64,000 bases of DNA from Sphaerobacter thermophilus DSM 20745. Lineage in GTDB: Bacteria > Chloroflexota > Chloroflexia > Thermomicrobiales > Thermomicrobiaceae. The position numbers were made by a program, and so were the translations under genes. Shown here piece after piece: positions 1-64,000 of the stretch (position 1 is its first letter; the number at the start of each line of letters is the position of its first letter). The notes beneath the pieces were generated by a model. The model searched no databases and had not been told where the DNA came from. It saw nothing but the letters and a program-made list of their open reading frames with translations. The stretch lies in assembly GCF_000024985.1 (NCBI RefSeq), contig NC_013523.1, positions 2,604,001 to 2,668,000 of the forward strand. Direction: 5' to 3'.

Positions 1-185
1 GTTGACTCGACGATGTCCCAGAAGAGGGGCGAATAGCGCAGGAACGCCTGGCGGTAATCCTCCAGCCCGGCCGGGCCAGGGAAGTGGCGCGCCCACTCCG
101 CCGCGCGCTGTGCCCGCAGGTCGGCGGTCGTAGGCTGAGCATCGCCGTCCTCGTGGCGCTGTCGTCGTCGGAAGATGGCCACCAT
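1..185 (-). CDS. Hypothetical protein, N-terminal part (runs off the window)
   Basis: An open frame on the minus strand begins at an ATG (185) preceded by GAGGA at ordinary ribosome-binding distance and continues past position 1, so only about 61 residues are visible. It begins MVAIFRRRQR and later reads EWARHFPGPAGLEDYRQAFL. No signal peptide, membrane segment or recognisable motif is seen. It lies 106 nt downstream of the MFS gene on the same strand and could be co-transcribed with it. I do not recognise the family. An upstream in-frame GTG at 203 is possible but has no better ribosome-binding site. Confidence 0.55.
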   Translation of the reverse strand, partial: MVAIFRRRQRHEDGDAQPTTADLRAQRAAEWARHFPGPAGLEDYRQAFLRYSPLFWDIVES

Positions 186-291
186 GGATTCCTCTTCGGG
201 CACGCCGGGCGCCTGGGCCGGACCGGCGCGCTCGCGGCCGTCGTGCTCGCGTCACCGACCGGCAAGGATACCAACCGCCAGGGTCACGCGC

Positions 292-1491
292 TCACACGTG
301 CTCCTCGACGAGCGTCGGCGCCGGTGGCTGGTCGGTGCGCAGGAGGCGTGCGACTGTGGCGATCGCCAGAAGCAGAAGCGGGATCGTGAGGAGGGCGGCG
401 ACCATCGGCGCCTGTGGCCTCCAGCCGTAGAGCCACCCGGCCACGAACGGCGCCACCGCCATGCCGGCGCCGGCCAGCAACTCGGCCAGCGCATAGGCCC
501 GTCCCCGGAGCCGGTCAGGGGTCACCTCTCCCAGCGCGGCGTAGAAGGTGGACCATGCCACCATAAAGCCTCCGCGCAAAAGATAGGCGAAAACAAACCA
601 GATGAAGCTCCGGCCTGTCAGCAGGAGTCCGAGCATCCCGGCGACGGACGTGATCCCGAGTGCGATCCCCGCCAGCGGCCGGCGGAAGGGGGCGACCCGG
701 CTGATCACCAGCCCCAGCAGGGCGCTACCGATGGCGGCGATTGACCCGAGCCACCCGATGCGCTCGATGCTCACGGCGTGGATGTCTTGCAGGAAGTTCG
801 GCGCCAGCGTGACGCCCAGCGTCAGTACAAAGATGGTGGCGAACATGAGCAGGAGGTGCAGTCGGATCGGCCGCTCCACGAGCGCCGAGCGGTACGTGAC
901 CGGCGGCCCCTCCTGGGTCGACACCGACCCCCGCTCGATGGTGGAGAAGATGGCAGCGCCGGTGGCGGTCAGGCCGGCTGAGATGAAGAGGAGCGCGCGC
1001 AGGTTGACGTGCTCGGCGATGAATCCACCCAGCGTCGGCGTGACCAGGAAGGCAGCCGACGGCGCCACCGTGTAGATCAGGGTGAAGGCGCGCGTTCGCG
1101 CCCAACCGTTACCCGCCCGCTCGGCGATCGTGCTGGACAGCGCTGGAAATGCGATCGTGCCGGCAGACATGATGAATACCCCGGGAATCAGGTGCCACCA
1201 CGACTGTGCCAGGCCGAGCAGGAACGTGCCGAAGGCCGCCACCAGCCGGGCGCTCACGATCAGGGTGCGGGGCGGGATGCGGTCGCCGAGCATCCCACTC
1301 GGGACGAGGTACACGAGGCGGCAGAGCCCGAGCAGGCCGATGACGAGGCCGATCTGCGGCGGGCTGGCGCCGAGCGAGGCGATGTAGATCGGCCAGAGGG
1401 TCTGGTAGATCCCCAGGCCCCCCTCGTTGAAGATCATGCCGAGAAAGATTCGCGTGTTGTCCCGCCCGAGTCCGAGACTCAGCCTCACCAC
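292..1491 (-). CDS. MFS transporter (drug/metabolite exporter type)
   Basis: A 399-residue, strongly hydrophobic protein with about 12 predicted membrane segments. The N-terminal half carries the loop 2-3 signature region of major facilitator proteins (GLCRLVYLVPSGMLGDRIPPR), and the second half repeats the fold. The length matches a 12-helix MFS member. Substrate cannot be told from the sequence; the family moves small solutes or drugs across the inner membrane using the proton gradient. The start is a GTG with AAGGAG about 7 nt upstream. It diverges from the threonine aldolase gene, and an inverted repeat lies just upstream of its start. Confidence 0.85.
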   Translation of the reverse strand: MVRLSLGLGRDNTRIFLGMIFNEGGLGIYQTLWPIYIASLGASPPQIGLVIGLLGLCRLVYLVPSGMLGDRIPPRTLIVSARLVAAFGTFLLGLAQSWWHLIPGVFIMSAGTIAFPALSSTIAERAGNGWARTRAFTLIYTVAPSAAFLVTPTLGGFIAEHVNLRALLFISAGLTATGAAIFSTIERGSVSTQEGPPVTYRSALVERPIRLHLLLMFATIFVLTLGVTLAPNFLQDIHAVSIERIGWLGSIAAIGSALLGLVISRVAPFRRPLAGIALGITSVAGMLGLLLTGRSFIWFVFAYLLRGGFMVAWSTFYAALGEVTPDRLRGRAYALAELLAGAGMAVAPFVAGWLYGWRPQAPMVAALLTIPLLLLAIATVARLLRTDQPPAPTLVEEHV

Positions 1492-1505
1492 TCGCCGCTC
1501 CTTGC

Positions 1506-1530
1506 GATGTCGTGGAACTGGGACGACATC
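1506..1530. promoter_or_regulatory. Inverted repeat upstream of the MFS gene
   Basis: GATGTCGT (1506-1513) and ACGACATC (1523-1530) are perfect 8-bp arms 9 nt apart, 15 nt upstream of the MFS start codon. It could be a repressor operator or a leader hairpin. A TAGTAT hexamer at 1555-1560 may belong to a promoter for the opposite gene. The structure is directly visible; its function is inferred. Confidence 0.35.
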
Positions 1531-1685
1531 CCCCGCTGACGCGTGGAGTCGGCTTAGTATAGCCGCGTGCGCGTCGGGGAACTACTGTACTTCGGGTATG
1601 AGGGTGTGGCGCTCACCAGGGAGAGCCGCCATAATCGGGGCCGAACGACGATGAGGCCGATCCCAGGGGAGGAAAACGGAAGATC

Positions 1686-2723
1686 ATGATTGATCTGATC
1701 AGCGATACCGCGACCCGGCCGTCACCCGAGATGCGCCGCGCCATGGCCGAGGCGCCCGTCGGCGATGAGCAACTCCGGGAGGACCCCACCGTCAATCGCC
1801 TGCAGGAGATGGTAGCGGAGCTGACCGGGAAGGAAGCGGCCCTCTTTCTCCCGTCGGGGACGATGTGCAACGCCATCGGGATCAAAGTCCACACCAACCC
1901 GGGCGACAAGATCGTGCTCGAGCGCTGGGCGCACCCATATACCTCGGAGGCCGGCGGGCCGGGTCTTCTGGCCGGGGTCATGACGGCCTTGATCGAGGGT
2001 GAGCGCGGCGTCTTCACCCCCGAGCAGGTCGAGGAAGCGGTGCAGCCCCAGGGCGGCTTCCACTCGGCGCCGGCGACGCTCCTCTGCCTGGAGAACACGC
2101 ACAACCGCGGTGGGGGCAAGGTCTGGCCGCTGGAGACGTTCCAGGCTGTGGCCGAGACCGCCCACCGGCTGGGCATGAAGGTTCACCTGGACGGTGCCCG
2201 CCTGCTGAACGCCGTCGTAGCTAGCGGTATCCCGGCCAAGGTCTGGAGCCAGTACGTCGACACCGTCTGGATCGACCTCTCCAAGGGCCTCGGCTGCCCG
2301 ATCGGCGCCGTGCTGGCCGGAGATCGGGAGACGATGGATCGGGCGCGGCGCTACAAGCACATGTTCGGCGGGGCGATGCGCCAGGCCGGGATCATCGCCG
2401 CGGCGGGCGTCTACGCGCTGGAGCACAACGTCGAGCGCCTGGCCGAGGACCACGCCAACGCCAAGCTGCTCGCTGCCGGCCTGAGCGAGATCCCCGGCAT
2501 TGCCATCAACCCGGCCGAGGTCGAGACGAACATCGTCTTCTTCGACGTGTCTGGCACCGGCCGCTCGCCGCAGGAGCTCTACCACGGGCTGATCGAGCGC
2601 GGCGTGCGCATGGGCTCCCCCACCGCCACCCGCTGGCGCGCCGTCACCCACCTCGACGTCTCCCGCGCCGACATCGAGCGCGCTGTCGAGGTCATGGAGG
2701 CAGTCGTCACAGGGCGGGGGTAA
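1686..2723 (+). CDS. ltaE: Low-specificity L-threonine aldolase
   Basis: A 345-residue PLP enzyme of fold type I that cleaves L-threonine or L-allo-threonine to glycine and acetaldehyde. It starts [20 protein letters not shown] and has the typical [14 protein letters not shown] segment. The PLP region includes [10 protein letters not shown], and the Schiff-base lysine is about K200 in [12 protein letters not shown], followed by [10 protein letters not shown]. All are standard for the beta-eliminating lyase/threonine aldolase family and the length is normal. A purine-rich GGGGAGGAAAA tract precedes the ATG. It appears monocistronic, followed by a family A repeat. Confidence 0.93.
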
Positions 2724-2819
2724 GCGCCGCGCGAACGTCGCACGGTGTCTTGTCCGATGAAGCGGGCTGGAACGGGGCACCACTCGCGCGGCGGCGTCGG
2801 GTCCAACCGCCCGGTAAGT

Positions 2820-2980
2820 GCCCGGGGCTAGAGCCGCCGGGCTGAATAAGATGGGTAAGCCCACTGAAGGGACTGCGATGGCTACATCCATGCGGGCCCG
2901 TTTGACCTCCCATTGGATGCAGCGTCCCCAGCCCCTTCAGTGGGCTTTTGATATTCAGCCCGGGGGTTTACCCCCGGGCA
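2820..2980. repeat. Family A palindromic element, copy 1
   Basis: A symmetric element of 161 bp. It opens with GCCCGGGGCTAGAGCC, then an inner arm AGCCCACTGAAGGGACTG, a core of about 50 nt, the inverted inner arm CAGCCCCTTCAGTGGGCTT, and closes with the hairpin GCCCGGGGGTTTACCCCCGG. The same architecture recurs at 5011, 15231, 29868, 47171 and 52571. It is preceded here by TCCAACCGCCCGGTAAGT, a sequence also found before the copy at 29868. No reading frame is conserved. Confidence 0.85.
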
Positions 2981-3014
2981 TATGCCGCGACTCCGGCTCC
3001 GGTCGCTGTTTCAC

Positions 3015-4340
3015 TCACCCGGTCGACTCGTCGATTGGTGGCTGCCAGGCACTATCCGGGCCGTGCCAGCCGAGGAGTTCGCCGGTCTCCGCGTCGAGGA
3101 CGATCACGATCGTGCCGTTCCCACAGACGGACGCTCCGGCCTCGGGGCACTCCGGGGGTACCAGCGCGTTCGTGACTTCGACGTGCCAGATCGGAGCGTT
3201 CGGCGCGAGCCCGTCGGGCGCCGGCATCCCGAGGGCGACGGGCTCCGCCAGGACCGTCAACCGAGCGTTGGCCGCTGCCTCCGACTCGTATCCGCCGAGG
3301 TCCAGCACTACCTCCCGCGCCCGGGCGACGGCCGCGTCGCTGGTGGGGAGTGCGGCGTCCGGTGGCAGGCTGGCCGGCGGCTCCAGCGCGGGCACCGGCG
3401 CCATCGAGCGGGCGATGGTCAGCAACTCATCCGTGGTCAGGATGCGACCGCCCTCCTCGACCGGACCGCTCTCGAGCCGGACCGTCGTCGGTCCTCGTTG
3501 CCACCAGACCTGGTTCATCTGGTCGCCCTCATGCACCCGTGCGATAGTGCCGTCGCCGAGGTCCACCTCCACCGCCTGGTCGAAGATCTCCGCGGGCATC
3601 GTTTCGCGCGTCTCTTCATACGGCGACGCCTGCGTGATCGTGAGGACGCGCTCCCCATTGGCATCCCGGTAGGTGAACTGCACGCTCGTGAACGCCGGCA
3701 GCCGCATCGGCGGCAGCGTTTGATCCAATTCGAGCCCTTCCGGCAGCCAGGAGGGCGCGACCAGGTCGAACCCGGCGGCTGCCTGCAGCGCACTCAGTTC
3801 CGACGTGGCAATCACCGCCACGGCGGTCGGCGTCGGGGCCGGCGTCGGCGTTGCTGTTGCCGTGGCCTGGAAGCCGGTGATCATGGGCTGCTGGCCCGCT
3901 GTGCCCTGCTCTTCCATACCGGACCGCTGCCGCAGGATCGCGCCGACTACCGTGGCGACGAGCGCCACCACCAGCACGGCCGCGACCATCTCCAGCCATT
4001 GCCGGGCCCAGCGACGCTCCCGCCGTGCATCGGCGATGTCGGATGGCAGCGCCGCGCGCTGCTCACGGTATCCGTTCAAAGGGATCAGCTCGACGTGATC
4101 GTCGCCCGTGTCGCTCCCTCGTAGCGCCGGCCGCCTCAGCTCCTGCGCCAGCCATGCAACCGCCCGCTCCGGGAACTCCGCATCGGGCCACTGCGCCTGC
4201 CCAAGCCGCCGAACCTCACGCGCGAGTGCGCAGAGGCTGGCCAGATCAGGGTCGGCAACCGCGTCGATCTCCGGCTCCTCGCCCCGCTGCAGCGCGTCGA
4301 TGTAGCGGTCCAGTTGCTCGGCAGCTGACTCACCTCTCAT
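3015..4340 (-). CDS. Membrane-anchored anti-sigma factor-like protein
   Basis: A 441-residue protein with a cytoplasmic N-terminal domain of about 110 residues (LDRYIDALQRGEEPEIDAVADP), one membrane segment at about 117-136 (WLEMVAAVLVVALVATVV) and a large outer domain. The outer part has a low-complexity TATATPTPAPTPTA linker, then a segment with PSWLPEGLEL and a late TTDELLTIARSM, similar to the DUF4367 type found on anti-sigma proteins. Its start overlaps the end of the sigma factor gene by 4 nt, so the two are translationally coupled. No HxxxCxxC zinc motif is present, so sigma binding is inferred from gene order and topology. Confidence 0.75.
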   Translation of the reverse strand: MRGESAAEQLDRYIDALQRGEEPEIDAVADPDLASLCALAREVRRLGQAQWPDAEFPERAVAWLAQELRRPALRGSDTGDDHVELIPLNGYREQRAALPSDIADARRERRWARQWLEMVAAVLVVALVATVVGAILRQRSGMEEQGTAGQQPMITGFQATATATPTPAPTPTAVAVIATSELSALQAAAGFDLVAPSWLPEGLELDQTLPPMRLPAFTSVQFTYRDANGERVLTITQASPYEETRETMPAEIFDQAVEVDLGDGTIARVHEGDQMNQVWWQRGPTTVRLESGPVEEGGRILTTDELLTIARSMAPVPALEPPASLPPDAALPTSDAAVARAREVVLDLGGYESEAAANARLTVLAEPVALGMPAPDGLAPNAPIWHVEVTNALVPPECPEAGASVCGNGTIVIVLDAETGELLGWHGPDSAWQPPIDESTG

Positions 4341-4882
4341 CGTCGAACTCCCTCCTCTACGACGCGGCTGCGGAGCGCCGCCAGCGCGCGGTGCTGCAGG
4401 GTGCGGACGGCCCCAGGGCTGCGTCCCATCAGCGTGGCCACCTCGGCCACAGGCCGGTCCTCGATCAACCGGAGCCGGAGCACGGTCTGATAGTCGGGCG
4501 GGAGGGTCGCGAGGTGAGCCCGAAGCTGGTCGGCGGTCAGCCGAGTCAGAACCTGCTGCTCCGGGCCTGCCGTCACCGCTGGCAGGTGGGCCGCGTGGTC
4601 GATCGTCACCAGCGTCGGCCCCTGGCGGCGCCAGCGGTCGCGGAGGAGGTTGCGTGCAACCGTGGTGAGGAACGCGCGGAAGGGCACGCCACGCTGCTCG
4701 TAGCGGTCCAGTCCGCGCAGGGCGCGCAGAAAGACCTCCTGAGTGAGATCCTGCGCCTCAGCCCGGTCCTGCACGCGGTGGTAGATCAGCCCATACACCG
4801 GCCGCCATTCGCGCCGGAAGAGCCGATCTAACGCCCGTAGATCCCCCTGTTGTGCCCGTCGCAGCAGGTCATCGTCGCTCAT
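4337..4882 (-). CDS. ECF-type RNA polymerase sigma factor
   Basis: A 181-residue sigma-70 family protein with only regions 2 and 4. Region 2 (about 5-90) contains the core-binding stretch RAEAQDLTQEVFLRALRGL. Region 4 (about 115-172) has LPPDYQTVLRLRLIEDRPVAEVATLMGRSPGAVRTLQHRALAAL with the helix-turn-helix. It would direct polymerase to a small regulon and is paired with the overlapping membrane protein as its likely inhibitor. The ATG at 4882 has GGGGG close upstream; a GTG at 4885 is an alternative. An inverted repeat at 4908-4931 lies in its promoter region. Confidence 0.92.
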   Translation of the reverse strand: MSDDDLLRRAQQGDLRALDRLFRREWRPVYGLIYHRVQDRAEAQDLTQEVFLRALRGLDRYEQRGVPFRAFLTTVARNLLRDRWRRQGPTLVTIDHAAHLPAVTAGPEQQVLTRLTADQLRAHLATLPPDYQTVLRLRLIEDRPVAEVATLMGRSPGAVRTLQHRALAALRSRVVEEGVRR

Positions 4883-4907
4883 CACGTCCCCCTTCTACGA
4901 GCAGGAA

Positions 4908-4931
4908 CGTAACGGAGATCGCTGCGTTACG
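4908..4931. promoter_or_regulatory. Inverted repeat upstream of ECF sigma operon
   Basis: CGTAACG (4908-4914) and CGTTACG (4925-4931) form perfect 7-bp arms 10 nt apart, about 25 nt before the sigma start. A CGTAAC hexamer also occurs upstream of the second ECF operon (reverse complement near 15045). This may be part of an autoregulated ECF promoter or an operator; no start site can be placed. Confidence 0.35.
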
Positions 4932-5010
4932 CGGGAGGGGCATGGGAAGCTAGACCAATCACTCGAGAGCAGGCGGTCGGTATGGTCCGGGACGGGTGGT
5001 TGTGGTTTGC

Positions 5011-5163
5011 GCCCGGGGGGAAACCCCTGGGATAGGACGCGAAGCCCACTGAAGGGGCTGGACACACGGCGCCTGGCAGGTTGCTGGTTTGAATACGCCT
5101 GCATGTGGCCGTCATAGCCCCTTCAGTGGGCTTTTCCTTGTCAGCCCGGGGTGAACCCCGGGC
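5011..5163. repeat. Family A palindromic element, copy 2
   Basis: A 153-bp copy: outer GCCCGGGGGGAAACCCCTGG, inner AGCCCACTGAAGGGGCTG, core with a GAATACGCCTGCATGTGG stretch, inverted inner arm CAGTGGGCTT side, and outer GCCCGGGGTGAACCCCGGGC. It fills the gap between the ECF sigma promoter region and the M28 peptidase gene. The 4886-5254 gap otherwise holds only the two inverted repeats listed. Confidence 0.85.
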
Positions 5164-5204
5164 CTGTGCGCCACCGTCGGAGACCCGATTACGTCGTCGG
5201 TCTC

Positions 5205-5236
5205 CATGAGCACCGGCGTGTTAGCCGGTGCTCATG
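5205..5236 (-). terminator. Strong stem-loop after the M28 peptidase gene
   Basis: CATGAGCACCGGC (5205-5217) pairs perfectly with GCCGGTGCTCATG (5224-5236), a 13-bp stem with a 6-nt loop, 18 nt past the peptidase stop codon on the minus strand. There is no clear T tract, so it may act as a transcript-end stabiliser or a weak intrinsic terminator. Confidence 0.55.
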
Positions 5237-5254
5237 CGTGTCATCGTGGCATGC

Positions 5255-7033
5255 CTACCCCACGATCCCGGCCAGACGCCGGGCGGACTGGCGCAGGAAC
5301 CAGACGAGGCGGTTCTGACCACGGGTCAAGTCGGTGCGCAGCAGGTGGTAACGGTCGCTCCCCGGCTCCACCTGGCCGAGTTCGAGCGCGGGCGCCAGCT
5401 CCGGCAGCGGTGGGATGCCCCGCGCCGGGTCCTGGCGGAAGCGGCCATCCCGGCTGTAACCCACACTCACAAGGAAGCGCGCCAGCATCCGCTGCGCCGC
5501 ATTGGCTCGCCGTACCACCGGATCGTCGACCTCGCGGTCCATCAGCCCCTCGGTCTCCTCGTAGAAGCGCTCCAGCGCCTGGCCGAGGTTGCGCGCCGCT
5601 TCGAGCGACGGTCGGAAGTCGAAGGCATCACCGGCCGCGGCCTGATAGCGCCGCAGGTGCTCTTCGATCTCGCGCACTGTCGCCCGATAGTCGAGCGGGT
5701 AGATCGGCGCGTTGAGGGTGCGCAGCAGTACAGTGGCGTACACGCGCATGTCGCGAAGGAGGTTGTCCCGGTCGGCGATCTCCATCGTGTCGTCCTCAGT
5801 GTGCCACGCGATGTTCCCGCCGCAGCCGCCGACCGCGTAGTAGCCCTTCTCGCGCACCAGATCCTCGGGCATGGTCGAGGAGAGCATGAAGTAGGTGGAG
5901 ATGCCGAGGTTGTTGAACGAGCAGTCCCCGGCGCGCAGTGGGCGTGCGCCGCTCGACTCCTGACCGGTGACGTCCCGGATGGCGGTCTGGCACAGGTCCG
6001 CGGCCTCGGCCATCCAGGCGACGTCGCGGTACTCCGTCGCCCAGCGGCACCCGGGGGAGTCGCAGTTGATGTGGGCGACGCAGTTCTCGCTGAGATCCTG
6101 GGCGAAGGTGTCGGCGTACCAGGTGGAGCCGGCGTAGCGCCCGTGCGAATGCCCGGACCACCAGGCGATGCGGATGGTGCGCTTGAGCCGGTCGCGATGG
6201 CGCTGGAACACCCGCGCGATCTCGAGCAGCGTGGCGTCGCCGGTGGCGTTGTCGCCGATGCCGACGTGCCAGGAATCGAGGTGCCCGTGGAAGAGGACGA
6301 ACTCGTCCGCCGCCTGGCTCCCCGCGATCTCGGCGACGATGATCGGAATCGGCCGCCAGCTCGTCTCAACCTGATTCGAGAACGCGACCCGCACCGGTCG
6401 CTCGCGCAGCGCCTGGAGCAGCGCCTGCCCATCCGGCCGGTTGATGGCCAGCACCGGCACCGGCGGAACCCGGCCGACCGACGTCAGGTCGGGCGAGCCC
6501 CAGGCCGTCGTGGTGATGCCCTCGTGGATGCGCTCGCCGGGGTTGATGAAGATGGCGGCGATGGCGCCGGAGCGCTCCAGGTCGAGCCCACGGGCGGCGA
6601 TGCCGAGCCCCTCGGTGATGACAACCTTGCCGCGCAGGTCCACGTCGTCCGTCCGGCGCGCGGCGCTGAACAGTTCGCCGATGTCGCTGGCCTGGCTGCC
6701 CGGCACGTAGACCAGATCGCCCTCGACTTCCTTCCCGTCGGTCGATGGCGAGAAGGAGAAGGTCTTGACCCGGAACTCCCTGCCGTTTTCCCCCAGCGTG
6801 CGCAGGGTCGCCGGGCCGGGCAGGCTGATGAGGCAGGTCGGATGGTGGACGGTGTAGGGCACGCCCCAGGCGGAGAGCCGCTCGGTGATGTATTCGACGG
6901 CGGCCGCTTCATCGTCGCTGCCGGACAGTCGAACGAGGGTACTGAAGCGCTCGAGGAGCGCCCATGGCTCGTCGAGTGAGATGTCGCGGAGGATCAGTTC
7001 CTCCGTTTCGGGGTCACGCCAGGTGGTTTGCAT
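5255..7033 (-). CDS. M28-family-like metallopeptidase with inserted PA-type domain
   Basis: 592 residues from the ATG at 7033, preceded by GGGAAGGGA; an upstream in-frame extension lacks a ribosome-binding site. Residues about 100-210 resemble a protease-associated domain. The zinc-peptidase fold follows: HGHLDSWHVG (about 248), GIGDNATGDAT (about 258), CDSPGCRWA and, near 407, WHTEDDTMEIAD, which supply the usual His, Asp, Asp and His metal ligands. The place where M28 enzymes carry the catalytic EE pair reads WWSGHSHGRYAGSTWYAD instead. It has no signal peptide, so it is probably cytoplasmic. The chemistry is uncertain because of the altered glutamate region. Confidence 0.8.
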   Translation of the reverse strand: MQTTWRDPETEELILRDISLDEPWALLERFSTLVRLSGSDDEAAAVEYITERLSAWGVPYTVHHPTCLISLPGPATLRTLGENGREFRVKTFSFSPSTDGKEVEGDLVYVPGSQASDIGELFSAARRTDDVDLRGKVVITEGLGIAARGLDLERSGAIAAIFINPGERIHEGITTTAWGSPDLTSVGRVPPVPVLAINRPDGQALLQALRERPVRVAFSNQVETSWRPIPIIVAEIAGSQAADEFVLFHGHLDSWHVGIGDNATGDATLLEIARVFQRHRDRLKRTIRIAWWSGHSHGRYAGSTWYADTFAQDLSENCVAHINCDSPGCRWATEYRDVAWMAEAADLCQTAIRDVTGQESSGARPLRAGDCSFNNLGISTYFMLSSTMPEDLVREKGYYAVGGCGGNIAWHTEDDTMEIADRDNLLRDMRVYATVLLRTLNAPIYPLDYRATVREIEEHLRRYQAAAGDAFDFRPSLEAARNLGQALERFYEETEGLMDREVDDPVVRRANAAQRMLARFLVSVGYSRDGRFRQDPARGIPPLPELAPALELGQVEPGSDRYHLLRTDLTRGQNRLVWFLRQSARRLAGIVG

Positions 7034-7486
7034 GGTTCGTCCCTTCCCAAGTGAGACCAGCCGTTGGTGACAATGCATCGGCACGCGTCGCGCGCCTGCC
7101 ACCCTGCCCCGGGAGGGATCGCTCAAGGCCGGCAGGCGTCGCCGGCTTTGTGAAGCACCCGAATGGTAGCTCAGCCGGGCAAGGAAGAAAAAGGCGGGGC
7201 CAGGGCGCGCCAGATGCCTGTGATCCGGCGTCGCCGATCAGTCTCACCGTGTCCCCCTGTCCCGCCCGCAACCCTCACCTTGTCAGCCTGCGTCGGCGGC
7301 CAGACTCATCCGGTCACCCTTCGTTGTCGGCCCCGCACACCCTGTCCTGCTGCATCGCCGGCCGCCATCACCGTGTCATGCTGAGTGGAGCGAAGGATCT
7401 CTAACCGAAGTGGCCGCCCCACCGAGGGGGCCTTCGCCCCGCCCATACCCAGCTTGCACGACAACGTGGGTTTGTGTAGTCTTGCG
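7034..7486. other. Divergent intergenic region without a gene
   Basis: About 450 nt between the M28 peptidase and the AbrB/PIN pair. No reading frame with a ribosome-binding site and no RNA gene was seen. It holds a family D repeat at 7373-7402 (TGTCATGCTGAGTGGAGCGA and on), and a pyrimidine-rich stretch of no evident function around 7250-7370. Promoters for both flanking genes should lie here. Confidence 0.5.
7373..7402 (+). repeat. Family D short dispersed repeat, copy 1
   Basis: GTCATGCTGAGTGGAGCGAA followed by GGATCTCT. The reverse-complement form occurs at 26768 and 47469. It is about 28 bp long with no internal symmetry. Confidence 0.6.
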
Positions 7487-7502
7487 ATCGTGTGAATACG
7501 AT
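7487..7502 (+). promoter_or_regulatory. Candidate operator of the AbrB/PIN pair
   Basis: ATCGT (7487-7491) and ACGAT (7498-7502) form a 5-bp inverted repeat with a 6-nt spacer in an AT-rich island 31 nt before the AbrB start. AbrB-type antitoxins of this kind usually repress their own operon by binding such palindromes; here that is inferred. Confidence 0.35.
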
Positions 7503-7532
7503 ATTTACAAATCCCGTGGATGGAGCCTGAAC

Positions 7533-7835
7533 ATGGGCCGCTCCGACCGTGCCACCAAGATCATCCGCCCCCTGCGGAACGGCCAGATCACGATCCCTGC
7601 TGAGTTCCGCCGGGAGTTGGGGATCACCGAGGACAGCATCCTCGAGATCACGCTGGAGGACGACGCGCTCCGCATCACGCCGCTCCAGGTGCGGCGGAGT
7701 CCCGGGTCGCAGTGGATCCGGGAGCTCTACGAGCGCTTTGAGCCCGTCCGGCGTGAAGCAGAGGCGATGGACGAGGCTGAGATCAACCGCTCGATCGACG
7801 AAGCGGTGCGCGGTTCCCGACGCACGGAGCCGTGA
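7533..7835 (+). CDS. AbrB/MazE-type antitoxin
   Basis: A 100-residue protein with an N-terminal SpoVT/AbrB swapped-hairpin domain: KIIRPLRNGQITIPAEFRRELGI is the standard signature, followed by SILEITLEDDALRITPL. The C-terminal half (about 55-100) is acidic and helical and would wrap the toxin. The ATG at 7533 follows GGAGCCTGAAC. Its stop codon overlaps the toxin start, so the two form one translation unit. Expected role: DNA-binding antitoxin that neutralises the PIN ribonuclease encoded next. Confidence 0.88.
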   Translation: MGRSDRATKIIRPLRNGQITIPAEFRRELGITEDSILEITLEDDALRITPLQVRRSPGSQWIRELYERFEPVRREAEAMDEAEINRSIDEAVRGSRRTEP

Positions 7836-8260
7836 TGAGGGTCGTCTTCGACACTGTGGTCTTCGTGCGCGGTCTGATCAACCCGCACGGGCGATGGGGC
7901 GAGTTGCTCTTCGAGCACGCCGACCGCTACGTGCTCATCCTCTCGCCGGCCATCGCTGAAGAGATTCTCTCGGTGCTGCGGCGGCCTGAGCTGACCCGCA
8001 AGTTCCGGTCGCTCTCGAACATCGGCGTCGCCGATGTCCTCACCCTCCTGGCGCAGGCGGACGTGGTCCAGCCGGCCGAGACCCCGGCGATCTGTCGCGA
8101 TCCCAATGACGACAAGTTCCTCGCGGCGGCCGTGGCGGGCAATGCCGACTATCTTGTCTCCGAGGATGCCGACCTGCTCGTCTTGGGGGAGAATCAAGGG
8201 ATCCCGATCGTCACCGCGTCCGCGTTTCTTCGCATCCTCCAGGAAAACAACGAGCGATAA
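7835..8260 (+). CDS. PIN-domain ribonuclease toxin (COG1569 type)
   Basis: A 141-residue PIN protein. The acidic metal-binding residues are visible: D in MRVVFDTVVFVRGL, EE in SPAIAEEILSVLRRPEL, D in CRDPNDDKFLAAAV and D in YLVSEDADLLVL. PIN toxins cleave RNA using magnesium. The ATG at 7835 shares one base with the antitoxin stop (TGATG); a GTG at 7832 would overlap by 4 nt. The pair is a complete type II toxin-antitoxin module by sequence; activity is inferred from the family. Confidence 0.88.
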   Translation: MRVVFDTVVFVRGLINPHGRWGELLFEHADRYVLILSPAIAEEILSVLRRPELTRKFRSLSNIGVADVLTLLAQADVVQPAETPAICRDPNDDKFLAAAVAGNADYLVSEDADLLVLGENQGIPIVTASAFLRILQENNER

Positions 8261-8275
8261 GGGTACGTGGCTCCG

Positions 8276-11182
8276 TCATCGCAGCCGGACACGCATGATG
8301 CGCGGGCCGCGGTCTTCGTCGAGGGTGAACCAGACCTCGTCGTCGACGACCCAGAGAGGGTAGGAGGCCGCGGTGGCAGGTCCGGTGAGCGGGACGGTCG
8401 TGCGGCCGTCAGCGGTGAGGAGCAGTACCCGGTCGTCGAGCGCCGCCGCAAGCCAGCGGCCGTCCGGTGACCAGGCCATCCCCTCTGCGGCCTCGCCGCG
8501 CGCCGCCTCCAGGGCCTGGGTCACGTCGTGGGCGGGCGCAAGGTGGAGTGAGTCGGCCGCGGCGCCCCCGGTGCCGAAGTGGCGGACCCGGTAGGCGAGC
8601 CACGCGCCGTCAGGCGCCGCGGCAAGGTCGGTCACGGCGACGCCGCGGTCCGCCCCGTGCGCGCGGAGGGTGAGGACCGGCGTGGGTTCGGCATCGCGCA
8701 AGGTGACGCGGTAGAGCGTCACCCGCTGCGGCAGCCCCTCTCGCCACGCCTCGGGCACGGCGTAGACGAGCGTCCCGGCGTCGGTCCAGGTTGCGACCGG
8801 GGGCACCCGACCGTCGGCCTGCGTGGCGCCGGGCCAGTGGGCGACCTCGCGCGGCGGCAGATCCCACCCGGCCAGCCACAGCGCGACGTTGCCGTCCGCC
8901 TCGTCGACCACGAAGAAGGCGACGGTCCGACCGTCGGGCGCGGCCAGGGGATGCGCGTAGCGCCGGGTCTGGTCGTCGCCGATGCCGGCCGGGTCGAAGC
9001 GTTGGTATTCGACCGCCTCGAAGCCCGGCGTCTGGGCCAGCAGCGGGGGCGCGGGGTAGAGTGCCAGCCGGCTTGGCCCGTCTGGGGAGCCCGGTGTCGC
9101 GGATGCCACGCCGAGCAGTGCCGGTTCTGAGCCGAACCAATTGAGGTCGGTGGCGCCGTCCAGCCACCACTCGGGCTGCCCGCTGCGGCTGCGCACGACC
9201 GACCGGTCGCCGCCTTGCAGGATCAGGGTGTAGCTGTCCGGGCCGGGGCGGCTCACCGGGCCGGTCCGCAGCGTCGACGGAAGTCCCGGCACCGGCTCCG
9301 GCGACAGCGGCACGACCGCATCGGGCGTCGGGGTGGGTGACGGCTGGGACGGGATCGCTCCGGGCGGCAGCCAGCGCACCGGCAGCCCGCCGAACCCGGT
9401 CAGTGACGCCGCGACGACCCACTCAGTGCCGTCCGGCTCCAGGGCTGCGAGGGTCGGAACGTGGTACGGCTCGGCGTCCGGGGCGCTCGGGTCGCCCGGC
9501 AGGTAGAAGCGGCGTTCCCCGGCGAGGAGGAGTGTCCGGCCGTCGGGCGACCAGACCGCCGCGCTGCCGCTCAAGTCAACTTCCGCGACCTGCTGCGCCA
9601 TGCCTCCCTCCGGCCCCGTCACCCAGAGGCTGACCGGGGTGCGTGGACCGCCGGCAACAACATCGAACAGCCGGTAGAGCACCCGCTGCCCGTCGGGCGA
9701 CACGTTGACCGGTTCGGCCTGACTGTTGCCGCCGACGCGCGTCAGGTACCGCACCGTGCCGTCGCGGTGTAGCGCCGCCACGTCGATGCGCTGAACGAAC
9801 CGCGGCTCACGCTGCGTCCACTCCCCACCTGGCGGGGTTACCGCGTCGTCGCTCAGCAGGCTGAGATAGACCCGGCTGCTGTCCGGTGCCCAGATTGCCG
9901 CGCCGGTGAAGCGGTAGTCAATCCGCGCGATCGGCTCGCCGAGCCCGTCCGGGCCGACCGGGCGCAGCTCCACCGTGCGCCCGGGCCAATAGGGCTGGTG
10001 CGGCAGAACGAGCAGCACCAGCGTGCCGTCCGGCGAGGCGGAGGCCGCCGTCACCGGCCCCTGGTAGACCACGCGCTGGTCACCGGTCGTGATGTCGAGG
10101 ACGATCAGCCGGTTATTTTGATCGCCACCCGGCCCGCCGCTGGAGTACTCCACCCCAAGGATCGCCGTCTCCCCGAGCCAGCCGACCGGGGACGAGCGCT
10201 GCTGCGACCGCGGCCAGTTCCAGATCCGCACCTGCCGGCGCCCGATGTCGCTCACCTCCAGCGCGTTCGTGGTCGGTGTCCAGTGGGCGACGTACCGCCC
10301 GCTGTGGGACACGATCCAGGAGCTGAGGACGTTGGGGTCGCCGACGCTGACCGGCACCCGCTGCCTGGTTTCCAGGTCGAGCGCCTCGACGCCCCGCAGC
10401 GTCCGGAGCAGTAGCCAGCCCTCGAGTGCCGGCCTCGCCGGGCTTGTCACGAGCGGCACTGGTGTGCCCTCCGGCCCGCCCGCCAGCCCCAGCCGCCCGG
10501 CCACCAGCGCCGCCCCGAGGAGCACGACGAGGAGCACCCCCGCCGCAACCATCCCGGCCGGGCCGAGCGTCCGGCGTGCCGGGGGGAGTGCGGGCAATGC
10601 AGCGCGGGCCTGCTCGATAGCCGCCAGGAGGGCATCGTCGACCCGTTCACTCCCCTCCAATGCCGCGCGGCAAGCGGCGCAGCCGCCCGCGTGGGCCAGA
10701 AGCGTCGCCCGCTCGATCAGCGGCAAGGCCGCGTCCCGCTCCCGGCCGACGAGAGCGGCGAACTCCGCACACGGCCGCGGGATGGTCGGCTCGACTGCGC
10801 GGCGGGCACGCAGCAGGTCGAGTCCTACCTCGTCCGCCGGGATCTGGAAGATGCCTGCGAGCCGGTCGACCGGGAGGTCGAGCCCCAGGTGCAGCGCGAG
10901 CGCCAGCGCCGCCCGCGCTGGCAGGTCGCGCCGTGGTGCCAGTGGGCGGTCCTGTTTCGCTCCGGCCGACCCCCTGCGCAGCCAGCCCCGCGCGGCCTCC
11001 CAGCGCAGGCGTGGCAGCAGGCGTCCCAGCGCCCGGTCGTCACCGCCACGCGCCGCGCTCGCAGCCACTCGGTCGGCCGGGGCGTCGTCGAGCAGCAGGC
11101 GCAGCGCTGCCCTCAGCGACCCGGCGTCATGAGCCGTCGATGGGATAGTGTGGTCGCCGGAGGGGTGCGTCGTCTCTGCCAT
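8276..11182 (-). CDS. Sigma-region-4-like / zinc anti-sigma / beta-propeller membrane protein
   Basis: A 968-residue protein of unusual make-up. Residues about 88-131 (PARAALALALHLGLDLPVDRLAGIF, then RARRAV) resemble sigma region 4. C138, H164, C168 and C171 (HAGGCAAC) give the C-HxxxCxxC pattern of zinc anti-sigma domains. A membrane segment lies at about 210-230. The remaining 730 residues, outside the cell, carry repeated blades of the WD40-like/TolB type (SPDGTLVLLV, WAPDSSRVYLSLL, SPDGQRVLYRL, WSPDGRTLLLAG, WSPDGRWLAAAL). No separate sigma gene is adjacent. It may be a sensor in which sigma-like and anti-sigma parts are fused; this is an inference. The start is the ATG at 11182. Confidence 0.75.
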   Translation of the reverse strand: MAETTHPSGDHTIPSTAHDAGSLRAALRLLLDDAPADRVAASAARGGDDRALGRLLPRLRWEAARGWLRRGSAGAKQDRPLAPRRDLPARAALALALHLGLDLPVDRLAGIFQIPADEVGLDLLRARRAVEPTIPRPCAEFAALVGRERDAALPLIERATLLAHAGGCAACRAALEGSERVDDALLAAIEQARAALPALPPARRTLGPAGMVAAGVLLVVLLGAALVAGRLGLAGGPEGTPVPLVTSPARPALEGWLLLRTLRGVEALDLETRQRVPVSVGDPNVLSSWIVSHSGRYVAHWTPTTNALEVSDIGRRQVRIWNWPRSQQRSSPVGWLGETAILGVEYSSGGPGGDQNNRLIVLDITTGDQRVVYQGPVTAASASPDGTLVLLVLPHQPYWPGRTVELRPVGPDGLGEPIARIDYRFTGAAIWAPDSSRVYLSLLSDDAVTPPGGEWTQREPRFVQRIDVAALHRDGTVRYLTRVGGNSQAEPVNVSPDGQRVLYRLFDVVAGGPRTPVSLWVTGPEGGMAQQVAEVDLSGSAAVWSPDGRTLLLAGERRFYLPGDPSAPDAEPYHVPTLAALEPDGTEWVVAASLTGFGGLPVRWLPPGAIPSQPSPTPTPDAVVPLSPEPVPGLPSTLRTGPVSRPGPDSYTLILQGGDRSVVRSRSGQPEWWLDGATDLNWFGSEPALLGVASATPGSPDGPSRLALYPAPPLLAQTPGFEAVEYQRFDPAGIGDDQTRRYAHPLAAPDGRTVAFFVVDEADGNVALWLAGWDLPPREVAHWPGATQADGRVPPVATWTDAGTLVYAVPEAWREGLPQRVTLYRVTLRDAEPTPVLTLRAHGADRGVAVTDLAAAPDGAWLAYRVRHFGTGGAAADSLHLAPAHDVTQALEAARGEAAEGMAWSPDGRWLAAALDDRVLLLTADGRTTVPLTGPATAASYPLWVVDDEVWFTLDEDRGPRIMRVRLR

Positions 11183-11326
11183 GCTGCTCCCACCGGTGCA
11201 CCGGAGTTCTCGCCTGCTCGATAGCCGTCATCCTACCACCGCGCCACCACCCGGAGGGTGCGGGCAGGCGGACCCGCACCCTGCTACAGTTCCTACAGGT
11301 CGGGGCTGCGACTGGATGGTGAGGGA

Positions 11327-12388
11327 ATGGTGCTGGAGGAGACGACGCTGCTACTGCCGGAGGCCACGCGGGAGGACGTTGCCGCGTTCTTCGAGCCGCG
11401 CGCGGCCGCGATCGACGCCGGGGCCGAGGACATCCGCGAGGGGCTGGTCTGGCTGCACCAGCGGCTGCTCCGGGAGGATGCGAGCCCGTCCCTCCCGGAT
11501 GTGGGCGCCGCCATCGCGACGGTCGCCTGGTCCGACATGAGCTCGGCCTTCTCACTCTGGAGCCACCGCGCGGTGGTCGAGTACCTGACGCCGCTCCCCG
11601 CCGGCTCGTTCCTCGCCGAGACAGTAGCGCCGCGCCTGCACCGGGTAGCGATCCTTGGCTCGACCGCGCTCGCCCCCGCCATTGCCTACACCCTGGAGCA
11701 GGTACCGTTGCCGGTGACGGCTCGGCGGGAGGGAAGCTCACTGATCCTCGACGGGCGCATCGCCTGGGCTTCGAACCTCTTCCCGCCGGACTTCGTGCTG
11801 GTAACGGTCGTCGCCGGGCCGGACGGCACGCCCTGCGTCGTCGCCATCCCCGGCGACGCCCCCGGCCTCCAGGTCGCGCCCGAGCCGCCGCTTCTCGCAC
11901 TCAAGGCGACCGGCAGCTCCTCGGTGACGCTGGACCAGACGCCCATCGGGGAGGAGTGGGTCATCAGCCACGACCTCCCCGGCTTCATGCGCCGCGTGCG
12001 GCCGGTGCTGCTCCTGCTGCAGTCCTGCTTCTCTTGGGGACTCGCCGCCCGGTCGCTGTCCGAGGCCCGCGCCCACCTGCGCGGTGCCACCCAGATCTTC
12101 CTGCCGGAGATTGACGCGATGGAGGAGCGCCTCGCCCGCCTGGGCCGCGAGATCGCGCGGGCGCTGGCGGACCGCGGGCAATCGCTCGGCATGCGCGGGG
12201 TTGTGCAGACCCGGCTTGACATCGCCCGGCTCGCCGCCGCCGCAGTGGCGACCGAGGCCAAGGTCCTCGGCGGCCGCGGCTTCCTCGCCACCAGCGGCAC
12301 CGCCCGCCGCCTCCGCGAAGCCGCCTTCCTCCCCATCCAATCGCCGACCGAGGCGCAACTGCTGACGGAACTGTCCCGTGGCGCGTGA
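11327..12388 (+). CDS. Acyl-CoA dehydrogenase-like protein
   Basis: 353 residues from the ATG at 11327, with GGTGAGGGA directly before it. The domain order fits the acyl-CoA dehydrogenase superfamily: a helical N-terminal part, a central beta region (ARREGSSLILDGRIAWASNLFPPDFVLVTVV, FAD/substrate region) and a helical C-terminal part ending KVLGGRGFLATSGTARRLREAAFLPIQSPTEAQL. The usual catalytic glutamate cannot be assigned. The member is short and divergent, so the substrate is unknown; an FAD-dependent oxidoreductase is the best reading. It appears monocistronic. Confidence 0.7.
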   Translation: MVLEETTLLLPEATREDVAAFFEPRAAAIDAGAEDIREGLVWLHQRLLREDASPSLPDVGAAIATVAWSDMSSAFSLWSHRAVVEYLTPLPAGSFLAETVAPRLHRVAILGSTALAPAIAYTLEQVPLPVTARREGSSLILDGRIAWASNLFPPDFVLVTVVAGPDGTPCVVAIPGDAPGLQVAPEPPLLALKATGSSSVTLDQTPIGEEWVISHDLPGFMRRVRPVLLLLQSCFSWGLAARSLSEARAHLRGATQIFLPEIDAMEERLARLGREIARALADRGQSLGMRGVVQTRLDIARLAAAAVATEAKVLGGRGFLATSGTARRLREAAFLPIQSPTEAQLLTELSRGA

Positions 12389-12413
12389 CTCCGGTCGGCG
12401 CGAGAGATCCGTT

Positions 12414-12544
12414 CCCCCTCACCCCCCGACCCCTCTCGGACGGAGCCCACAAGGGGAGAGGGGGAGGTCATGTGGGCGGCCCGCCCGGTGCTCATTCAGG
12501 TGGCTCCCCTCTCCTAACGTTGAGAGAGGGGTTGGGGGTGAGGG
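12414..12544. repeat. Family B palindromic repeat, two-part copy
   Basis: The left part begins CCCCCTCACCCCCCGACCCC and reaches AAGGGGAGAGGGGGA. The right part reads CCCCTCTCCTAACGTTGAGA, GAGGGGTTGGGGGTGAGGG. The outer ends are inverted copies of each other. It sits between convergent genes and could serve as a bidirectional transcript end. Confidence 0.75.
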
Positions 12545-12553
12545 CCGTTCCTG

Positions 12554-14392
12554 TTAGCCGGACCCGTCGGACGGGGTCGGGCTGGGCATGCCGGGAGGCG
12601 GCCCGACCCCGGTCGTGAGGTCGATGGTCAGTTCCCACGGACCCATGAGCGGGTCTGCCTCGTCGCTTGTGATTCTGCCCCACCACCATGGGATCGACAG
12701 GTGCAGCGTCCCTTTCTCGGGGAGGTTCACCAGGCGAATCGGCCTGTCCTGTACTCCGGCACCTCGAACCTCCCCCTGGCCGATGACGGTGACCGGCTCG
12801 CCGTCCACCGTCGCGGAGATGGCCGGGCTGATGCCGTGATGCCAGAGAATCGGCGCGTTTTGGATGTCCGCAAGCGAGTCTCCGTTGTCCGGGAGCATTG
12901 GGGTCACGGCACCCGGGTCCAGCACGGTCGTGCGCAGGGTCAGGGTGCTCACCGCGACGCCGCGGCGTAGCTCCGCGGCCTCGATTGTGACCCCGTTGGC
13001 CGTCGCGCTCCCGTGGGCTGGCCGAGGTTCCGGCAGGTCCGCGAGCGGCGAGAGATCGACGGTGATCGAGGTCATCGCGGGCGTCACCGGCACGCGGGAC
13101 GCCGTCCCCGGGGCGACCATATTCGGGTCAATGTTGGGCTGCATCACAATGCGGACCTCGCGAGTGGCGGGGTCGAGCCCGGCGAACGACTCCCACCGTG
13201 TGCCCGGCAGTCGACCGTCTCCCGGCAGGCGACCGTCTGCGTCCATGTCAAGGTATGCAGCCAGCATCCCGTCGGATAGGAGGCCGACCGGGAGCCCGCG
13301 CTCGTCCAACAGGGTGATCTCGGCAAGCTCCGGCGGGTCGGCGGTGAACCCGAGGTAGGTCGCGTCCCGGTCCACAGCTAGCCAGTGGAGCGTGATCGTC
13401 CCAGAGCGCATCGGTGCGTCGCCGCCGATCTCGAACGTCTGCTCAATGTCGAATACCAGTCCGGCCTCGCGCAGGGTCGCCAGCACCGGTTCGATCGCTT
13501 CCAGACCGGGCAGGTGGACCTCCTCGGCAATGTCGGCCGGGACGAAGGTGAAGCGCCATTCGCCGGGGAACTCCCGCTCCGTGCCGTCCGGTTGGCGGAA
13601 CACGAGACGGGTGATGGTGATGCTCACCGGCTGGTCCGGCTCTCGCAGCATCCGGAGGGACAGCCCGACGCTGTACCCGGTGACGATCGTGTCCCACCTG
13701 CCGCCTTCTCGGGTGGACTCTGCCACAGGGACGACCCACTTCGGCTTCCCCAACGGGTCCGCCAACCCGTCGAGGTGGCCGTCGCTCCCGGACCGCCAGC
13801 CGACGAACTCGCCCAGCGACTTCAGGTCCGGCATCGCCTCGGGGTCGGTCGGCTCGATCATGAGTGCAAGCAGCAACCGATCGCCGTCGCGGCCCTGGGA
13901 ACTGAGGCTGATCGTAAAGTCGCGCGAGGTCGCCACCAGGGTCGATGCTCCACCCGGCTCGGCACCCTGCCCCTCGCCGCGTCCCTGGAGCACCACCACC
14001 AGCAGCCCGGCCACGGCGACGAGGACCACGGCCGCGGCCGCCATCCCCGCGCTCTCGCGCAGCCAGCTACGCCGGGGCGTCTCTGCCCGGTCGGCCGCTG
14101 CGGGTCGTTCGGGCGGCAGGTCGTATCCTCCCGGTGCATCCGCGGTCGGCAGCGGTCCGCTGGATCGCTCCACGCACGCCTCGGCCTCTGTCTCCAACTG
14201 CCGTCCGAGTCGCGCCAGGAATGCAGGGGTGGGTGCAGGAGTATCGTCGCGGTCGTGGATTGCGCGCACGGCCGCTGCGATCGCCGGGTCGAGCGCGCCG
14301 TCGTCACTGTGCTCACGCGCGGCCACCGCGTCCCAGTAGCGGTCGAGTGCGTCCAGCGTCTCGCGTTCGAGCTCATCGCGGTTCAGTCGCAT
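12554..14392 (-). CDS. Membrane-anchored anti-sigma factor-like protein
   Basis: 612 residues. The N-terminal cytoplasmic part (about 1-110) includes LDRYWDAVAAREHSD and APTPAFLARLGRQLETEAE, a composition like the other anti-sigma protein in this window. There is one membrane segment at about 116-136. The outer domain is about 470 residues with beta-rich, ligand-binding-like composition and no recognised motif. It overlaps the upstream sigma gene by 10 nt. No zinc-binding HxxxCxxC is present. Role as the partner of the adjacent ECF sigma factor is inferred from coupling and topology. Confidence 0.75.
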   Translation of the reverse strand: MRLNRDELERETLDALDRYWDAVAAREHSDDGALDPAIAAAVRAIHDRDDTPAPTPAFLARLGRQLETEAEACVERSSGPLPTADAPGGYDLPPERPAAADRAETPRRSWLRESAGMAAAAVVLVAVAGLLVVVLQGRGEGQGAEPGGASTLVATSRDFTISLSSQGRDGDRLLLALMIEPTDPEAMPDLKSLGEFVGWRSGSDGHLDGLADPLGKPKWVVPVAESTREGGRWDTIVTGYSVGLSLRMLREPDQPVSITITRLVFRQPDGTEREFPGEWRFTFVPADIAEEVHLPGLEAIEPVLATLREAGLVFDIEQTFEIGGDAPMRSGTITLHWLAVDRDATYLGFTADPPELAEITLLDERGLPVGLLSDGMLAAYLDMDADGRLPGDGRLPGTRWESFAGLDPATREVRIVMQPNIDPNMVAPGTASRVPVTPAMTSITVDLSPLADLPEPRPAHGSATANGVTIEAAELRRGVAVSTLTLRTTVLDPGAVTPMLPDNGDSLADIQNAPILWHHGISPAISATVDGEPVTVIGQGEVRGAGVQDRPIRLVNLPEKGTLHLSIPWWWGRITSDEADPLMGPWELTIDLTTGVGPPPGMPSPTPSDGSG

Positions 14393-14997
14393 TGTGCGCC
14401 TCCGCGCTGCGTGCCGTGGGCAAGGACATCCCGCAACCGCTGCGCGGCGCGGTACTGGAGCGCCCGCACGCTGCCGTGGCTCCGCCCGAGCACCTGGGCG
14501 ATCTCCGCCCCGTTCAGCCCGGCCAGGCGCAGTTCGACGACCTCCCGCTGCTCCTGCGAGAGCGCCGCCAGCAGCGCCCGCACCCCGCGGTGCGACTCCG
14601 CGTGCAGCATGACCTCCTCCGGCGTCGGGCCGGGGTCGACCGGGTCCCGGGCCGTCTCCGGCAGGCGCTCGGTCCGTCGCTCACGGTAGACGTCAGTGAC
14701 CACGTTGCGGGCGATCGTGAAGAGCCAGGCGCGGAACGACCCGCTCTGATAGCCCGGCAGCGCAGCCAGTGCGTTGAGGAAGACCTGGCTGGTGGCATCC
14801 TCGGCGGCCTCCGGCTCGCCCAGGCGGCGGTAGCAGAACCGGTAGACCGGATCGGCATAGCGCGCGTAGAGCGGGGCGAAGGCGCGCGGGTCACGCCGCG
14901 CCTGCTCCACCAGCGCCTCCTCCTCGGCCGCTTCCCCCGGTGTCACACCCTCGCCCGAGTGATCACGCAGGATGTTCAATCCTCTGCTCCAGAGCAA
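14383..14997 (-). CDS. ECF-type RNA polymerase sigma factor
   Basis: 204 residues. Region 2 (about 30-110) includes FAPLYARYADPVYRFCYRRLGEPEAAEDATSQVFLNAL; region 4 (about 140-195) includes LSQEQREVVELRLAGLNGAEIAQVLGRSHGSVRALQYRAAQRL. These are diagnostic for ECF sigma factors. The start is uncertain: the frame opens with a TTG at 14997, but a TTG at 14979, 7 nt after GGAG, is a reasonable alternative. Translation is coupled to the anti-sigma-like gene. The upstream gap contains CCCGTAAC-type sequence similar to that before the other ECF operon. Confidence 0.92.
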   Translation of the reverse strand: MLWSRGLNILRDHSGEGVTPGEAAEEEALVEQARRDPRAFAPLYARYADPVYRFCYRRLGEPEAAEDATSQVFLNALAALPGYQSGSFRAWLFTIARNVVTDVYRERRTERLPETARDPVDPGPTPEEVMLHAESHRGVRALLAALSQEQREVVELRLAGLNGAEIAQVLGRSHGSVRALQYRAAQRLRDVLAHGTQRGGAQCD

Positions 14998-15230
14998 TCG
15001 CGCACGATCCGCTCGACCTCGTGAACGGACGAGCTCGACAAAGTGTTACGGGTACGAGGATTCCCGTATCACGAGGGATGGATCGTGATAGTGTTCTTGG
15101 GATACGAGAGCGGGAACGGGACAGAAGCGCAGAGGGTGGCAGCTCGTACGCGGCCGGGTGGTGTGAGTGTCCGAGTACCGTGGTCGGAGGTCCGGGGTAG
15201 GTGGTGCGAGGATCCCCGGCCGTGGCATGT

Positions 15231-15389
15231 GCCCGGGGATAAATCCCCGGGCTGACACGGAGAAGTCCACTGAAGGGACTGGAGATTCTGAACCCCGCGG
15301 GCTGCCGGATCGGCTCTGCCCGGGCGTAGCCATCACAGCCCCTTTAGTGGGCTTACCCATTAATCAGCCCGGGGGTTTACCCCCGGGCA
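15231..15389. repeat. Family A palindromic element, copy 3
   Basis: A 159-bp copy bounded by GCCCGGGGATAAATCCCCGG and GCCCGGGGGTTTACCCCCGG, with inner arms AGTCCACTGAAGGGACTGG and CAGCCCCTTTAGTGGGCTT. Upstream lies a GGTGGTGCGAGGATCC tail that also precedes the copy at 37370. The whole 14998-15693 gap is repeat-derived; no gene is supported in it. Confidence 0.85.
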
Positions 15390-15438
15390 GCGACTGGATG
15401 GCCGGAACCTAATGCCGAGATGTGACCTCGATTCTTCC

Positions 15439-15490
15439 CAGCCGGCTTCAGCCGGCTTCGCCTTGTCAGCCCGGGGGTTTACCCCCGGGC
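15439..15490. repeat. Family A half-element (A' type)
   Basis: CAGCCGGCTTCAGCCGGCTT, a short linker, then the outer hairpin GCCCGGGGGTTTACCCCCGG. The preceding sequence AATGCCGAGATGTGACCTC also precedes the half-element at 52782, so this satellite arrangement recurs at the same place relative to two full copies. Confidence 0.7.
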
Positions 15491-15503
15491 ACGCACCGCC
15501 GAA

Positions 15504-15612
15504 CGGGGATCGTTACACCATCCATCCTGGGCACTAACCGCACGGGGATCGTTACACCATCCATCCTGGGCACTAACCGCACGGGGATCCTTACACCACC
15601 TACCCTGAGCAC
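15504..15612 (+). repeat. 39-bp tandem repeat, 2 exact units plus one diverged
   Basis: Units start at 15504, 15543 and 15582 with CGGGGATCGTTACACCATCC. The first two are identical; the third is diverged (CGGGGATCCTTACACCACC). The unit resembles the reverse complement of the GGTGGTGCGAGGATCC tail flanking family A, so it looks like amplification of a piece of that element. Confidence 0.85.
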
Positions 15613-15693
15613 CGATCACAGCGCCAGACTCTCCGCCCACGCGGTTGAGGGCGCCTGGTCCATGCCCGCACCGTCTCCGGAGCCCCGATTGAT

Positions 15694-16179
15694 TCAGAAC
15701 GTCCGCCCCAGGATCTGGTCCCAGGGCTGGGGGGCGGCGACGCGGATGACCTCGTCCTCGCGGTCGCGCAGGTAGAGGTAGAGGTGGGCGAAGAATTCCT
15801 CGTCCGGGATCGGGTAGGTGGGGTTGATGCACAGGTAGGAGAAGGGCCAGGGAGCACGCACGCCGGGGGCGCAGCGAACTTCGACCCGGCGCCCGATGCG
15901 GATACGATAGGTGACCCCCGGGAACCGTTTGGAGGGGATGTCGAGATAGCCCTGCCGCTGCGCTTGCTCCCACAGCGCGTCGCCCAGGGTGAGGCGGGCG
16001 ACCTCACGCGCGTTGGTGCGCGCCTGGCGGTAATCCTCCCGGCGGAAGTCCGGCCCGGCGCTGCGCTTGGCCACATGATGCCAGCGACGAGTCCAGGGTA
16101 ACTCCAGCGGTACGTCGGCCGAATCGCGCACGCTCTCGCGACCGTGGAGGAAGTCGAGGAAGCGGTCGAGCAGGTTCAT
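15694..16179 (-). CDS. Hypothetical protein
   Basis: 161 residues, start ATG at 16179 with GAGG 7 nt upstream. It begins MNLLDRFLDFLHGRESVRD and contains FRREDYRQARTNAREVARLTLGDALWEQAQRQGYLDIPSKRFPGVTYRIR, ending PWDQILGRTF. It has no membrane segment or signal peptide. The mid region looks like a small beta domain with aromatic residues (WPFSYLCINPTYPIPDEEFFAHLYLYLR). I do not recognise the family. It lies 140 nt downstream of another small minus-strand gene and may share its transcript. Confidence 0.65.
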   Translation of the reverse strand: MNLLDRFLDFLHGRESVRDSADVPLELPWTRRWHHVAKRSAGPDFRREDYRQARTNAREVARLTLGDALWEQAQRQGYLDIPSKRFPGVTYRIRIGRRVEVRCAPGVRAPWPFSYLCINPTYPIPDEEFFAHLYLYLRDREDEVIRVAAPQPWDQILGRTF

Positions 16180-16319
16180 GTGGCACCTCGTCGTCGGTCA
16201 CCGGCATCCATCAAGCGGGGCTGCCGTCGGGGCGACCCGCTGGGTGGTCGTGGCTCCATGTCCGGCCTGCATCCCGGACCCCGTCCATGCCGGGATCGGG
16301 GCCCGGGACACAGCCACAT

Positions 16320-16556
16320 CTACCCGCCTGCAATCGGCGCGATGATCTGATACTCCTCAACGGTCGGATCGAACGGCGCGTCGTCGAGCACGTGCTGGTC
16401 GCCGACCTTGCGGGACACCCGACAGCCGCGCTGGCGGGCATCACGGATGATGCGCTCGGCTTCTTCGATCGCGGAGCGGGACTCCTCCGTGTCGACCGCC
16501 GGGTCCCATTCGATAATCTGGTGGCCGCGCCTGTTGGCAACGATCAAGCGTGCCAT
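16320..16556 (-). CDS. Small hypothetical protein
   Basis: 78 residues from the ATG at 16556, which has AAGGAGGA at ideal spacing. It starts MARLIVANRRGHQIIEWDP and contains a helical, acidic stretch (EESRSAIEEAERIIRDARQRGCRVSRKVG). The form (short beta start, one amphipathic helix) resembles small proteins of unknown function that bind or shield other proteins. No family is recognised. It is upstream of, and on the same strand as, the 161-residue hypothetical gene. Confidence 0.65.
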   Translation of the reverse strand: MARLIVANRRGHQIIEWDPAVDTEESRSAIEEAERIIRDARQRGCRVSRKVGDQHVLDDAPFDPTVEEYQIIAPIAGG

Positions 16557-16750
16557 GCGATCCTCCTTGCGTTCGGTGCGCCGGCGCACACCGGTGACTA
16601 CGGGTCATGCACCTTCCCTGCATTCCGCGTGCCAAAAGCCGCTACGACAGTGGAGCTGGATCCTGCCGGTTTCGCCCAGGAGCACGGGGACGGGAGCCGG
16701 CACGATACCGGCAGTCCTTCGGTGGCTCGCCAAGGCAGGACTTTCGCAAC

Positions 16751-16780
16751 TTGACGGGCTTCGTGCTGGCGACGTAAGTT
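16751..16780 (+). promoter_or_regulatory. Possible promoter of the NfeD-like/flotillin operon
   Basis: TTGACG at 16751 with TAAGTT 18 nt further, about 90 nt before the NfeD-like start. The -35 is good and the -10 is weak. The remaining 16557-16870 gap holds no gene; a short CCTGTC/GACAGG hairpin lies near 16800. Confidence 0.35.
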
Positions 16781-16870
16781 TAGTCAACACGTGTGATGAT
16801 CCTGTCACCTCGGACAGGTGGGTTGCCGGGCAGGCGCAATCCCGGTGACGCGGCCGGGAGCACCCCAGCC

Positions 16871-17515
16871 ATGGAGACCTTCTTCCTCATCTGCTTCATC
16901 TTCGGTGCCCTGTTCACCGTTGCCTCGCTGATCCTCGGAGCCGCTGATATCGCGATCCATCTTCCCGACGGTGGGGCCGACTCCGGACTAGGGCACGATG
17001 CGGGCGGCCACGGTGCCGATGGCCACCACCTCCCGGTGCTGAACCTCTCGTCGCTCCTTGCTTTCCTCACCTGGTTCGGTGCTGCCGGGTTCCTCTTGCT
17101 CCGCTTCGCCGGCTGGACGCTCCTGCTGGCACTGCCGGCGGCGATCCTCACCGGGGTCGCGGGGGCGCTGATTGTCGCCCGCTTTCTCCACGCGGTCATC
17201 GCCAGCGAGCGGGTGATGGACCCGCGCGACTACGCGCTCGAGGGGACCATGGCGCGAGTGAGCGTGCGGATTCCCGAGTCAGGAGTCGGAGAGATCATCT
17301 TCTCGCTCGGCGGCGTGCGTCGCAGCGAGGCGGCCCGCAGCGTCTCCGGCCGCGAGATCCCGCGCGGGACCGAGGTCGTCATCCTCAGCTACGAGCGGGG
17401 CATCGCGACCGTGCAGCCCTATGACGAACTCCTGACCAGTGGACGACCTGAGGAGGTAGAGGACGGTTCTGCCCCCGCGCTGCGCGACCAGAGCGGGACC
17501 ATAGCGAAGGAGTGA
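16871..17515 (+). CDS. NfeD-like membrane protein
   Basis: 214 residues from the ATG at 16871. Three membrane segments are visible: about 3-25 (FFLICFIFGALFTVASLIL), 58-78 and 80-105. A His/Asp/Gly-rich loop (DGGADSGLGHDAGGHGADGHH) lies between the first two. The C-terminal part (about 125-190) is a beta-rich OB-like fold (ALEGTMARVSVRIPESGVGEIIF, PRGTEVVILSYERGIATV). Small NfeD/YqiJ-type proteins are found next to flotillin-like genes in many bacteria and are thought to help organise membrane domains. Flotillin follows after 4 nt, so the pair is an operon. Confidence 0.8.
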   Translation: METFFLICFIFGALFTVASLILGAADIAIHLPDGGADSGLGHDAGGHGADGHHLPVLNLSSLLAFLTWFGAAGFLLLRFAGWTLLLALPAAILTGVAGALIVARFLHAVIASERVMDPRDYALEGTMARVSVRIPESGVGEIIFSLGGVRRSEAARSVSGREIPRGTEVVILSYERGIATVQPYDELLTSGRPEEVEDGSAPALRDQSGTIAKE

Positions 17516-17519
17516 TCGC

Positions 17520-19007
17520 ATGGCAACGGTAGCCATTACCATCGCGGTCGTGGCCGTCATCACCGTCCTGCTCATCATGGTGGTGATCGGCACGATGTAC
17601 CGGCGTGTCAGCCCGAACCGTGCCCTGATCGTCTACGGTGCAGGCGGTACCCGGATCGTCACCGGCGGCGGCAAGCTCGTCTGGCCCCTGTTCCAGAGCT
17701 ACCAAGAGCTGTCGCTCGAGTTGATGTCGTTCGACGTCGCGCCCTCCCAGGATCTCTACACCTCGCAGGGTGTGGCGGTGAACGTCGAAGCGGTGGCGCA
17801 GATCAAGGTCAAGTCCGACCCCGAGAGCATCCGCACCGCCGCCGAGCAGTTCCTGACCAAGACGCAGCAGGAGCGCGAGGCGCTGATCCGGCTGGTGATG
17901 GAGGGACACCTGCGCGGCATCGTCGGCCTGCTCACGGTTGAGCAGATCGTGAAGGAGCCGGAGATGGTCGCCGGTCGGGTGCGGCAGACCGTTGCCGACG
18001 ACCTGAGCAAGATGGGTCTGGAGGTCGTCTCCTTCACCATCAAGAAGGTGATGGACGACCAGGACTACATCGCCAACATGGGTCGGCCCGACGTGGCCCG
18101 CATCAAGCGCGAGGCGGACATCGCCCAGGCTGAGGCGGAGCGCGACACCGCCATCAAGCGAGCGATGGCCATGCGCGAGGCCGCCATTGCCCAGGCCCAG
18201 GCCGATCAGGAGCGAGTCGTGGCGCAGACGGCCTCCGAGGCGCGTCAGGCCGAAGCCCAGCGCGACCTGGAGATCAAGCGGGCCGAGTACGAGGCCGACG
18301 TCCGGCGCCAGCGGGCGCTTGCCGAGAAGGCGTACGACATCGCGGCCAACCAGGCGCAGCAGCAGGTCGTCGCCGAGCAGGTCCGGATCGAACAGGTTCA
18401 GCGGCAGGAGATGATCAAGGTCCAGGAGCTGGAGGTTCAGCGGCGCGAGCGCGAGCTGGAGGCGACGCTGATCAAGCAGGCTGATGCCGAGCGGCGCCGC
18501 ATCGAGCTGCTGGCCGAGGCGGAGCGGGAGCGCCGCATTCGCGAAGCGACCGGTGCCGCCGAGGCGATCCGGCTGGAAGGGCTCGCCGAGGCCGAGATCA
18601 TCCGCGCCAAGGGGCAGGCCGAGGCGGACGCGATGCACCTGCGCGCCGCCGCGTTCCAGGAGTACAATCAGGCCGCGGTGCTCGACAAGCTCCTCACCAG
18701 CATGCCGGAGCTGGCGCAGGCCTTTGCTCAGTCGCTGGCCGGGGTCGACAAGGTCACAATCGTCTCGACTGGCGACGGCCACAACGGGATCAGCTCCATC
18801 ACCGGCGAGCTGGCCAAGATGATCGCCCAGGTGCCGGAGCTGTTCGAGACGCTGACCGGGCAGAGCGTCGTCGAGTTGCTGTCGCGGCTGCGCAGCATCG
18901 AGGAGGCCAACCCGGCCACGTTCCCGCACAACAACGCTCCCGTACCGGCCAACCCCGTGGACGACACCGAGCCGCCCGCGCCCCCGACGCCCGGTGGCGA
19001 GTCGTAG
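17520..19007 (+). CDS. Flotillin-family (SPFH) membrane scaffold protein
   Basis: 495 residues, ATG with GAAGGAG upstream. It has an N-terminal membrane segment (about 4-24), an SPFH/band-7 domain (about 30-205: YRRVSPNRALIVYGAGGTRIVTGGGKLVWPLFQ, then LEVVSFTIKKVMD), and a long Ala/Glu/Arg/Gln coiled coil (about 205-370, EAEREREIR-like). The region after 375 ends in a low-complexity APTPGGES tail. Flotillins oligomerise in the inner membrane and mark ordered domains. The length and order match YqiK/FloT proteins. It is co-transcribed with the NfeD-like gene. Confidence 0.92.
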   Translation: MATVAITIAVVAVITVLLIMVVIGTMYRRVSPNRALIVYGAGGTRIVTGGGKLVWPLFQSYQELSLELMSFDVAPSQDLYTSQGVAVNVEAVAQIKVKSDPESIRTAAEQFLTKTQQEREALIRLVMEGHLRGIVGLLTVEQIVKEPEMVAGRVRQTVADDLSKMGLEVVSFTIKKVMDDQDYIANMGRPDVARIKREADIAQAEAERDTAIKRAMAMREAAIAQAQADQERVVAQTASEARQAEAQRDLEIKRAEYEADVRRQRALAEKAYDIAANQAQQQVVAEQVRIEQVQRQEMIKVQELEVQRRERELEATLIKQADAERRRIELLAEAERERRIREATGAAEAIRLEGLAEAEIIRAKGQAEADAMHLRAAAFQEYNQAAVLDKLLTSMPELAQAFAQSLAGVDKVTIVSTGDGHNGISSITGELAKMIAQVPELFETLTGQSVVELLSRLRSIEEANPATFPHNNAPVPANPVDDTEPPAPPTPGGES

Positions 19008-19017
19008 GCGAGGGTTA

Positions 19018-19123
19018 CCCCTCACCCCCTGGCCCCCGCTCCCACAAGGGGAGAGGGGGAACTTCATGCGTCACGCGCCATACTCCCCTCTCCCAACGTT
19101 GGGAGAGGGGTTGGGGGTGAGGG
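19018..19123. repeat. Family B palindromic repeat, two-part copy
   Basis: The left part begins CCCCTCACCCCCTGGCCCCC. The right part contains a perfect loop-free palindrome at 19085-19110 (CCCCTCTCCCAAC and its complement), then TTGGGGGTGAGGG. A heptamer-like TTCATGCGTCACGCGCCA lies between. It separates two convergent genes and may stop transcription from both sides. Confidence 0.8.
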
Positions 19124-19185
19124 CCGTTCTCGATGACAACGCCAAGAAGCGGCGGCCACGACCGCCGCACTCCACGTGCGCAGCG

Positions 19186-20235
19186 TCAGTCCGACGCCAG
19201 CAGGGCGAACAAGCGCACCATGGCGGCCTGGTGCAGGAGTTCCGGCGGTCGGCCGGGGTCGAAGGTGAACAGGGTGGTCTCCCTGTCGCGCTGGTTCGCC
19301 CACGTCCGCTCGGCGTAGTCCCGCAAGGTGCGCCGGTAGCGCGGGTCCGCCGCTACCGCGTCGAGGAGCAGCAGGTTCTCAAAGAAGATGGCGTTGAAGG
19401 CAGGCCGCTGGGCATCCAGCCGGTCGTCGCGCGCGTAGTACTCGAGCGCCGCGGCAGCGGTCTCCTGCGCCTCCTCCAGGTAGCGCGCCTCCCCGGTCGC
19501 GCGGTGGAGCAACACCCCGGCGCCGATCATCGTGCCTTGGTTGTAGCTCCAGTACGTCTCCTCGATCTTCCCCGCCGGGTCGATGTGGTCCCAGTAGAGC
19601 CCCTCCGGGGAGCGGAGGGTGGAGTGCACCCACTCGTACATGCGCCGGGCCCAGTCCAGGTACGTCTCCTCACCGTGGATCTCGTGGAGCCGGAGTGCAA
19701 GCAGCGCGCCCGGCGCGGTGGAGACGGTGTTCCGGTCCTGGTTCCACTCTGCGCGCGTCCAGCGCACGCCGCCGGGGGATGCGTGGCTGGAATCGTCGTC
19801 CCACCCGGAGATGACGAACTCGAACACGTCCCAGGCGCGCTGGATCGCCGCGGCATCCCAGGTGAGTTGATAGGCGCGGGCGAGCGCCAGCCCCACCCAC
19901 TCGTTGTCGTCGTAGAACTGATCCCCACCGCCCGCGCGCCAGGAGCGGACGCCCGAGTCGTAGGCGGGCGGGCGCGAGTCGGGGTTCCAGTAGCGCTCCA
20001 GCCCGTCGAGCCGGTCGGCCAGATCAGGCAGGTAGCGGTCGCGCACCAGGGGCAGAGCGACGAGATCGACGGTGGCGGCCAGGGCCTGGGAGAACGGCCA
20101 GAGGAAGGCAAACCCACCGGGTCCGCCCCCCGGCTCGCGGTACAGCTTGCGGCGTGCATCGTAGAAGTGGCGCTGCATCGCCGTGTAGCAGGCCACTGCC
20201 CGATCGAGGGCGGAAGGGGTATCGACATGTGTCAT
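19186..20235 (-). CDS. Glycoside hydrolase family 76-like protein (alpha-1,6-mannanase fold)
   Basis: 349 residues forming an (alpha/alpha)6-barrel pattern. The family signature with the catalytic Asp pair is seen in GGDQFYDDNEWVGLALARAYQLT, and later AEWNQDRNTVSTAPGALLALRLHEIHGEETYLDWARRMYEWV and YWSYNQGTMIGAGVLLHRATGE. GH76 enzymes cut alpha-1,6-mannan. No signal peptide is visible, so it is probably cytoplasmic, which is unusual for a polysaccharide hydrolase. The start codon at 20235 lacks a strong ribosome-binding site. It converges on the flotillin operon. Confidence 0.82.
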   Translation of the reverse strand: MTHVDTPSALDRAVACYTAMQRHFYDARRKLYREPGGGPGGFAFLWPFSQALAATVDLVALPLVRDRYLPDLADRLDGLERYWNPDSRPPAYDSGVRSWRAGGGDQFYDDNEWVGLALARAYQLTWDAAAIQRAWDVFEFVISGWDDDSSHASPGGVRWTRAEWNQDRNTVSTAPGALLALRLHEIHGEETYLDWARRMYEWVHSTLRSPEGLYWDHIDPAGKIEETYWSYNQGTMIGAGVLLHRATGEARYLEEAQETAAAALEYYARDDRLDAQRPAFNAIFFENLLLLDAVAADPRYRRTLRDYAERTWANQRDRETTLFTFDPGRPPELLHQAAMVRLFALLASD

Positions 20236-20393
20236 CAGTGCTGGGATCCCATCGTCCGTGCGGCGTTATCCGAGATCGGTGGCACATCGCTCCAGGTGCG
20301 CTGCATGAGGGATGCCGCGATGCGCGCGGTGCGCGATGCGGTGGTCGATGCTGTACTCCCAGCATAGCGGGTGAACGTACAGAGGGGAAGGGG

Positions 20394-20557
20394 GCGTGCT
20401 GCGTCATGCGTCATACGTCATCCGTCCCCCTCACCCCCGACCCCTCTCGGACGGAGCCCACCAGGGGAGAGGGGAGCAGAACGGAACACGGAACACGCAA
20501 CACGCAATACGCAATACGCAGTACGGGTGACGCATCACGCATGACGTATCACGCATC
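20394..20557. repeat. Family C heptamer element with nested family B palindrome
   Basis: Left arm: GCGTCAT units in 7-bp phase (20401-20421). Then a family B core (20426-20475). The right arm from 20481 to 20557 is eleven consecutive heptamers all starting ACG (for example ACGGAAC, ACGCAAT, ACGCATC, ACGTATC). The left units are the reverse complement of ACGCATG-type units, so the whole is an inverted repeat. It fills the 20236-20564 gap, which otherwise has no gene. Confidence 0.85.
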
Positions 20558-20564
20558 ACACCCC

Positions 20565-21092
20565 CTACGTCTCCCGCACCCGCTGGTCGGCGACGATGCG
20601 CCAGTCGCCGGCGTAGGCGTAGCAGATGGGTAGCGTGCGGCGCGGCAGCGCCAGGGTGACCGGCTGGCTGCGAACGGCGAGGAGGGTAAGCATGTGTCGC
20701 TGGTCCTGGCCATCGGGGCCGCGGACTCGGAGCCAGACATCGGCATGCGGGCTCCGGTGGTAGACGATGACGCGGTCCACCGCGAACGCGTGCCCGGCGA
20801 GCCACTCCGCGACCGCGTCCTCAGGTCGGTCGGCGACGAAGACGGGGTCCGGCGCGTCACGCCCGGGTTCGTAGCTGGTGGTGGCGCGGTTGAGGCACGT
20901 GGACCCAGCCAATCCCAGTACCCGGTAGGCCCGGATGCCCTTCAGCGCGCGGATCGGCGCGCTCTCCTCGGGGAGCCGCTGGCCGGCCCAGGTGAGCCCG
21001 AGGATGCCCAGCGCGCAGGTCGCCGCTACCCCGAGCACGACGACTGCAAGGCAGCCCAGGATCATCGTCCGCCATCGGGCGCGCGGCGTCAC
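20565..21092 (-). CDS. Hypothetical single-pass membrane protein
   Basis: 175 residues, GTG start with GAAGGG upstream. A membrane segment lies at about 10-35 (MILGCLAVVVLGVAATCALGILGLTW). The rest would be outside the cell and is beta-rich, with two Cys (STCLNRATTSYEPG and PICYAYAG) that could form a disulfide. No family is recognised. It lies 55 nt downstream of the GIDE-domain gene on the same strand, suggesting co-transcription. Confidence 0.65.
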   Translation of the reverse strand: MTPRARWRTMILGCLAVVVLGVAATCALGILGLTWAGQRLPEESAPIRALKGIRAYRVLGLAGSTCLNRATTSYEPGRDAPDPVFVADRPEDAVAEWLAGHAFAVDRVIVYHRSPHADVWLRVRGPDGQDQRHMLTLLAVRSQPVTLALPRRTLPICYAYAGDWRIVADQRVRET

Positions 21093-21147
21093 GCTGTGTC
21101 CCTTCCAGATCGGTTGGGGGAGGGCCGAACCGCGGGCGCACGGCCCA

Positions 21148-21912
21148 CTACGCGACGAGCATGCCCACGGCCACGACGAACAGGATCACCGCGAGGGCGA
21201 ACAGCGCGACGGCGCTGATCCCCAGCCAGCGCGCCTTCTTGCCCCACGACTCCCGTAGCGCCTCCTCGGCTCGGTAGCTGATGATGAAGCGCCGGCCCTT
21301 CAACGCCGCTGGCGGTCGGCCGATCGTGCCCCCCTCCTGGACGACGCCCAGCACGTAGACGGGGATGTCGACCGGCAGCACGTGCTCCTGATAACGGTAG
21401 CCGATGGTCCCGTCGTCGCCCCCGAGGTTCAGCGAGATGCCGCCTAAGGAAATCGTGGGTCCCAGTGCGCCGGGGTTCCGCTCGAAGCGATCCACGAGCT
21501 TCTGGGCGTCCACCTCTGCGCCCTCAGGATCGACCAGCACGCGTCCGGAGGAGTCCTCGACGTAGAAGGGGGTGAACTGCTCGTTGTGCGCAACGGTCTC
21601 AGAGCGACGGCTCCTCACCGTTTCACCCTTGGCGTTTCGCCGGCGGTACTCGTACTCCCGCACGACCCGCGATGAGTAGTAGACGCAGGCGCGCTGCGCC
21701 AGTTCAGCGGTCAGCGGCGTGTCGCAGCGGATCACGCCCTTGACCTCGATCATCTCGCCTGGGATCAGGCTGGCGACCTCGCTTGCGTCGACGGTCGGCA
21801 CCTTGGCCAGCAGGTCGGTCTTCGCCTGAATGCGCCGACCGATGAAGAGGAGCACCGCGCCGATACCCGCCGCCACCAGCCCGATGATCAGCAGTACCCC
21901 CGACGTCCCCAT
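21148..21912 (-). CDS. GIDE-domain membrane protein
   Basis: 254 residues with a membrane segment near the N-terminus (about 4-26) and one near the C-terminus (about 226-252). The middle holds a GIDE-type beta domain: GEMIEVKGVIRCDTPLTAELAQRACVYYSSRVVREYEYRRR, then EQFTPFYVEDSSGRVLVDPEGAEVD, and near the end VYVLGVVQEGG and GRRFIISYRAEEALRESWGKKARWLG. The same domain is found in the mitochondrial ligase MUL1, but here no RING finger is present, so it is unlikely to be a ubiquitin ligase. Function in bacteria is unknown. Confidence 0.82.
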   Translation of the reverse strand: MGTSGVLLIIGLVAAGIGAVLLFIGRRIQAKTDLLAKVPTVDASEVASLIPGEMIEVKGVIRCDTPLTAELAQRACVYYSSRVVREYEYRRRNAKGETVRSRRSETVAHNEQFTPFYVEDSSGRVLVDPEGAEVDAQKLVDRFERNPGALGPTISLGGISLNLGGDDGTIGYRYQEHVLPVDIPVYVLGVVQEGGTIGRPPAALKGRRFIISYRAEEALRESWGKKARWLGISAVALFALAVILFVVAVGMLVA

Positions 21913-22012
21913 GGGTCACCCGCTCCCTACTGCCCGTGGTGCCGTTGATTCACCCTGCAGCGGCATGAGCGTACGGCCACCCTGCGCACCTGTCAACGTA
22001 CCAGTGGTGTGG

Positions 22013-22350
22013 TCAATCTTGGGAATTAAGCAGGGCGCGGAGCTGAAGAGCTAAAGGAGGAAGGTCGTACTGGATCGTGTCCCAGACGATGGTGAGGCTT
22101 ACCTCGCCGTACTGGTGGATGATGACGTTCCGCATGCCCCGCATCTCGACCCAGGCGACATCAGGGTAAGCGGCTGCGACCTCGGGCGGAATTCTCCGCG
22201 CGGCTTCGCCGATGATGGCCAAGTTCCACAGGACTGCGTCGATGGTCCGCTGGTCGTGGCGGAACGTCTCGAAGGCCATGTCGGCGGTATACCGCTGGAT
22301 CTTGTCGATCGCGGTGAGGATATCGGCGATCCATCTGGTCCAGGGGTCAC
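22013..22350 (-). pseudogene. hepT: HepT-like toxin gene with a frameshifted 5' end
   Basis: The last 88 codons (22013-22279) encode MAFETFRHDQRTIDAVLWNLAIIGEAARRIPP and RNVIIHQY, the RX4HXY motif of HepT (DUF86) ribonuclease toxins. The first helix (WIADILTAIDKIQRYTAD) is encoded just upstream but has no start in that frame. A GTG at 22350, overlapping the mntA stop as expected, is in another frame; one extra C in the CCCC run at 22343-22346 would join them. Either the gene is broken by a 1-nt deletion or a shortened protein starts at 22279. It pairs with the nucleotidyltransferase antitoxin encoded upstream. Confidence 0.75.
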
Positions 22351-22637
22351 GCGGCGCGGATCGCTTCCCGAAGCGCGTCGTCGCGAACGTGATCGCTCAG
22401 TCCATCCGGCGTGACAAGGTCGACCGGCCGACCCAGGAGCTCGCTGAGGAAATTCTTGAGCCGGATGAGCCCAAACAGGCCGGTGGGCCGATCGAACTCG
22501 ACCAGGAGGTCGATGTCGCTTTCCGGGCCGGCCTCATCGCGCGCCACCGAGCCGAAGAGGGAGAGCGAGCGCACGCCGAAGGCGCGGATCTCGTCCTGAT
22601 GGGCGGTGAGGATCGCCAGCACCTCGTCGCGTCGCAT
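22347..22637 (-). CDS. mntA: MntA-type nucleotidyltransferase antitoxin
   Basis: 96 residues with the minimal nucleotidyltransferase fold. G29-S30 followed by D41 and D43 (GSVARDEAGPESDIDLLVEF) give the GSx10DxD motif. In characterised MntA/HepT pairs, MntA adenylylates the HepT tyrosine and blocks the toxin. The stop codon overlaps the GTG expected to start hepT (GTGA). Since hepT looks frameshifted, this antitoxin may now be an orphan, or may guard a truncated toxin. Confidence 0.9.
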   Translation of the reverse strand: MRRDEVLAILTAHQDEIRAFGVRSLSLFGSVARDEAGPESDIDLLVEFDRPTGLFGLIRLKNFLSELLGRPVDLVTPDGLSDHVRDDALREAIRAA

Positions 22638-22789
22638 GGTTGTGCTCCGTGTCGTGCCTGTTCCGGTGGCCTCGCGTCAAGTGTACCGTGAATCCGATTC
22701 TGGTAGATGAAGATAACCACCCGCGCGACGACCGCGCCGTCGGAGACGATGACGTCGGACAGCTCGCCCTCGTCGTCGGCGACGATACG

Positions 22790-22819
22790 AAAAGGGCCTG
22801 GCTGATTCAGCCAGGCCCT
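22790..22819 (-). terminator. Intrinsic terminator of nrdJ
   Basis: AGGGCCTGGCT (22793-22803) and AGCCAGGCCCT (22809-22819) form a perfect 11-bp stem with a 5-nt loop, followed on the minus strand by TTTT. It lies 24 nt past the ribonucleotide reductase stop codon. The rest of 22638-22842 contains no gene I can support. Confidence 0.85.
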
Positions 22820-22842
22820 GGGGGTGTTGCGCCTGTTAGGTG

Positions 22843-25800
22843 CTACGAGCACCCGAGGCTGTTGCCGCAGTTGAGGCACTTGTAGCAGGCGCCATTGCGG
22901 ACAGTGATGTGGCCGCAGATGTCGCAGAAGGGTGCGTCGCCCATCATCTGCGACAGGTGCTCGGACAGCCCGCCGTCGGCCAGCGGCGCCTCGGCCACGG
23001 CGACGAGCGATTCCAGTGCGTGAGCCTCGGCGGCGTGCCCGTTGATGCCGTTGGGCGTGGCCTTGACCTCAGTCGCGGCCGGAGCGGCGACCGCGGCCGG
23101 CTGCGGGGCATGGGTTGCCTCCGTGGCGGCCGCCCCCGATGTGTTGTCCTCCGAATCGTCGCCCTCGGTCAACTCCTCACCGACATCCCCATGGATCGGC
23201 GGTTGCACCTGGACGAAGTCGGTGCGGCCCAGGTACTCGTAGCCGAGCACGCGGAAGACGTAGTCGATGATCGAGGTCGCCATCTTGATGTACGGGTGCC
23301 CCTCCACCATACCCTGCGGCTCGAACCGCTGGAAGGTGAAGGTGTCGACGAACTCCTCCAGGGGCACGCCGTACTGGAGGCCCTTGGATATGGCGATGGC
23401 GAAGCAGTTCATCAGGCTGCGGAAGGCCGCGCCCTCCTTGTGCATGTCGATGAAGATCTCGCCGAGCGTGCCGTCTTCGTACTCGCCGGTGCGCAGGTAG
23501 ATCTTGTGCCCGGCGACGCGCCCCTCCTGGGTGAAGCCGCGGCGCTTGGCCGGGAGCGGGCGGCGCTTGGGGCGCTCGACGTAGACGATCTGCGGCTCGG
23601 CCGCCGCGACCGGCGCGGGGGCTTCGGCCGCGGCCTCCGCCTTGGCCTCGTCCTTCTCCTCCTGGTCCTGCTTGCTGGCGGAGGAGAGTGGCTGGGACAG
23701 CTTGGAGCCGTCGCGGTAGAGGGCCATGGCCTTGAGCCCGAGCCGCCAGGAGGCCATGTACGCCTCCTCGATGTCCTCCACCGTGACCTCGTTCGGCATG
23801 TTGATCGTCTTGGAGATCGCGCCGGACAGGAACGGCTGGACGGCGGCCATCATGCGGATGTGCCCCATGTGATGGATGAAGCGCCGGCCGTGCTTGCCGC
23901 ACTTGTTGGCGCAGTCGAACACCGGCAGGTGCTCGTCCTTCAGGTGCGGCGCGCCCTCGATCGTCTGCATGCCGCAGATGACGTCGTTGGCCTCGGCGAT
24001 CTGCTGCGGGGTGAAGCCCAGCTCACGCAGCAGGTTGAAGCCGGGCCGCTGCCACTGCTCCGGCGTGAAGCCGAGGCGGCGCAGTGCCTCCTCGCCCAGC
24101 GTCCAGGGGGTGAAGGCGTAGGTCAACTCGAAGACGCTCGGCAGCGCCTGCTCCAGCCGGTCCACTTCCTCGCTGGTCAGCCCCTTTTCCATGAGCGAGG
24201 CGCGGTTGATGTGCGGCGCGTTGTCGAGCGAGAGGGTGCCGAGCACGTAGCGCAGGATGTCCTCGATCTGCTCCTCGGTGTAGCCCAGGGTGCGCAGCGC
24301 CGGGGCGATCGACTGGTTGGCGATCTTGAAGTAGCCGCCACCGGCCAGCTTCTTGAACTTCACCAGGGCGAAGTCCGGCTCGACCCCGGTGGTGTCGCAG
24401 TCCATCAAGAGCCCGATGGTGCCCGTGGGCGCGAGCAGGGTCGTCTGGGCGTTGCGATAGCCGTACTGCTCGCCCATGGCCAACGCTCGGTCCCACGCCT
24501 CGCGCGCTGCCTGGACCAGATCCTCCGGGCAGGTGGCGGGGTCGAGCCCAACCGGGGCGACCGACAGGCCCTCGTACTCGCCCGGGTGGGCGTTGTAGGC
24601 CGCGCGCCGGTGGTTGCGGATCACCCGCAGCATGTGCTCCCGGTTCTCGGCGAAGGCAGGGAAGGGGCCGAGCACGCTGGCCATCTCCGCCGAGGCGGCG
24701 TAGGCCTCGCCCGTCATGATCGCGGTCACTGCCGCTGCGATGCCGCGGGCGCGATCCGAGTCGTAGGGCAGGCCCATGGTCATCAGCATCGAGCCGAGGT
24801 TGGCGTAGCCGAGCCCCAGCGTGCGGAACTCGTAGCTCTTCCGGGCGATGGCCTCGCTCGGGAACTGCGCCATCAGCACGCTGATCTCGAGCACGATGGT
24901 CCAGAGGCGAACGGCGTGCCGGAAGCGCTCGATGTCGAAGGTGCGCCGCTCGGCGTCGTAGAACTTCATCAGGTTCAACGACGCCAGGTTGCACGCCGTG
25001 TCGTCGAGGAACATGTACTCGGAGCACGGGTTCGAGGCGTTGATGCGGCCCGACGCGGGGCAGGTGTGCCAGGCGTTGATGGTGGTGTCGAACTGCACGC
25101 CCGGGTCGGCGCACTGCCAGGCGGCCTGGGCGATCTGGTGCCACAGGTCGCGCGCCCGCACGGTCTTGGCGATGCGGCCGTCGGTGCGCCAGCGCAGGTG
25201 CCACTCGCCGTCGGTCAGCACGGCGCGGATGAACTCGTCGGTGACCCGCACCGAGTTGTTCGAGTTCTGGCCGGAGACGGTGGCGTACGCTTCGCCGTTG
25301 AAGTCGGCCGAGTAACCGGCCGCGATGAGCGCGGCGACCTTCTTCTCTTCCTCGGCCTTCCAGTTGATGAACGCCTCGATGTCGGGGTGATCGACGTCAA
25401 CCACGACCATCTTGGCGGCGCGCCGGGTGGTGCCGCCGCTCTTGATCGCTCCGGCGGCGCGGTCGAAGATCTTGAGGAAGCTCATCAGGCCCGACGACGT
25501 GCCGCCGCCGGAGAGGGGCTCACCCTCTGCTCGAATCTTCGAGAAGTTCGTGCCGGAACCGGAGCCGTACTTGAAGACGCGCGCCTCGCGCGTGACCAGG
25601 TCGAAGATGCCGCCCGGGTTGACCAGGTCGTCCTCGACCGACTGGATGAAGCAGGCGTGCGGTGTGGGACGGCTGTAGGCGTCCTGCGAGTACTTCAACT
25701 CGCCGGTGTCGGGATCGATGTAGGAGTGCCCCTGCGCCGGTCCGGTAATGCCGTAGGCGTAGTACAGGCCGGTGTTGAACCACTGCGGCGAGTTGGGCGC

Positions 25801-26262
25801 GGCCATCTGGTGGACGAGCATGTACTTGAGCTCGTCCTCGAAGGCCTGAGCGTCCTCCTCGCTGGCGAAGTAGCCGTAGCGCTCGCCCCAGTCCCGCCAG
25901 CAGCCGGTCAGGCGGGAGATCACCTGGCGGGCGCTGCGCTCTGGGCCGAGCACCGGGTTGCCTTCCGCATCCAATAGCGGGTTGCCGTTCTCATCGACCT
26001 GCGGCACACCCGCCTTGCGGAAGTACTTGGACACCATGATGTCGGTAGCCACCTGCGACCAGGGGGCCGGGATCTCGGCGTCCTGCATCTCGAAGACGAC
26101 CGAGCCGTCCGGGTTGGTAATCCGCGAGGTGCGCCGCGCCCAGGCAATGGTATCGAAGGGATCCTGCCCCGCCTGGGTGAAGACGCGCGTGATCCGCAGC
26201 CCCTTCGGCTGCCCGCCCTTGGTTCGCGCCTGACCGCGTCTGCGCTTCTCGCGATCCGCCAT
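22843..26262 (-). CDS. nrdJ: Adenosylcobalamin-dependent (class II) ribonucleotide reductase
   Basis: 1139 residues, full length for the class. It reduces ribonucleotides to deoxyribonucleotides using a B12-derived radical. The catalytic site is seen in [19 protein letters not shown] (radical Cys about 412). CFIQSVEDD carries one of the reducible cysteines, and FGLAPTG-type loop [36 protein letters not shown] is typical. The C-terminus ends in a zinc ribbon, [21 protein letters not shown], and the last residues include the Cys that re-reduce the active site. Upstream are paired NrdR boxes and a promoter; downstream an intrinsic terminator. It is monocistronic. Confidence 0.96.
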
Positions 26263-26479
26263 GGGTCCCCCTCGATTCCATCCGTTTCAAACGACCGTCA
26301 CGCCTTCGATGCCGGGGTTAGCATGAAAGCCCCCGCCCTCGTCAGTTTTCGCAGAGCAATATCACCCCTTACCGATCGGCCAAGCTCTGATATCCGATGA
26401 CATGCTCGATGTATGTTCGCCGATTGGTTAGCGAATCCTGCGATTTGTGCGGGACATCAGCCCACTCCGGGGGGCGGAG

Positions 26480-26526
26480 TGACAATATGTAGTGTACCCC
26501 AGCCCTCTAGATACTAGATCTAGTGT
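26480..26526 (-). promoter_or_regulatory. Paired NrdR boxes upstream of nrdJ
   Basis: Read on the minus strand, ACACTAGATCTAGTAT (26511-26526) and ACACTACATATTGTCA (26480-26495) match the NrdR consensus (ACACWATATATWGTGT-like) well. They are 31 bp apart start to start, the three-turn spacing usual for this repressor. The boxes overlap and follow the promoter. A hairpin CACTCCG/CGGAGTG (26463-26481) adjoins the second box. Confidence 0.82.
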
Positions 26527-26550
26527 ACCAGTCCCTCAGTTTGCTGTCTA
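26522..26550 (-). promoter_or_regulatory. Candidate sigma-70 promoter of nrdJ
   Basis: On the minus strand, TAGACA (26545-26550) and TACACT (26522-26527) are separated by exactly 17 nt. The -10 lies inside the first NrdR box. Transcription would begin near 26515 and leave a leader of about 250 nt before the start codon, in which I see no cobalamin riboswitch. Confidence 0.6.
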
Positions 26551-26943
26551 GTGTTGCCTTCAAGTCACAAGTTGTCAGAACATTTGACCTGTACGTACAT
26601 CATAGATCCTAGTCTAGCGGCTGCGCTGGGGATGCGCAAGACCTTTCACCGTGGTCGTTCGGTTGTGCATCGCTGGCACGAAGCGCGCTGCTGGGATGCC
26701 TGTCCCCGAGATCCTGTCTGCCTGCGTAGAAGGTTACGGCGGATGCACCACTGCTTCACGTGGACTGCCATCCTTCGCTCCGCTCAGGATGACACGGGTA
26801 GGACGGTGAGATGACAGGGACGGCGGCAGTGAGTGGTGGCAAGTTGCCTTCCGGGTTGCCTGCCGCGCTTGCGCCGGCGGGTCGCCCGACGCCCAGGGCT
26901 CCGTCCTGTTGCCTCGGGCGACCCGCCAGTGAGGCGCACTGCC
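26551..26943. other. Intergenic region without a gene
   Basis: About 390 nt between the nrdJ promoter and the end of the decarboxylase gene. Its first 80 nt are unusually AT-rich for this window and include CTAGTCTAG. No supported reading frame or RNA gene is seen. A family D repeat is at 26768-26794. Confidence 0.45.
26768..26794 (-). repeat. Family D short dispersed repeat, copy 2
   Basis: CATCCTTCGCTCCGCTCAGG then ATGACAC, the reverse complement of the copy at 7373. Mismatches are few. Confidence 0.65.
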
Positions 26944-28608
<1,665 letters not shown>

Positions 28609-28626
28609 ACGCCTATCGCAGCGCCT

Positions 28627-29463
28627 CTACCCGTCCTGCCGGACGCGCTCGGCTTCGAGCTGCTGGATGCGCTGCGCGGCGCGCTGGTTGATCTGGCGGA
28701 AAATCCAGGGGGGCTGGCGGGTTGCGGCCTCGGCAGCCAGCGTGGCCGGGTCGACGTAGCCCGGACGGCGGTACTCCGGGATCTCCGGCAGGAAGGGGAG
28801 CCAGTCGCGCACCGCGCCCCAGCCGGTCATCAGCCACTGCTCGCCGATGCTGAAGAGCGCCGACACGGCCCAGTAGAGGACCGGCCCGGCTGGCGCATGC
28901 CAGCCGATTGCGACGACGATCGCGGGCGAGAGGAGCGCCAGCCCGGCTCGCGCCTGTCCCTTGCCGCGCGCGGCCCCGCGCTGCCCGGCCGGGCGCGCCA
29001 TCATACCGGTGAGCAGTTGGAACAGGCCGGCAGCGATCGGCAGGATGTGCAGCGGGTCGGCCGTCGCCAGATCGGGCAGCCAGAGGAACGACTCGGTCCA
29101 GGCGCCGTCGCCGGAGCGCGACAGTTCGCGGATGGCGGCGATCAGGCCGATGAAGAAGGGGATCTTGATCACGGTGGGAAGGCAGCCGGCTGCCGGGTTG
29201 ATCCCGTGCTGCTGGTAGAGCTTGAGCGTCTCGGCCGAGCGGCGCTGGCGGTCGTCGGGGTACTTCTCCTGCAGTTCCCGCAGCGCGGGTTGGATGGCGC
29301 GCAGCGCGGCGGTGCTGCGCCGCGTCCGCACGGTGATCGGCAGGAGCGCGATCTTGAGCAGCAGGGTAAAGAGGATGACCGCTAGCCCGGCGCTGCCCGT
29401 AACCGCCGCGAGTCCCTGCAGACCCCCAGCGATTAGATCGACGAACTGCTCCCAGCCTGGCAC
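28627..29463 (-). CDS. yidC: YidC/Oxa1-type membrane protein insertase
   Basis: 278 residues from a GTG at 29463 with GAGGG 7 nt upstream (a TTG at 29481 is possible). It shows the five-helix core of the YidC/Oxa1/Alb3 family: a first core helix GSAGLAVILFTLLLKIALLPITVRTRRST, a cytoplasmic hairpin (QPALRELQEKYPDDRQRRSAETLKLYQQHGINPAAGCLPTVIKIPFFIGL), then three more segments, with PAGPVLYWAVSALFSIGEQWLM near the end. The arginine expected in the first helix's groove is in VRTRRS. It inserts membrane proteins, with or without SecYEG. It is not next to rpmH/rnpA, the usual location, so it may be an accessory paralogue. Confidence 0.85.
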   Translation of the reverse strand: MPGWEQFVDLIAGGLQGLAAVTGSAGLAVILFTLLLKIALLPITVRTRRSTAALRAIQPALRELQEKYPDDRQRRSAETLKLYQQHGINPAAGCLPTVIKIPFFIGLIAAIRELSRSGDGAWTESFLWLPDLATADPLHILPIAAGLFQLLTGMMARPAGQRGAARGKGQARAGLALLSPAIVVAIGWHAPAGPVLYWAVSALFSIGEQWLMTGWGAVRDWLPFLPEIPEYRRPGYVDPATLAAEAATRQPPWIFRQINQRAAQRIQQLEAERVRQDG

Positions 29464-29765
29464 GCGCTGACCCTCTTCCAACCTGGACCGACCACCATAC
29501 GCTCGACGCCGGAATCCCCGGCACTTGCCAGCCTAACAGCCGCCCAACGCCTCTCCAACGGCCAATTGGTCCCGAGTGTGGTGCGAAACGCTGGATGGAA
29601 CGTGACGGGTCAGTCGAACCTGCACGGTCAGTGGGTTATCAGTGCCAGCTCGATCTGGGATGCGGCGTCCAGAGCTGTCGCTCTGGTCTGTCGCGGGGCC
29701 GGATCCCCAGCGCGGCCCATGCGTGCCGAGTATGGTGGTATGAGGATCCGCGCACTGTGACGTGT

Positions 29766-29820
29766 GCCCGGGGCTGAAGCCACCGGGCTGACAAGGAAAG
29801 CCGGCTGAAGCCGGCTGGGG
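29766..29820. repeat. Family A half-element (A' type)
   Basis: GCCCGGGGCTGAAGCCACCG, linker GGGCTGACAAGGAA, then the self-complementary AGCCGGCTGAAGCCGGCT. It is preceded by GGTGGTATGAGGATCCGCGC, the flank seen at other copies. It has no 3' half. Confidence 0.65.
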
Positions 29821-29867
29821 GGAGGCACGATTCACGCAGCGGCATTGTGTCCAACCGCCCGGCGCGT

Positions 29868-30026
29868 GCCCGGGGCTGAAGCCGCCGGGCTGACAAGGCG
29901 AAGCCCACTGAAGGGGCTGGGGACGCCGCCCCTGGCGGGCTGCCGGAGCGGATACGCCTGCGCGTGGTCATCGTAGCCCCTTCAGTGGGCTTTCCCCTCT
30001 TCAGCCCGGCGGCTTTAGCCCCGGGC
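29868..30026. repeat. Family A palindromic element, copy 4
   Basis: A 159-bp full copy: GCCCGGGGCTGAAGCCGCCG, inner arms AGCCCACTGAAGGGGCTG and CAGTGGGCTTTCCCCTCTTC side, outer GCCCGGCGGCTTTAGCCCCG. The core shares GGATACGCCTGCGCGTGG with other copies. The 29464-30240 gap is mostly repeats plus the catalase terminator. Confidence 0.85.
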
Positions 30027-30175
30027 ACGGGCTGACCAGCGGACACCTGTCTAATTCATCAATCTGCATTACCCCCGGGCACATCCCTCGCGCCCACACC
30101 CGTGGCACGCCATCCGCACGGCGGGGAAACGGGTTCCTCCATGTGGACGGACTAGTTCCCGACAACGCAAACGCG

Positions 30176-30209
30176 ACCGGCCCGGCGGGACACATGCCGC
30201 CGGGCCGGT
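30176..30209 (-). terminator. Terminator hairpin after the Mn catalase gene
   Basis: ACCGGCCCGGCGG (30176-30188) pairs with CCGCCGGGCCGGT (30197-30209), a perfect 13-bp stem with an 8-nt loop, 32 nt past the catalase stop. The T tract on the minus strand is poor (TCGCGTTTGCG), so it may also act as a stabilising hairpin. Confidence 0.65.
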
Positions 30210-30240
30210 GCTGGGTCGTCAGCTGTGGGGCGAGACGCGC

Positions 30241-31131
30241 CTAGGCGTTCGCCATGAGGCGCTTGGCGATCTCGGCCAGTTCCTCCGGGCCGATGCCGGG
30301 CGCGAACTCCTCCGGCACCTCCGGCAGGTCCGGCATCGTGCCGCCCTGCGGCGGGCCGTCAACCACCTCGAGGGCACCGCCATCATCCGGGTGGGTTCCG
30401 CTCCAGATCTTGGCGACTTCCTTGTAGTCGTCGAGGCTGAAGCGGTACAGCTTGCGGTGCGAACCCTGCTCCTCGAAGGCCCGCGCCTCCGGGAAGTCGG
30501 AGTTCTTAATGTTCGGGATCGGCAGCATCTTGGAGACGTCCACGCCGGTGATGCTCTCGAGGGCCTTGGCGTAGGCCAGCGCGTGGACGCCGCCGCGCAC
30601 CAGCAGGTAGCCGAGCATCTGCCGGGCCACCGGGTGGTCGGTCATCTCATAGACGCGGATCTTCTGGGTGCGCGCGCCGTTCTCCAGGAAGAAGTTGTGC
30701 AGCAGGTCGAGGACGAGGTTCCCGCTGGAGAAGACGTAGTCGCCGGTCCAGTGCCCGCCCATCGAGTTGCCGACGAGCGCGGTCTGGCCGGTGGCGATGG
30801 CGTGGTGGGTGTTGCGCCAGTTCTTGGCGGCCGCCAGCGGCGCGGTCTCCGGCGCGCCGTCCTTGGTGGCGCCGGTCATCAGCAGGTTGATCGTGTGGGC
30901 CACCAGCTCGATGTGGCCGATCTCCTCCGTCGCGATGTTCGCGATCAGGTGATAGTAGGGCTTGAGCTTGTCACGACCCCGGAAGTTGAACGACTGGTAC
31001 ATGTAGTTCATCAGGGTCGACATCTCGCCGAAGCGGCCGCCGAGCAACTCCTGCACCGCGGCAGCGGCGTTGGGATCCGGCTCCTTCGGCTGAGGCAGCT
31101 CCACCTGAAGGCGATCGATACGAAGGAACAT
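30241..31131 (-). CDS. Manganese catalase
   Basis: 296 residues from the ATG at 31131, with AGGAGGA upstream; the longer open frame upstream is leader. It is a four-helix-bundle di-manganese enzyme converting hydrogen peroxide to water and oxygen. Likely ligands are E36 (FGEMSTLMNYMYQSFNFRG), E70 and H73 (IATEEIGHIELV), E150 (HNFFLENGARTQKIRVYEMTD) and H183 (LLVRGGVHALAYAKALE). The DHPVARQMLGYLLVRG stretch is typical. It is cytoplasmic, with a long leader of stacked hairpins, and ends at a strong hairpin. Confidence 0.94.
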   Translation of the reverse strand: MFLRIDRLQVELPQPKEPDPNAAAAVQELLGGRFGEMSTLMNYMYQSFNFRGRDKLKPYYHLIANIATEEIGHIELVAHTINLLMTGATKDGAPETAPLAAAKNWRNTHHAIATGQTALVGNSMGGHWTGDYVFSSGNLVLDLLHNFFLENGARTQKIRVYEMTDHPVARQMLGYLLVRGGVHALAYAKALESITGVDVSKMLPIPNIKNSDFPEARAFEEQGSHRKLYRFSLDDYKEVAKIWSGTHPDDGGALEVVDGPPQGGTMPDLPEVPEEFAPGIGPEELAEIAKRLMANA

Positions 31132-31144
31132 AACGCTTCCTCCT

Positions 31145-31299
31145 CGACGCCGCGCACCTGGCCCGGCGTCGCACGGGCGGCGGAGGGGTGGCTGGGCAAT
31201 CCACCTCCCGCCGGAGATACCATGAGGCCCCGCATCCACCACCTTCATCGTCGCCCAGCCCAAAGCCAAGGTGGATGGAGGAAGTCGGCGCGGGGCCTC
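31145..31299 (-). promoter_or_regulatory. Structured leader of the Mn catalase gene
   Basis: Three hairpins follow one another in the 333-nt gap upstream of the catalase. The first pairs GAGGCCCCGC and GCGGGGCCTC (31224-31233 with 31290-31299), plus an inner ATCCACC/GGTGGAT (31234-31240 with 31270-31276). The second is an imperfect GGCGG/CCGCC hairpin at about 31176-31212. The third is CGACGCCG/CGGCGTCG (31145-31152 with 31164-31171), directly before the AGGAGG ribosome-binding site. A control role is inferred from the structure. Confidence 0.5.
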
Positions 31300-31464
31300 T
31301 GCCCGCAGCACTATCTATGCTGGGAGCAACCCTACCACGGTGGACGCTTTTCGTCCAACCGCGCCTTTCCATAATCTCTTGCGGTGGTGGGATGGCACCC
31401 TTCCACCCTGGCTGGATCGTGTGCAGATCGCGGACGGAGACGCGGGAGAGGGGTGTGTAACGCC

Positions 31465-32469
<1,005 letters not shown>

Positions 32470-32776
32470 GGGCTCTCGCTCCGTCGCCACCGAAAGGGCA
32501 CATACCAAACGGTGTCCGGGTCGTCCCCTGACCAGACACCGCTGCCCGGGATTGTATCACGGCCGCTCGATCGGGCGCCGAAACGGCCGGCGCTGGCCCG
32601 TTCCTAAGACAGGCGGGGAGGGGACGAGTACCGTCTCCGCACCACGAATCCAGAGGAGATGCGCGCGGCCGGGTATAAGATAGCCACCAGGGCTGAGGCT
32701 CTGTGATCGTGGCCGCGCAGTCCCGGCTTGCAGCCCACCATGCCACCGCGTTCGCCGCGAGAGGATCATCGAGAGC

Positions 32777-33445
32777 ATGCTGGTGGTCGTGCTCGATCTG
32801 TTCGGTACCTTCGTCTTCGCGCTCAGCGGCGCGATGGTGGGCGTTCAGAAGCGGCTCGACCTCTTCGGTGTGCTCGTGCTCTCGTTCGCGGTGGGCGCTG
32901 CGGGTGGGATGACCCGTGACGTGCTGCTCGGGGCGGTGCCGCCGGTCGCGATCAGCGATTGGCGCTACATCGTCGTCGCGCTCGGAGCGGGGCTCCTGAC
33001 GTTCTACTGGTGGCCGGTCATCGACCGGATGCGCGGCACGGTGCTGATCTTCGACGGGGCCGGGCTTGCGCTCTTTGCCGTCACCGGCGCGCAGAAGGCG
33101 CTCAACGCCGGCATCAACCCCGTCGCCGCGGTGCTGCTTGGGGTGCTGACAGGTGTCGGCGGGGGCATGCTGCGCGACGTGCTGGTGTCGGAGATCCCCA
33201 CCGTCCTGCGCTCCGAACTCTACGCCGTCGCCGCGCTGGCGGGCGCGACCGTGGTGGTCATCGGCGACCGCCTGCCGGTCCCTGCGTCCGTGGCGATGAA
33301 CGCGGGCGCGCTTCTCTGCTTTGGGCTGCGCGTGGTGGCGATCCGGCGCGGTTGGCAGTTGCCGACGCCCCGGCCGCCGGACCAGTCGAGCCAGGACGGG
33401 ACCGCGCCAGTCGAAGGGGCGGAAGAGCGCGCACGACGACGCTAG
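32777..33445 (+). CDS. TRIC-type cation channel family protein
   Basis: 222 residues with seven membrane segments in two repeats, each ending in the family motif: GGMTRDVLLG (about 43-52) and GGGMLRDVLV (about 131-140). These are the UPF0126/YadS-type proteins, homologous to trimeric intracellular cation channels and conducting potassium in studied members. A short charged C-terminal tail follows the last segment. It diverges from mreB across a 300-nt gap and converges on the zinc-ribbon protein gene. Confidence 0.88.
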   Translation: MLVVVLDLFGTFVFALSGAMVGVQKRLDLFGVLVLSFAVGAAGGMTRDVLLGAVPPVAISDWRYIVVALGAGLLTFYWWPVIDRMRGTVLIFDGAGLALFAVTGAQKALNAGINPVAAVLLGVLTGVGGGMLRDVLVSEIPTVLRSELYAVAALAGATVVVIGDRLPVPASVAMNAGALLCFGLRVVAIRRGWQLPTPRPPDQSSQDGTAPVEGAEERARRR

Positions 33446-33468
33446 GCGGCGGTGCGTACGGTGTCTGC

Positions 33469-34320
33469 CTAGCGCGTGTCCGGCTCCACGCCCTTGGCCT
33501 GGAGCTTCGCGATGTCCGCCTCGGTCTCAGCGAGTTGGCGGCGGATGATCGGTAGGCGGTCGCGGTAGCGCGCCATGTCCTGCCGCTGGTCGTCCCGCTC
33601 GGCCCGCAGTCGCTCCAGCCCGGCGTGCACCTCCTGGCGCCGGCGCTCCAGTTCGACGCAGGCGGGGCAGCGCCCCTTGGGGTCTTGCCAGCCGCCGCAG
33701 TCCGGACACGGGCGGGTGAGATCCGCCAGGGTGTAGGTCGGCGGCGGGTCCCCTGCGTCGGCCCGCTCCAGTGCCTCCTCTGCCACGATCGAGAAGCCCT
33801 GGCGCAGGTGGGTCACCAGCGCATCGCGCTCGTCCGCCGGCAGGTCGGCCGGCACCAGGGACTCGACGTCGCCCGACGCGCGCGTGAGCTGCGGCAGCGC
33901 CACCTGGTGGCCGCGCTCGGCCCAGTCGACCTCCTCCTGGTAGTGCAGAGTGGCATCCCCGGCCCGGAGCGTCACCGCCGCTGGCCCTGAGGTGCGGACC
34001 TCAACCACCTCGATCGGCGTGGCGGGCAACTGGCGCCGGGCCACCTCCCGCGGCGTGGGCCGCAGCGCTGCAAGGTCCTGCTCGGCCTGGGCGATGGCGG
34101 CGTCGAGCTGCTCGATGCGCTCGGTCCAGGGGTTCTCCGGCTGGAAGGCGAGCTCTGCCCGCGCCAGGTCGTACTCCAGGTTGCTCTTGCGCTGCAGCAG
34201 GCGCCGCAGGCTGCGGCGCTCGGCGTCCCGGATGTACGGCTGTCCCGGCTCCGCGGACGGCGTGCCGCTCCCCTCTGCGGCCGCGGGCTCCTCGCGTCGT
34301 TGGAATGGCCACCAGGACAT
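33469..34320 (-). CDS. Coiled-coil protein with a zinc ribbon
   Basis: 283 residues from the ATG at 34320 with GGAGGG upstream. Residues about 30-100 form a coiled coil (RDAERRSLRRLLQRKSNLEYDLARAELAFQPEN and WTERIEQLDAAIAQAEQDLAAL). A beta-rich middle follows. At about 210-226 it has CPDCGGWQDPKGRCPAC, a four-cysteine zinc ribbon, and a second coiled coil to the end (RRRQEVHAGLERLRAERDDQRQDMARYRDR). No family is recognised; a scaffold or nucleic-acid-binding role is possible. It is 46 nt downstream of the M50-like peptidase gene on the same strand. Confidence 0.65.
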   Translation of the reverse strand: MSWWPFQRREEPAAAEGSGTPSAEPGQPYIRDAERRSLRRLLQRKSNLEYDLARAELAFQPENPWTERIEQLDAAIAQAEQDLAALRPTPREVARRQLPATPIEVVEVRTSGPAAVTLRAGDATLHYQEEVDWAERGHQVALPQLTRASGDVESLVPADLPADERDALVTHLRQGFSIVAEEALERADAGDPPPTYTLADLTRPCPDCGGWQDPKGRCPACVELERRRQEVHAGLERLRAERDDQRQDMARYRDRLPIIRRQLAETEADIAKLQAKGVEPDTR

Positions 34321-34366
34321 CGGCTCGGCCCTCCATTCTCTCTCCGGACATGGATCGCGGCACCCG

Positions 34367-35362
34367 CTACCGACGGTGTGGGGCGGGAATCTCCCACCGG
34401 TCGACCACATCAAGCGCGCGTGCCAGCGCCTCGGCCAGCTCCGGGGGTCGCGGGATCCCCTCGATCACGCCGAGCGGCTGCTGGTGCGACGCCCCGTTGC
34501 CGTCGATCGCCTGCAGTCCGCCGTGCAGCTCGACCCGCCGCCAGCCCTGGGTTATGGCATAGGCACCGACCACGCGGCCGTAGCCCCCGCTGACCCAGTG
34601 GAGATTGACACCGACCGCATCGCCCTGGGCGTCGGCTACCACCCGCAGCGGGTGCCGCCAGGTGGCGGCCACCTGTTCCCCCGCAGCAAGCAAGTCGCTG
34701 GCCGCCTCGGTGCGCGTCACCCGCCGGACCACATGGGGGCTGACGCCGGTGCGCTCGGCGTAGAGCCGCCGGACGCGGTCGCTCCGCCAGGCGACGACGG
34801 CCACCGCCAGCAGGCCCACATGGATCGCCCCTGTGACTCCGCTCAACACCGGCGTGTCTCGCGTGTAGATCTGCGACCAGTCACCGACGAGCCCACCGGC
34901 GAAGTCGAGGACGGGGTAGAAGACGAGCGAATTCACCAGGTCGATCGCGCCGAATATGAACAGCAGGTAGTTCACCGGCGGGGACAGCGGGCGCAGCACC
35001 ACAAATGCGATCGCCGCAACCCCCATTGCCACGCTCACCAGGTTTCCTGAGAGCGCGATCCAGAAGAGGTCGGCCGGGGTGTAGAAGCCGCGATGCTCGA
35101 CATAACCGAAGAAGAAATAGTAGCCGAAGCCCACGATCTCGCCGCCGAAGGCGCGGACGGCGACGGCGTGGCCGATCTCGTGGAACAGGACGCCGATCGG
35201 CAAGAGGAGGAAGAAGGCGGCCTCGGCGAGGTGCTGGCGGTCGGCGCGGGTGAAGGTGGCGTCGAACAGGGTCGCGCGATGGCGCACGGTCGTCACGAGC
35301 GTGCGGATCGCGATCAGCACCATGAAGAGGCTGAGGATGGCGAAGAGGTCGAGCGTCGGCAC
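34367..35362 (-). CDS. M50-family-like integral membrane metalloprotease
   Basis: 331 residues from a GTG at 35362 with AGGGAG 8 nt upstream. It has about six membrane segments. H61, E62 and H65 (VLFHEIGHAVAVRAFGGE) form the HExxH zinc site inside a membrane helix, as in site-2 proteases, and ALSGNLVSVAMG may provide the later conserved segment. The C-terminal 100 residues are soluble. Such enzymes cut membrane proteins during signalling or stress. The gene is upstream of the coiled-coil/zinc-ribbon gene on the same strand. Confidence 0.82.
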   Translation of the reverse strand: MPTLDLFAILSLFMVLIAIRTLVTTVRHRATLFDATFTRADRQHLAEAAFFLLLPIGVLFHEIGHAVAVRAFGGEIVGFGYYFFFGYVEHRGFYTPADLFWIALSGNLVSVAMGVAAIAFVVLRPLSPPVNYLLFIFGAIDLVNSLVFYPVLDFAGGLVGDWSQIYTRDTPVLSGVTGAIHVGLLAVAVVAWRSDRVRRLYAERTGVSPHVVRRVTRTEAASDLLAAGEQVAATWRHPLRVVADAQGDAVGVNLHWVSGGYGRVVGAYAITQGWRRVELHGGLQAIDGNGASHQQPLGVIEGIPRPPELAEALARALDVVDRWEIPAPHRR

Positions 35363-35454
35363 GGGGTAGACTCCCTGGCCTTTCCGTCGCGGCAATTGTA
35401 GCATCGGGGTGCAGGTTCAGGCGGAGCGGCGGGAAGGGGAGACAAGCACGGAAA

Positions 35455-36378
35455 ATGGACGGCTTTCCGGCAGAGTACGTGGACACCATCGTCTACAGCG
35501 ACAACCTGGCGGTGCTGCGCACGCTGCCGGATGGGTGTGTGCCACTGATCTACATCGACCCGCCCTTCAACACGGGGAAGACCCGGTCGCTCACGCGCCT
35601 GCGCACCACACGGGACCCCGATGGCGACCGCGTCGGCTTCCAGGGACAGACCTACCGCACGCTGCGCCTCGGCACCACGCGCTTCGCCGATGTCTTCGAC
35701 GACTACCTGGCCTTCCTCGAGCCGCGATTGGTGGAGGCCCGGCGGGTGCTGGCACCCAACGGCACCCTCTATGTCCACCTCGATCCTCGCGAGGTCCACT
35801 ACGTCAAGGTCCTGCTCGACGGCATCTTCGGCCGGGAGTGCTTCCTCAACGAGATCATCTGGGCCTACGACTTCGGCGGGCGCTCGACCCGCCGCTGGCC
35901 GGCCAAGCACGACAACATCCTGGTCTACGTCGCCTCCCCGCGCGACTACGTCTTCAACGTCGACGCGATCGACCGCATCCCCTACATGGCGCCGGGGCTG
36001 GTCGGGCCGGAGAAGGCGGCCCGCGGCAAGTTGCCGACCGACACCTGGTGGGCGACGATCGTGCCGACCAAAGCGCGCGAGCGCACCGGCTACCCGACGC
36101 AGAAGCCGCTGACGATCCTGCGCCGGATCATCGCCGCCTCCTCGAATCCAGGCGACCTGGTGCTCGACTTCTTCGCCGGCAGCGGCACGACCGGCGTGGC
36201 GGCGCGGGAGCTCGGCCGCCGGTTCCTGCTGGTGGACAATAACCCGGAGGCGCTGCAGGTCATGGCACGGCGCTTCGCCGGGGAGGCTGGCGTGCGCTTC
36301 GTCGGGTTCGACCCGGTCGCGGGGGTGCCCACGGCCCCGAGCGACCCGGCCGCCGCGGATGATGCCGCTGGAGAGTAG
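35455..36378 (+). CDS. Beta-class DNA (N4-cytosine/N6-adenine) methyltransferase
   Basis: 307 residues. Motif IV, DPPFNTG, is at about 35-41 (LIYIDPPFNTGKTRS), and motif I comes late at about 236-250 (DLVLDFFAGSGTTGVAARELGRRFLLVDNNPEAL). This IV-before-I order defines the beta group, which methylates exocyclic amino groups of DNA. The target site cannot be read. No restriction endonuclease or specificity gene is adjacent, so it looks like a solitary methyltransferase. An alternative is an orphan of a lost restriction system. A ribosome-binding GGGGAG lies 12 nt before the ATG. Confidence 0.9.
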   Translation: MDGFPAEYVDTIVYSDNLAVLRTLPDGCVPLIYIDPPFNTGKTRSLTRLRTTRDPDGDRVGFQGQTYRTLRLGTTRFADVFDDYLAFLEPRLVEARRVLAPNGTLYVHLDPREVHYVKVLLDGIFGRECFLNEIIWAYDFGGRSTRRWPAKHDNILVYVASPRDYVFNVDAIDRIPYMAPGLVGPEKAARGKLPTDTWWATIVPTKARERTGYPTQKPLTILRRIIAASSNPGDLVLDFFAGSGTTGVAARELGRRFLLVDNNPEALQVMARRFAGEAGVRFVGFDPVAGVPTAPSDPAAADDAAGE

Positions 36379-36426
36379 GCTGACCGCGCCGGGAATACCT
36401 GCGCGGTGGCGTTAGGAGTTGGATTG

Positions 36427-37248
36427 ATGGACCCTGTCGTCTTCCCAGGGGCCAGCGGGCCGATGCGGGTGTTCGACCTCGAGCAGCCGCGCACCGCTGA
36501 CATGCCGGTCATGTCCTCGCATCGCCCCGGCTACTCCTACTTCCTCTACCGTCGCCATGAGGACACCTACGCTCCGGAGGCCGGCCCGCGCAGCAGTGCC
36601 TCCGGCGTGATCGTCTGCATGGAGCACAGCGGGACGCACATCGACGCGTTCTGCCATCAGGCGGAGAACCTGATGCTCGCCGGGGGGATCCCGGCGCGGG
36701 AGGTCCAGAACGCGAACGGCTTCTCCCGGCTGGGGATTGAGGAGGTGCCGCCCATCATCGGCCGCGGGGTGCTGCTCGACGTGCCGCGCGCGCTCGGCGT
36801 GGAGGAGCTGGAGCCGGGCTACGCCATCACCGCCGCCGATCTGGAGCGCTGCTGCGCGACCCAAGGGGTCGAGATCCGCGCGGGGGACATCGTGCTGGTA
36901 CGGACCGGCAACGCGCGCCACTGGAGCGACCCGGAGCGCTACCTGGCAGGCCCGGGCGTCGCCGGGGAGGGATCGGCCTGGTTGGCGGAGCGCGGGGTGC
37001 GTGCCGTCGGAGCGGACAACATGGCCTGGGATGTGATCGGCCTGGTGGACCCCGAGTACGGCTGCGCGCTGCCGGGGCACCTCCTCCTGCTGGTACGCCA
37101 CCGGATCTACATCATCGAGAACCTGCAACTCGAAGCCCTGGCCGCCTCCGGCCACTACGAGTTCGGCTTCGTCTGCACCCCGCTCAAGTTCGTCGGCGCC
37201 ACCGGCTCCCCCGTCAGCCCCGTGGCATTGGTGCCGCTGGAGGGGTGA
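36427..37248 (+). CDS. Cyclase-family metal-dependent hydrolase (kynurenine-formamidase-like)
   Basis: 273 residues from the ATG at 36427, with AGGAG 8 nt upstream. The zinc motif HxGTHxDxxxH is visible as H67-SGTHIDAFC-H77, with H71 and D73 (CMEHSGTHIDAFCHQ), and MLAGG, GRGVLLDVPRA and VRTGNA segments fit the PF04199 fold. The family hydrolyses amides or lactones; the substrate is not known. It follows the methyltransferase gene by 48 nt on the same strand and may be co-transcribed. The sequence is full length. Confidence 0.85.
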   Translation: MDPVVFPGASGPMRVFDLEQPRTADMPVMSSHRPGYSYFLYRRHEDTYAPEAGPRSSASGVIVCMEHSGTHIDAFCHQAENLMLAGGIPAREVQNANGFSRLGIEEVPPIIGRGVLLDVPRALGVEELEPGYAITAADLERCCATQGVEIRAGDIVLVRTGNARHWSDPERYLAGPGVAGEGSAWLAERGVRAVGADNMAWDVIGLVDPEYGCALPGHLLLLVRHRIYIIENLQLEALAASGHYEFGFVCTPLKFVGATGSPVSPVALVPLEG

Positions 37249-37369
37249 GGCCGGGAGCGGCGCCGCTCCCCGGCGCCCACGTCGCCCGCCGGCCGCGCCG
37301 TGCTGTGGCGTATGTCCGGGGCCGGGCGCCAAGAAGACGACGGGGCTACGTCGTCCGCACCCAGGCGCG

Positions 37370-37492
37370 GTGGTGCGAGGATCGCCGCGCCATGGCCTGT
37401 GCCCGGGGGTGGAGCGACGGTTCACATGTCGTGGTGCGTGCCCGGGGGGTTACCCCCGGGCCCAAACCACCCTGCGGCGATCCTCACACCAC
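37370..37492. repeat. Family A variant with outer inverted arms
   Basis: The outer arms GTGGTGCGAGGATCGCCGC (37370-37388) and GCGGCGATCCTCACACCAC (37474-37492) are complementary with one mismatch. Inside are GCCCGGGGGTGGAGCGACGG and the hairpin GCCCGGGGGGTTACCCCCGG. The inner AGCCCACTGAAGGG arms are missing. The 37249-37517 gap has no gene. Confidence 0.75.
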
Positions 37493-37517
37493 GCGGCCCG
37501 GTCCCGCGCCACCCCCG

Positions 37518-38798
37518 CTACGCCACCCAGAACCAGGTGCTGAACTGGATCAGCAAGGCGGCGAACTGGACGACCGAGAGCACAAGCACTGCACCGTAGA
37601 GGACGCGGTTGCGCAGCAGCAGCGCCAGCGCGATGAAGAAGGGGAAGAGCACGATCACGAACCGCGGGATCGACATCAGCGGGTGGACTTCGGAGGGACT
37701 CAGCATCGGCAACAGGAAGGCGATCGTGGCGTACAGGCTGTAGGCCGGGCGAAGCTTGAGCAGCGTGTAGACGCACAGCGGCAGGAAGAGCAGGGTGATG
37801 AACACGTCGTACGCCTGGCTCTCCGCGAAGCGCCAGCGGAAATAGGAGGAGGTGAGCGTCTGCCAGGTCGGGTGAGCGTTGAGCTGGCTGAGCCAGGAGA
37901 GGTCGAGCTTTTCCAGGGCCACGCGCATCGTCTCCCAGGGCATGGCCTGGTAGCGAGCCCACTCCGACTGCGCGTGGAGCGTCACCAGCGGGTCGCCCCA
38001 GACCTGGTTCAGGTGCCAGAGGAACACCAGCGGTGCCATGCCGATGAGTGCCAGTTGTGCCCCGATCGGCCACCAGCGACGCGGGTTCCAGCCGTGCTGC
38101 TTGACCAGCAGCAGGAGCAGCGGCACCAGCAACAACACCCCGGTGTTGCGCGTCACCGCTGCCAGCGCCCCGAGGAGTGCCGCCCGGCCCCAGCGCTCGG
38201 TGCGTCCGCAGTAGACGGAACTGACGGTCAGCAGGAGGAAGAGCGACTCGGTGTAGACCGCCGAGAAGTAGAACGCCGTAGGGAAGAGGGCCAGCAGCCA
38301 GATCGCGCGTCCCGCGACGCGGTCACCGTAGTCGATGCGAATCAGCCGGTAGAGCACGATCAGCGCGCCGACGAACGCGACGTTGGAGATGATCAGCCCG
38401 ATGACGGGCGCGGTCCAGCCCGTGAACACATAGCCCCAGCGGAGCAGCAGCGGGTAGAGCGGCCAGAAGGCGGCCGTCGCGGGGTGGACGCCGTAGCCGC
38501 GCTCGGCGATCAGGGTGTACCAGAAGCCGTCCCAGTTGCGCAGTGGCTCGAGGAACGTGTGCGCCAGGCCGGTCATCGGCTGGAGGTAGTAGCCGACCGC
38601 CGGGACGACGGGCAGGGAGTCCGCCCAGGTTGAGGCGATCCCCACGAAGGTGAGAACGAGGACCAGATGCACCACCGAAGCTGCCAGGGGGACCCGCAGG
38701 TCGCTCTCGAGCAGTACCGCCCATCCGCGTCGCCGGGCACGTGTCGCGGTTCGTGCCCGCCGTGCCGTCTGCGCCTGCCGGGGTTGGGTCAGCGTCAT
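37518..38798 (-). CDS. Multi-pass mannosyltransferase-like membrane protein (PIG-V type)
   Basis: 426 residues from the ATG at 38798 with GGAG about 10 nt upstream; the longer frame to 39008 lacks a start signal. It has about ten membrane segments. The first outer loop has the WD motif, NWDGFWYTLIAERGYGVHPA, followed by PLYPLLLRWGYVFTG, as in PIG-V and GT-C transferases using polyprenyl-phosphate sugars. Its glycan product is not known. It is transcribed away from the small Cys-rich gene. Confidence 0.82.
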   Translation of the reverse strand: MTLTQPRQAQTARRARTATRARRRGWAVLLESDLRVPLAASVVHLVLVLTFVGIASTWADSLPVVPAVGYYLQPMTGLAHTFLEPLRNWDGFWYTLIAERGYGVHPATAAFWPLYPLLLRWGYVFTGWTAPVIGLIISNVAFVGALIVLYRLIRIDYGDRVAGRAIWLLALFPTAFYFSAVYTESLFLLLTVSSVYCGRTERWGRAALLGALAAVTRNTGVLLLVPLLLLLVKQHGWNPRRWWPIGAQLALIGMAPLVFLWHLNQVWGDPLVTLHAQSEWARYQAMPWETMRVALEKLDLSWLSQLNAHPTWQTLTSSYFRWRFAESQAYDVFITLLFLPLCVYTLLKLRPAYSLYATIAFLLPMLSPSEVHPLMSIPRFVIVLFPFFIALALLLRNRVLYGAVLVLSVVQFAALLIQFSTWFWVA

Positions 38799-38952
38799 CA
38801 GTGATGTGCTCCTCCTCACTGCGCCCTTCGCGCCGATGCGGCGCGACCGCGCTGAGGCCGCCGCGCCGCCGACAAGGATACGCGAGGACGCCTGTCGAGC
38901 CACTGCAAGGGGCATGCCCGCCGCGTCACCCGCCTCTGCATGATGCGGGGTG

Positions 38953-38958
38953 TATAAT
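38953..38958 (+). promoter_or_regulatory. Perfect TATAAT -10 element
   Basis: TATAAT at 38953-38958 lies 128 nt before the small Cys-rich gene. No good -35 is 16-18 nt upstream. A perfect palindrome ATGCAGttCTGCAT sits in the leader at 39052-39065. Confidence 0.4.
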
Positions 38959-39085
38959 TCAGAGGAAGGTTGCCGGTCGTTTGCTTCGCCGGCTCGGCCG
39001 GCGGCCATCCCGACCGCCGCGCGACGCGGCTATGTCGTCGCGTGGCCTCGTATGCAGTTCTGCATGCAAGAGAGCGATAGGTGCC

Positions 39086-39334
39086 ATGGTCCGAGCACGG
39101 GAGAAGCGTCCCGCCTCGGAGCCGGTGCCGGTTACGGAGGAAGTCTGCGAACTCCACTTCGGCTGCTCGATGCTCCGCCGCACGCGCCTGGTGCTCAAGG
39201 GCCGCTCCCGGCCGATGATGCGCTGCTCGCTCGGCTACGCGGTGCGGACCGAAGAGGATAAGCGCCGGTGTTTGGCTGTCGAAGGACCCAGCGAGTGCTG
39301 GCATCTGACGGCGACCAAGCGCCCGGGGGTCTGA
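39086..39334 (+). CDS. Small cysteine-rich protein
   Basis: 82 residues from the ATG at 39086. It has five cysteines (C21, C27, C47, C62, C71) and two histidines near them (CELHFGC, RCSLGY, RRCLAVEGPSECWHL), with many basic residues. This could bind zinc or a metal cluster; no family is recognised. A -10 element lies upstream and a strong intrinsic terminator 70 nt downstream, so it looks like an independent unit. An alternative is that the terminator belongs to a non-coding transcript. Confidence 0.55.
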   Translation: MVRAREKRPASEPVPVTEEVCELHFGCSMLRRTRLVLKGRSRPMMRCSLGYAVRTEEDKRRCLAVEGPSECWHLTATKRPGV

Positions 39335-39404
39335 TCGCCGGGCAGCGGTGCAACAGACCTGCTGGACCGTAACCGTGCGTCGACACCGCGCGGGAGAGAT
39401 ACGT

Positions 39405-39431
39405 ACAGGCGGGCCACGGCCCGCCTGTTTC
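39405..39431 (+). terminator. Intrinsic terminator
   Basis: ACAGGCGGGC (39405-39414) pairs with GCCCGCCTGT (39419-39428), a 10-bp stem and a 4-nt loop, followed by TTTCTCATT. It ends plus-strand transcription of the small Cys-rich gene just before the converging glycosylase-like gene. Confidence 0.8.
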
Positions 39432-39451
39432 TCATTAAATTATCCGGCGAC

Positions 39452-40531
39452 CTACCCGCCGGCCGTGACCGGCAGCCCGAGGAACGCCCCGTAGCGCTCG
39501 GCCGGCTCACCGGCCCACGCATCCACCTCATCCCCGGGCACGAAGGGGTTGAACGTCACCTCGACCGTGGTCTTCTTCACCTGTCGCCGCCACGTGCCGA
39601 CGACCTGCCCATCGACGACGACCATCGGCAGGAACATCCCGTTCTGGCCGGGGACCACCCCATCGACGTGCTCCTTCGGCAGCACAGCGCTCCGGTCCTT
39701 GTAGCCGAGCAGGTACTCGTCGAAGCCCGGCAGGAGGACGATGCCGACCGGTTCATCCGCCACCTCGCGCGGGGTGTCGGCCGCCATCCAGTATGTCGTG
39801 CCGTCAACCTCGATCGGTGTGAGGTCCGCCTGCACCGCCGCCAGACCGGCCCGCGCGTCGGCGACGGTGAGGCCGGACCACCAGGCGAAGTCGTGGACGG
39901 TGGCCGGGCCGTGGCTGGCGAAGTAGCGCCCGGCAAGGGTGGCCAGTGCCTCCTCGCGGGAGAGGTCCCGCGATTGCGGCACCCACTCGTCCAGCAGCAC
40001 GAACGTCTGCGTCCGGCCGTCCAACGGCCCCGGGCAGAGCACCCCGGTGTGCGACAGGTACCAGAGGATATGGTAGCCGCGCTGCCCTTCCGTGCGGATC
40101 CCGGCGCCTTCCAGCACCTGCAACATCGCCGGGCGCGAGAGGCGCCGGCCGCCCGCCAGCGCGGCGCGGAACACGTCCGCCGCGCACGCCAGGGTCTCGT
40201 CATCCAACTCGAGCTGCGCCAGCCGCCCGCGGTGCCGTGCCACCGCCCGCGACGCGGTCAGCATGAGCATCCAGTGGGCATCCTCCGCCGGCACGAAGTG
40301 GAGCGTGCCGCGCATCGGCCAGGTGCGGACGATCCGTCCCTCTGCCAGGGCCTGCTCGACATCGGCCAGGGTCACCCCCTGCGTGCGCACGCCGATCGCC
40401 CAGAGTGCCTGCTGGTACTCCTGTGCCTGGATCGCGCCCAGCCAGCGCACCACCTCAGCGGGATCGGCGAATGCCGGCCCCGTGATGCGCTGACTGTAGA
40501 GCCGGAGCCGGCCCAGAGTGGGACTGGTCAT
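39452..40531 (-). CDS. AlkZ/YcaQ-type winged-helix DNA glycosylase
   Basis: 359 residues of the HTH_42 fold (PF06224). Q35-A36-Q37 (WLGAIQAQEYQQALWAIG) is the QxQ catalytic motif of the AlkZ family, which unhooks crosslinks and removes bulky or alkylated bases. Three winged-helix units follow in tandem; TWPMRGTLHFVPAEDAHWML and LLPGFDEYLLGYKDRS are typical. ATG with AAGGAG is well placed. Members without biochemical proof are common, so substrate is inferred. It is 108 nt downstream of yebC... on the same strand order, possibly co-transcribed with it. Confidence 0.85.
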   Translation of the reverse strand: MTSPTLGRLRLYSQRITGPAFADPAEVVRWLGAIQAQEYQQALWAIGVRTQGVTLADVEQALAEGRIVRTWPMRGTLHFVPAEDAHWMLMLTASRAVARHRGRLAQLELDDETLACAADVFRAALAGGRRLSRPAMLQVLEGAGIRTEGQRGYHILWYLSHTGVLCPGPLDGRTQTFVLLDEWVPQSRDLSREEALATLAGRYFASHGPATVHDFAWWSGLTVADARAGLAAVQADLTPIEVDGTTYWMAADTPREVADEPVGIVLLPGFDEYLLGYKDRSAVLPKEHVDGVVPGQNGMFLPMVVVDGQVVGTWRRQVKKTTVEVTFNPFVPGDEVDAWAGEPAERYGAFLGLPVTAGG

Positions 40532-40638
40532 GGTGCGCTCCTTGCCTGTGCGCGAGTCAGCGGGTCAGTTCGCCTGGGTATGGATGGGGATGCGGAGATC
40601 GAGGTGGGCCCGCAACAGGCCCGGAACCCGGCGCCGCG

Positions 40639-41385
40639 CTACGCGGCGCCGGTGACCTCAGCGGGGAAGTTGGCGTTGGTATAGACCGCCTGCACGTCGT
40701 CCAGGTCCTCAAGCGCCTCGAGGAGCTTCAGCGTCGCCTGCGCCTGGGAGCCGTCAACATCGACCGACGCCTGCGGCACGCGCTGAATCTCGGCCGCCTG
40801 GATGGTCAACCCGGCCTCCTTCAGCCGCTCGGTCACATCCCCCAGTTCCGACGGGTCGGTGGTGATGATGATCTCGCCGTTCTCCGTCTCGACGTCGGTG
40901 GCGCCAGCGTCGATCGCCAGGAGCGCGACCTCGTCCGCGTCGACCCCGTCAGCCGAGATCACGATCTGCCCCACTGTTTCGAACTGCCAGGCGACGCAGC
41001 CGGTCTCTCCGAGCGTGCCGTTGTGGCGGGAGAAGGCGTGCCGTACCTCCGACGCGGTGCGGTTACGGTTGTCAGTCAGCGCCACAGCCAGCACGGCGAC
41101 CCCGCCCGGGCCATAGCCCTCATAGATGACCGTCTCGTAGTTCTCAGCATCGGCACCGGCCCCGCTCGCCTTGGCGATTGCGCGTTCGATCGTGTCGTTG
41201 GGCATCCCCTCACGCTTCGCACGCTCCAACGCCATCCGCAGACGGAGGTTGGCGTCCGGATTTGGCCCCCCCTCACGGACGGCGACGTGGATCTCGCGCG
41301 CGATCTTGCTGAAGGTCGCGCCCTTCTTGAAGTCGGCCGCCGCCTTTTGTCGCTTGATCTGTGCCCACTTTGAGTGGCCTGCCAT
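40639..41385 (-). CDS. yebC: YebC/PmpR/TACO1-family translation or transcription factor
   Basis: 248 residues, normal length. The N-terminus MAGHSKWAQIKRQKAAADFKKGATFSKIAREI is diagnostic, and PNPDANLRLRMALERAKREGMPNDTIERAI, YEGYGPGGVAVLAV, TDNRNRTASEVRHAFSRHNGTLGETGCV are the standard conserved blocks. YebC2-type proteins help ribosomes through proline-rich stretches; others are described as DNA-binding regulators. It is often near ruvC, which is not seen here. The adjacent upstream region is decayed transporter sequence. Confidence 0.96.
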   Translation of the reverse strand: MAGHSKWAQIKRQKAAADFKKGATFSKIAREIHVAVREGGPNPDANLRLRMALERAKREGMPNDTIERAIAKASGAGADAENYETVIYEGYGPGGVAVLAVALTDNRNRTASEVRHAFSRHNGTLGETGCVAWQFETVGQIVISADGVDADEVALLAIDAGATDVETENGEIIITTDPSELGDVTERLKEAGLTIQAAEIQRVPQASVDVDGSQAQATLKLLEALEDLDDVQAVYTNANFPAEVTGAA

Positions 41386-41532
41386 GAATCACACTCCTCA
41401 CGCCGGTCATGCAAGGTAGACAGGTGGATACGTCCCGGCCCGCGGCGCAGCGATGGCCAGTCACCGAGATCCTATAGCGCATGAGCGTGAGAAGATCTCA
41501 ACTCGCACGCCGAGCCCGGGCAGCGTTTAATT

Positions 41533-42078
41533 GTGACACACCACTCCTACCCCTGCCAAGCAGGGCCTGGACACGGCGTGCCGCGTCAGCTCGTCCAGGA
41601 GAGCGGCTATAACGGCGAGACGATCCGCTGGATGGCCCCCGCAGACCGAGAAGACTACTTTGCCGTCGCGGTGACCGGCGTGCAACAGCTCCAGGCCATC
41701 GGCCTTAATGTGGAACTGGTTTCCATGGACTGGGGCTCGGTGGTGAACCAGCGGACTCAGCCGGAGGCGTACGAGATCTTCAACACCGGCTTCAGCTTCA
41801 CTCCGGAGCCGACCACCCTCTCCTTCATCCCGGATGACTGGCCCGGGTGGTGGGTCAGCGAGGACAAGACACGCGTGCTCTCGGCGGTGATGGAGGAAAC
41901 CGATCCCGACAAGCGCAAGCAGTTGTGGGACGACTTCCAGGCGCTGTTCTACGAGGAGGTTCCCGTCATCAAGGTCGGCGACTTCTTCGGGCTCTCGATC
42001 AAGCGGAAGGAACTCAAGGGGGAGAACATCGGGATCTCGTCCTTCCCAGCGTTCTGGAACCAGTGGCTGGAGACGTAG
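41533..42078 (+). pseudogene. Remnant of a peptide ABC transporter solute-binding protein (C-terminal part)
   Basis: From about 41584 the frame encodes the last 165 residues of a family 5 (DppA/OppA-like) binding protein: ESGYNGETIRWMAPADREDYFAVAVTGVQQLQAIGLNVELVSMDWG, then ETDPDKRKQLWDDFQALFYEEVPVIKVGDFFGLSIKRKEL and FWNQWLET. The first 400 or so residues, with the signal peptide, are absent. The GTG at 41533 and the next 16 codons are not homologous and have no ribosome-binding site. It stands upstream of a chimeric permease remnant and appears to be debris of the same operon. Confidence 0.8.
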
Positions 42079-42161
42079 CGGACGTGTGGCACGGCGTGCG
42101 GCCCGGTGTCTGTCGAACTCCTGCCGCACTGTGACTACGGTGGAGGGATGAGCGAAACCTG

Positions 42162-42617
42162 ATGGGGGCGTACATCCTTCGGCGAATCGTATCGTTGATC
42201 CCGGTGCTCCTGCTTGTCAGCATCGTCGCATTCGCGCTGATGCACCTGACACCGGGCGACCCAGTGGCGGGAATTCTGGGTGAGGATGCAACGGCCGAGG
42301 AGATCGAGCGCGTCCGTCAGCAACTCGGACTGGATCGCCCCATCTACGAGCAATACATCGTCTGGCTCTGGAACGCGGTGCGGGGGGATCTGGCCGAGGC
42401 GTCGCTCAGTTTCCTCGGCGTAGGGAGTTCGCCGGAGGTGCCGAGTTGGGGCAACATGCTGAACGAGGCGCGCCAGCATATGCGCCGGCTGCCGGGGCTG
42501 GCCCTCTATCCCGGTCTCGCGATCATGCTGACGGTGCTCTCGCTCAATCTCCTGGGAGACGGCCTACGCGACGTCCTCGACCCGCACGTTCGCGACGACC
42601 GCGGCGCGGGCGTGTAG
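42162..42617 (+). pseudogene. DppB-DppC permease chimera created by deletion
   Basis: The first 76 residues are the N-terminus of a DppB-type permease ([61 protein letters not shown]). The last 75 are the C-terminus of a DppC-type permease ([55 protein letters not shown]). The junction near 42390 keeps the reading frame. The C-terminus of dppB and N-terminus of dppC are lost, about one permease-length of DNA. The ATPase genes dppD/dppF are absent: a helicase gene follows immediately. A working channel is unlikely. Confidence 0.85.
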
Positions 42618-42623
42618 TGTCGC

Positions 42624-44204
42624 CTACACCCCCGCCCCGCGCGGGCGGGCGATCTCGACACGGACGGGGCGGCCGCGGAGTTGGGTGCGGCCGAGCGCCT
42701 GGATGACCCGGTCGACGACCTGCTCCGGGACGTCCACGAAGGTGTAGCGGTCCATGATCTCGATCTGACCGATGCTCTTGCCCGGGATGCGCGCCTCGTT
42801 GGCGATCGCCCCCACGACGTCCATCGGCCGGATGCCGTCCTTCCGGCCGAGGTTGAGGAAGAGCCGTGCCATGCCCGCCTCGGTCGATCCCCCGCCGGTG
42901 GGGATCTCCTCCTGCTCGGCCACGCCACGATCGCGCATGAGCATCCGGATCGCCGCCGCGGCGATCTCCGAGGGGTCGTAGTAGGCGGCGAGTTCGTCGA
43001 CGACCATCATGGCAGCCTCGAGGTCGTTGGCCTCGATGACCTCCGCCAGCGACTCGCCCAGCAGCTCACGCTGGCGGGCAGCGACCTCCTCCGGCGTCGG
43101 TACGCCGCGGCGCGTCATGCGCACGCCGGTCGCCCGCTCGATCTCCCGCAGCAGCCGCCGCTCCCGTGGGGTGACCAGGGTGATCGCCGCCCCGGCGCGG
43201 CCGGCGCGACCGGTCCGGCCGATACGGTGGACGTAGCTCTCCGGGTCGCCGGGGATGTCGTAGTTGATGACGTGGGTAATACCCTCGACATCGAGCCCGC
43301 GGGCGGCCACGTCGGTGGCGATCAAGAGTTCCGCCTGGCCGGAGCGGAAGCGGGCCATCACGCGATCCCGCTGGACCTGCGACAGGTCGCCGTGGAGCGC
43401 CTCGGCGGCGTAGCCGAGCGACTGGAGTTGCTGCGTCAGTTCATCCACCCCGCGCTTGGTACGGCAGAAGATGATGGCGGAGGGCGGCGTCTCCATGTCG
43501 AGGATCCGGGTGAGGGCCTCGACCTTCGCCCGCTGCACGACCTCGACGTAGGTCTGCTCGATCTGGGGAACGGTGACGCGCTCCGGCTCGACGGCGACCC
43601 GTGCCGGGTCACGCAGGTAGCGCCGCGCCAGTGCCGCGACCCGATCCGGGATGGTGGCGGAGAAGAGCGCGGTCTGCCGCTCGGCCGGGACATGGTCGAG
43701 GATCCACTCGACATCCTCGATGAAGCCCATATCGAGCATCTCGTCGGCCTCGTCGATGACGACGGTTGACACGTTGCTGAGGTCCAGCGTCTCGCGGCGG
43801 ATGTGGTCCATCACCCGCCCGGGCGTGCCGACGACCACCTCCACCGGGTGGCGCAGGGCGCGGAGCTGGCGCTCGATCGGCTGCCCGCCGTAGACGGCGA
43901 GGACGCGCGTGTCGCGCACGCGGCCGAGCTGGTGGAAGGTCTGTGCCACCTGCACTGCCAGCTCCCGGGTCGGCGCGAGCACCAGCGCCTGCGGGCGGCG
44001 GCCGTTGGGCTGGAGCCGCTCGATAATCGGCAGGGCGAAGGCGGCCGTCTTCCCGGTGCCGGTCTGCGCCTGCGCGATCAGATCGCGGCCGGACAGGAGC
44101 AGCGGGATCGCCTCTCGCTGAATCGGGGTCGGTTCCTCGAACCCCACTGCGTCAATTGCCTTCAGGACCGGCTCACTGAGGCCGAGGTCCGCAAATCCCT
44201 CCAT
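42624..44204 (-). CDS. deaD: DEAD-box ATP-dependent RNA helicase
   Basis: 526 residues from the ATG at 44204 (an ATG at 44252 is possible). Motifs in order: Q motif (FEEPTPIQREAIPLL), Walker A AQTGTGKT, PTRELA, DEAD (VVIDEADEMLDMGF), SAT, ATDVAARGLDVEGITHVINYD, and HRIGRTGRAGRAG. The C-terminal 75 residues (MARLFLNLGRKDGIRPMDVVGAIANEARIPGKSIGQIEIMDRYTFVDV) form a DbpA-type RNA-binding domain as in DeaD/CsdA. It unwinds RNA duplexes during ribosome assembly, decay or cold stress. Confidence 0.94.
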   Translation of the reverse strand: MEGFADLGLSEPVLKAIDAVGFEEPTPIQREAIPLLLSGRDLIAQAQTGTGKTAAFALPIIERLQPNGRRPQALVLAPTRELAVQVAQTFHQLGRVRDTRVLAVYGGQPIERQLRALRHPVEVVVGTPGRVMDHIRRETLDLSNVSTVVIDEADEMLDMGFIEDVEWILDHVPAERQTALFSATIPDRVAALARRYLRDPARVAVEPERVTVPQIEQTYVEVVQRAKVEALTRILDMETPPSAIIFCRTKRGVDELTQQLQSLGYAAEALHGDLSQVQRDRVMARFRSGQAELLIATDVAARGLDVEGITHVINYDIPGDPESYVHRIGRTGRAGRAGAAITLVTPRERRLLREIERATGVRMTRRGVPTPEEVAARQRELLGESLAEVIEANDLEAAMMVVDELAAYYDPSEIAAAAIRMLMRDRGVAEQEEIPTGGGSTEAGMARLFLNLGRKDGIRPMDVVGAIANEARIPGKSIGQIEIMDRYTFVDVPEQVVDRVIQALGRTQLRGRPVRVEIARPRGAGV

Positions 44205-44352
44205 CGCTCCGGTTCCCTCCCGATCAGATTCGGCCGCCATCCGGCCGTCCACCCGCCACGATCTGTCTCACCCGGCAGCACACGCCGCCCGGCCTCTCAT
44301 CACGCAACCGGCGTACCGTCCCCCGTCAGGTGGCACGAACGTTTGCATGTAG

Positions 44353-44400
44353 CCCTTTCTCCCCTCTCCCATTGTGGCAAAGGGGTAGGGGTGAGGGGGA
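44353..44400. repeat. Family B palindromic repeat, short copy
   Basis: CCCTTTCTCCCCTCTCCCAT and AAAGGGGTAGGGGTGAGGGG, an imperfect palindrome. It lies in the 308-nt gap between the helicase gene and the acyl-CoA synthetase gene, whose own promoter has not been located. Confidence 0.65.
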
Positions 44401-44512
44401 AAAGCTGCTCATTCCCCCGTCCTTGACCGGCCGGGCAGGCCGCACGAGAATGGGGATACCGGGCTGCGAGTTTGCAGCGATCCGTTTCCCCTAAGTGATC
44501 GGAGGGCCGCCG

Positions 44513-46486
44513 ATGGCCGGCGATCTCCACCTCGACTCCGCGGCACACGAGGACGCTATCGTCTGGGAGCCGTCGCCCGCCGACCTGGAGCGCAGCCGCC
44601 TACTGCGCTTCATCCGTGAGCACGGGCTGTCCGACTACGAGGCACTGCTGGCGCGGGCTGTGGAGGACCCTGCCTGGTACTGGGATGCGGTGGTGCGGCA
44701 CCTCGAGTTGGAGTGGTACACGCCCTACGATCAGGTGCTCGATCTGAGCCGCGGGCTCCCCTGGCCGCGCTGGTTCGTCAACGGCCGGTACAACTACGTG
44801 CATGACGCGGTCGACAAGCGTGCGACCGGACCGGATCGCGACCGTATCGCCGTCGTCTGGGAGGGGGACGGCGGGGCGGTCCGGCGCCTCACCTTCGGCG
44901 AACTCGCGGCCGAGACGAACCGGCTGGCGCACGCCCTGCGTGCGCTGGGCATCGGCAAGGGGGACCGGGTCGGGATCTTCCTGCCAATGATGCCCGAGAC
45001 GGCGATCGCTACGCTGGCCTGCAGCAAGATCGGCGCGGTCTTCATCCCGATCTTCTCCGGCTACGGTGCCGAGGCGGCCGCGACACGCCTGACCGACTGC
45101 GATGCCCGCCTGCTCATCACCGCCGATGCGTTCTACCGCCGCGGGAGCGTCGTCCCGCTGAAGGCCACGGCCGATGCCGCGGCTGACCGGTCCCCGACCG
45201 TCGAGCGCCTGCTGGTCTACCGCCACGTCGGGGCGGATGTCCCCTGGAACCCGGAGCGTGACGTCTGGTGGCATGAGGCGGTCGCAGACCAGCCGGACCA
45301 CTACGACACCGAGCGGACAGCGGGCGACGACCCGTACATGATCATCTACACCTCGGGCACGACCGGTCGACCGAAGGGCGCGGTGCACACCCACGCCGGG
45401 TTCCCGATCAAGGCGGCGCACGACCTCGCCTTCTGCTTCGATCTCCAACCCGACGACACGCTGTTCTGGATCACCGACCTCGGCTGGATGATGGGGCCGT
45501 GGGCCATCGAGGGGACGCTAATGCTGGGCGCCACGCTCCTCCTCTACGAAGGCACGCCCGACTACCCCGAGCCGGACCGCCTGTGGCAGGTCGTCGAGCG
45601 GCACGGCGCGACCGTGCTCGGCGTCTCGCCGACCGCGGTGCGGGCGCTGATGAGCCGGGGCGACGAGTGGGCCACGCGGCACCCGATGCCGACGCTCCGC
45701 GCCTTCGGCTCCACCGGCGAGCCATGGAACCCCGGCCCCTGGCGCTGGCTGTTCACCGTGCCGGGGCAGAGCCGCCGGCCGATCCTGAACTATTCCGGCG
45801 GGACCGAGATCTCCGGCGGCATCGTCGGCTGCGTGACGATCAAGCCGCAGAAGCCTTGCGCCTTCACCGGTCCGGTTCCGGGCATGGCGGCCGACGTGGT
45901 CGACGCCGATGGGCGGTCGGTGCGCGGCGAGGTGGGGGAGCTGGTCATCCGCGGCCCGTGGGTCGGGATGACCAACGGCTTCTGGCGCGATCCGGACCGC
46001 TACCTCGCGACCTACTGGTCACGCTGGCCCGACGTCTGGGTCCACGGCGACTGGGCCGAGGTGGACGCCGACGGCTTCTGGTACATCCTCGGCCGCTCCG
46101 ACGATACGATCAAGGTAGCAGGCAAGCGGGTCGGACCGGCGGAAGTCGAGTCGGCCGCGGTGGCGCATCCGGCGGTGCAGGAGGCGGCCGCTATCGGCGT
46201 GCCCGACCCGGTCAAGGGCGAGGCGGTCGTCATCTTCGCCATCCTCCGTCCCGGCTATACCCCGGGAGACGACCTGCGGGAGGAGATCCGCGACGTAGTG
46301 ACCCAGCGCCTGGGTCGCCCGCTGCGCCCGGCCGACATCCGCTTCGTCAGCGACTTGCCGCGCACGCGCAACGCCAAGATCATGCGCCGCGTGATCCGCG
46401 CCAAGTACACCGGCCAGGAGAACCTGGGCGACCTCTCGGCGTTGGAGAACCCGGCCGCGGTCGAGGAGATCGGCCGGGTGGGGTGA
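44513..46486 (+). CDS. AMP-dependent acyl-CoA synthetase (acetyl-CoA synthetase-like)
   Basis: 657 residues from the ATG at 44513, with GGAGG 7 nt upstream. It is an ANL-superfamily ligase: an acyl acid plus ATP and CoA give acyl-CoA, AMP and pyrophosphate. The phosphate loop is IIYTSGTTGRPKGAVHTH (about 280-297), followed by ITDLGWMMGPW, NYSGGTEISGG, YLATYWSRWPDVWVHGDWAEVDADGFWYILGRSDDTIKVAGKRVGPAEVES, and the C-terminal lysine near 622 in RTRNAKIMRRVIR, the site of regulation by acetylation. The acid used (acetate, propionate, or longer) is not clear. Confidence 0.9.
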   Translation: MAGDLHLDSAAHEDAIVWEPSPADLERSRLLRFIREHGLSDYEALLARAVEDPAWYWDAVVRHLELEWYTPYDQVLDLSRGLPWPRWFVNGRYNYVHDAVDKRATGPDRDRIAVVWEGDGGAVRRLTFGELAAETNRLAHALRALGIGKGDRVGIFLPMMPETAIATLACSKIGAVFIPIFSGYGAEAAATRLTDCDARLLITADAFYRRGSVVPLKATADAAADRSPTVERLLVYRHVGADVPWNPERDVWWHEAVADQPDHYDTERTAGDDPYMIIYTSGTTGRPKGAVHTHAGFPIKAAHDLAFCFDLQPDDTLFWITDLGWMMGPWAIEGTLMLGATLLLYEGTPDYPEPDRLWQVVERHGATVLGVSPTAVRALMSRGDEWATRHPMPTLRAFGSTGEPWNPGPWRWLFTVPGQSRRPILNYSGGTEISGGIVGCVTIKPQKPCAFTGPVPGMAADVVDADGRSVRGEVGELVIRGPWVGMTNGFWRDPDRYLATYWSRWPDVWVHGDWAEVDADGFWYILGRSDDTIKVAGKRVGPAEVESAAVAHPAVQEAAAIGVPDPVKGEAVVIFAILRPGYTPGDDLREEIRDVVTQRLGRPLRPADIRFVSDLPRTRNAKIMRRVIRAKYTGQENLGDLSALENPAAVEEIGRVG

Positions 46487-46494
46487 GGAGTAGT

Positions 46495-46608
46495 GCGTCA
46501 TGCGTCATCCGTGTTGCGTGTTCCGTGCCGCTCCCCTCTCCCCTGGTGTGAGGGGGGGTCGGGGGTGAGGGGGACGTATCACGCATGACGCATGACGCGT
46601 GACGAATC
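46495..46608. repeat. Family C heptamer element with nested family B palindrome
   Basis: Left arm in 7-bp phase: GCGTCAT, GCGTCAT, CCGTGTT, GCGTGTT, CCGTGCC (46495-46529). The family B core is at 46531-46573. Right arm from 46574: ACGTATC, ACGCATG, ACGCATG, ACGCGTG, ACGAATC (to 46608). The arms are inverted with respect to each other. The element ends 17 nt before the next start codon. Confidence 0.85.
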
Positions 46609-46624
46609 CATCCCGAGGAGCGCC

Positions 46625-47134
46625 ATGACCGCACACGAGCCGACATTCTCGCGGAAGCCGCCGACCGGCTTCCTTCGCTTCTTCCTGAAGCAGCTACCGC
46701 GGCTGTACCGTGGGCCGCTGTCCGAGTTGTTCCGCTGGCGCTGCGTGATGCTCCTGACCACGACCGGCCGCAAGAGCGGGTTGCCCCGCACCACCGGTGT
46801 CAGCTTCATGCCGCTCGGCGACCGCTACGTCATCTTCTCCGGCTGGGGTGTCCGCTCGAACTGGTATAAGAACCTGCGTGCCAACCCGGAGGTCATCATC
46901 CAGGTGGGGCGCCGTCGGATGCGGGCCACCGCCCGGCTGGTCGAGGATCCCGAGCGACGCCGGGATTTGATGCTGATGATGCAGCAGCGCTCGGCCCATT
47001 GCGGACCGCCCCGCTTCATGCGCCCGCTCCTGCGGCTCACGCGCACCTTCGACTACGATGCGGAGATCCGCATGGCCGTCGAGCAGGCCGGTAAACTCCC
47101 AGTCATCGAGTTGTTCCCCCACGGCGAGGTGTGA
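46625..47134 (+). CDS. Deazaflavin (F420)-dependent nitroreductase-like protein
   Basis: 169 residues from the ATG at 46625, with GAGGAG upstream. It has a split beta-barrel fold of the Ddn family: RCVMLLTTTGRKSGLPRTTGVSFMPLGDRYVIFSGWGVRSNWYKNLRANPEVIIQVGRRRMRATARLV. The TGRKSGLPR segment and SNWYKNLRANP are the F420-phosphate-binding part. A second such gene lies at 60330. The reaction is not known; family members reduce quinones or nitro compounds with F420H2. Confidence 0.85.
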   Translation: MTAHEPTFSRKPPTGFLRFFLKQLPRLYRGPLSELFRWRCVMLLTTTGRKSGLPRTTGVSFMPLGDRYVIFSGWGVRSNWYKNLRANPEVIIQVGRRRMRATARLVEDPERRRDLMLMMQQRSAHCGPPRFMRPLLRLTRTFDYDAEIRMAVEQAGKLPVIELFPHGEV

Positions 47135-47170
47135 CGCCGGGCCATTCGGCGGGAGCCGCGGGCGGTCCGT

Positions 47171-47330
47171 GCCCGGGGGTAAACCCCCGGGCTGACACGG
47201 CGAAGCCCACTGAAGGGGCTGGGGACGTAGTGCCCGGTGGGAAGCCGAGTCGGATACGCCTAGATGTCGCCATCACAGCCCCTTCAGTGGGCTTACCTAA
47301 ATGTGCAGCCCGGCGGCTTTAGCCCCGGGC
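47171..47330. repeat. Family A palindromic element, copy 5
   Basis: A 160-bp copy: GCCCGGGGGTAAACCCCCGG, inner AGCCCACTGAAGGGGCTG, core with GGATACGCCTAGATGTCGCC, inner CAGCCCCTTCAGTGGGCTT, outer GCCCGGCGGCTTTAGCCCCG. The 47135-47579 gap otherwise holds a partial A' remnant (TTTCAGCGGGCTTTGCC) near 47390 and a family D repeat. Confidence 0.85.
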
Positions 47331-47468
47331 ACCGACTGGGTTGTGGACACCTTATCGCCAGGCGTTGGCTCTCATCCGCCATCAGTTGGTTTCAGCGGGC
47401 TTTGCCTTGTCAGCCCAGCGGCTCCATCCGAGTCGAAGGACCTCTTCGCGTGGTGGCCGTCACTACGC

Positions 47469-47499
47469 GAGATCCTTCGCTCCGCTCAGAATGACAGGG
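47469..47499 (-). repeat. Family D short dispersed repeat, copy 3
   Basis: CGAGATCCTTCGCTCCGCTC and then AGAATGACAGG, the same motif as at 26768 with one change. It lies 80 nt from the end of the UvrA-like gene. Confidence 0.65.
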
Positions 47500-47579
47500 A
47501 TGGGAATGCGGACGATCCCGTATTCCGAACATGGAATCGCCCGCACTTGGGATGACACGTTCCCACCACCCGGCGTCTT

Positions 47580-49046
47580 TCACCCGTTGACGTAGGCAGC
47601 GAGGTGTTGGCCGGTCAGCGTGGTGGGGGCGGCGACCAGGTCGGCCGGCGTGCCCTCGAAGACGATCCGGCCGCCGTCGTGGCCGGCGCCAGGGCCGAGG
47701 TCGACGACGTAGTCGGCGATCGCGATCGTCTCCGGCTCGTGCTCCACGACGAGCACCGTGTTGCCCTTGTCGCGCAGCCGGAGCAGCAGGTCGTTCATCC
47801 GCTGGATGTCATGCGGGTGCATGCCCGTGGTGGGCTCGTCGAAGACGTAGGTGACATCGGTCAGCGGCGACCCGAGGTGGCGGACCATCTTGACGCGCTG
47901 CGCCTCGCCTCCGGACAGCGTGCCGGACGACCGGTCGAGCGAGAGGTAGCCCAGCCCGATCTCCACGAACGAGTCCAGCACGTGCTGCAGCTTGGCGAGG
48001 AGCGGCGCGACCGACGGTTCATCGAGGCTGCGGACCCATTCGGCCAGGTCGCTGACCTGCATCGCGCAGGCGTCGGCGATGCTGATGCCCTTGATCTTCG
48101 ACGACCGGGCCCGCTCGTTGAGCCGCGTGCCGCCGCAATCGGGACAGGTGGTGAAGGTGATCGCCCGATCCACGAATGCCCGGATGTGCGGCTGCATCGC
48201 CTCCCGGTCCTTGGAGAGGAACGACTTCTGGATCCGCGGGATTAGCCCCTCGTAGGTGACGTTGATGCCGTCGACTTTGATCCGGGTCGGGGGCTTGTAG
48301 AGGAGGTCGTTCAGTTCCTGCTCGGTGAACTCGCGGATCGGCTTGTCCGGGTCGAAGAAGCCGCAGCCGCGGAAGATGCGCCCGTACCAGCCGTCCATGC
48401 TGTAGCCGGGGATCTTGAGCGCTCCCTCGTTCAGCGACTTATCAGCGTCGTACAGCGCGGTGAGGTCGAAGTCGGTCACGCGGCCCATCCCCTCGCAGCG
48501 GGGGCACATCCCGCCGTAGAGGGTGACTGTCCGCTCCTCGGTCTTCCCGCTGCCGGGACCGCGCTCGACGGTGATGGCGCCGCTGGCCTGCCCGGCGGCG
48601 ATGTTGAAGGAGAACGCGGTGGACGGGCCGATGTACGGCTGCCCAAGCCGGCTGAAGAGGATGCGCAGCAGGGCGTTGGCGTCGGTGACGGTGCCGACGG
48701 TCGAGCGCGGATTGGCGCCGATCCGCTCCTGATCGACGATGATCGCGGTCGTCAGTCCTTCAAGGACGTCGACGTCGGGGCGGGGAATGTTCGGCATAAA
48801 GCCCTGGATGAAGGCGCTGTACGTCTCGTTGATGAGCCGTTGCGACTCGGCGGCAATCGTGCCGAAGACGAGGCTCGACTTCCCGGAGCCGGAGACCCCG
48901 GTGAAAACGGTGAGGCGCCGCTTCGGGATATCGATGTCGATGTTCTTGAGGTTGTTCTCGCGGGCGCCACGTACCCGGATGACGTCGTGGCTATCGGCGA
49001 TGTGCCGCGTAGGCGACGACGTGTCCGGCCTCGGGGTGGGGGGCAT
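47580..49046 (-). CDS. UvrA-like ABC ATPase, half-length
   Basis: 488 residues. It begins like DrrC-type UvrA paralogues (SHDVIRVRGARENNLKNIDIDIPKRRLTVFTGVSGSGKSSLVFGTIAAESQRL; Walker A included). Zinc-type motifs CPRCEGMGR and CPDCGGTR, the signature LSGGEAQRVKM and Walker B VTYVFDEPTTGMHPHD follow. It stops at TLTGQHLAAYVNG, where homologues continue into a second ATPase half. The UvrB-binding module is also absent. Either it acts as a homodimer of half-units, or it was truncated on its 3' side near the repeats. ATG with GGAGGA is well placed. Confidence 0.85.
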   Translation of the reverse strand: MPPTPRPDTSSPTRHIADSHDVIRVRGARENNLKNIDIDIPKRRLTVFTGVSGSGKSSLVFGTIAAESQRLINETYSAFIQGFMPNIPRPDVDVLEGLTTAIIVDQERIGANPRSTVGTVTDANALLRILFSRLGQPYIGPSTAFSFNIAAGQASGAITVERGPGSGKTEERTVTLYGGMCPRCEGMGRVTDFDLTALYDADKSLNEGALKIPGYSMDGWYGRIFRGCGFFDPDKPIREFTEQELNDLLYKPPTRIKVDGINVTYEGLIPRIQKSFLSKDREAMQPHIRAFVDRAITFTTCPDCGGTRLNERARSSKIKGISIADACAMQVSDLAEWVRSLDEPSVAPLLAKLQHVLDSFVEIGLGYLSLDRSSGTLSGGEAQRVKMVRHLGSPLTDVTYVFDEPTTGMHPHDIQRMNDLLLRLRDKGNTVLVVEHEPETIAIADYVVDLGPGAGHDGGRIVFEGTPADLVAAPTTLTGQHLAAYVNG

Positions 49047-49206
49047 CGTTCCTCCAATCAGCAGGCGGAGCCGTCACAGGCTCCGCCGTTGTTGCGTCGC
49101 TCGAACTGGAAGCCAGGTTTGGTCTTGGGAACTCGCCCGGCAGCGCGGTCGCGGGGATGCCGCGCCGCGCGTGCCGATCACGCGGGAGCGTCGGCGAGAT
49201 CAGCTC

Positions 49207-49671
49207 TCAACTCACCGCCTTCTTCACCAGCTCGCGGATTCGCTCCTCGTCGGCGGGAGTCAACTCCTTCAGTGCGTAGGCGGTCGGCCACATGGTGCCG
49301 TCATCGAGGTTCGCCGAGTCGTTGAAGCCGAGGGTGGCGTACCGCGTCTTGAACTTGCCCGCGCTCTGGAAGAAGCAGACGACGCTGCCGTTCTTGGCGT
49401 ATGCCGGCATCCCGTACCAGGTTCGCGGCGTGAGGTCCGGCGCGCTCTCCTTGATGATGGCGTGGATCCGCTCGGCCATGGAGCGATCCGGTTCGTCCAT
49501 CTCGGCGATCTTCTCGAGCACGTCGCGCTCCCCGTCCGCCTTGCTGGCGCGCCTGCTGCGGCGTTGCTCCTTGGCGCGCTCCCGCATGGCGGCGCGTTCC
49601 TCCTCGGTGAACGTCTGAGCCTCCGCGTCGGTCGCGGCGGTGTTCTCGGCGTTCGTCCGTGAGTCGGCCAT
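49207..49671 (-). CDS. DUF1801-type protein (YdhG/iron chaperone-like)
   Basis: 154 residues with a charged N-terminal helix ([39 protein letters not shown]). The conserved domain follows: [100 protein letters not shown] is the family signature. It is predicted cytoplasmic, with ATG and GAGGAG upstream. Function is unknown in most members; some are linked to iron or stress. Confidence 0.8.
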
Positions 49672-49752
49672 TGCAGGGCTCCTCTCTGCTGTCGCGAATC
49701 GGCTCGATACGTCCAGGTGATGGCGGTGGCCGCCGTGCCGGATACCGCCCGG

Positions 49753-50175
49753 CTAGTCCCCGGTCACGATGCTCTGCAACTGATCCAGCATCATCTGCCA
49801 GCTATACCGGGCTCCGCCGATCTCCTGCTTGGCTTCGGGTCGGAAGCCGCTCTGCTCCAAACGCAGCCGGGTGACGCCGCCTTCGTCCTCCGTCAGCGTC
49901 CAGGAGACCACCGTCGAGTGTGGGACATTGCCCACTCCCTCGGTCGACCAGGTGTAGGCAAGCCGCCGCGGCGGGTCCACCTCGATCACTTCGCAGTCGA
50001 CGACGCCGTCCCAGCCTGGCGCGTCGCGGAACTGGAAGCGGTGCCCGACGACCGGCTGAAAGTCGTTGGTCTTGAAGAGCATCCACTTGGAGAGGGTCTC
50101 GGGATCGGTCAGCGCGTTCCAGACCCGCTCGATGGGGCTCTTCAGCTCGGTCTCCAGGACGACGGTTTCACTCAT
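49753..50175 (-). CDS. SRPBCC (AHSA1/START-like) domain protein
   Basis: 140 residues from the ATG at 50175: VVLETELKSPIERVWNALTDPETLSKWMLFKTNDFQPVVGHRFQFRDAPGWDGVVDCEVIEVDPPRRLAYTW and TVVSWTLTEDEGGVTRLRLEQSGF are the Bet v1/AHSA1-type fold that binds hydrophobic ligands. The ATG overlaps the ArsR stop (ATGA), so the pair is translated together. ArsR-SRPBCC operons are common, and the SRPBCC protein is usually the regulated product. The ligand is unknown. Confidence 0.88.
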   Translation of the reverse strand: MSETVVLETELKSPIERVWNALTDPETLSKWMLFKTNDFQPVVGHRFQFRDAPGWDGVVDCEVIEVDPPRRLAYTWSTEGVGNVPHSTVVSWTLTEDEGGVTRLRLEQSGFRPEAKQEIGGARYSWQMMLDQLQSIVTGD

Positions 50176-50483
50176 CCGTTGTTCTCCTCTACGAGTTCCT
50201 TCAGGCGGTCGAGCCGCTGCGTCCAGAACTGCTCGTAGAACGAAAGCCACTCCTGAATCTCGCGCAGCGGCGCGGCGTTCAGGCGGTAGCGCGTCTCCCT
50301 TCCAACCTTGCGGTCGATCACGAGTCCCGCTTCCTTGAGGATGGCCAGGTGCTTGGCGACGGCCGTGCGGCCCATCGGGAACTGAGCCACGATCTCATGG
50401 AGGGGCAACTCATCGACCTCGGCCAACATGCGCAGTATCCGGCGGCGAGTCGGATCGGCCACCGCACGGTAGACATCTCGCAT
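50172..50483 (-). CDS. ArsR-family transcriptional regulator
   Basis: 103 residues from the ATG at 50483, with AAGGAGGA upstream. It is a winged-helix protein: VYRAVADPTRRRILRMLAEVDELPLHEIVAQFPMGRTAVAKHLAILKEAGLVIDRKVGRETRYRLNAAPLREI. There are no cysteines for metal sensing, so it belongs to the non-metal subgroup that partners with SRPBCC proteins. It likely binds the twin operators just upstream (50541-50590). Confidence 0.92.
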   Translation of the reverse strand: MRDVYRAVADPTRRRILRMLAEVDELPLHEIVAQFPMGRTAVAKHLAILKEAGLVIDRKVGRETRYRLNAAPLREIQEWLSFYEQFWTQRLDRLKELVEENNG

Positions 50484-50540
50484 GGGGCCAACTTCCTCCT
50501 TTTCTGGCGCACATCCGACGCCATTGCCCAGTCCCCGAAC

Positions 50541-50590
50541 ATGACACCATTTGGTGGCCAATCACAGAATACGACACCGAATGGTGTCAT
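50541..50590 (-). promoter_or_regulatory. Twin operator of the ArsR/SRPBCC operon
   Basis: GACACCATTTGGTG (50543-50556) and GACACCGAATGGTGTC (50573-50588) are near-palindromic sites with centres 31 bp apart. Together they also form a long inverted repeat, ATGACACCATT/AATGGTGTCAT. They lie about 60-105 nt upstream of the ArsR start. This fits binding of two ArsR dimers on one DNA face. Confidence 0.7.
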
Positions 50591-50692
50591 GTCAAGCCCC
50601 AAGTCCCCGGCACGAGGGGCTGGCGGCAAGCGCCTCAGCGCCTGCGCATCGCCGGTGCGGCGCCGCGGCCCCGTTCGTGGCGAGCCCTGCCG

Positions 50693-51187
50693 CTACCGGA
50701 GGGGGGACGGGGCCGGTTCGCGCCTTCCGACCAGATGGCGCGGCATGTCGAGTGGTTGCTGGAGCGCGGTGCGGACGCAGGTGGGGTAGAGGCGAACCTG
50801 ATCGAGGTCACTCAGGGGGAACCAGCGGAACTCGAGGTAGTCGTCGCCCTCCTGCCCGGCGTGAACGGCCTCAGTATCGAGCAGGGGGCAACCGTCGGGG
50901 AGGTCGACGGCGAAGTAGAGACCGATCTGATGGTAGGGTCGGCCGTCCATGGTGAAGAAGTCTTCGACGACCCAGAGGAGCCGGCCGACTGTGACCTCGA
51001 CGGCCAACTCCTCGCGCATCTCTCGGGTGAGGGCGTCGGTCGCGGTCTCCAGGATCTCGCAGCGCCCGCCCGGCAGCGACCAGAAGTCGTCGCCCACCGC
51101 GCGATGCAGCAGGACCCGGCCGTCGTGCAGGCAGACGCCGCCGACCCGGTAGAGGAAGTGTGCCGGCCCGATATCGACGCTGATCAT
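50693..51187 (-). CDS. Nudix hydrolase
   Basis: 164 residues from the ATG at 51187. The Nudix box GGRCEILETATDALTREMREELAVEV fits Gx5Ex7REUxEExGU. Flanking strands are HFLYRVGGVCLHDGRVLLHRAVGDDFWSLPGG and LLWVVEDFFTMDGRPYHQIGLYFAVDL. These enzymes cut nucleoside diphosphates linked to another group; the substrate is not deducible. It is in tandem with two other minus-strand genes. Confidence 0.9.
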   Translation of the reverse strand: MISVDIGPAHFLYRVGGVCLHDGRVLLHRAVGDDFWSLPGGRCEILETATDALTREMREELAVEVTVGRLLWVVEDFFTMDGRPYHQIGLYFAVDLPDGCPLLDTEAVHAGQEGDDYLEFRWFPLSDLDQVRLYPTCVRTALQQPLDMPRHLVGRREPAPSPLR

Positions 51188-51245
51188 GCTCACCGATAGG
51201 TGCTCCTTGATCGCTCCCCAGCCTGGTTCCCACCCGCCGGGTGTG

Positions 51246-51524
51246 TCACTCCTGGGCGCGCTCGATTGCGGCGCGGAGGTCGGTGAGGACACGCTGCTGG
51301 GTGTTGAGGACGTGCCCGACCATCTCGCGCAGGTGGCGGTTCATGTCGGCGGTGAGGTCGACCACCTCCGCGGCCAGCCGCAGCAGGTCCTCCGGCTGAT
51401 CGTCCGGCGCGGCGGCGATCTGCTCCAGCAGCGCGGCCGTGCGCTCTTCGTACTGGGTCACCTTTACCCCGAAGACCCGGAGCATCTTGCGCGTCGGGTC
51501 GCGCGGCTGGCGCTCCTCCTGCAT
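51246..51524 (-). CDS. Small helical hypothetical protein
   Basis: 92 residues from the ATG at 51524, with GGGAG upstream. It reads MQEERQPRDPTRKMLRVFGVKVTQYEERTAALLEQIAAAPDDQPEDLLRLAAEVVDLTADMNRHLREMVGHVLNTQQRVLTDLRAAIERAQE, mostly amphipathic helix with a heptad-like pattern. It could form a coiled-coil dimer. No family is recognised. It lies between the O-methyltransferase and Nudix genes on the same strand. Confidence 0.65.
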   Translation of the reverse strand: MQEERQPRDPTRKMLRVFGVKVTQYEERTAALLEQIAAAPDDQPEDLLRLAAEVVDLTADMNRHLREMVGHVLNTQQRVLTDLRAAIERAQE

Positions 51525-51675
51525 CGTGGCACTCCCTTCCATCGCGACATCGCCCGCTCGGGCAGTGGTACCCATGACCCATTGTAGGCCGATCGGATGG
51601 ACCCGCGCTCGTGCCGGCCTCCCGCGACCGCAATCCGCCGGGCGGCTCGCGCGAGGCGTGGGTACGGACATGCCG

Positions 51676-52317
51676 CTACCGGCGGTAGGCGATGACCAGC
51701 CCGTCGTGGATCGGAATGAGGGTGGTGATCCATCGGGGGTCGGTCGTCAGCCGCCGGGTGGCCTCCCGCACGCCCTCCGTAGCCGGGGATCGGTCGGCCT
51801 CGTCGAAGATCCGGCCGCCCCAGAGCATGTTGTCGATGATCAGCACCCCGCCGGGGCGCAGTTTCTCCTCGATGACGTCGAGCGAGGCGGGGTAGCCCTC
51901 CTTGTTGATGTCGTTGAAGATCAGGTCGAACGGCCCTTCGGTCTCCCGCAGCGCCTGCACCGCCTCGCCGACCCGGTAGCGCACGATGTCGCCGTAGCCG
52001 AGGCGCTCCAGGTGCCCCCGTGCGCGCTGGGACAGCTCCTCATCCCAGACGACGTGGTAGACCTCACCGCCGCCGTTCTCCTGCACGGCGCGAGCGAACC
52101 AGGCGGTGGAGTAGCCGTAGCCCGATCCCAGCTCGAAGATGCGCCGCGCCCCGGCGATCCGCGCGATCTGGTAGCAGAGGTAACCCGCCGGTGCGCCGAT
52201 GATCGGGAAGCGGTGCTCAGCGGCGTACGCCTCCATTTCCTGCATCTCCGGCGGCCGCTCCGGCACCAGCTTCTCGACATAATCCATCAGTCGTGCGCGC
52301 TCATCCATCCCGCTCAT
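51676..52317 (-). CDS. O-methyltransferase (class I SAM, COMT-like)
   Basis: 213 residues from the ATG at 52317, with AGGAGGG upstream. The Rossmann motif I is RRIFELGSGYGYSTAWFARAV; YHVVWDEELSQRARGHLERLG, FDLIFNDINKEGYPASLDVIEEKLRPGGVLIIDNMLWGGRI are motifs for the caffeoyl-CoA/catechol O-methyltransferase family. These use S-adenosylmethionine and a metal to methylate hydroxyls. The usual DxD metal pair is represented by NDIN and DNML. Target unknown. Confidence 0.9.
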   Translation of the reverse strand: MSGMDERARLMDYVEKLVPERPPEMQEMEAYAAEHRFPIIGAPAGYLCYQIARIAGARRIFELGSGYGYSTAWFARAVQENGGGEVYHVVWDEELSQRARGHLERLGYGDIVRYRVGEAVQALRETEGPFDLIFNDINKEGYPASLDVIEEKLRPGGVLIIDNMLWGGRIFDEADRSPATEGVREATRRLTTDPRWITTLIPIHDGLVIAYRR

Positions 52318-52570
52318 CACGCCCTCCTAACCGGCTGGCTGCTCCAACGGCGTAGCGCCGATTCTACGCGATTGAGGAGGACGGGGATCCGGCCATTCCC
52401 CACCGCCCCCTCTGTCGCGTTCCGCGGTGAGGCGTGGCGCATCGTCCCACGGACGGTGGGGCTCCGGTGCGTGCATGGGCGGGTGGGGTGAGGATTTCGT
52501 CGCCGTGGCATGTGCCCGGGTCACAACCGCTATCCGCTACGCGGTAGTAGGATCATGCGCCGTGGCATGT

Positions 52571-52733
52571 GCCCGGGGGTGAACCCCCGGGCTGACAAGG
52601 AAAAGCCCGCTGAAGCGGGCTGGGGACGCCGGGTTCGATGGGAGGCCGAACCACACACGTCAGGATGTAGTCATCACAGCCCCTTCAGTGGGCTTCCCTA
52701 ATCAATATTCAGCCCGGGGATTTATCCCCGGGC
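52571..52733. repeat. Family A palindromic element, copy 6
   Basis: A 163-bp copy: GCCCGGGGGTGAACCCCCGG, a left inner arm AGCCCGCTGAAGCGGGCT that can fold on itself, right inner arm CAGCCCCTTCAGTGGGCTT, and outer GCCCGGGGATTTATCCCCGG. It is preceded by two GCCGTGGCATGTGCCCGGG tails (52503 and 52560). The 52318-52876 gap holds only repeats. Confidence 0.85.
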
Positions 52734-52781
52734 ACGTGCCGGGCGGCGGCACCTAGCGCCGAGATGTGAACTCAGTCATCC

Positions 52782-52826
52782 CAGCCGGCTGAAGCCGGCT
52801 TTCCTTGTCAGCCCGGCGGCGGGCAC
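52782..52826. repeat. Family A half-element (A' type)
   Basis: CAGCCGGCTGAAGCCGGCTT, then CCTTGTCAGCCCGGCGGCGG. The preceding CTAGCGCCGAGATGTGAACTC matches the flank of the half-element at 15439. Confidence 0.65.
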
Positions 52827-52876
52827 ACACCGACCGGGTACACTCAACGAGGTCACCAGACTCCATACCACCGTCG

Positions 52877-53848
52877 TCATTCCCCACCGCATCCCTCATA
52901 GAACGCCACGACGCTGCGGGCGGTGGTGAGGACGCGCTGGCGTAGGGCAGGAGGGTCGAGCACCTCAACGGTGTCGCCGAAGCCGAGCACGTAGCCGAGG
53001 GCGACTTCCTCGACATCGGCGACGAGGTGCACGGTCGACCAGCCGTCGGCGCCGGGAGGGTCGATCCGCTCGGCGCGTACGTAGCCCGCGCTCGCGCCGA
53101 GCCGGCGCAGCGCTTCAGGCGCCGCCCGGAGCGTGAACGGGTAGCGGGGCAGCTCGCGCACGAAGCGGGCGGTGGACTCGGCCCAATAGGCGGCGAGGTC
53201 GAAGCCCTCCGGGCGCTGGCATGGCTCATCGGTCACCTCGACGTCCTGCACGCGGGCCACGCGGTAGGTGCGTGGATTTCCGTCGACAGCGGCGACCAGG
53301 TACCAGAGGCTCCCCTTGGCGACGAGGCCGAGCGGGTCCACCACGCGCTCGACCGTGGTGCCGTCGTTCCGCCGGTAGACGATGCGCGCCCGGCGATCGC
53401 GCCAGACGGCGTCCTGGAGGGCGGGCAGGCAGGGCGCGGGATCTTCACCCTGCCGCCAGCCGGACGTATCGACCAGCAGCCGCTGGCGCGCCCGCTCCGC
53501 CTCGCGTCGGCGCATGGTGGGTAGCGCTGCCAGCAGCTTCAGCAGCGCCCCCTCGGCGGCTTCCCTGTAGCCCAGATCGGCCAGCGGGCGGGCTGGCTTG
53601 GTGAGGAAGAGCGCCTCGATCTCCAACCCGGTCAGGCCGGAGAGGTCGGTGCGGTAGTCGTCGGGCAGCACCCAGCCGCCCCGCGCGCCGCGTTCGGCGT
53701 AGACCGGCACCCCGGCCATGCTGAGCGCTTCCATGTCACGCTGGATCGTGCGGGGCGAGACCTCCAGGCGCTCTGCCAGCTCGCGCGCGGTCATGCGCCA
53801 GTGGACTTGGAGCAGCAGCAAGATCGAGAGCAGCCGGTCCGCGCGCAT
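52877..53848 (-). CDS. WYL-domain transcriptional regulator (YafY type)
   Basis: 323 residues. An N-terminal HTH (about 1-60: RADRLLSILLLLQVHWRMTARELAERLEVSPRTIQRDMEALSMAGVPV) is followed by GGWVLPDDYRTDLSGLTGLE and the WYL domain (about 150-215) with VDPLGLVAKGSLWYLVAAVDGNPRTYRVARVQDVEV, then a C-terminal dimer region. WYL proteins sense nucleic-acid ligands or small molecules. It diverges from the PPOX gene over 147 nt, so it may control that gene and itself. ATG with GAGGAGG. Confidence 0.92.
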   Translation of the reverse strand: MRADRLLSILLLLQVHWRMTARELAERLEVSPRTIQRDMEALSMAGVPVYAERGARGGWVLPDDYRTDLSGLTGLEIEALFLTKPARPLADLGYREAAEGALLKLLAALPTMRRREAERARQRLLVDTSGWRQGEDPAPCLPALQDAVWRDRRARIVYRRNDGTTVERVVDPLGLVAKGSLWYLVAAVDGNPRTYRVARVQDVEVTDEPCQRPEGFDLAAYWAESTARFVRELPRYPFTLRAAPEALRRLGASAGYVRAERIDPPGADGWSTVHLVADVEEVALGYVLGFGDTVEVLDPPALRQRVLTTARSVVAFYEGCGGE

Positions 53849-53995
53849 TGGCCCTCCTCGCTCACGACATCCGCTCGCCCGTCATCGAGCATCGTACCGG
53901 GGAAATATGACAGCAGGTGTCCGGTATCCTGCCCTATGCTGGGGGAGTTGTGCAAGCCGGACCCATGCCGGGTCGAGTGACCGGGAGGATTGCGC

Positions 53996-54514
53996 ATGAG
54001 CGAGCGGGTACCCAGCGCACGGCAGGACGAGCCGCGGGCCAGTCGGCCATGGATGAAAGGGTACGGTGTCCCGGCCGAGGCGGACGGGATGCTCGACTGG
54101 ACGTTCGCCGTGGAACGGCTGGAGCGGGCCCGCAACTACTGGGTCACCACGGCCGCGCCGACGGGGCAGCCGCATGCGGTCCCGGTCTGGGGCGCCTGGG
54201 TGAACGGCGCGGTCTACTTCTCCACGGCGCCGACGACGCGCACGGCGCGCAACCTGGCGGCGAACCCGGCCGTCGCGGTGCACCTGGAGAGCGGCGATGA
54301 GGTGGTCGCGCTCGAGGGTGAAGCCCGGCCGGTGACGGCGATGGACGAGGCGACCTTCGCCCGACTGGGCGACGCCCTCCGCACGAAGTACGGCGAGGAG
54401 CCGCCCGACAGCCCCGAGGGGTTCTATGTCCTGCGCCCGCGTGTCGCCTACGGCTGGACCCTCGCCGCGTTCCCCAAGAGCGTCACCCGCTGGCAGTTCA
54501 ACGGGGCGTCGTAA
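53996..54514 (+). CDS. PPOX-class (FMN/F420) split-barrel oxidoreductase
   Basis: 172 residues from the ATG at 53996, with GGGAGGA upstream. The fold is the pyridoxamine-5'-phosphate oxidase-like split barrel: RARNYWVTTAAPTGQPHAVPVWGAWVNGAVYFSTAPTTRTARNLAANPAVAVHLESGDEVVALEGEARPV and later PRVAYGWTLAAFPKSVTRWQF. The pattern is more typical of F420-binding members. It diverges from the WYL regulator. Substrate unknown. Confidence 0.85.
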   Translation: MSERVPSARQDEPRASRPWMKGYGVPAEADGMLDWTFAVERLERARNYWVTTAAPTGQPHAVPVWGAWVNGAVYFSTAPTTRTARNLAANPAVAVHLESGDEVVALEGEARPVTAMDEATFARLGDALRTKYGEEPPDSPEGFYVLRPRVAYGWTLAAFPKSVTRWQFNGAS

Positions 54515-54544
54515 GTGCTTGTCGTCCGCCTAACGGTTGGAATT

Positions 54545-54628
54545 GGGGGTATTGCCAGACCTAGCAATACCCCCACAGAACCAGTGTTCTGTTACAATTA
54601 CGCTGACCTTGTGGGAGATCATTGTAAC
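54545..54628 (+). promoter_or_regulatory. Operator cluster before the XRE-ImmA gene, with SOS-box-like site
   Basis: Three nested palindromes. The first, GGGGGTATTGC/GCAATACCCCC (54545-54555 with 54564-54574), could end the upstream gene or bind a regulator. The second, CAGAACCAGTGTTCTG (54576-54591), fits the GAAC-N4-GTTC form of Gram-positive LexA boxes. The third, GTTACAAT/ATTGTAAC (54591-54598 with 54621-54628), contains a possible TACAAT -10. Function is inferred from position. Confidence 0.55.
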
Positions 54629-54656
54629 AGGCGCACCGAGACGGCGGAGAGGGACG

Positions 54657-55877
54657 ATGGAGCGAGCAGCGGGGTTGGGCGCACGACTGCGTGCCGCCCG
54701 CGAGTGGGCAGGTCTCACCCAGGAGGAAGCAGCCAGCGCGCTGGGTGTCACCCACGCGCTGATCTCCTATTGGGAGAACGATCGACGCACACCGGGACTG
54801 GGCCATCTGACCCGACTGGCGGAGATCTACGGCACGACGGTCACCAATCTGCTGGATCCTGCTCATGAAGAGCCCGCCGGACCGCAGCCGGCTCTCCTGT
54901 TCCGCGACCTGCGCGACCTTGCGCCGCAGACCCAGGTCAGACTGCGTCAATGGATCGCCTTCCTCGACGACTGGGCCGACTTGCTCGATGAATGTGGCGA
55001 TGTGCTGCCTGGACCGGGACAGCCTCCTGTCAAGGCATGGCAGCGCGCCCGGCCAATTACCGACGTGCAGCGCGCACCGTCGCTGGCCGTCGATGCCCGC
55101 AAGTACTACGGTCTCGGGCTTGACGCGATCCCCGATCTCCAAACGTTCCTCGATCAGCAGGGGATTCTGGTGTATCGCGTCGCTCTCGACCCGCTCGATG
55201 TGCCGGGCAGCATCTCCGGGGCTTTCTGCAATCACCCACGGCTTGGGTTCTGTGTCCTTGTCAATACCAACACGACACCGGGCCGGCAGACGTTTACCCT
55301 GGCACACGAATTCGCACATGCGTTGTTTCACAGCCAGGTAGCAGCGGTATTGTGCCGCGCGGGCAGCAAGGATCCCCGGGAGCGATTTGCCGACCGATTT
55401 GCCGCGCACTTCCTCGTGCCGGAGGAGGGTCTGCTCCGCGTCATAGGACTGCCCGGGGATCGTCCGGTGACCGACCCGCGTTTGGTCATTCATCTGCAGC
55501 GGTACTTCGGCGTGAGCTATGCGACCATGCTGAACCGGCTGCTGGACGAAGGCTATCTGACCTCGGAACGGTACGAGGAATACCGGCAACTCAGCCCGGC
55601 CGCGCTGGCAGCGAGTCTGGGATTGGAGCGTGACCCCTACCAGCGCGCGGTCTTAGCGTCCAACGCCGTCACGCTGGAGAGCTTCCCACCGTCGGTGCTG
55701 GAGCGCGTGAGGGAGATGGTCGAGTCCGACGAACTAAGTCCCGCTGGGGCAGCATCGCTGCTCCGCGTCTCACAGGAAGCAATTCTGCAGCGACTCCTGG
55801 CGGCGCCGCGACCAGCAGACAAGGACGAGGAGCGGGAGTTCGACGAACTTCCCGCGCCGGCTACCTCAGTGGCGTGA
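54657..55877 (+). CDS. XRE-family HTH plus ImmA/IrrE-type metalloprotease
   Basis: 406 residues from the ATG at 54657, after GGAGAGGGACG. The N-terminal XRE helix-turn-helix (about 8-65) reads LRAAREWAGLTQEEAASALGVTHALISYWENDRRTP. The zinc metalloprotease domain has HEFAHALFH (about 217-225) and later RFADRFAAHFLVPEEGL. ImmA/IrrE-type proteases cleave repressors, for example after DNA damage in PprI/DdrO systems. The next gene encodes a PIN-domain protein 4 nt downstream. XRE-ImmA/PIN pairs have been proposed as toxin-antitoxin modules. Confidence 0.92.
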   Translation: MERAAGLGARLRAAREWAGLTQEEAASALGVTHALISYWENDRRTPGLGHLTRLAEIYGTTVTNLLDPAHEEPAGPQPALLFRDLRDLAPQTQVRLRQWIAFLDDWADLLDECGDVLPGPGQPPVKAWQRARPITDVQRAPSLAVDARKYYGLGLDAIPDLQTFLDQQGILVYRVALDPLDVPGSISGAFCNHPRLGFCVLVNTNTTPGRQTFTLAHEFAHALFHSQVAAVLCRAGSKDPRERFADRFAAHFLVPEEGLLRVIGLPGDRPVTDPRLVIHLQRYFGVSYATMLNRLLDEGYLTSERYEEYRQLSPAALAASLGLERDPYQRAVLASNAVTLESFPPSVLERVREMVESDELSPAGAASLLRVSQEAILQRLLAAPRPADKDEEREFDELPAPATSVA

Positions 55878-55881
55878 CGGT

Positions 55882-56550
55882 GTGAGCAGGATGACAAGCG
55901 CTGCTTCCGGCGAGCGGCCATGCGTGGTGGACAACATGGTGCTGGCGATGTTCGTAGACGCGGGGCAGGCGCAACTCCTTTCCGATCTCGCCAGTGCTGG
56001 CCTGAATATCACACCGACTATCCTTGAACCGGAGGAGTGTCCACCCTTCTCCAATCCACCCACGAGTGAGTTTGCGAAGGGGATCTACGAAGCACAGTCC
56101 AACCGTGTTGCTGGGATCGATGACCAGCGGATTCAGCTGCGCACTGCCTTTATCCAGTCTAACTCGTGGCAGCCAGTCGATCTGTTAGACGAGGAACTGA
56201 AGCTCGCCTACTACCTCCAGTCGCGGCAGGCGCGAGATGTTGCCCGCGCTCGGGCATCGGGCTTTCGCTACAAGCGCATCCATCCTGGCGAGGCCGAGTG
56301 CGCCGCCGTCGCAATCAATCGGGGCTGGGAATTATGGACAGACGATGGCGGCATCGTCGGTCTGGTTCGGGCGCTATACCCCGATTGTCAGGTAGTACGG
56401 ACCTGCGCGCTGCTCGTGCGTGCGGTCCAGCGTGGACTGATCCCCTGCGCTGATGCGGCGCACCTCTACAATACCGTCTTTAGGGTCCAGCTTGGGCTTC
56501 GGACATCCGTCTCCCTACGCTGCGACGGGGAGCAGGCCACCTGCCGTTGA
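55882..56550 (+). CDS. PIN-domain protein, likely toxin partner of XRE-ImmA
   Basis: 222 residues, GTG start 4 nt after the upstream stop (an ATG at 55891 is possible). Conserved acidic residues fit PIN nucleases: D in CVVDNMVLAMF, E in HPGEAECAAVAINRGW, and DD in ELWTDDGGI. There is a long helical insertion in the middle. No signal peptide. It probably cleaves RNA and is restrained by the upstream HTH/protease protein; that is inferred from order and spacing. Confidence 0.8.
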   Translation: MSRMTSAASGERPCVVDNMVLAMFVDAGQAQLLSDLASAGLNITPTILEPEECPPFSNPPTSEFAKGIYEAQSNRVAGIDDQRIQLRTAFIQSNSWQPVDLLDEELKLAYYLQSRQARDVARARASGFRYKRIHPGEAECAAVAINRGWELWTDDGGIVGLVRALYPDCQVVRTCALLVRAVQRGLIPCADAAHLYNTVFRVQLGLRTSVSLRCDGEQATCR

Positions 56551-56561
56551 TCGTTCTGGCG

Positions 56562-57743
56562 CTACCCCGCCCGCGCGGGCTCGGGGAGGAAGCGGGCGGC
56601 GACTTCGTTGGCGAGGAGGAGGCCGCGGCGGGTGAGGCGGACGTGCGCGCCGTCCCAGTAAAGGAGGCCGGCATCGGTCAGGTCGGTGAGTTCCCGGCCG
56701 TAGATCTCCTCCAGCTCCCGGCCGTGGCGGGCGGCGAAGGCCGCGGCGGAGACGCCCTCCTCGGGCAGCCGCAGGCCGAGCATCATCGTCTCGGCCATGG
56801 CCGTGGTCTCGTCCAACTCCTCGCGCTCGTCGATGGGCAACCGGCCCTCGCGCACGGCGGCGATGTACTTGGCCGGCAGGCGGATGTTGCTGGAGCGGAC
56901 GTTGTCGAGGTGGGCGTGTGCCCCGGCGCCGAGGCCGAGGTAGTGCCCGTTGCGCCAGTAGAGCAGGTTGTGCCGTGAGCGGTGCTCCGGGGTGCGCGCC
57001 CAGTTGGAGATCTCGTAGTGGTGCCAGCCGGCCGCGGCGAGCCGGTCGAGCGCGCGCTCGTACATGTCAGCGGTCGTGTCCTCGTCGGGCACGGTCAGGA
57101 TGCCGCGCTGGACGGCCCGCTCGTAGGGCGTGCCCGGCTCGACGATCAGCGAGTACAGCGACAGGTGGTCCGGCTGCCAGCGGAGGATGCTGTCCAGGTC
57201 GTCCTCCCATTCGGCCATCGTCTGGTTGGGCCAGCCGAAGATGAAATCCACGCTGAAGTTGTCCACCCCGGCCGCTCGGGCCGCGGCCAGCGCCCGCTCC
57301 GGCACGTCGGGCTTGTGGGCGCGGCCGAGCACCTTCAGCCCGCGCGCCTGCTGCGTCTGCACCCCGAGGCTGATTCGGTTCACACCGGCCTGGAGGAAGC
57401 CGTCGAGCGTCGCGGCGTCGATCGTCTCGGGATTGGCTTCGAGCGACACCTCGGCGTCGTCGGGCAGGGGGAAGCGCTCCCGTACCGCGTCGATCAGCCG
57501 CGCGACGAGCTCCGGCGGGAGGAGCGACGGCGTGCCGCCGCCGAAGAAGATCGACTGCGCCGGGCGGGGGCCGATCGCCGCCAGGGTCAGATCCATCTCC
57601 CCGATCAGCGCCTCCACGTATTCCGGGATCAGGTGTTCCTGCCGGGCGTAGGTGTTGAAGTCGCAGTAGGGACAAATGCGGGTGCAGAAGGGGATGTGGA
57701 TGTAGACCCCGAGCGGGGCGTCGGCCGGCAGCGGCGCGGTCAC
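56562..57743 (-). CDS. hemW: Radical SAM heme chaperone HemW
   Basis: 393 residues. It has the CX3CX2C cluster at C20, C24 and C27 (IPFCTRICPYCDFN), then FGGGTPSLL, VSLEANPETID, INRISLGVQTQ and FSVDFIFGWPNQT, and a C-terminal HemN-type domain. HemW binds heme and an iron-sulfur cluster and inserts heme into acceptor proteins; it is often mis-named coproporphyrinogen oxidase. The start is a GTG with GGAG upstream. It converges on the PIN gene. Confidence 0.92.
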   Translation of the reverse strand: MTAPLPADAPLGVYIHIPFCTRICPYCDFNTYARQEHLIPEYVEALIGEMDLTLAAIGPRPAQSIFFGGGTPSLLPPELVARLIDAVRERFPLPDDAEVSLEANPETIDAATLDGFLQAGVNRISLGVQTQQARGLKVLGRAHKPDVPERALAAARAAGVDNFSVDFIFGWPNQTMAEWEDDLDSILRWQPDHLSLYSLIVEPGTPYERAVQRGILTVPDEDTTADMYERALDRLAAAGWHHYEISNWARTPEHRSRHNLLYWRNGHYLGLGAGAHAHLDNVRSSNIRLPAKYIAAVREGRLPIDEREELDETTAMAETMMLGLRLPEEGVSAAAFAARHGRELEEIYGRELTDLTDAGLLYWDGAHVRLTRRGLLLANEVAARFLPEPARAG

Positions 57744-57799
57744 GGTAGCGATGCTCTCCTTCGTCGGGCCTCGGGCCGGCGCAAGCCGTCCGCGACGCC

Positions 57800-57822
57800 A
57801 TACTTCGTATCAGAGGAAGTAT
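57800..57822. promoter_or_regulatory. Inverted repeat near hemW
   Basis: ATACTTC (57800-57806) and GAAGTAT (57816-57822) form perfect 7-bp arms 9 nt apart, in the 91-nt gap upstream of hemW and downstream of the PIG-L gene. It could be an operator for hemW or the terminator of the preceding gene. Confidence 0.3.
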
Positions 57823-57834
57823 ACGGCGCCCCGG

Positions 57835-58536
57835 CTACTCCAGATCGACTGACAGGAATGCCTCGGCGAGCGCCAGGCCGGCGGGGCGGCCCGCGTCTTC
57901 GGCCCACTGGCGTACCCGGGTGTGGAGGCCGCCGGGGAAGGCGGACGCCTGGCTGGCGTGCTGCTCCAGGGCCGCGACCTTCCGGTCGAAGACCGGGGCG
58001 ATGTCGACGAAGGTGTCGGGCTGGTCGCTGCCGAAGAGGAGCGCGCGGCCGACGACGTGCGGCGACAGCCCCGCCGCGACCTGCTCCGGGAAGAAGGTCG
58101 CCAGCCGGCAGGCGGGGAAGGCGGCGGCGAGCGTCGCCGCGCCGACGGCGCGGTGGTCCGGGTGCTGGCGGTAGCGGCGCGTCAGCGGGTCGTGGGTCAC
58201 GATCAGGTCGGGGCGGAAGCGCCGGATCTCGGCGGTCAGGAGGGCGCGCAGCTCCAGGGTGTCGAACACCTCGCCGTCGGTCAGGCGCAGGAAGGTAACG
58301 TTGGTCACCCCGAGCGTGCGAGCGGACGCCTCTTGCTCGGCCTCGCGCATGCGGCTGAAGGCCACCGGATCGAGGCTGGGGTCGGGCATGCCCTTGTCGC
58401 CGGAGGTGACGACGACGTAGCTGACGGTTGCGCCGGCCGCGGTCCAGCGCGCGACCGTCCCGCCGCAGAAGAAGTCGGGGTCGTCCGGGTGCGCCCCGAC
58501 GATCAAGACCCGGGTGGCGTCAGGTAGATCGGCCAT
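57835..58536 (-). CDS. PIG-L-family deacetylase
   Basis: 233 residues from the ATG at 58536, with GGGAGGGGG upstream; the longer frame has no start signal. The zinc site is H16-P-D-D (VLIVGAHPDDPDFFCGG) and the distal HPDHRAVGAA, both typical of the family, which removes N-acetyl groups from sugars (mycothiol, bacillithiol or GPI intermediates). The exact substrate is unknown. It diverges from a GT39-like gene. Confidence 0.9.
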   Translation of the reverse strand: MADLPDATRVLIVGAHPDDPDFFCGGTVARWTAAGATVSYVVVTSGDKGMPDPSLDPVAFSRMREAEQEASARTLGVTNVTFLRLTDGEVFDTLELRALLTAEIRRFRPDLIVTHDPLTRRYRQHPDHRAVGAATLAAAFPACRLATFFPEQVAAGLSPHVVGRALLFGSDQPDTFVDIAPVFDRKVAALEQHASQASAFPGGLHTRVRQWAEDAGRPAGLALAEAFLSVDLE

Positions 58537-58703
58537 TCGTCTCCCCCTCCCACTCGTGCTTCGCGGCATCCCGGCTCTCACTCTACTGCGGCCCGGCACC
58601 GCGAGCCAGAGGTGAACGCGGGAACGCACCTGCTCTGACCACGGCTGCGCGGCGGCGTACATTCTGCGACAATACGCCGCCGGGTCGAGGAGAGGAAACT
58701 GGC

Positions 58704-60278
58704 ATGGGGGCACGACCAGGCGCAGACGTGGTCACAACCGAGCCGGTGGACACGGGCCGGCGGGTGCTGCTGGGCGCGAACGCGATCCTGGCCCTGCTGG
58801 CCGCGGTGAAGCTGGCCGCACACCTGGCCGTGGCGGGGAACTACGGCTACTTCCGGGACGAGCTCTACTACATCGCTGCGGGGCGGCACCTTGCCTTCGG
58901 GTACGTTGAATTCCCGCCGCTCATCGCCCTGCTCGCGGCGCTGGTCCGGGTGACGGTGGGTGAGTCGCTGGTGGCGCTCCATGTCGTGCCGGCGCTGGCC
59001 GGGACCGCGCTGGTGGTGGTAACCGGGTTGATCGCGCGGGCGCTGGGCGGCGGGGCCTTCGCGCAGGGGCTGGCGGCGCTGGGCGCGCTGGTCGCCACGG
59101 TCATGCTCGCCATGGGCTCGCTCTTTTCGATGGACTCGCTCGATCAGCTCTGGTGGGCGCTGGCGGCCTACGTCCTGGTGCGGTTGATCAAGGAGGAGCG
59201 GCCGCGGCTATGGCTCCTGTTCGGGCTGGTGGCCGGTATCGGGTTGGCGACCAAGGTCACCATCGCAGCCTTCGGCTTCGCGGTCGTCGTCGGGCTGCTG
59301 CTCACACCTGCTCGCCGGCTCCTCTTCACGCGCTGGCTCTGGCTGGGTGGGCTGGTGGCATTCGCTTTCGCCCTCCCCTACATCATTTGGAACGCGGTCA
59401 ACGGCTGGCCCACGATTGAGTTCTGGGGCAACTACGGCGGCAAGCTGACCGAGAGCTCGCCGGTCGGCTTCCTGCTGGAGCAGGTCCTTTCCGTGAATCC
59501 CGTGACGCTGCCGCTGTGGCTTGCCGGACTCGCCTTCTTCCTGCGCGCTCCGCAGGGCCGCCCCGAGCGCGCGCTCGGGCTGGCCTTCCTCATCCTCCTC
59601 GTGCTGTTTGCCCTCACCGGCGCCAAGCCGTACTTCCTGGCACCGGCCTACCCGATGCTTCTCGCCGGGGGCGCGGTGGCCATCGAGCAGGCGACGCGGC
59701 GCGGGGGTGTGCGCAGTATCCGCGTCGCCTACCCGGCCCTGCTGCTCCTGAGCGGGGTGCTGACGGCTCCGATCGCCCTGCCGATCCTCGCACCGGATAC
59801 CTGGGTCCGCTATTACGGCTTCGTGACCGGCGCGACGGCGCAGGAGCAGGTGCATGAGGGCGGGGCCCTGCCCCAGTGGCTCGGCGACCGGTTCGGCTGG
59901 GAGGTGATGGTGGAGACGGTCGCGGGAGTCTACCAGGGGCTGCCGGTCGAGGAGCGCGCCCGCGCCTGCATCTTCACCGCGAACTACGGCGAGGCCGGGG
60001 CCATTGACTTCTTCGGTCCGGCGCACGGGCTGCCGCGCGCGATCAGCGGGCACAATACCTACTACCTGTGGGGGCCGGGCGACTGCACGGGCGAGGTCGT
60101 CATCTCGGTCGGCTACACGCCCGCTGAACTGGACGCGATCTTCGACGACGTGACGCAGGCGGCGACGGTGACCTGCGAGGTATGCATGCCGGAGGAGGCC
60201 AATGTGCCGATCCTGGTCGCCCGTGGGCTGCGTCAGCCGATGGATCAGATCTGGCCGCAGGCGAAGCACTTCAACTGA
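58704..60278 (+). CDS. GT39-type (ArnT-like) membrane glycosyltransferase
   Basis: 524 residues from the ATG at 58704, with GAGGAGAGG upstream. It has about eleven membrane segments. The first outer loop has GYFRDELYYIAAGRHLAFGYVEFPPLIALLAALV, the DE motif of GT-C transferases using polyprenyl-phosphate sugars; LGATKVTIAAFGF and AKPYFLAPAYPMLLAGGAVAIEQ are typical. A soluble C-terminal domain of about 100 residues follows (VCMPEEANVPILVARGLRQPM). Acceptor unknown. Confidence 0.88.
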   Translation: MGARPGADVVTTEPVDTGRRVLLGANAILALLAAVKLAAHLAVAGNYGYFRDELYYIAAGRHLAFGYVEFPPLIALLAALVRVTVGESLVALHVVPALAGTALVVVTGLIARALGGGAFAQGLAALGALVATVMLAMGSLFSMDSLDQLWWALAAYVLVRLIKEERPRLWLLFGLVAGIGLATKVTIAAFGFAVVVGLLLTPARRLLFTRWLWLGGLVAFAFALPYIIWNAVNGWPTIEFWGNYGGKLTESSPVGFLLEQVLSVNPVTLPLWLAGLAFFLRAPQGRPERALGLAFLILLVLFALTGAKPYFLAPAYPMLLAGGAVAIEQATRRGGVRSIRVAYPALLLLSGVLTAPIALPILAPDTWVRYYGFVTGATAQEQVHEGGALPQWLGDRFGWEVMVETVAGVYQGLPVEERARACIFTANYGEAGAIDFFGPAHGLPRAISGHNTYYLWGPGDCTGEVVISVGYTPAELDAIFDDVTQAATVTCEVCMPEEANVPILVARGLRQPMDQIWPQAKHFN

Positions 60279-60329
60279 GCTGCGCCGTGCCCTACCGCCC
60301 AGCGGTTCTCCGCCCCGTGGAGGCGTGCC

Positions 60330-60833
60330 ATGTCATCCCGGCTCGTCCGCACCAGGCCACGCGGTCTCGTGAAGCGCCTGTTACGCCTCCCGGCCCTGCT
60401 GTACGAGCGTGACCTCGGCTGGCTCCTCGGCCACCGCTTCCTGCTGCTGACCCATCGCGGGCGGACGAGCGGGAGGACCTACCGGACGGTGCTGGAAGTC
60501 CTCCAGTTCGACCCGGCGACGCGGGAGAGCATCGTCGTCTCGGCTTGGGGGCGGCGTGCCGACTGGTTCCGCAACGTGCAGGCCGGGCAGGCGGCGGAGG
60601 TGCGGACCGGGCGGCTCCGCTACGTGCCGGCCCACCGGGTGCTGTCTCGCGACGAGGCGGAGGCAGTCTACACCCGCTGGGAGCGGGAGCACCCAGTAGA
60701 GGCTCGCATCTTCCCCTGGGTGCTCGGCTTGGACACACGCGGCCCGGCCGCGCGGCAGCAGGCCCTCGACACCGTCCTGTTCGTCGCCTTCCGCCCACAG
60801 GACGTCGCGGAGGATGGCCGGTCGGAACACTGA
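60330..60833 (+). CDS. Deazaflavin (F420)-dependent nitroreductase-like protein, second copy
   Basis: 167 residues with GGAGG before the ATG. The Ddn-type fold: GHRFLLLTHRGRTSGRTYRTVLEVLQFDPATRESIVVSAWGRRADWFRNVQAGQAAEVRTGRLRYVPAHRVL. The HRGRTSGRTYRT and ADWFRNVQAG motifs match the F420-binding region. It is 50 nt downstream of the GT39-like gene on the same strand. Reaction unknown. Confidence 0.85.
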   Translation: MSSRLVRTRPRGLVKRLLRLPALLYERDLGWLLGHRFLLLTHRGRTSGRTYRTVLEVLQFDPATRESIVVSAWGRRADWFRNVQAGQAAEVRTGRLRYVPAHRVLSRDEAEAVYTRWEREHPVEARIFPWVLGLDTRGPAARQQALDTVLFVAFRPQDVAEDGRSEH

Positions 60834-60849
60834 GGGCGGCCGCCGTCGG

Positions 60850-61509
60850 CTACCACTGCTCCAGCACGGCCGGGTCGAACTCCTCCAGCGAGGGGAGGGT
60901 GAGGTCGGCCCGGCGCAGCACGTCCGGGTCCGGCGGGTAGCTCCGGTTCGGGACGGCGATGACACGCAGCCCGGCGGCGAGCGCCGCGGCGATCCCGGCG
61001 GTCGAGTCCTCGAAGGCCACCGCCTGTTCGGGCGCGACGCCCAGGCGCTCGCACGCGAGGTGGTAGACATCGGGCGCGGGTTTCCCATGCGCGACTTCGT
61101 CCGACGAGGTGACCGACTGGAAGCACTCGGCCACGCCCATCTCCGCCAGGACGAAGCGGATGAGCACGGGCGGCGATGAGGAGGCGACCGCCAGCGGGTA
61201 GCGATCGGCCAGAGCCCGCACCGCCGGGATCGCGCCGGGCAGCAGCGGCAGGTGGTCGTGGTAGAGCTCCTGCATCCGAGCGATGACCGCGGCCGCGATC
61301 TCCTCCTCGGTGAGCGGGATGTCGAATGCCTCGCGGATGTACCGCGACCACTGGCGGGTATTGGCGCCCATCACTGCCTGCTGTGCGTCGTCACCCCATG
61401 TCCCGCCATAGCGGGAGACGAACTCCCGGCGGGCCTGCTCCCAGTACTCCTCGGACTCGACGAGCAGCCCATCAAGGTCGAACACCACGCCTCTGACACC
61501 CTGGCTCAC
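60850..61509 (-). CDS. HAD-superfamily phosphatase/phosphomutase (beta-PGM-like)
   Basis: 219 residues, GTG start with GGGAG upstream. HAD motif I is D11-L-D13 (GVVFDLDGLLVESEEYW), motif II PLAVASSSPPVLIRF, motif III with KPAPDVYHLACERLGVAPEQ, and motif IV VAFEDSTAGIAAALAAGLRVIAVPN. A helical cap inserted after motif I places it with beta-phosphoglucomutases and sugar phosphatases. Substrate unknown. Its GTG diverges from the cobalamin-binding gene. Confidence 0.92.
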   Translation of the reverse strand: MSQGVRGVVFDLDGLLVESEEYWEQARREFVSRYGGTWGDDAQQAVMGANTRQWSRYIREAFDIPLTEEEIAAAVIARMQELYHDHLPLLPGAIPAVRALADRYPLAVASSSPPVLIRFVLAEMGVAECFQSVTSSDEVAHGKPAPDVYHLACERLGVAPEQAVAFEDSTAGIAAALAAGLRVIAVPNRSYPPDPDVLRRADLTLPSLEEFDPAVLEQW

Positions 61510-61679
61510 AGCTCGCTCCCATCCCTGCCTCTGCTACGTAGCCGCGCCGCGCGACTGCTCGGCCCGCCGCGCACATCCCGCGCCGCGAGGCGGGGTGATG
61601 ATTGATACATGGGCAGCGTGTGTGCGGGAACCCCTGTGGCAGTAGAACCGGACATCTTCGCCCGTCCCCGCGGGAGTGG

Positions 61680-61721
61680 CCCTCACTCCCCGCCCCCTCT
61701 CCCAACTTTGGGAGAGGGGAG
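61680..61721. repeat. Family B palindromic repeat, short copy
   Basis: CCCTCACTCCCCGCCCCCTC then CCAACTTTGGGAGAGGGGAG. It lies in the 339-nt gap before the cobalamin-binding gene; that gap otherwise shows no RNA element or gene. Confidence 0.7.
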
Positions 61722-61848
61722 CTCTGTCCGACGCCCGCGCTCCTGGTGTGTCGCGCCGTTGCGTCATGCTCGCCCGAGCACCGTAGCCCCTTCCCCCGCT
61801 GCGCTATGATGGGGGTAGGCTCGGCGGTGGATCGGGAAGGACGGCTGG

Positions 61849-62802
61849 ATGCGGATCGTCTCACTCTTGCCAAGCACTACGGAGATCTGCTTCGCGCTCG
61901 GCCTGGGCGACCAGCTCGTCGCCGTCACCCACGAGTGCGACTATCCCCCGGCGGCACAGAAGCGGCCGCAGATCACCCGCAACGTTCTGCCGCCTGACAT
62001 TGACGACGGGGCCGAGATCGACCGGCTTATCCGCGAGCGGGTGCTGCGTGGGGAGTCGATCTATGAGCTGGATGTGGAACTGCTGGAGCGGCTGGAGCCG
62101 GACCTGATCCTGACCCAGGAGCTGTGCGCTGTCTGCGCCGTCTCCTACGAGGACGTGCAGGCCATTGCTCAGCGGCTGCCCAACCCGCCCCGCGTCGTCT
62201 CGATCGAGCCGCGCACGGTCGAGGAGGTGCTGGACTCGATCCTCACCGTCGGCAGCCTCACCCGGCGCACGGTGACGGCCAAAGCGGTGGTCGCGGCGTT
62301 GCGGAGCCGGATCGCGTACATCGGCGGACGGGTTGATTCGGGTCAGGCGCCGCGCCGTGTGGTGTGCCTGGAGTGGCTCGACCCGCCGATGGTCGGCGGC
62401 CACTGGGTGCCGGAGATGGTGGCGCTGGCCGGCGGGCAGGACGTGCTCGGCCGGGCAGGACAACCGTCGTTCGCGGTGACCTGGGAGCAGATCCGCGACG
62501 CCGAGCCGGAGGTGCTGGTGCTGATGCCCTGCGGCTACGACCTGCAAGGGACGATCGCCGAGGCGGAGCGTGTGTCGCGCACGGCCGGCGTGCTGCCGTC
62601 CTTCCTCGACGACATCCCGGCTGTGCACGACGGGCAGGTCTACGCGGTGGACGGCTCCGGCTACTTCAACCGGCCGGGCCCGCGGATCGTCGGCGGGATT
62701 GAGATCCTGGCCGGGATTCTCCACCCGGAGCGGTTCGCCCGGGGTGGGCCGCCGGGCACCGTGCAGCAGATCCGGCTGGGGGCTGCGGAGCCGGTCCGGT
62801 GA
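61849..62802 (+). CDS. Cobalamin-binding (BtuF-like) ABC solute-binding-fold protein
   Basis: 317 residues with AAGGA before the ATG. RIVSLLPSTTEICFALGLGDQLVAVTHECDYPP and RVVCLEWLDPPMVGGHWVPEMVALAGG, GYFNRPGPRIVGGIEILAGILHPERF are standard BtuF/cobalamin-binding segments. It lacks a signal peptide or lipobox, unlike periplasmic binding proteins, so it may be cytoplasmic or use another route. The stop overlaps the start of the membrane gene (GTGA). Together they may handle B12 for the class II reductase encoded 36 kb away. Confidence 0.85.
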   Translation: MRIVSLLPSTTEICFALGLGDQLVAVTHECDYPPAAQKRPQITRNVLPPDIDDGAEIDRLIRERVLRGESIYELDVELLERLEPDLILTQELCAVCAVSYEDVQAIAQRLPNPPRVVSIEPRTVEEVLDSILTVGSLTRRTVTAKAVVAALRSRIAYIGGRVDSGQAPRRVVCLEWLDPPMVGGHWVPEMVALAGGQDVLGRAGQPSFAVTWEQIRDAEPEVLVLMPCGYDLQGTIAEAERVSRTAGVLPSFLDDIPAVHDGQVYAVDGSGYFNRPGPRIVGGIEILAGILHPERFARGGPPGTVQQIRLGAAEPVR

Positions 62803-63644
62803 CCGAGCAGGCCGACCTGATGCCCGAAGTAGTGGTGCGGCGGCGTGGCTCACCCGTCATCTGGGCGGCTAGCCTGGTGGGCCTCCTCACCTTCACCTAT
62901 CCCTTCTTCCTTCCGGCGTTGGGTCGCCCGGAGCGACTGACCGGCCGTGGCACCGAGGTGGCGCTCCTCTTCGCCGTGCTGTCCGTGGTCTGCCTGGGAA
63001 CCATCCTGCTAGAGGTCCAGGCGGGTGCCACCGCGCGCGGCGCAGCGACGTCGAAGATGGTAGCCTTCCTCGGCGTCCTGGTGGCCGTGAACGCCGCACT
63101 GCGCCTGATTCCGAGCCTGCTCGGTGCCTCGCCGATCTTTCTGCTCATCATCCTGGTGGGGTTTGCCTACGGGGCCGACTTCGGCTTCCTGATGGGCGCA
63201 CTCACCCTGCTCGTCTCGGCCTTCATCACCGGCGGGCTGGGCCCGTGGCTCCCCTTCCAGATGCTGGCTGCGGGCTGGGTCGGGATGAGCGCCGGCTGGT
63301 TGCCGCGTCGAGGGGGACGGCGCGATGTGGTGGTGCTGGCCGTGTTCGGCGCCGTCTGGGGGTTCCTCTTCGGTGCGGTGATGAACCTCTACTTCTGGCC
63401 CTTTGCCGCGCCCGGGCTGGAGCAGCCGGCCGGGTTGTACTGGGTGCCGGGGATGAGCGCTGCCGAAACGCTGCGGACCTACGCTCGCTTCTACCTCGTG
63501 ACCTCGCTCGTCCACGACCTCTTCCGTGCCGCGGCCAACGTGGTGCTGGTGCTGCTGCTGGCCCGTCCGATCCTGGCACTGCTCGATCGCTTCCACGAGC
63601 GCTTCACCTGGCAGCCGTGGGAGGAACTCCCGGCGGAGGGGTGA
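62799..63644 (+). CDS. ECF transporter S-component (CbrT-like)
   Basis: 281 residues, GTG start within the previous stop. It has about six to seven membrane segments: SPVIWAASLVGLLTFTYPFFLPAL, LFAVLSVVCLGTILLEVQ, MVAFLGVLVAVNAALRLIP, IFLLIILVGFAYGADFGFLMGALTLLVSAFITGGLGPWLPFQMLAAGWVG are typical of substrate-binding ECF components. Size and the partner gene support a cobalamin-type specificity. No ATPase or T-component is adjacent. Confidence 0.8.
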   Translation: MTEQADLMPEVVVRRRGSPVIWAASLVGLLTFTYPFFLPALGRPERLTGRGTEVALLFAVLSVVCLGTILLEVQAGATARGAATSKMVAFLGVLVAVNAALRLIPSLLGASPIFLLIILVGFAYGADFGFLMGALTLLVSAFITGGLGPWLPFQMLAAGWVGMSAGWLPRRGGRRDVVVLAVFGAVWGFLFGAVMNLYFWPFAAPGLEQPAGLYWVPGMSAAETLRTYARFYLVTSLVHDLFRAAANVVLVLLLARPILALLDRFHERFTWQPWEELPAEG

Positions 63645-63645
63645 T

Positions 63646-63781
63646 GCGTCACCCGTAGGGCCTGTTGCGTGTTCCGTGTTTCGTGTTCCGTGCGGCTCCC
63701 CTCTCCCCTGGTGGGCTCCGCCCGAGCGGGGTCGGGGGTGAGGGGGACGGGTGACGCATCACGCATGACGCAGGATGCGAG
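63646..63781. repeat. Family C heptamer element with nested family B palindrome
   Basis: Left arm in 7-bp phase from 63646 (GCGTCAC, CCGTAGG, GCCTGTT, GCGTGTT, CCGTGTT, TCGTGTT). The family B core is at 63696-63748. Right arm from 63747: ACGGGTG, ACGCATC, ACGCATG, ACGCAGG. It begins 2 nt after the S-component stop codon. Confidence 0.85.
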
Positions 63782-63914
63782 ACTGGTGGTGCGTAACCCA
63801 CCCGGTCTGGCATAGAATGTGCGGCAATCGCGCGGGCGCGAACGAGCTCAGGGGGGAGCCTGTCCGGCTTTTGGCCGGACTACGGATGCGCCCATTTACC
63901 GAGGGGAGAGGATT

Positions 63915-64000
63915 GTGCTGGAGCGTCCGGTCGCGGGGAATGAGCAGCCGGCTCGCGATGCACGTGATGAGCCACTGCGCTTCCTCGCCGAGGCCGGGAT
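63915..64000 (+). CDS. Unidentified protein, N-terminus only (runs off the window)
   Basis: A GTG at 63915 follows GAGGGGAGAGGA. The visible 28 codons read VLERPVAGNEQPARDARDEPLRFLAEAG. Too short to identify. Upstream is a GTCCGGC/GCCGGAC hairpin near 63862-63880 and a TAGAAT near 63815, which may mark its promoter. Confidence 0.5.
   Translation, partial: MLERPVAGNEQPARDARDEPLRFLAEAG

Follow-up and report, generated by a model that had tools for sequence, protein, structure and literature searches.

The closest described case to the repeats analysed here is found in Xanthomonas, where heptamers of the form GGGAATC, or more generally (GGGANTN)n, recur (Rehm et al. 2015, PMC4692102). As characterized in the passages of that paper available to us, these are heterogeneous heptamers with fixed and variable positions; they are intergenic, depleted between divergent genes and found near stop codons, their lengths vary by species and they frequently occur as inverted pairs (70 and 75 cases). 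REP and BIME sequences, including the GTAG- and CGTC-tagged families, are short, high-copy extragenic palindromes that often lie at gene 3' ends and form head-to-head pairs, and some families have no dedicated transposase; the CGTC REPs have stems of 8-9 bp and loops of 4-5 nt (PMC3733652). Dispersed intergenic repeats with a 7-base period have also been described, in the available part of PMC6749651, as cyanobacterial STRR sequences, other long heptamer repeats and the (GATAGRA)n satellites of Chloroflexus. Finally, template switching during replication has been found in other systems to homogenize the arms of inverted repeats and to invert their spacers (PMC8604942; PMC8794818).

The window considered here is a stretch of 64,000 nucleotides from Sphaerobacter thermophilus (G000:C1:2604001-2668000). 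The genome consists of two replicons, of 2,741,033 and 1,252,731 bases, and totals 3,993,764 bases; the same total is published for strain S 6022T, which has a growth optimum of 55 C and a G+C content of 68.1% (PMC3035262). The genome was sampled through the window and 60 systematic 20-kb stretches over both replicons, giving 1.26 Mb or approximately 30% of the genome, and was compared with a sister species, represented by the MAG Sphaerobacter sp. HOG56 (G001), and with a third Sphaerobacter species (G002).

A sequence-only reading of the window had described intergenic tracts in which heptamers beginning ACG keep a strict 7-base phase, and the eleven successive ACG-initial heptamers at 20481-20557 were confirmed exactly. 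Their four-base endings are, in order, GAAC, GAAC, CAAC, CAAT, CAAT, CAGT, GGTG, CATC, CATG, TATC and CATC, which include the AAC, AAT, AGT, ATC and ATG endings previously listed as well as a GTG ending that had been overlooked. Further tracts had been placed near 28413-28482, 28546-28608, 46495-46529 and 46574-46608, and these too are present: runs of five CGT-phased heptamers start at 20395, 28407, 28449 and 46496, and runs of ten and five ACG-phased heptamers occupy 28546-28615 and 46574-46608 respectively. The CGT tracts at 28407 and 28449 have a common register, lying 42 nt apart with a broken unit in between. The interval 63646-63781, by comparison, does not stand as a single phased tract, and resolves into a CGT piece (63641-63656), four CGT-phased heptamers from 63668 in another register, a core of approximately 55 nt and four ACG-phased heptamers at 63747-63774.

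Runs of five or more ACG/CGT units in phase numbered 47 in intergenic DNA of the 1.26-Mb sample, whereas 50 dinucleotide shuffles gave 0.0, the comparison by which the sequence-only reading had proposed to be judged; for runs of four or more units the figures were 79 and 0.1. A genome-wide scan for (ACGNNNN)x5 gave 171+218 overlapping matches, compared with 5+8 for a reversed control. Among phased-trinucleotide runs, 7 is the dominant period (71 runs), followed by its harmonic 14 (23 runs), with at most 12 runs at each other period from 4 to 15. Shuffles, reversed control and period scan together ruled out a chance origin of the tracts, and the original observation is confirmed as real and well beyond chance.

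The tracts are not independent units but the two arms of an inverted-repeat hairpin element. In three genomes the left arm carries CGT every 7 bases and the right arm ACG every 7 bases, with a polarity of 66:0, so that the arms are complementary. Between them lies, in most cases, a REP-like palindrome of the form CCCCTCACCCCCGACCCCTCTC-loop-GAGAGGGG; a different core is enclosed in approximately one-quarter to one-third of two-armed elements, and the arms are therefore not strictly bound to the palindrome. This pairing of inverted arms around a mostly REP-like core had been overlooked, and the earlier interpretation is only partly supported. The S. thermophilus sample contains 51 palindromic cores, and the presence of heptamer arms is strongly associated with the loop subtype: arms accompany 17 of 19 palindromes with the GGACGGAG/CCACCAGG loop and 1 of 23 with the plain TTGG loop (p 1e-8), the corresponding counts in the sister species being 11/15 and 2/26. 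The heptamer vocabulary is small and common to all sites, with six words making up 57% of units; words such as ACGCATG, ACGCAAC and ACGGAAC contain no G-tract able to form a quadruplex. Words are shared more between the arms of one element than across elements (0.46 versus 0.32; permutation p 2e-4). How heptamer classes follow one another along an arm was too noisy to be informative. At two places in the window, 12411-12545 and 19015-19125, paired REP-like palindromes also stand head to head with heptamer arms absent or reduced to a trace.

These properties bear on whether the tracts could be ordinary simple-sequence repeats that arose by 7-nt slippage independently in many spacers, unrelated to the REP-like core. 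In many genomes no other long repeat class is as abundant as heptamer repeats, and a length of 7 nt has been suggested to favour polymerase slippage (Mrazek et al. 2007, cited in the available passages of PMC4679880); the tracts change between species in steps of 7, and certain tracts are single or surround unrelated cores. The fixed polarity and the vocabulary common to all sites are nevertheless difficult to reconcile with independent origins, and the strong loop-subtype association largely refutes them, making this explanation improbable.

The window contains four such elements (A-D), all of which fold more stably than every one of their shuffles (z -3.9 to -6.0), and all of whose arms were annotated on the plus strand. 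Known structured RNA was ruled out, as Rfam gave no match above the gathering score in the window. Element A has a left arm of five CGT-phased heptamers (20395..20425) that pairs with the outer part of the right arm, a plus-strand REP-like core (20426..20477; CCCCCTCACCCCCGACCCCTCTCGGACGGAGCCCACCAGGGGAGAGGGGAGC) with an GGACGGAG loop, and the right arm of eleven ACG-phased heptamers (20481..20557), which stops 7 nt short of the stop codon of a minus-strand gene (20565-21065). Element B consists of a left arm of CGT-phased heptamers in a single register with one broken unit (28407..28483), a plus-strand core (28484..28545) that is not REP-like and has diverged between species with the arms still alignable, and a right arm of ten ACG-phased heptamers (28546..28615). 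In element C, five CGT-phased heptamers (46496..46530), beginning 9 nt past the stop codon of gene 44513-46486, and five ACG-phased heptamers (46574..46608) enclose a REP-like core in reverse orientation (46531..46573, minus strand). Element D has a left arm (63641..63691) made up of a 16-nt outer piece (63641-63656), placed directly after the stop codon of gene 62799-63644 and pairing perfectly with 63747-63762, and then the four CGT-phased heptamers from 63668; its REP-like core (63692..63746, minus strand) is in reverse orientation and is followed by a right arm of four ACG-phased heptamers (63747..63774).

In the S. thermophilus sample, 51 of 55 heptamer elements lie within predicted spacers; at the sampled density, the genome as a whole would carry about 170 elements. 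Elements sit at gene 3' ends and avoid divergent spacers: among spacers of at least 60 bases they occupy 37 of 374 co-directional, 13 of 105 convergent and 1 of 131 divergent ones (p 6e-5). They frequently span the whole spacer between a stop codon and the following ribosome-binding site or stop codon. Position relative to the stop codon, which had been suggested as a check, proved to be phased in all three genomes: the distance from the stop codon to the first CGT equals 2 modulo 7 in 27 of 54 cases in S. thermophilus (expected 1 in 7; p 5e-10), and the stop codon is likewise in heptamer phase in 10/18 cases in the sister species and 23/41 in the third species. In-phase first units, of the form TNNTGCG, open with the stop codon itself (e.g. 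TGATGCG, TAGTGCG). Gene borders came from our own simple predictor and individual distances may be off, but border errors would not produce such a modulo-7 pattern.

A position at the 3' ends of genes, only 1 of 51 elements being in a divergent spacer, together with strong folding and conservation of the triplet in excess of the flanks, would be in keeping with a functional 3'-end structure under selection, either a bidirectional terminator or an mRNA stabilizer, in which the heptamers merely form the stem; in many bacteria, stable stem-loops are concentrated at the 3' ends of genes (PMC1590033). However, only a minority of spacers is occupied, no T-run follows the elements, their content turns over fast, and selection against insertion near promoters predicts an identical location. 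Judged from sequence, the elements may act at the 3' ends of RNAs, but we regard such a role as unlikely to be what accounts for them. An invariant triplet at invariant spacing might alternatively point to an array of protein binding sites or a site of translational regulation, as proposed for the TAACTGA repeats of Beggiatoaceae, whose short-heptamer arrays have been interpreted in this way (PMC4679880). Near absence from divergent spacers, inverted pairing of the arms, and the speed with which unit number and words change all run counter to such a role, which appears very improbable indeed.

Comparison between species showed how the elements change. The element is also present in the sister species at 14 of 16 comparable sites, and at the ten sites aligned in detail the flanks are 92.7% identical. 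Of 20 gaps touching the arms, 13 measured 7, 14, 21 or 28 nt. Within the arms the fixed triplet is 96% identical and the four variable positions 80%, although the sites were picked for ACG in S. thermophilus, which somewhat favours the triplet. Both results support growth by slippage plus mutation, one of two explanations offered by the sequence-only reading. The other, selection on spacing, was set aside: the substitution pattern does not demand it, because exchange among heptamers that share ACG yields the same pattern.

Changes in the core were also found. At eight comparable sites, core orientation relative to the sister species is reversed at two (20395 and 63668), the same at five and ambiguous at one; relative to the third species the core is reversed at L039:6783 and, as judged by eye, at L039:6042. 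In element A (20395) the outer arms are preserved and the interior is reversed, whereas at 63668 the reversed core, which is forward in the sister species, is accompanied by differing outer flanks. At 46496 the core loop type is switched between species, which simple inversion does not explain. These reversals are differences between species as read from single assemblies. Among 219 perfect inverted repeats mapped in the same genomes, two spacer inversions were seen, at a parS-like pair and at a 5-nt loop. The parS-like pair, at L081:19348-19407, consists of two sites (GTTTCACGTGAAAC) in inverted arrangement, and the 24 nt between them have opposite orientations in S. thermophilus and the sister species. 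In addition, at L074:525-570 a terminator-like hairpin that adjoins a heptamer tract (L074:569) has a 15-nt loop that is inverted in the sister species.

A MITE-type mobile element, with the arms as terminal inverted repeats recognized by a transposase and the reversed cores as new insertions, would account for the dispersal, the inverted ends and a composite that moves as a unit, and one site is empty in the third species and filled in the sister species (L108 versus L114). Against this, neither a target-site duplication nor a clean junction was seen at the few sites compared, element ends vary by whole heptamers, and the genome's single Y1 transposase gene has a different REP family on its flanks. 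We consider such an origin rather unlikely. That gene, RAYT-like, lies at locus L126 (G000:C1 86896-87234), where the flanking repeats, of the form CCCCTTCAGTGGGCTTCGCC...CCCGGGGGTTTACCCCCGGGC, belong to the different family; copies of the heptamer family do not flank it, and a RAYT-mobilized element was ruled out on that ground. No enzyme for dispersal was found. The second REP family, GTGCCCGGGGCTGAAGCCGCCGGGCTGACAAGGCGAAGCCCACTGAAGGGGCTGGG and its relatives, is unrelated to the heptamer elements. It occurs in the window at 15229-15492, 29764-30032, 47165-47421 and 52564-52819 and in dozens of places in the sister species; 2.9 copies of a 39-bp unit, with 92% matches, overlap it at 15499-15612. 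The Y1 transposase gene itself adjoins a gene for a gyrase subunit.

We favour, with a probability of roughly 0.68, a dispersed family of REP-like intergenic hairpins of Sphaerobacter whose arms grow by 7-nt slippage and are homogenized and flipped by template switching. Arms would lengthen and shorten through slippage. As the two arms can pair, template switching between them during replication would make the arms of one element alike and turn the enclosed segment. The changes in 7-nt steps and the reversed cores are plain from the alignments; that template switching caused the reversals is what we infer, and at these few sites a reversed core may instead be a second copy inserted in the opposite orientation. 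Purifying selection on the flanking coding sequence would limit outward growth of the arms on both sides, so that the stop codon would often become the first unit of the array. More tentatively, the composites may have spread early in the genus, and the transcribed hairpin may be tolerated, or even used, as a 3'-end structure. It is also conceivable, though very unlikely, that a dedicated enzyme builds both arms, for example by adding 7 nt at a time to the 3' ends of broken hairpins. If true, this would account for the constant polarity, for arms that enclose unrelated cores and for the recurrence in distant bacteria of inverted heptamer pairs with unrelated words.

The palindrome itself is widespread in the order, and the heptamer vocabulary is concentrated in the genus Sphaerobacter. 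The five-unit pattern has 389 matches in S. thermophilus, 274 in the sister species and 608 in the third species, and 0 in another 18 searched genomes of the family; across 400 evenly drawn Chloroflexota genomes, a stricter vocabulary pattern gave 115 matches in S. thermophilus and no more than 12 in each of the others. The same vocabulary (ACGCATC, ACGGATC, ACGCAAC) was noted in a few tracts of three genomes of another family of the same class (G302, G121 and G350), including an inverted pair at G302:C95:357330-357383. Heptamer tracts built from ACGAAGT, TCGTCAG, GACGAGT and GACGGCA were noted at L031, L032, L033 and L037, in other families of the order, and at L031 and L032, single loci from two of these families, some form inverted pairs around a core. 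From such single loci, it may be that the heptamer period recurs in other families of the order and the word does not.

How, then, do the elements compare with the systems described previously? As the sequence-only reading had stated, the likeness to the heptamers of cyanobacteria is limited to the period: those repeats and the (GATAGRA)n satellites form direct arrays of other words, and the available part of PMC6749651 describes no pairing of inverted arrays about a core. The Sphaerobacter element is, like REP and BIME sequences, a high-copy extragenic palindrome, but it is longer and C-rich and carries heptamer arms. CGTC precedes many of its cores, but the stems and loops are longer than and different from those of the CGTC REPs. 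With template-switch mutation at inverted repeats the elements share arm homogenization and spacer inversion, although the reported spacers are of a few bases, while the segment reversed here measures approximately 50-100 nt and lies between arms made of slipping tandem repeats. The layout most similar is that of the Xanthomonas GGGAATC repeats, since these are likewise phased heptamers of fixed and variable positions placed as inverted pairs in spacers, and the Sphaerobacter element is therefore not a wholly new kind. It differs in its word, in its core, in the stop-codon phase and in the visible reversal; for the Xanthomonas repeats the proposed structure is a G-quadruplex and not a stem, and the passages available from PMC4692102 mention neither a core common to the repeats nor a phase relative to the stop codon nor any reversal of a core. 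The Sphaerobacter elements show intergenic repeats growing up to, and incorporating, the stop codon, and, as a natural system, allow slippage, arm homogenization and spacer inversion to be followed together at shared sites of sister species. Together with the Xanthomonas case, they suggest that inverted heptamer pairs arise repeatedly in the intergenic DNA of bacteria, with words that differ between lineages.
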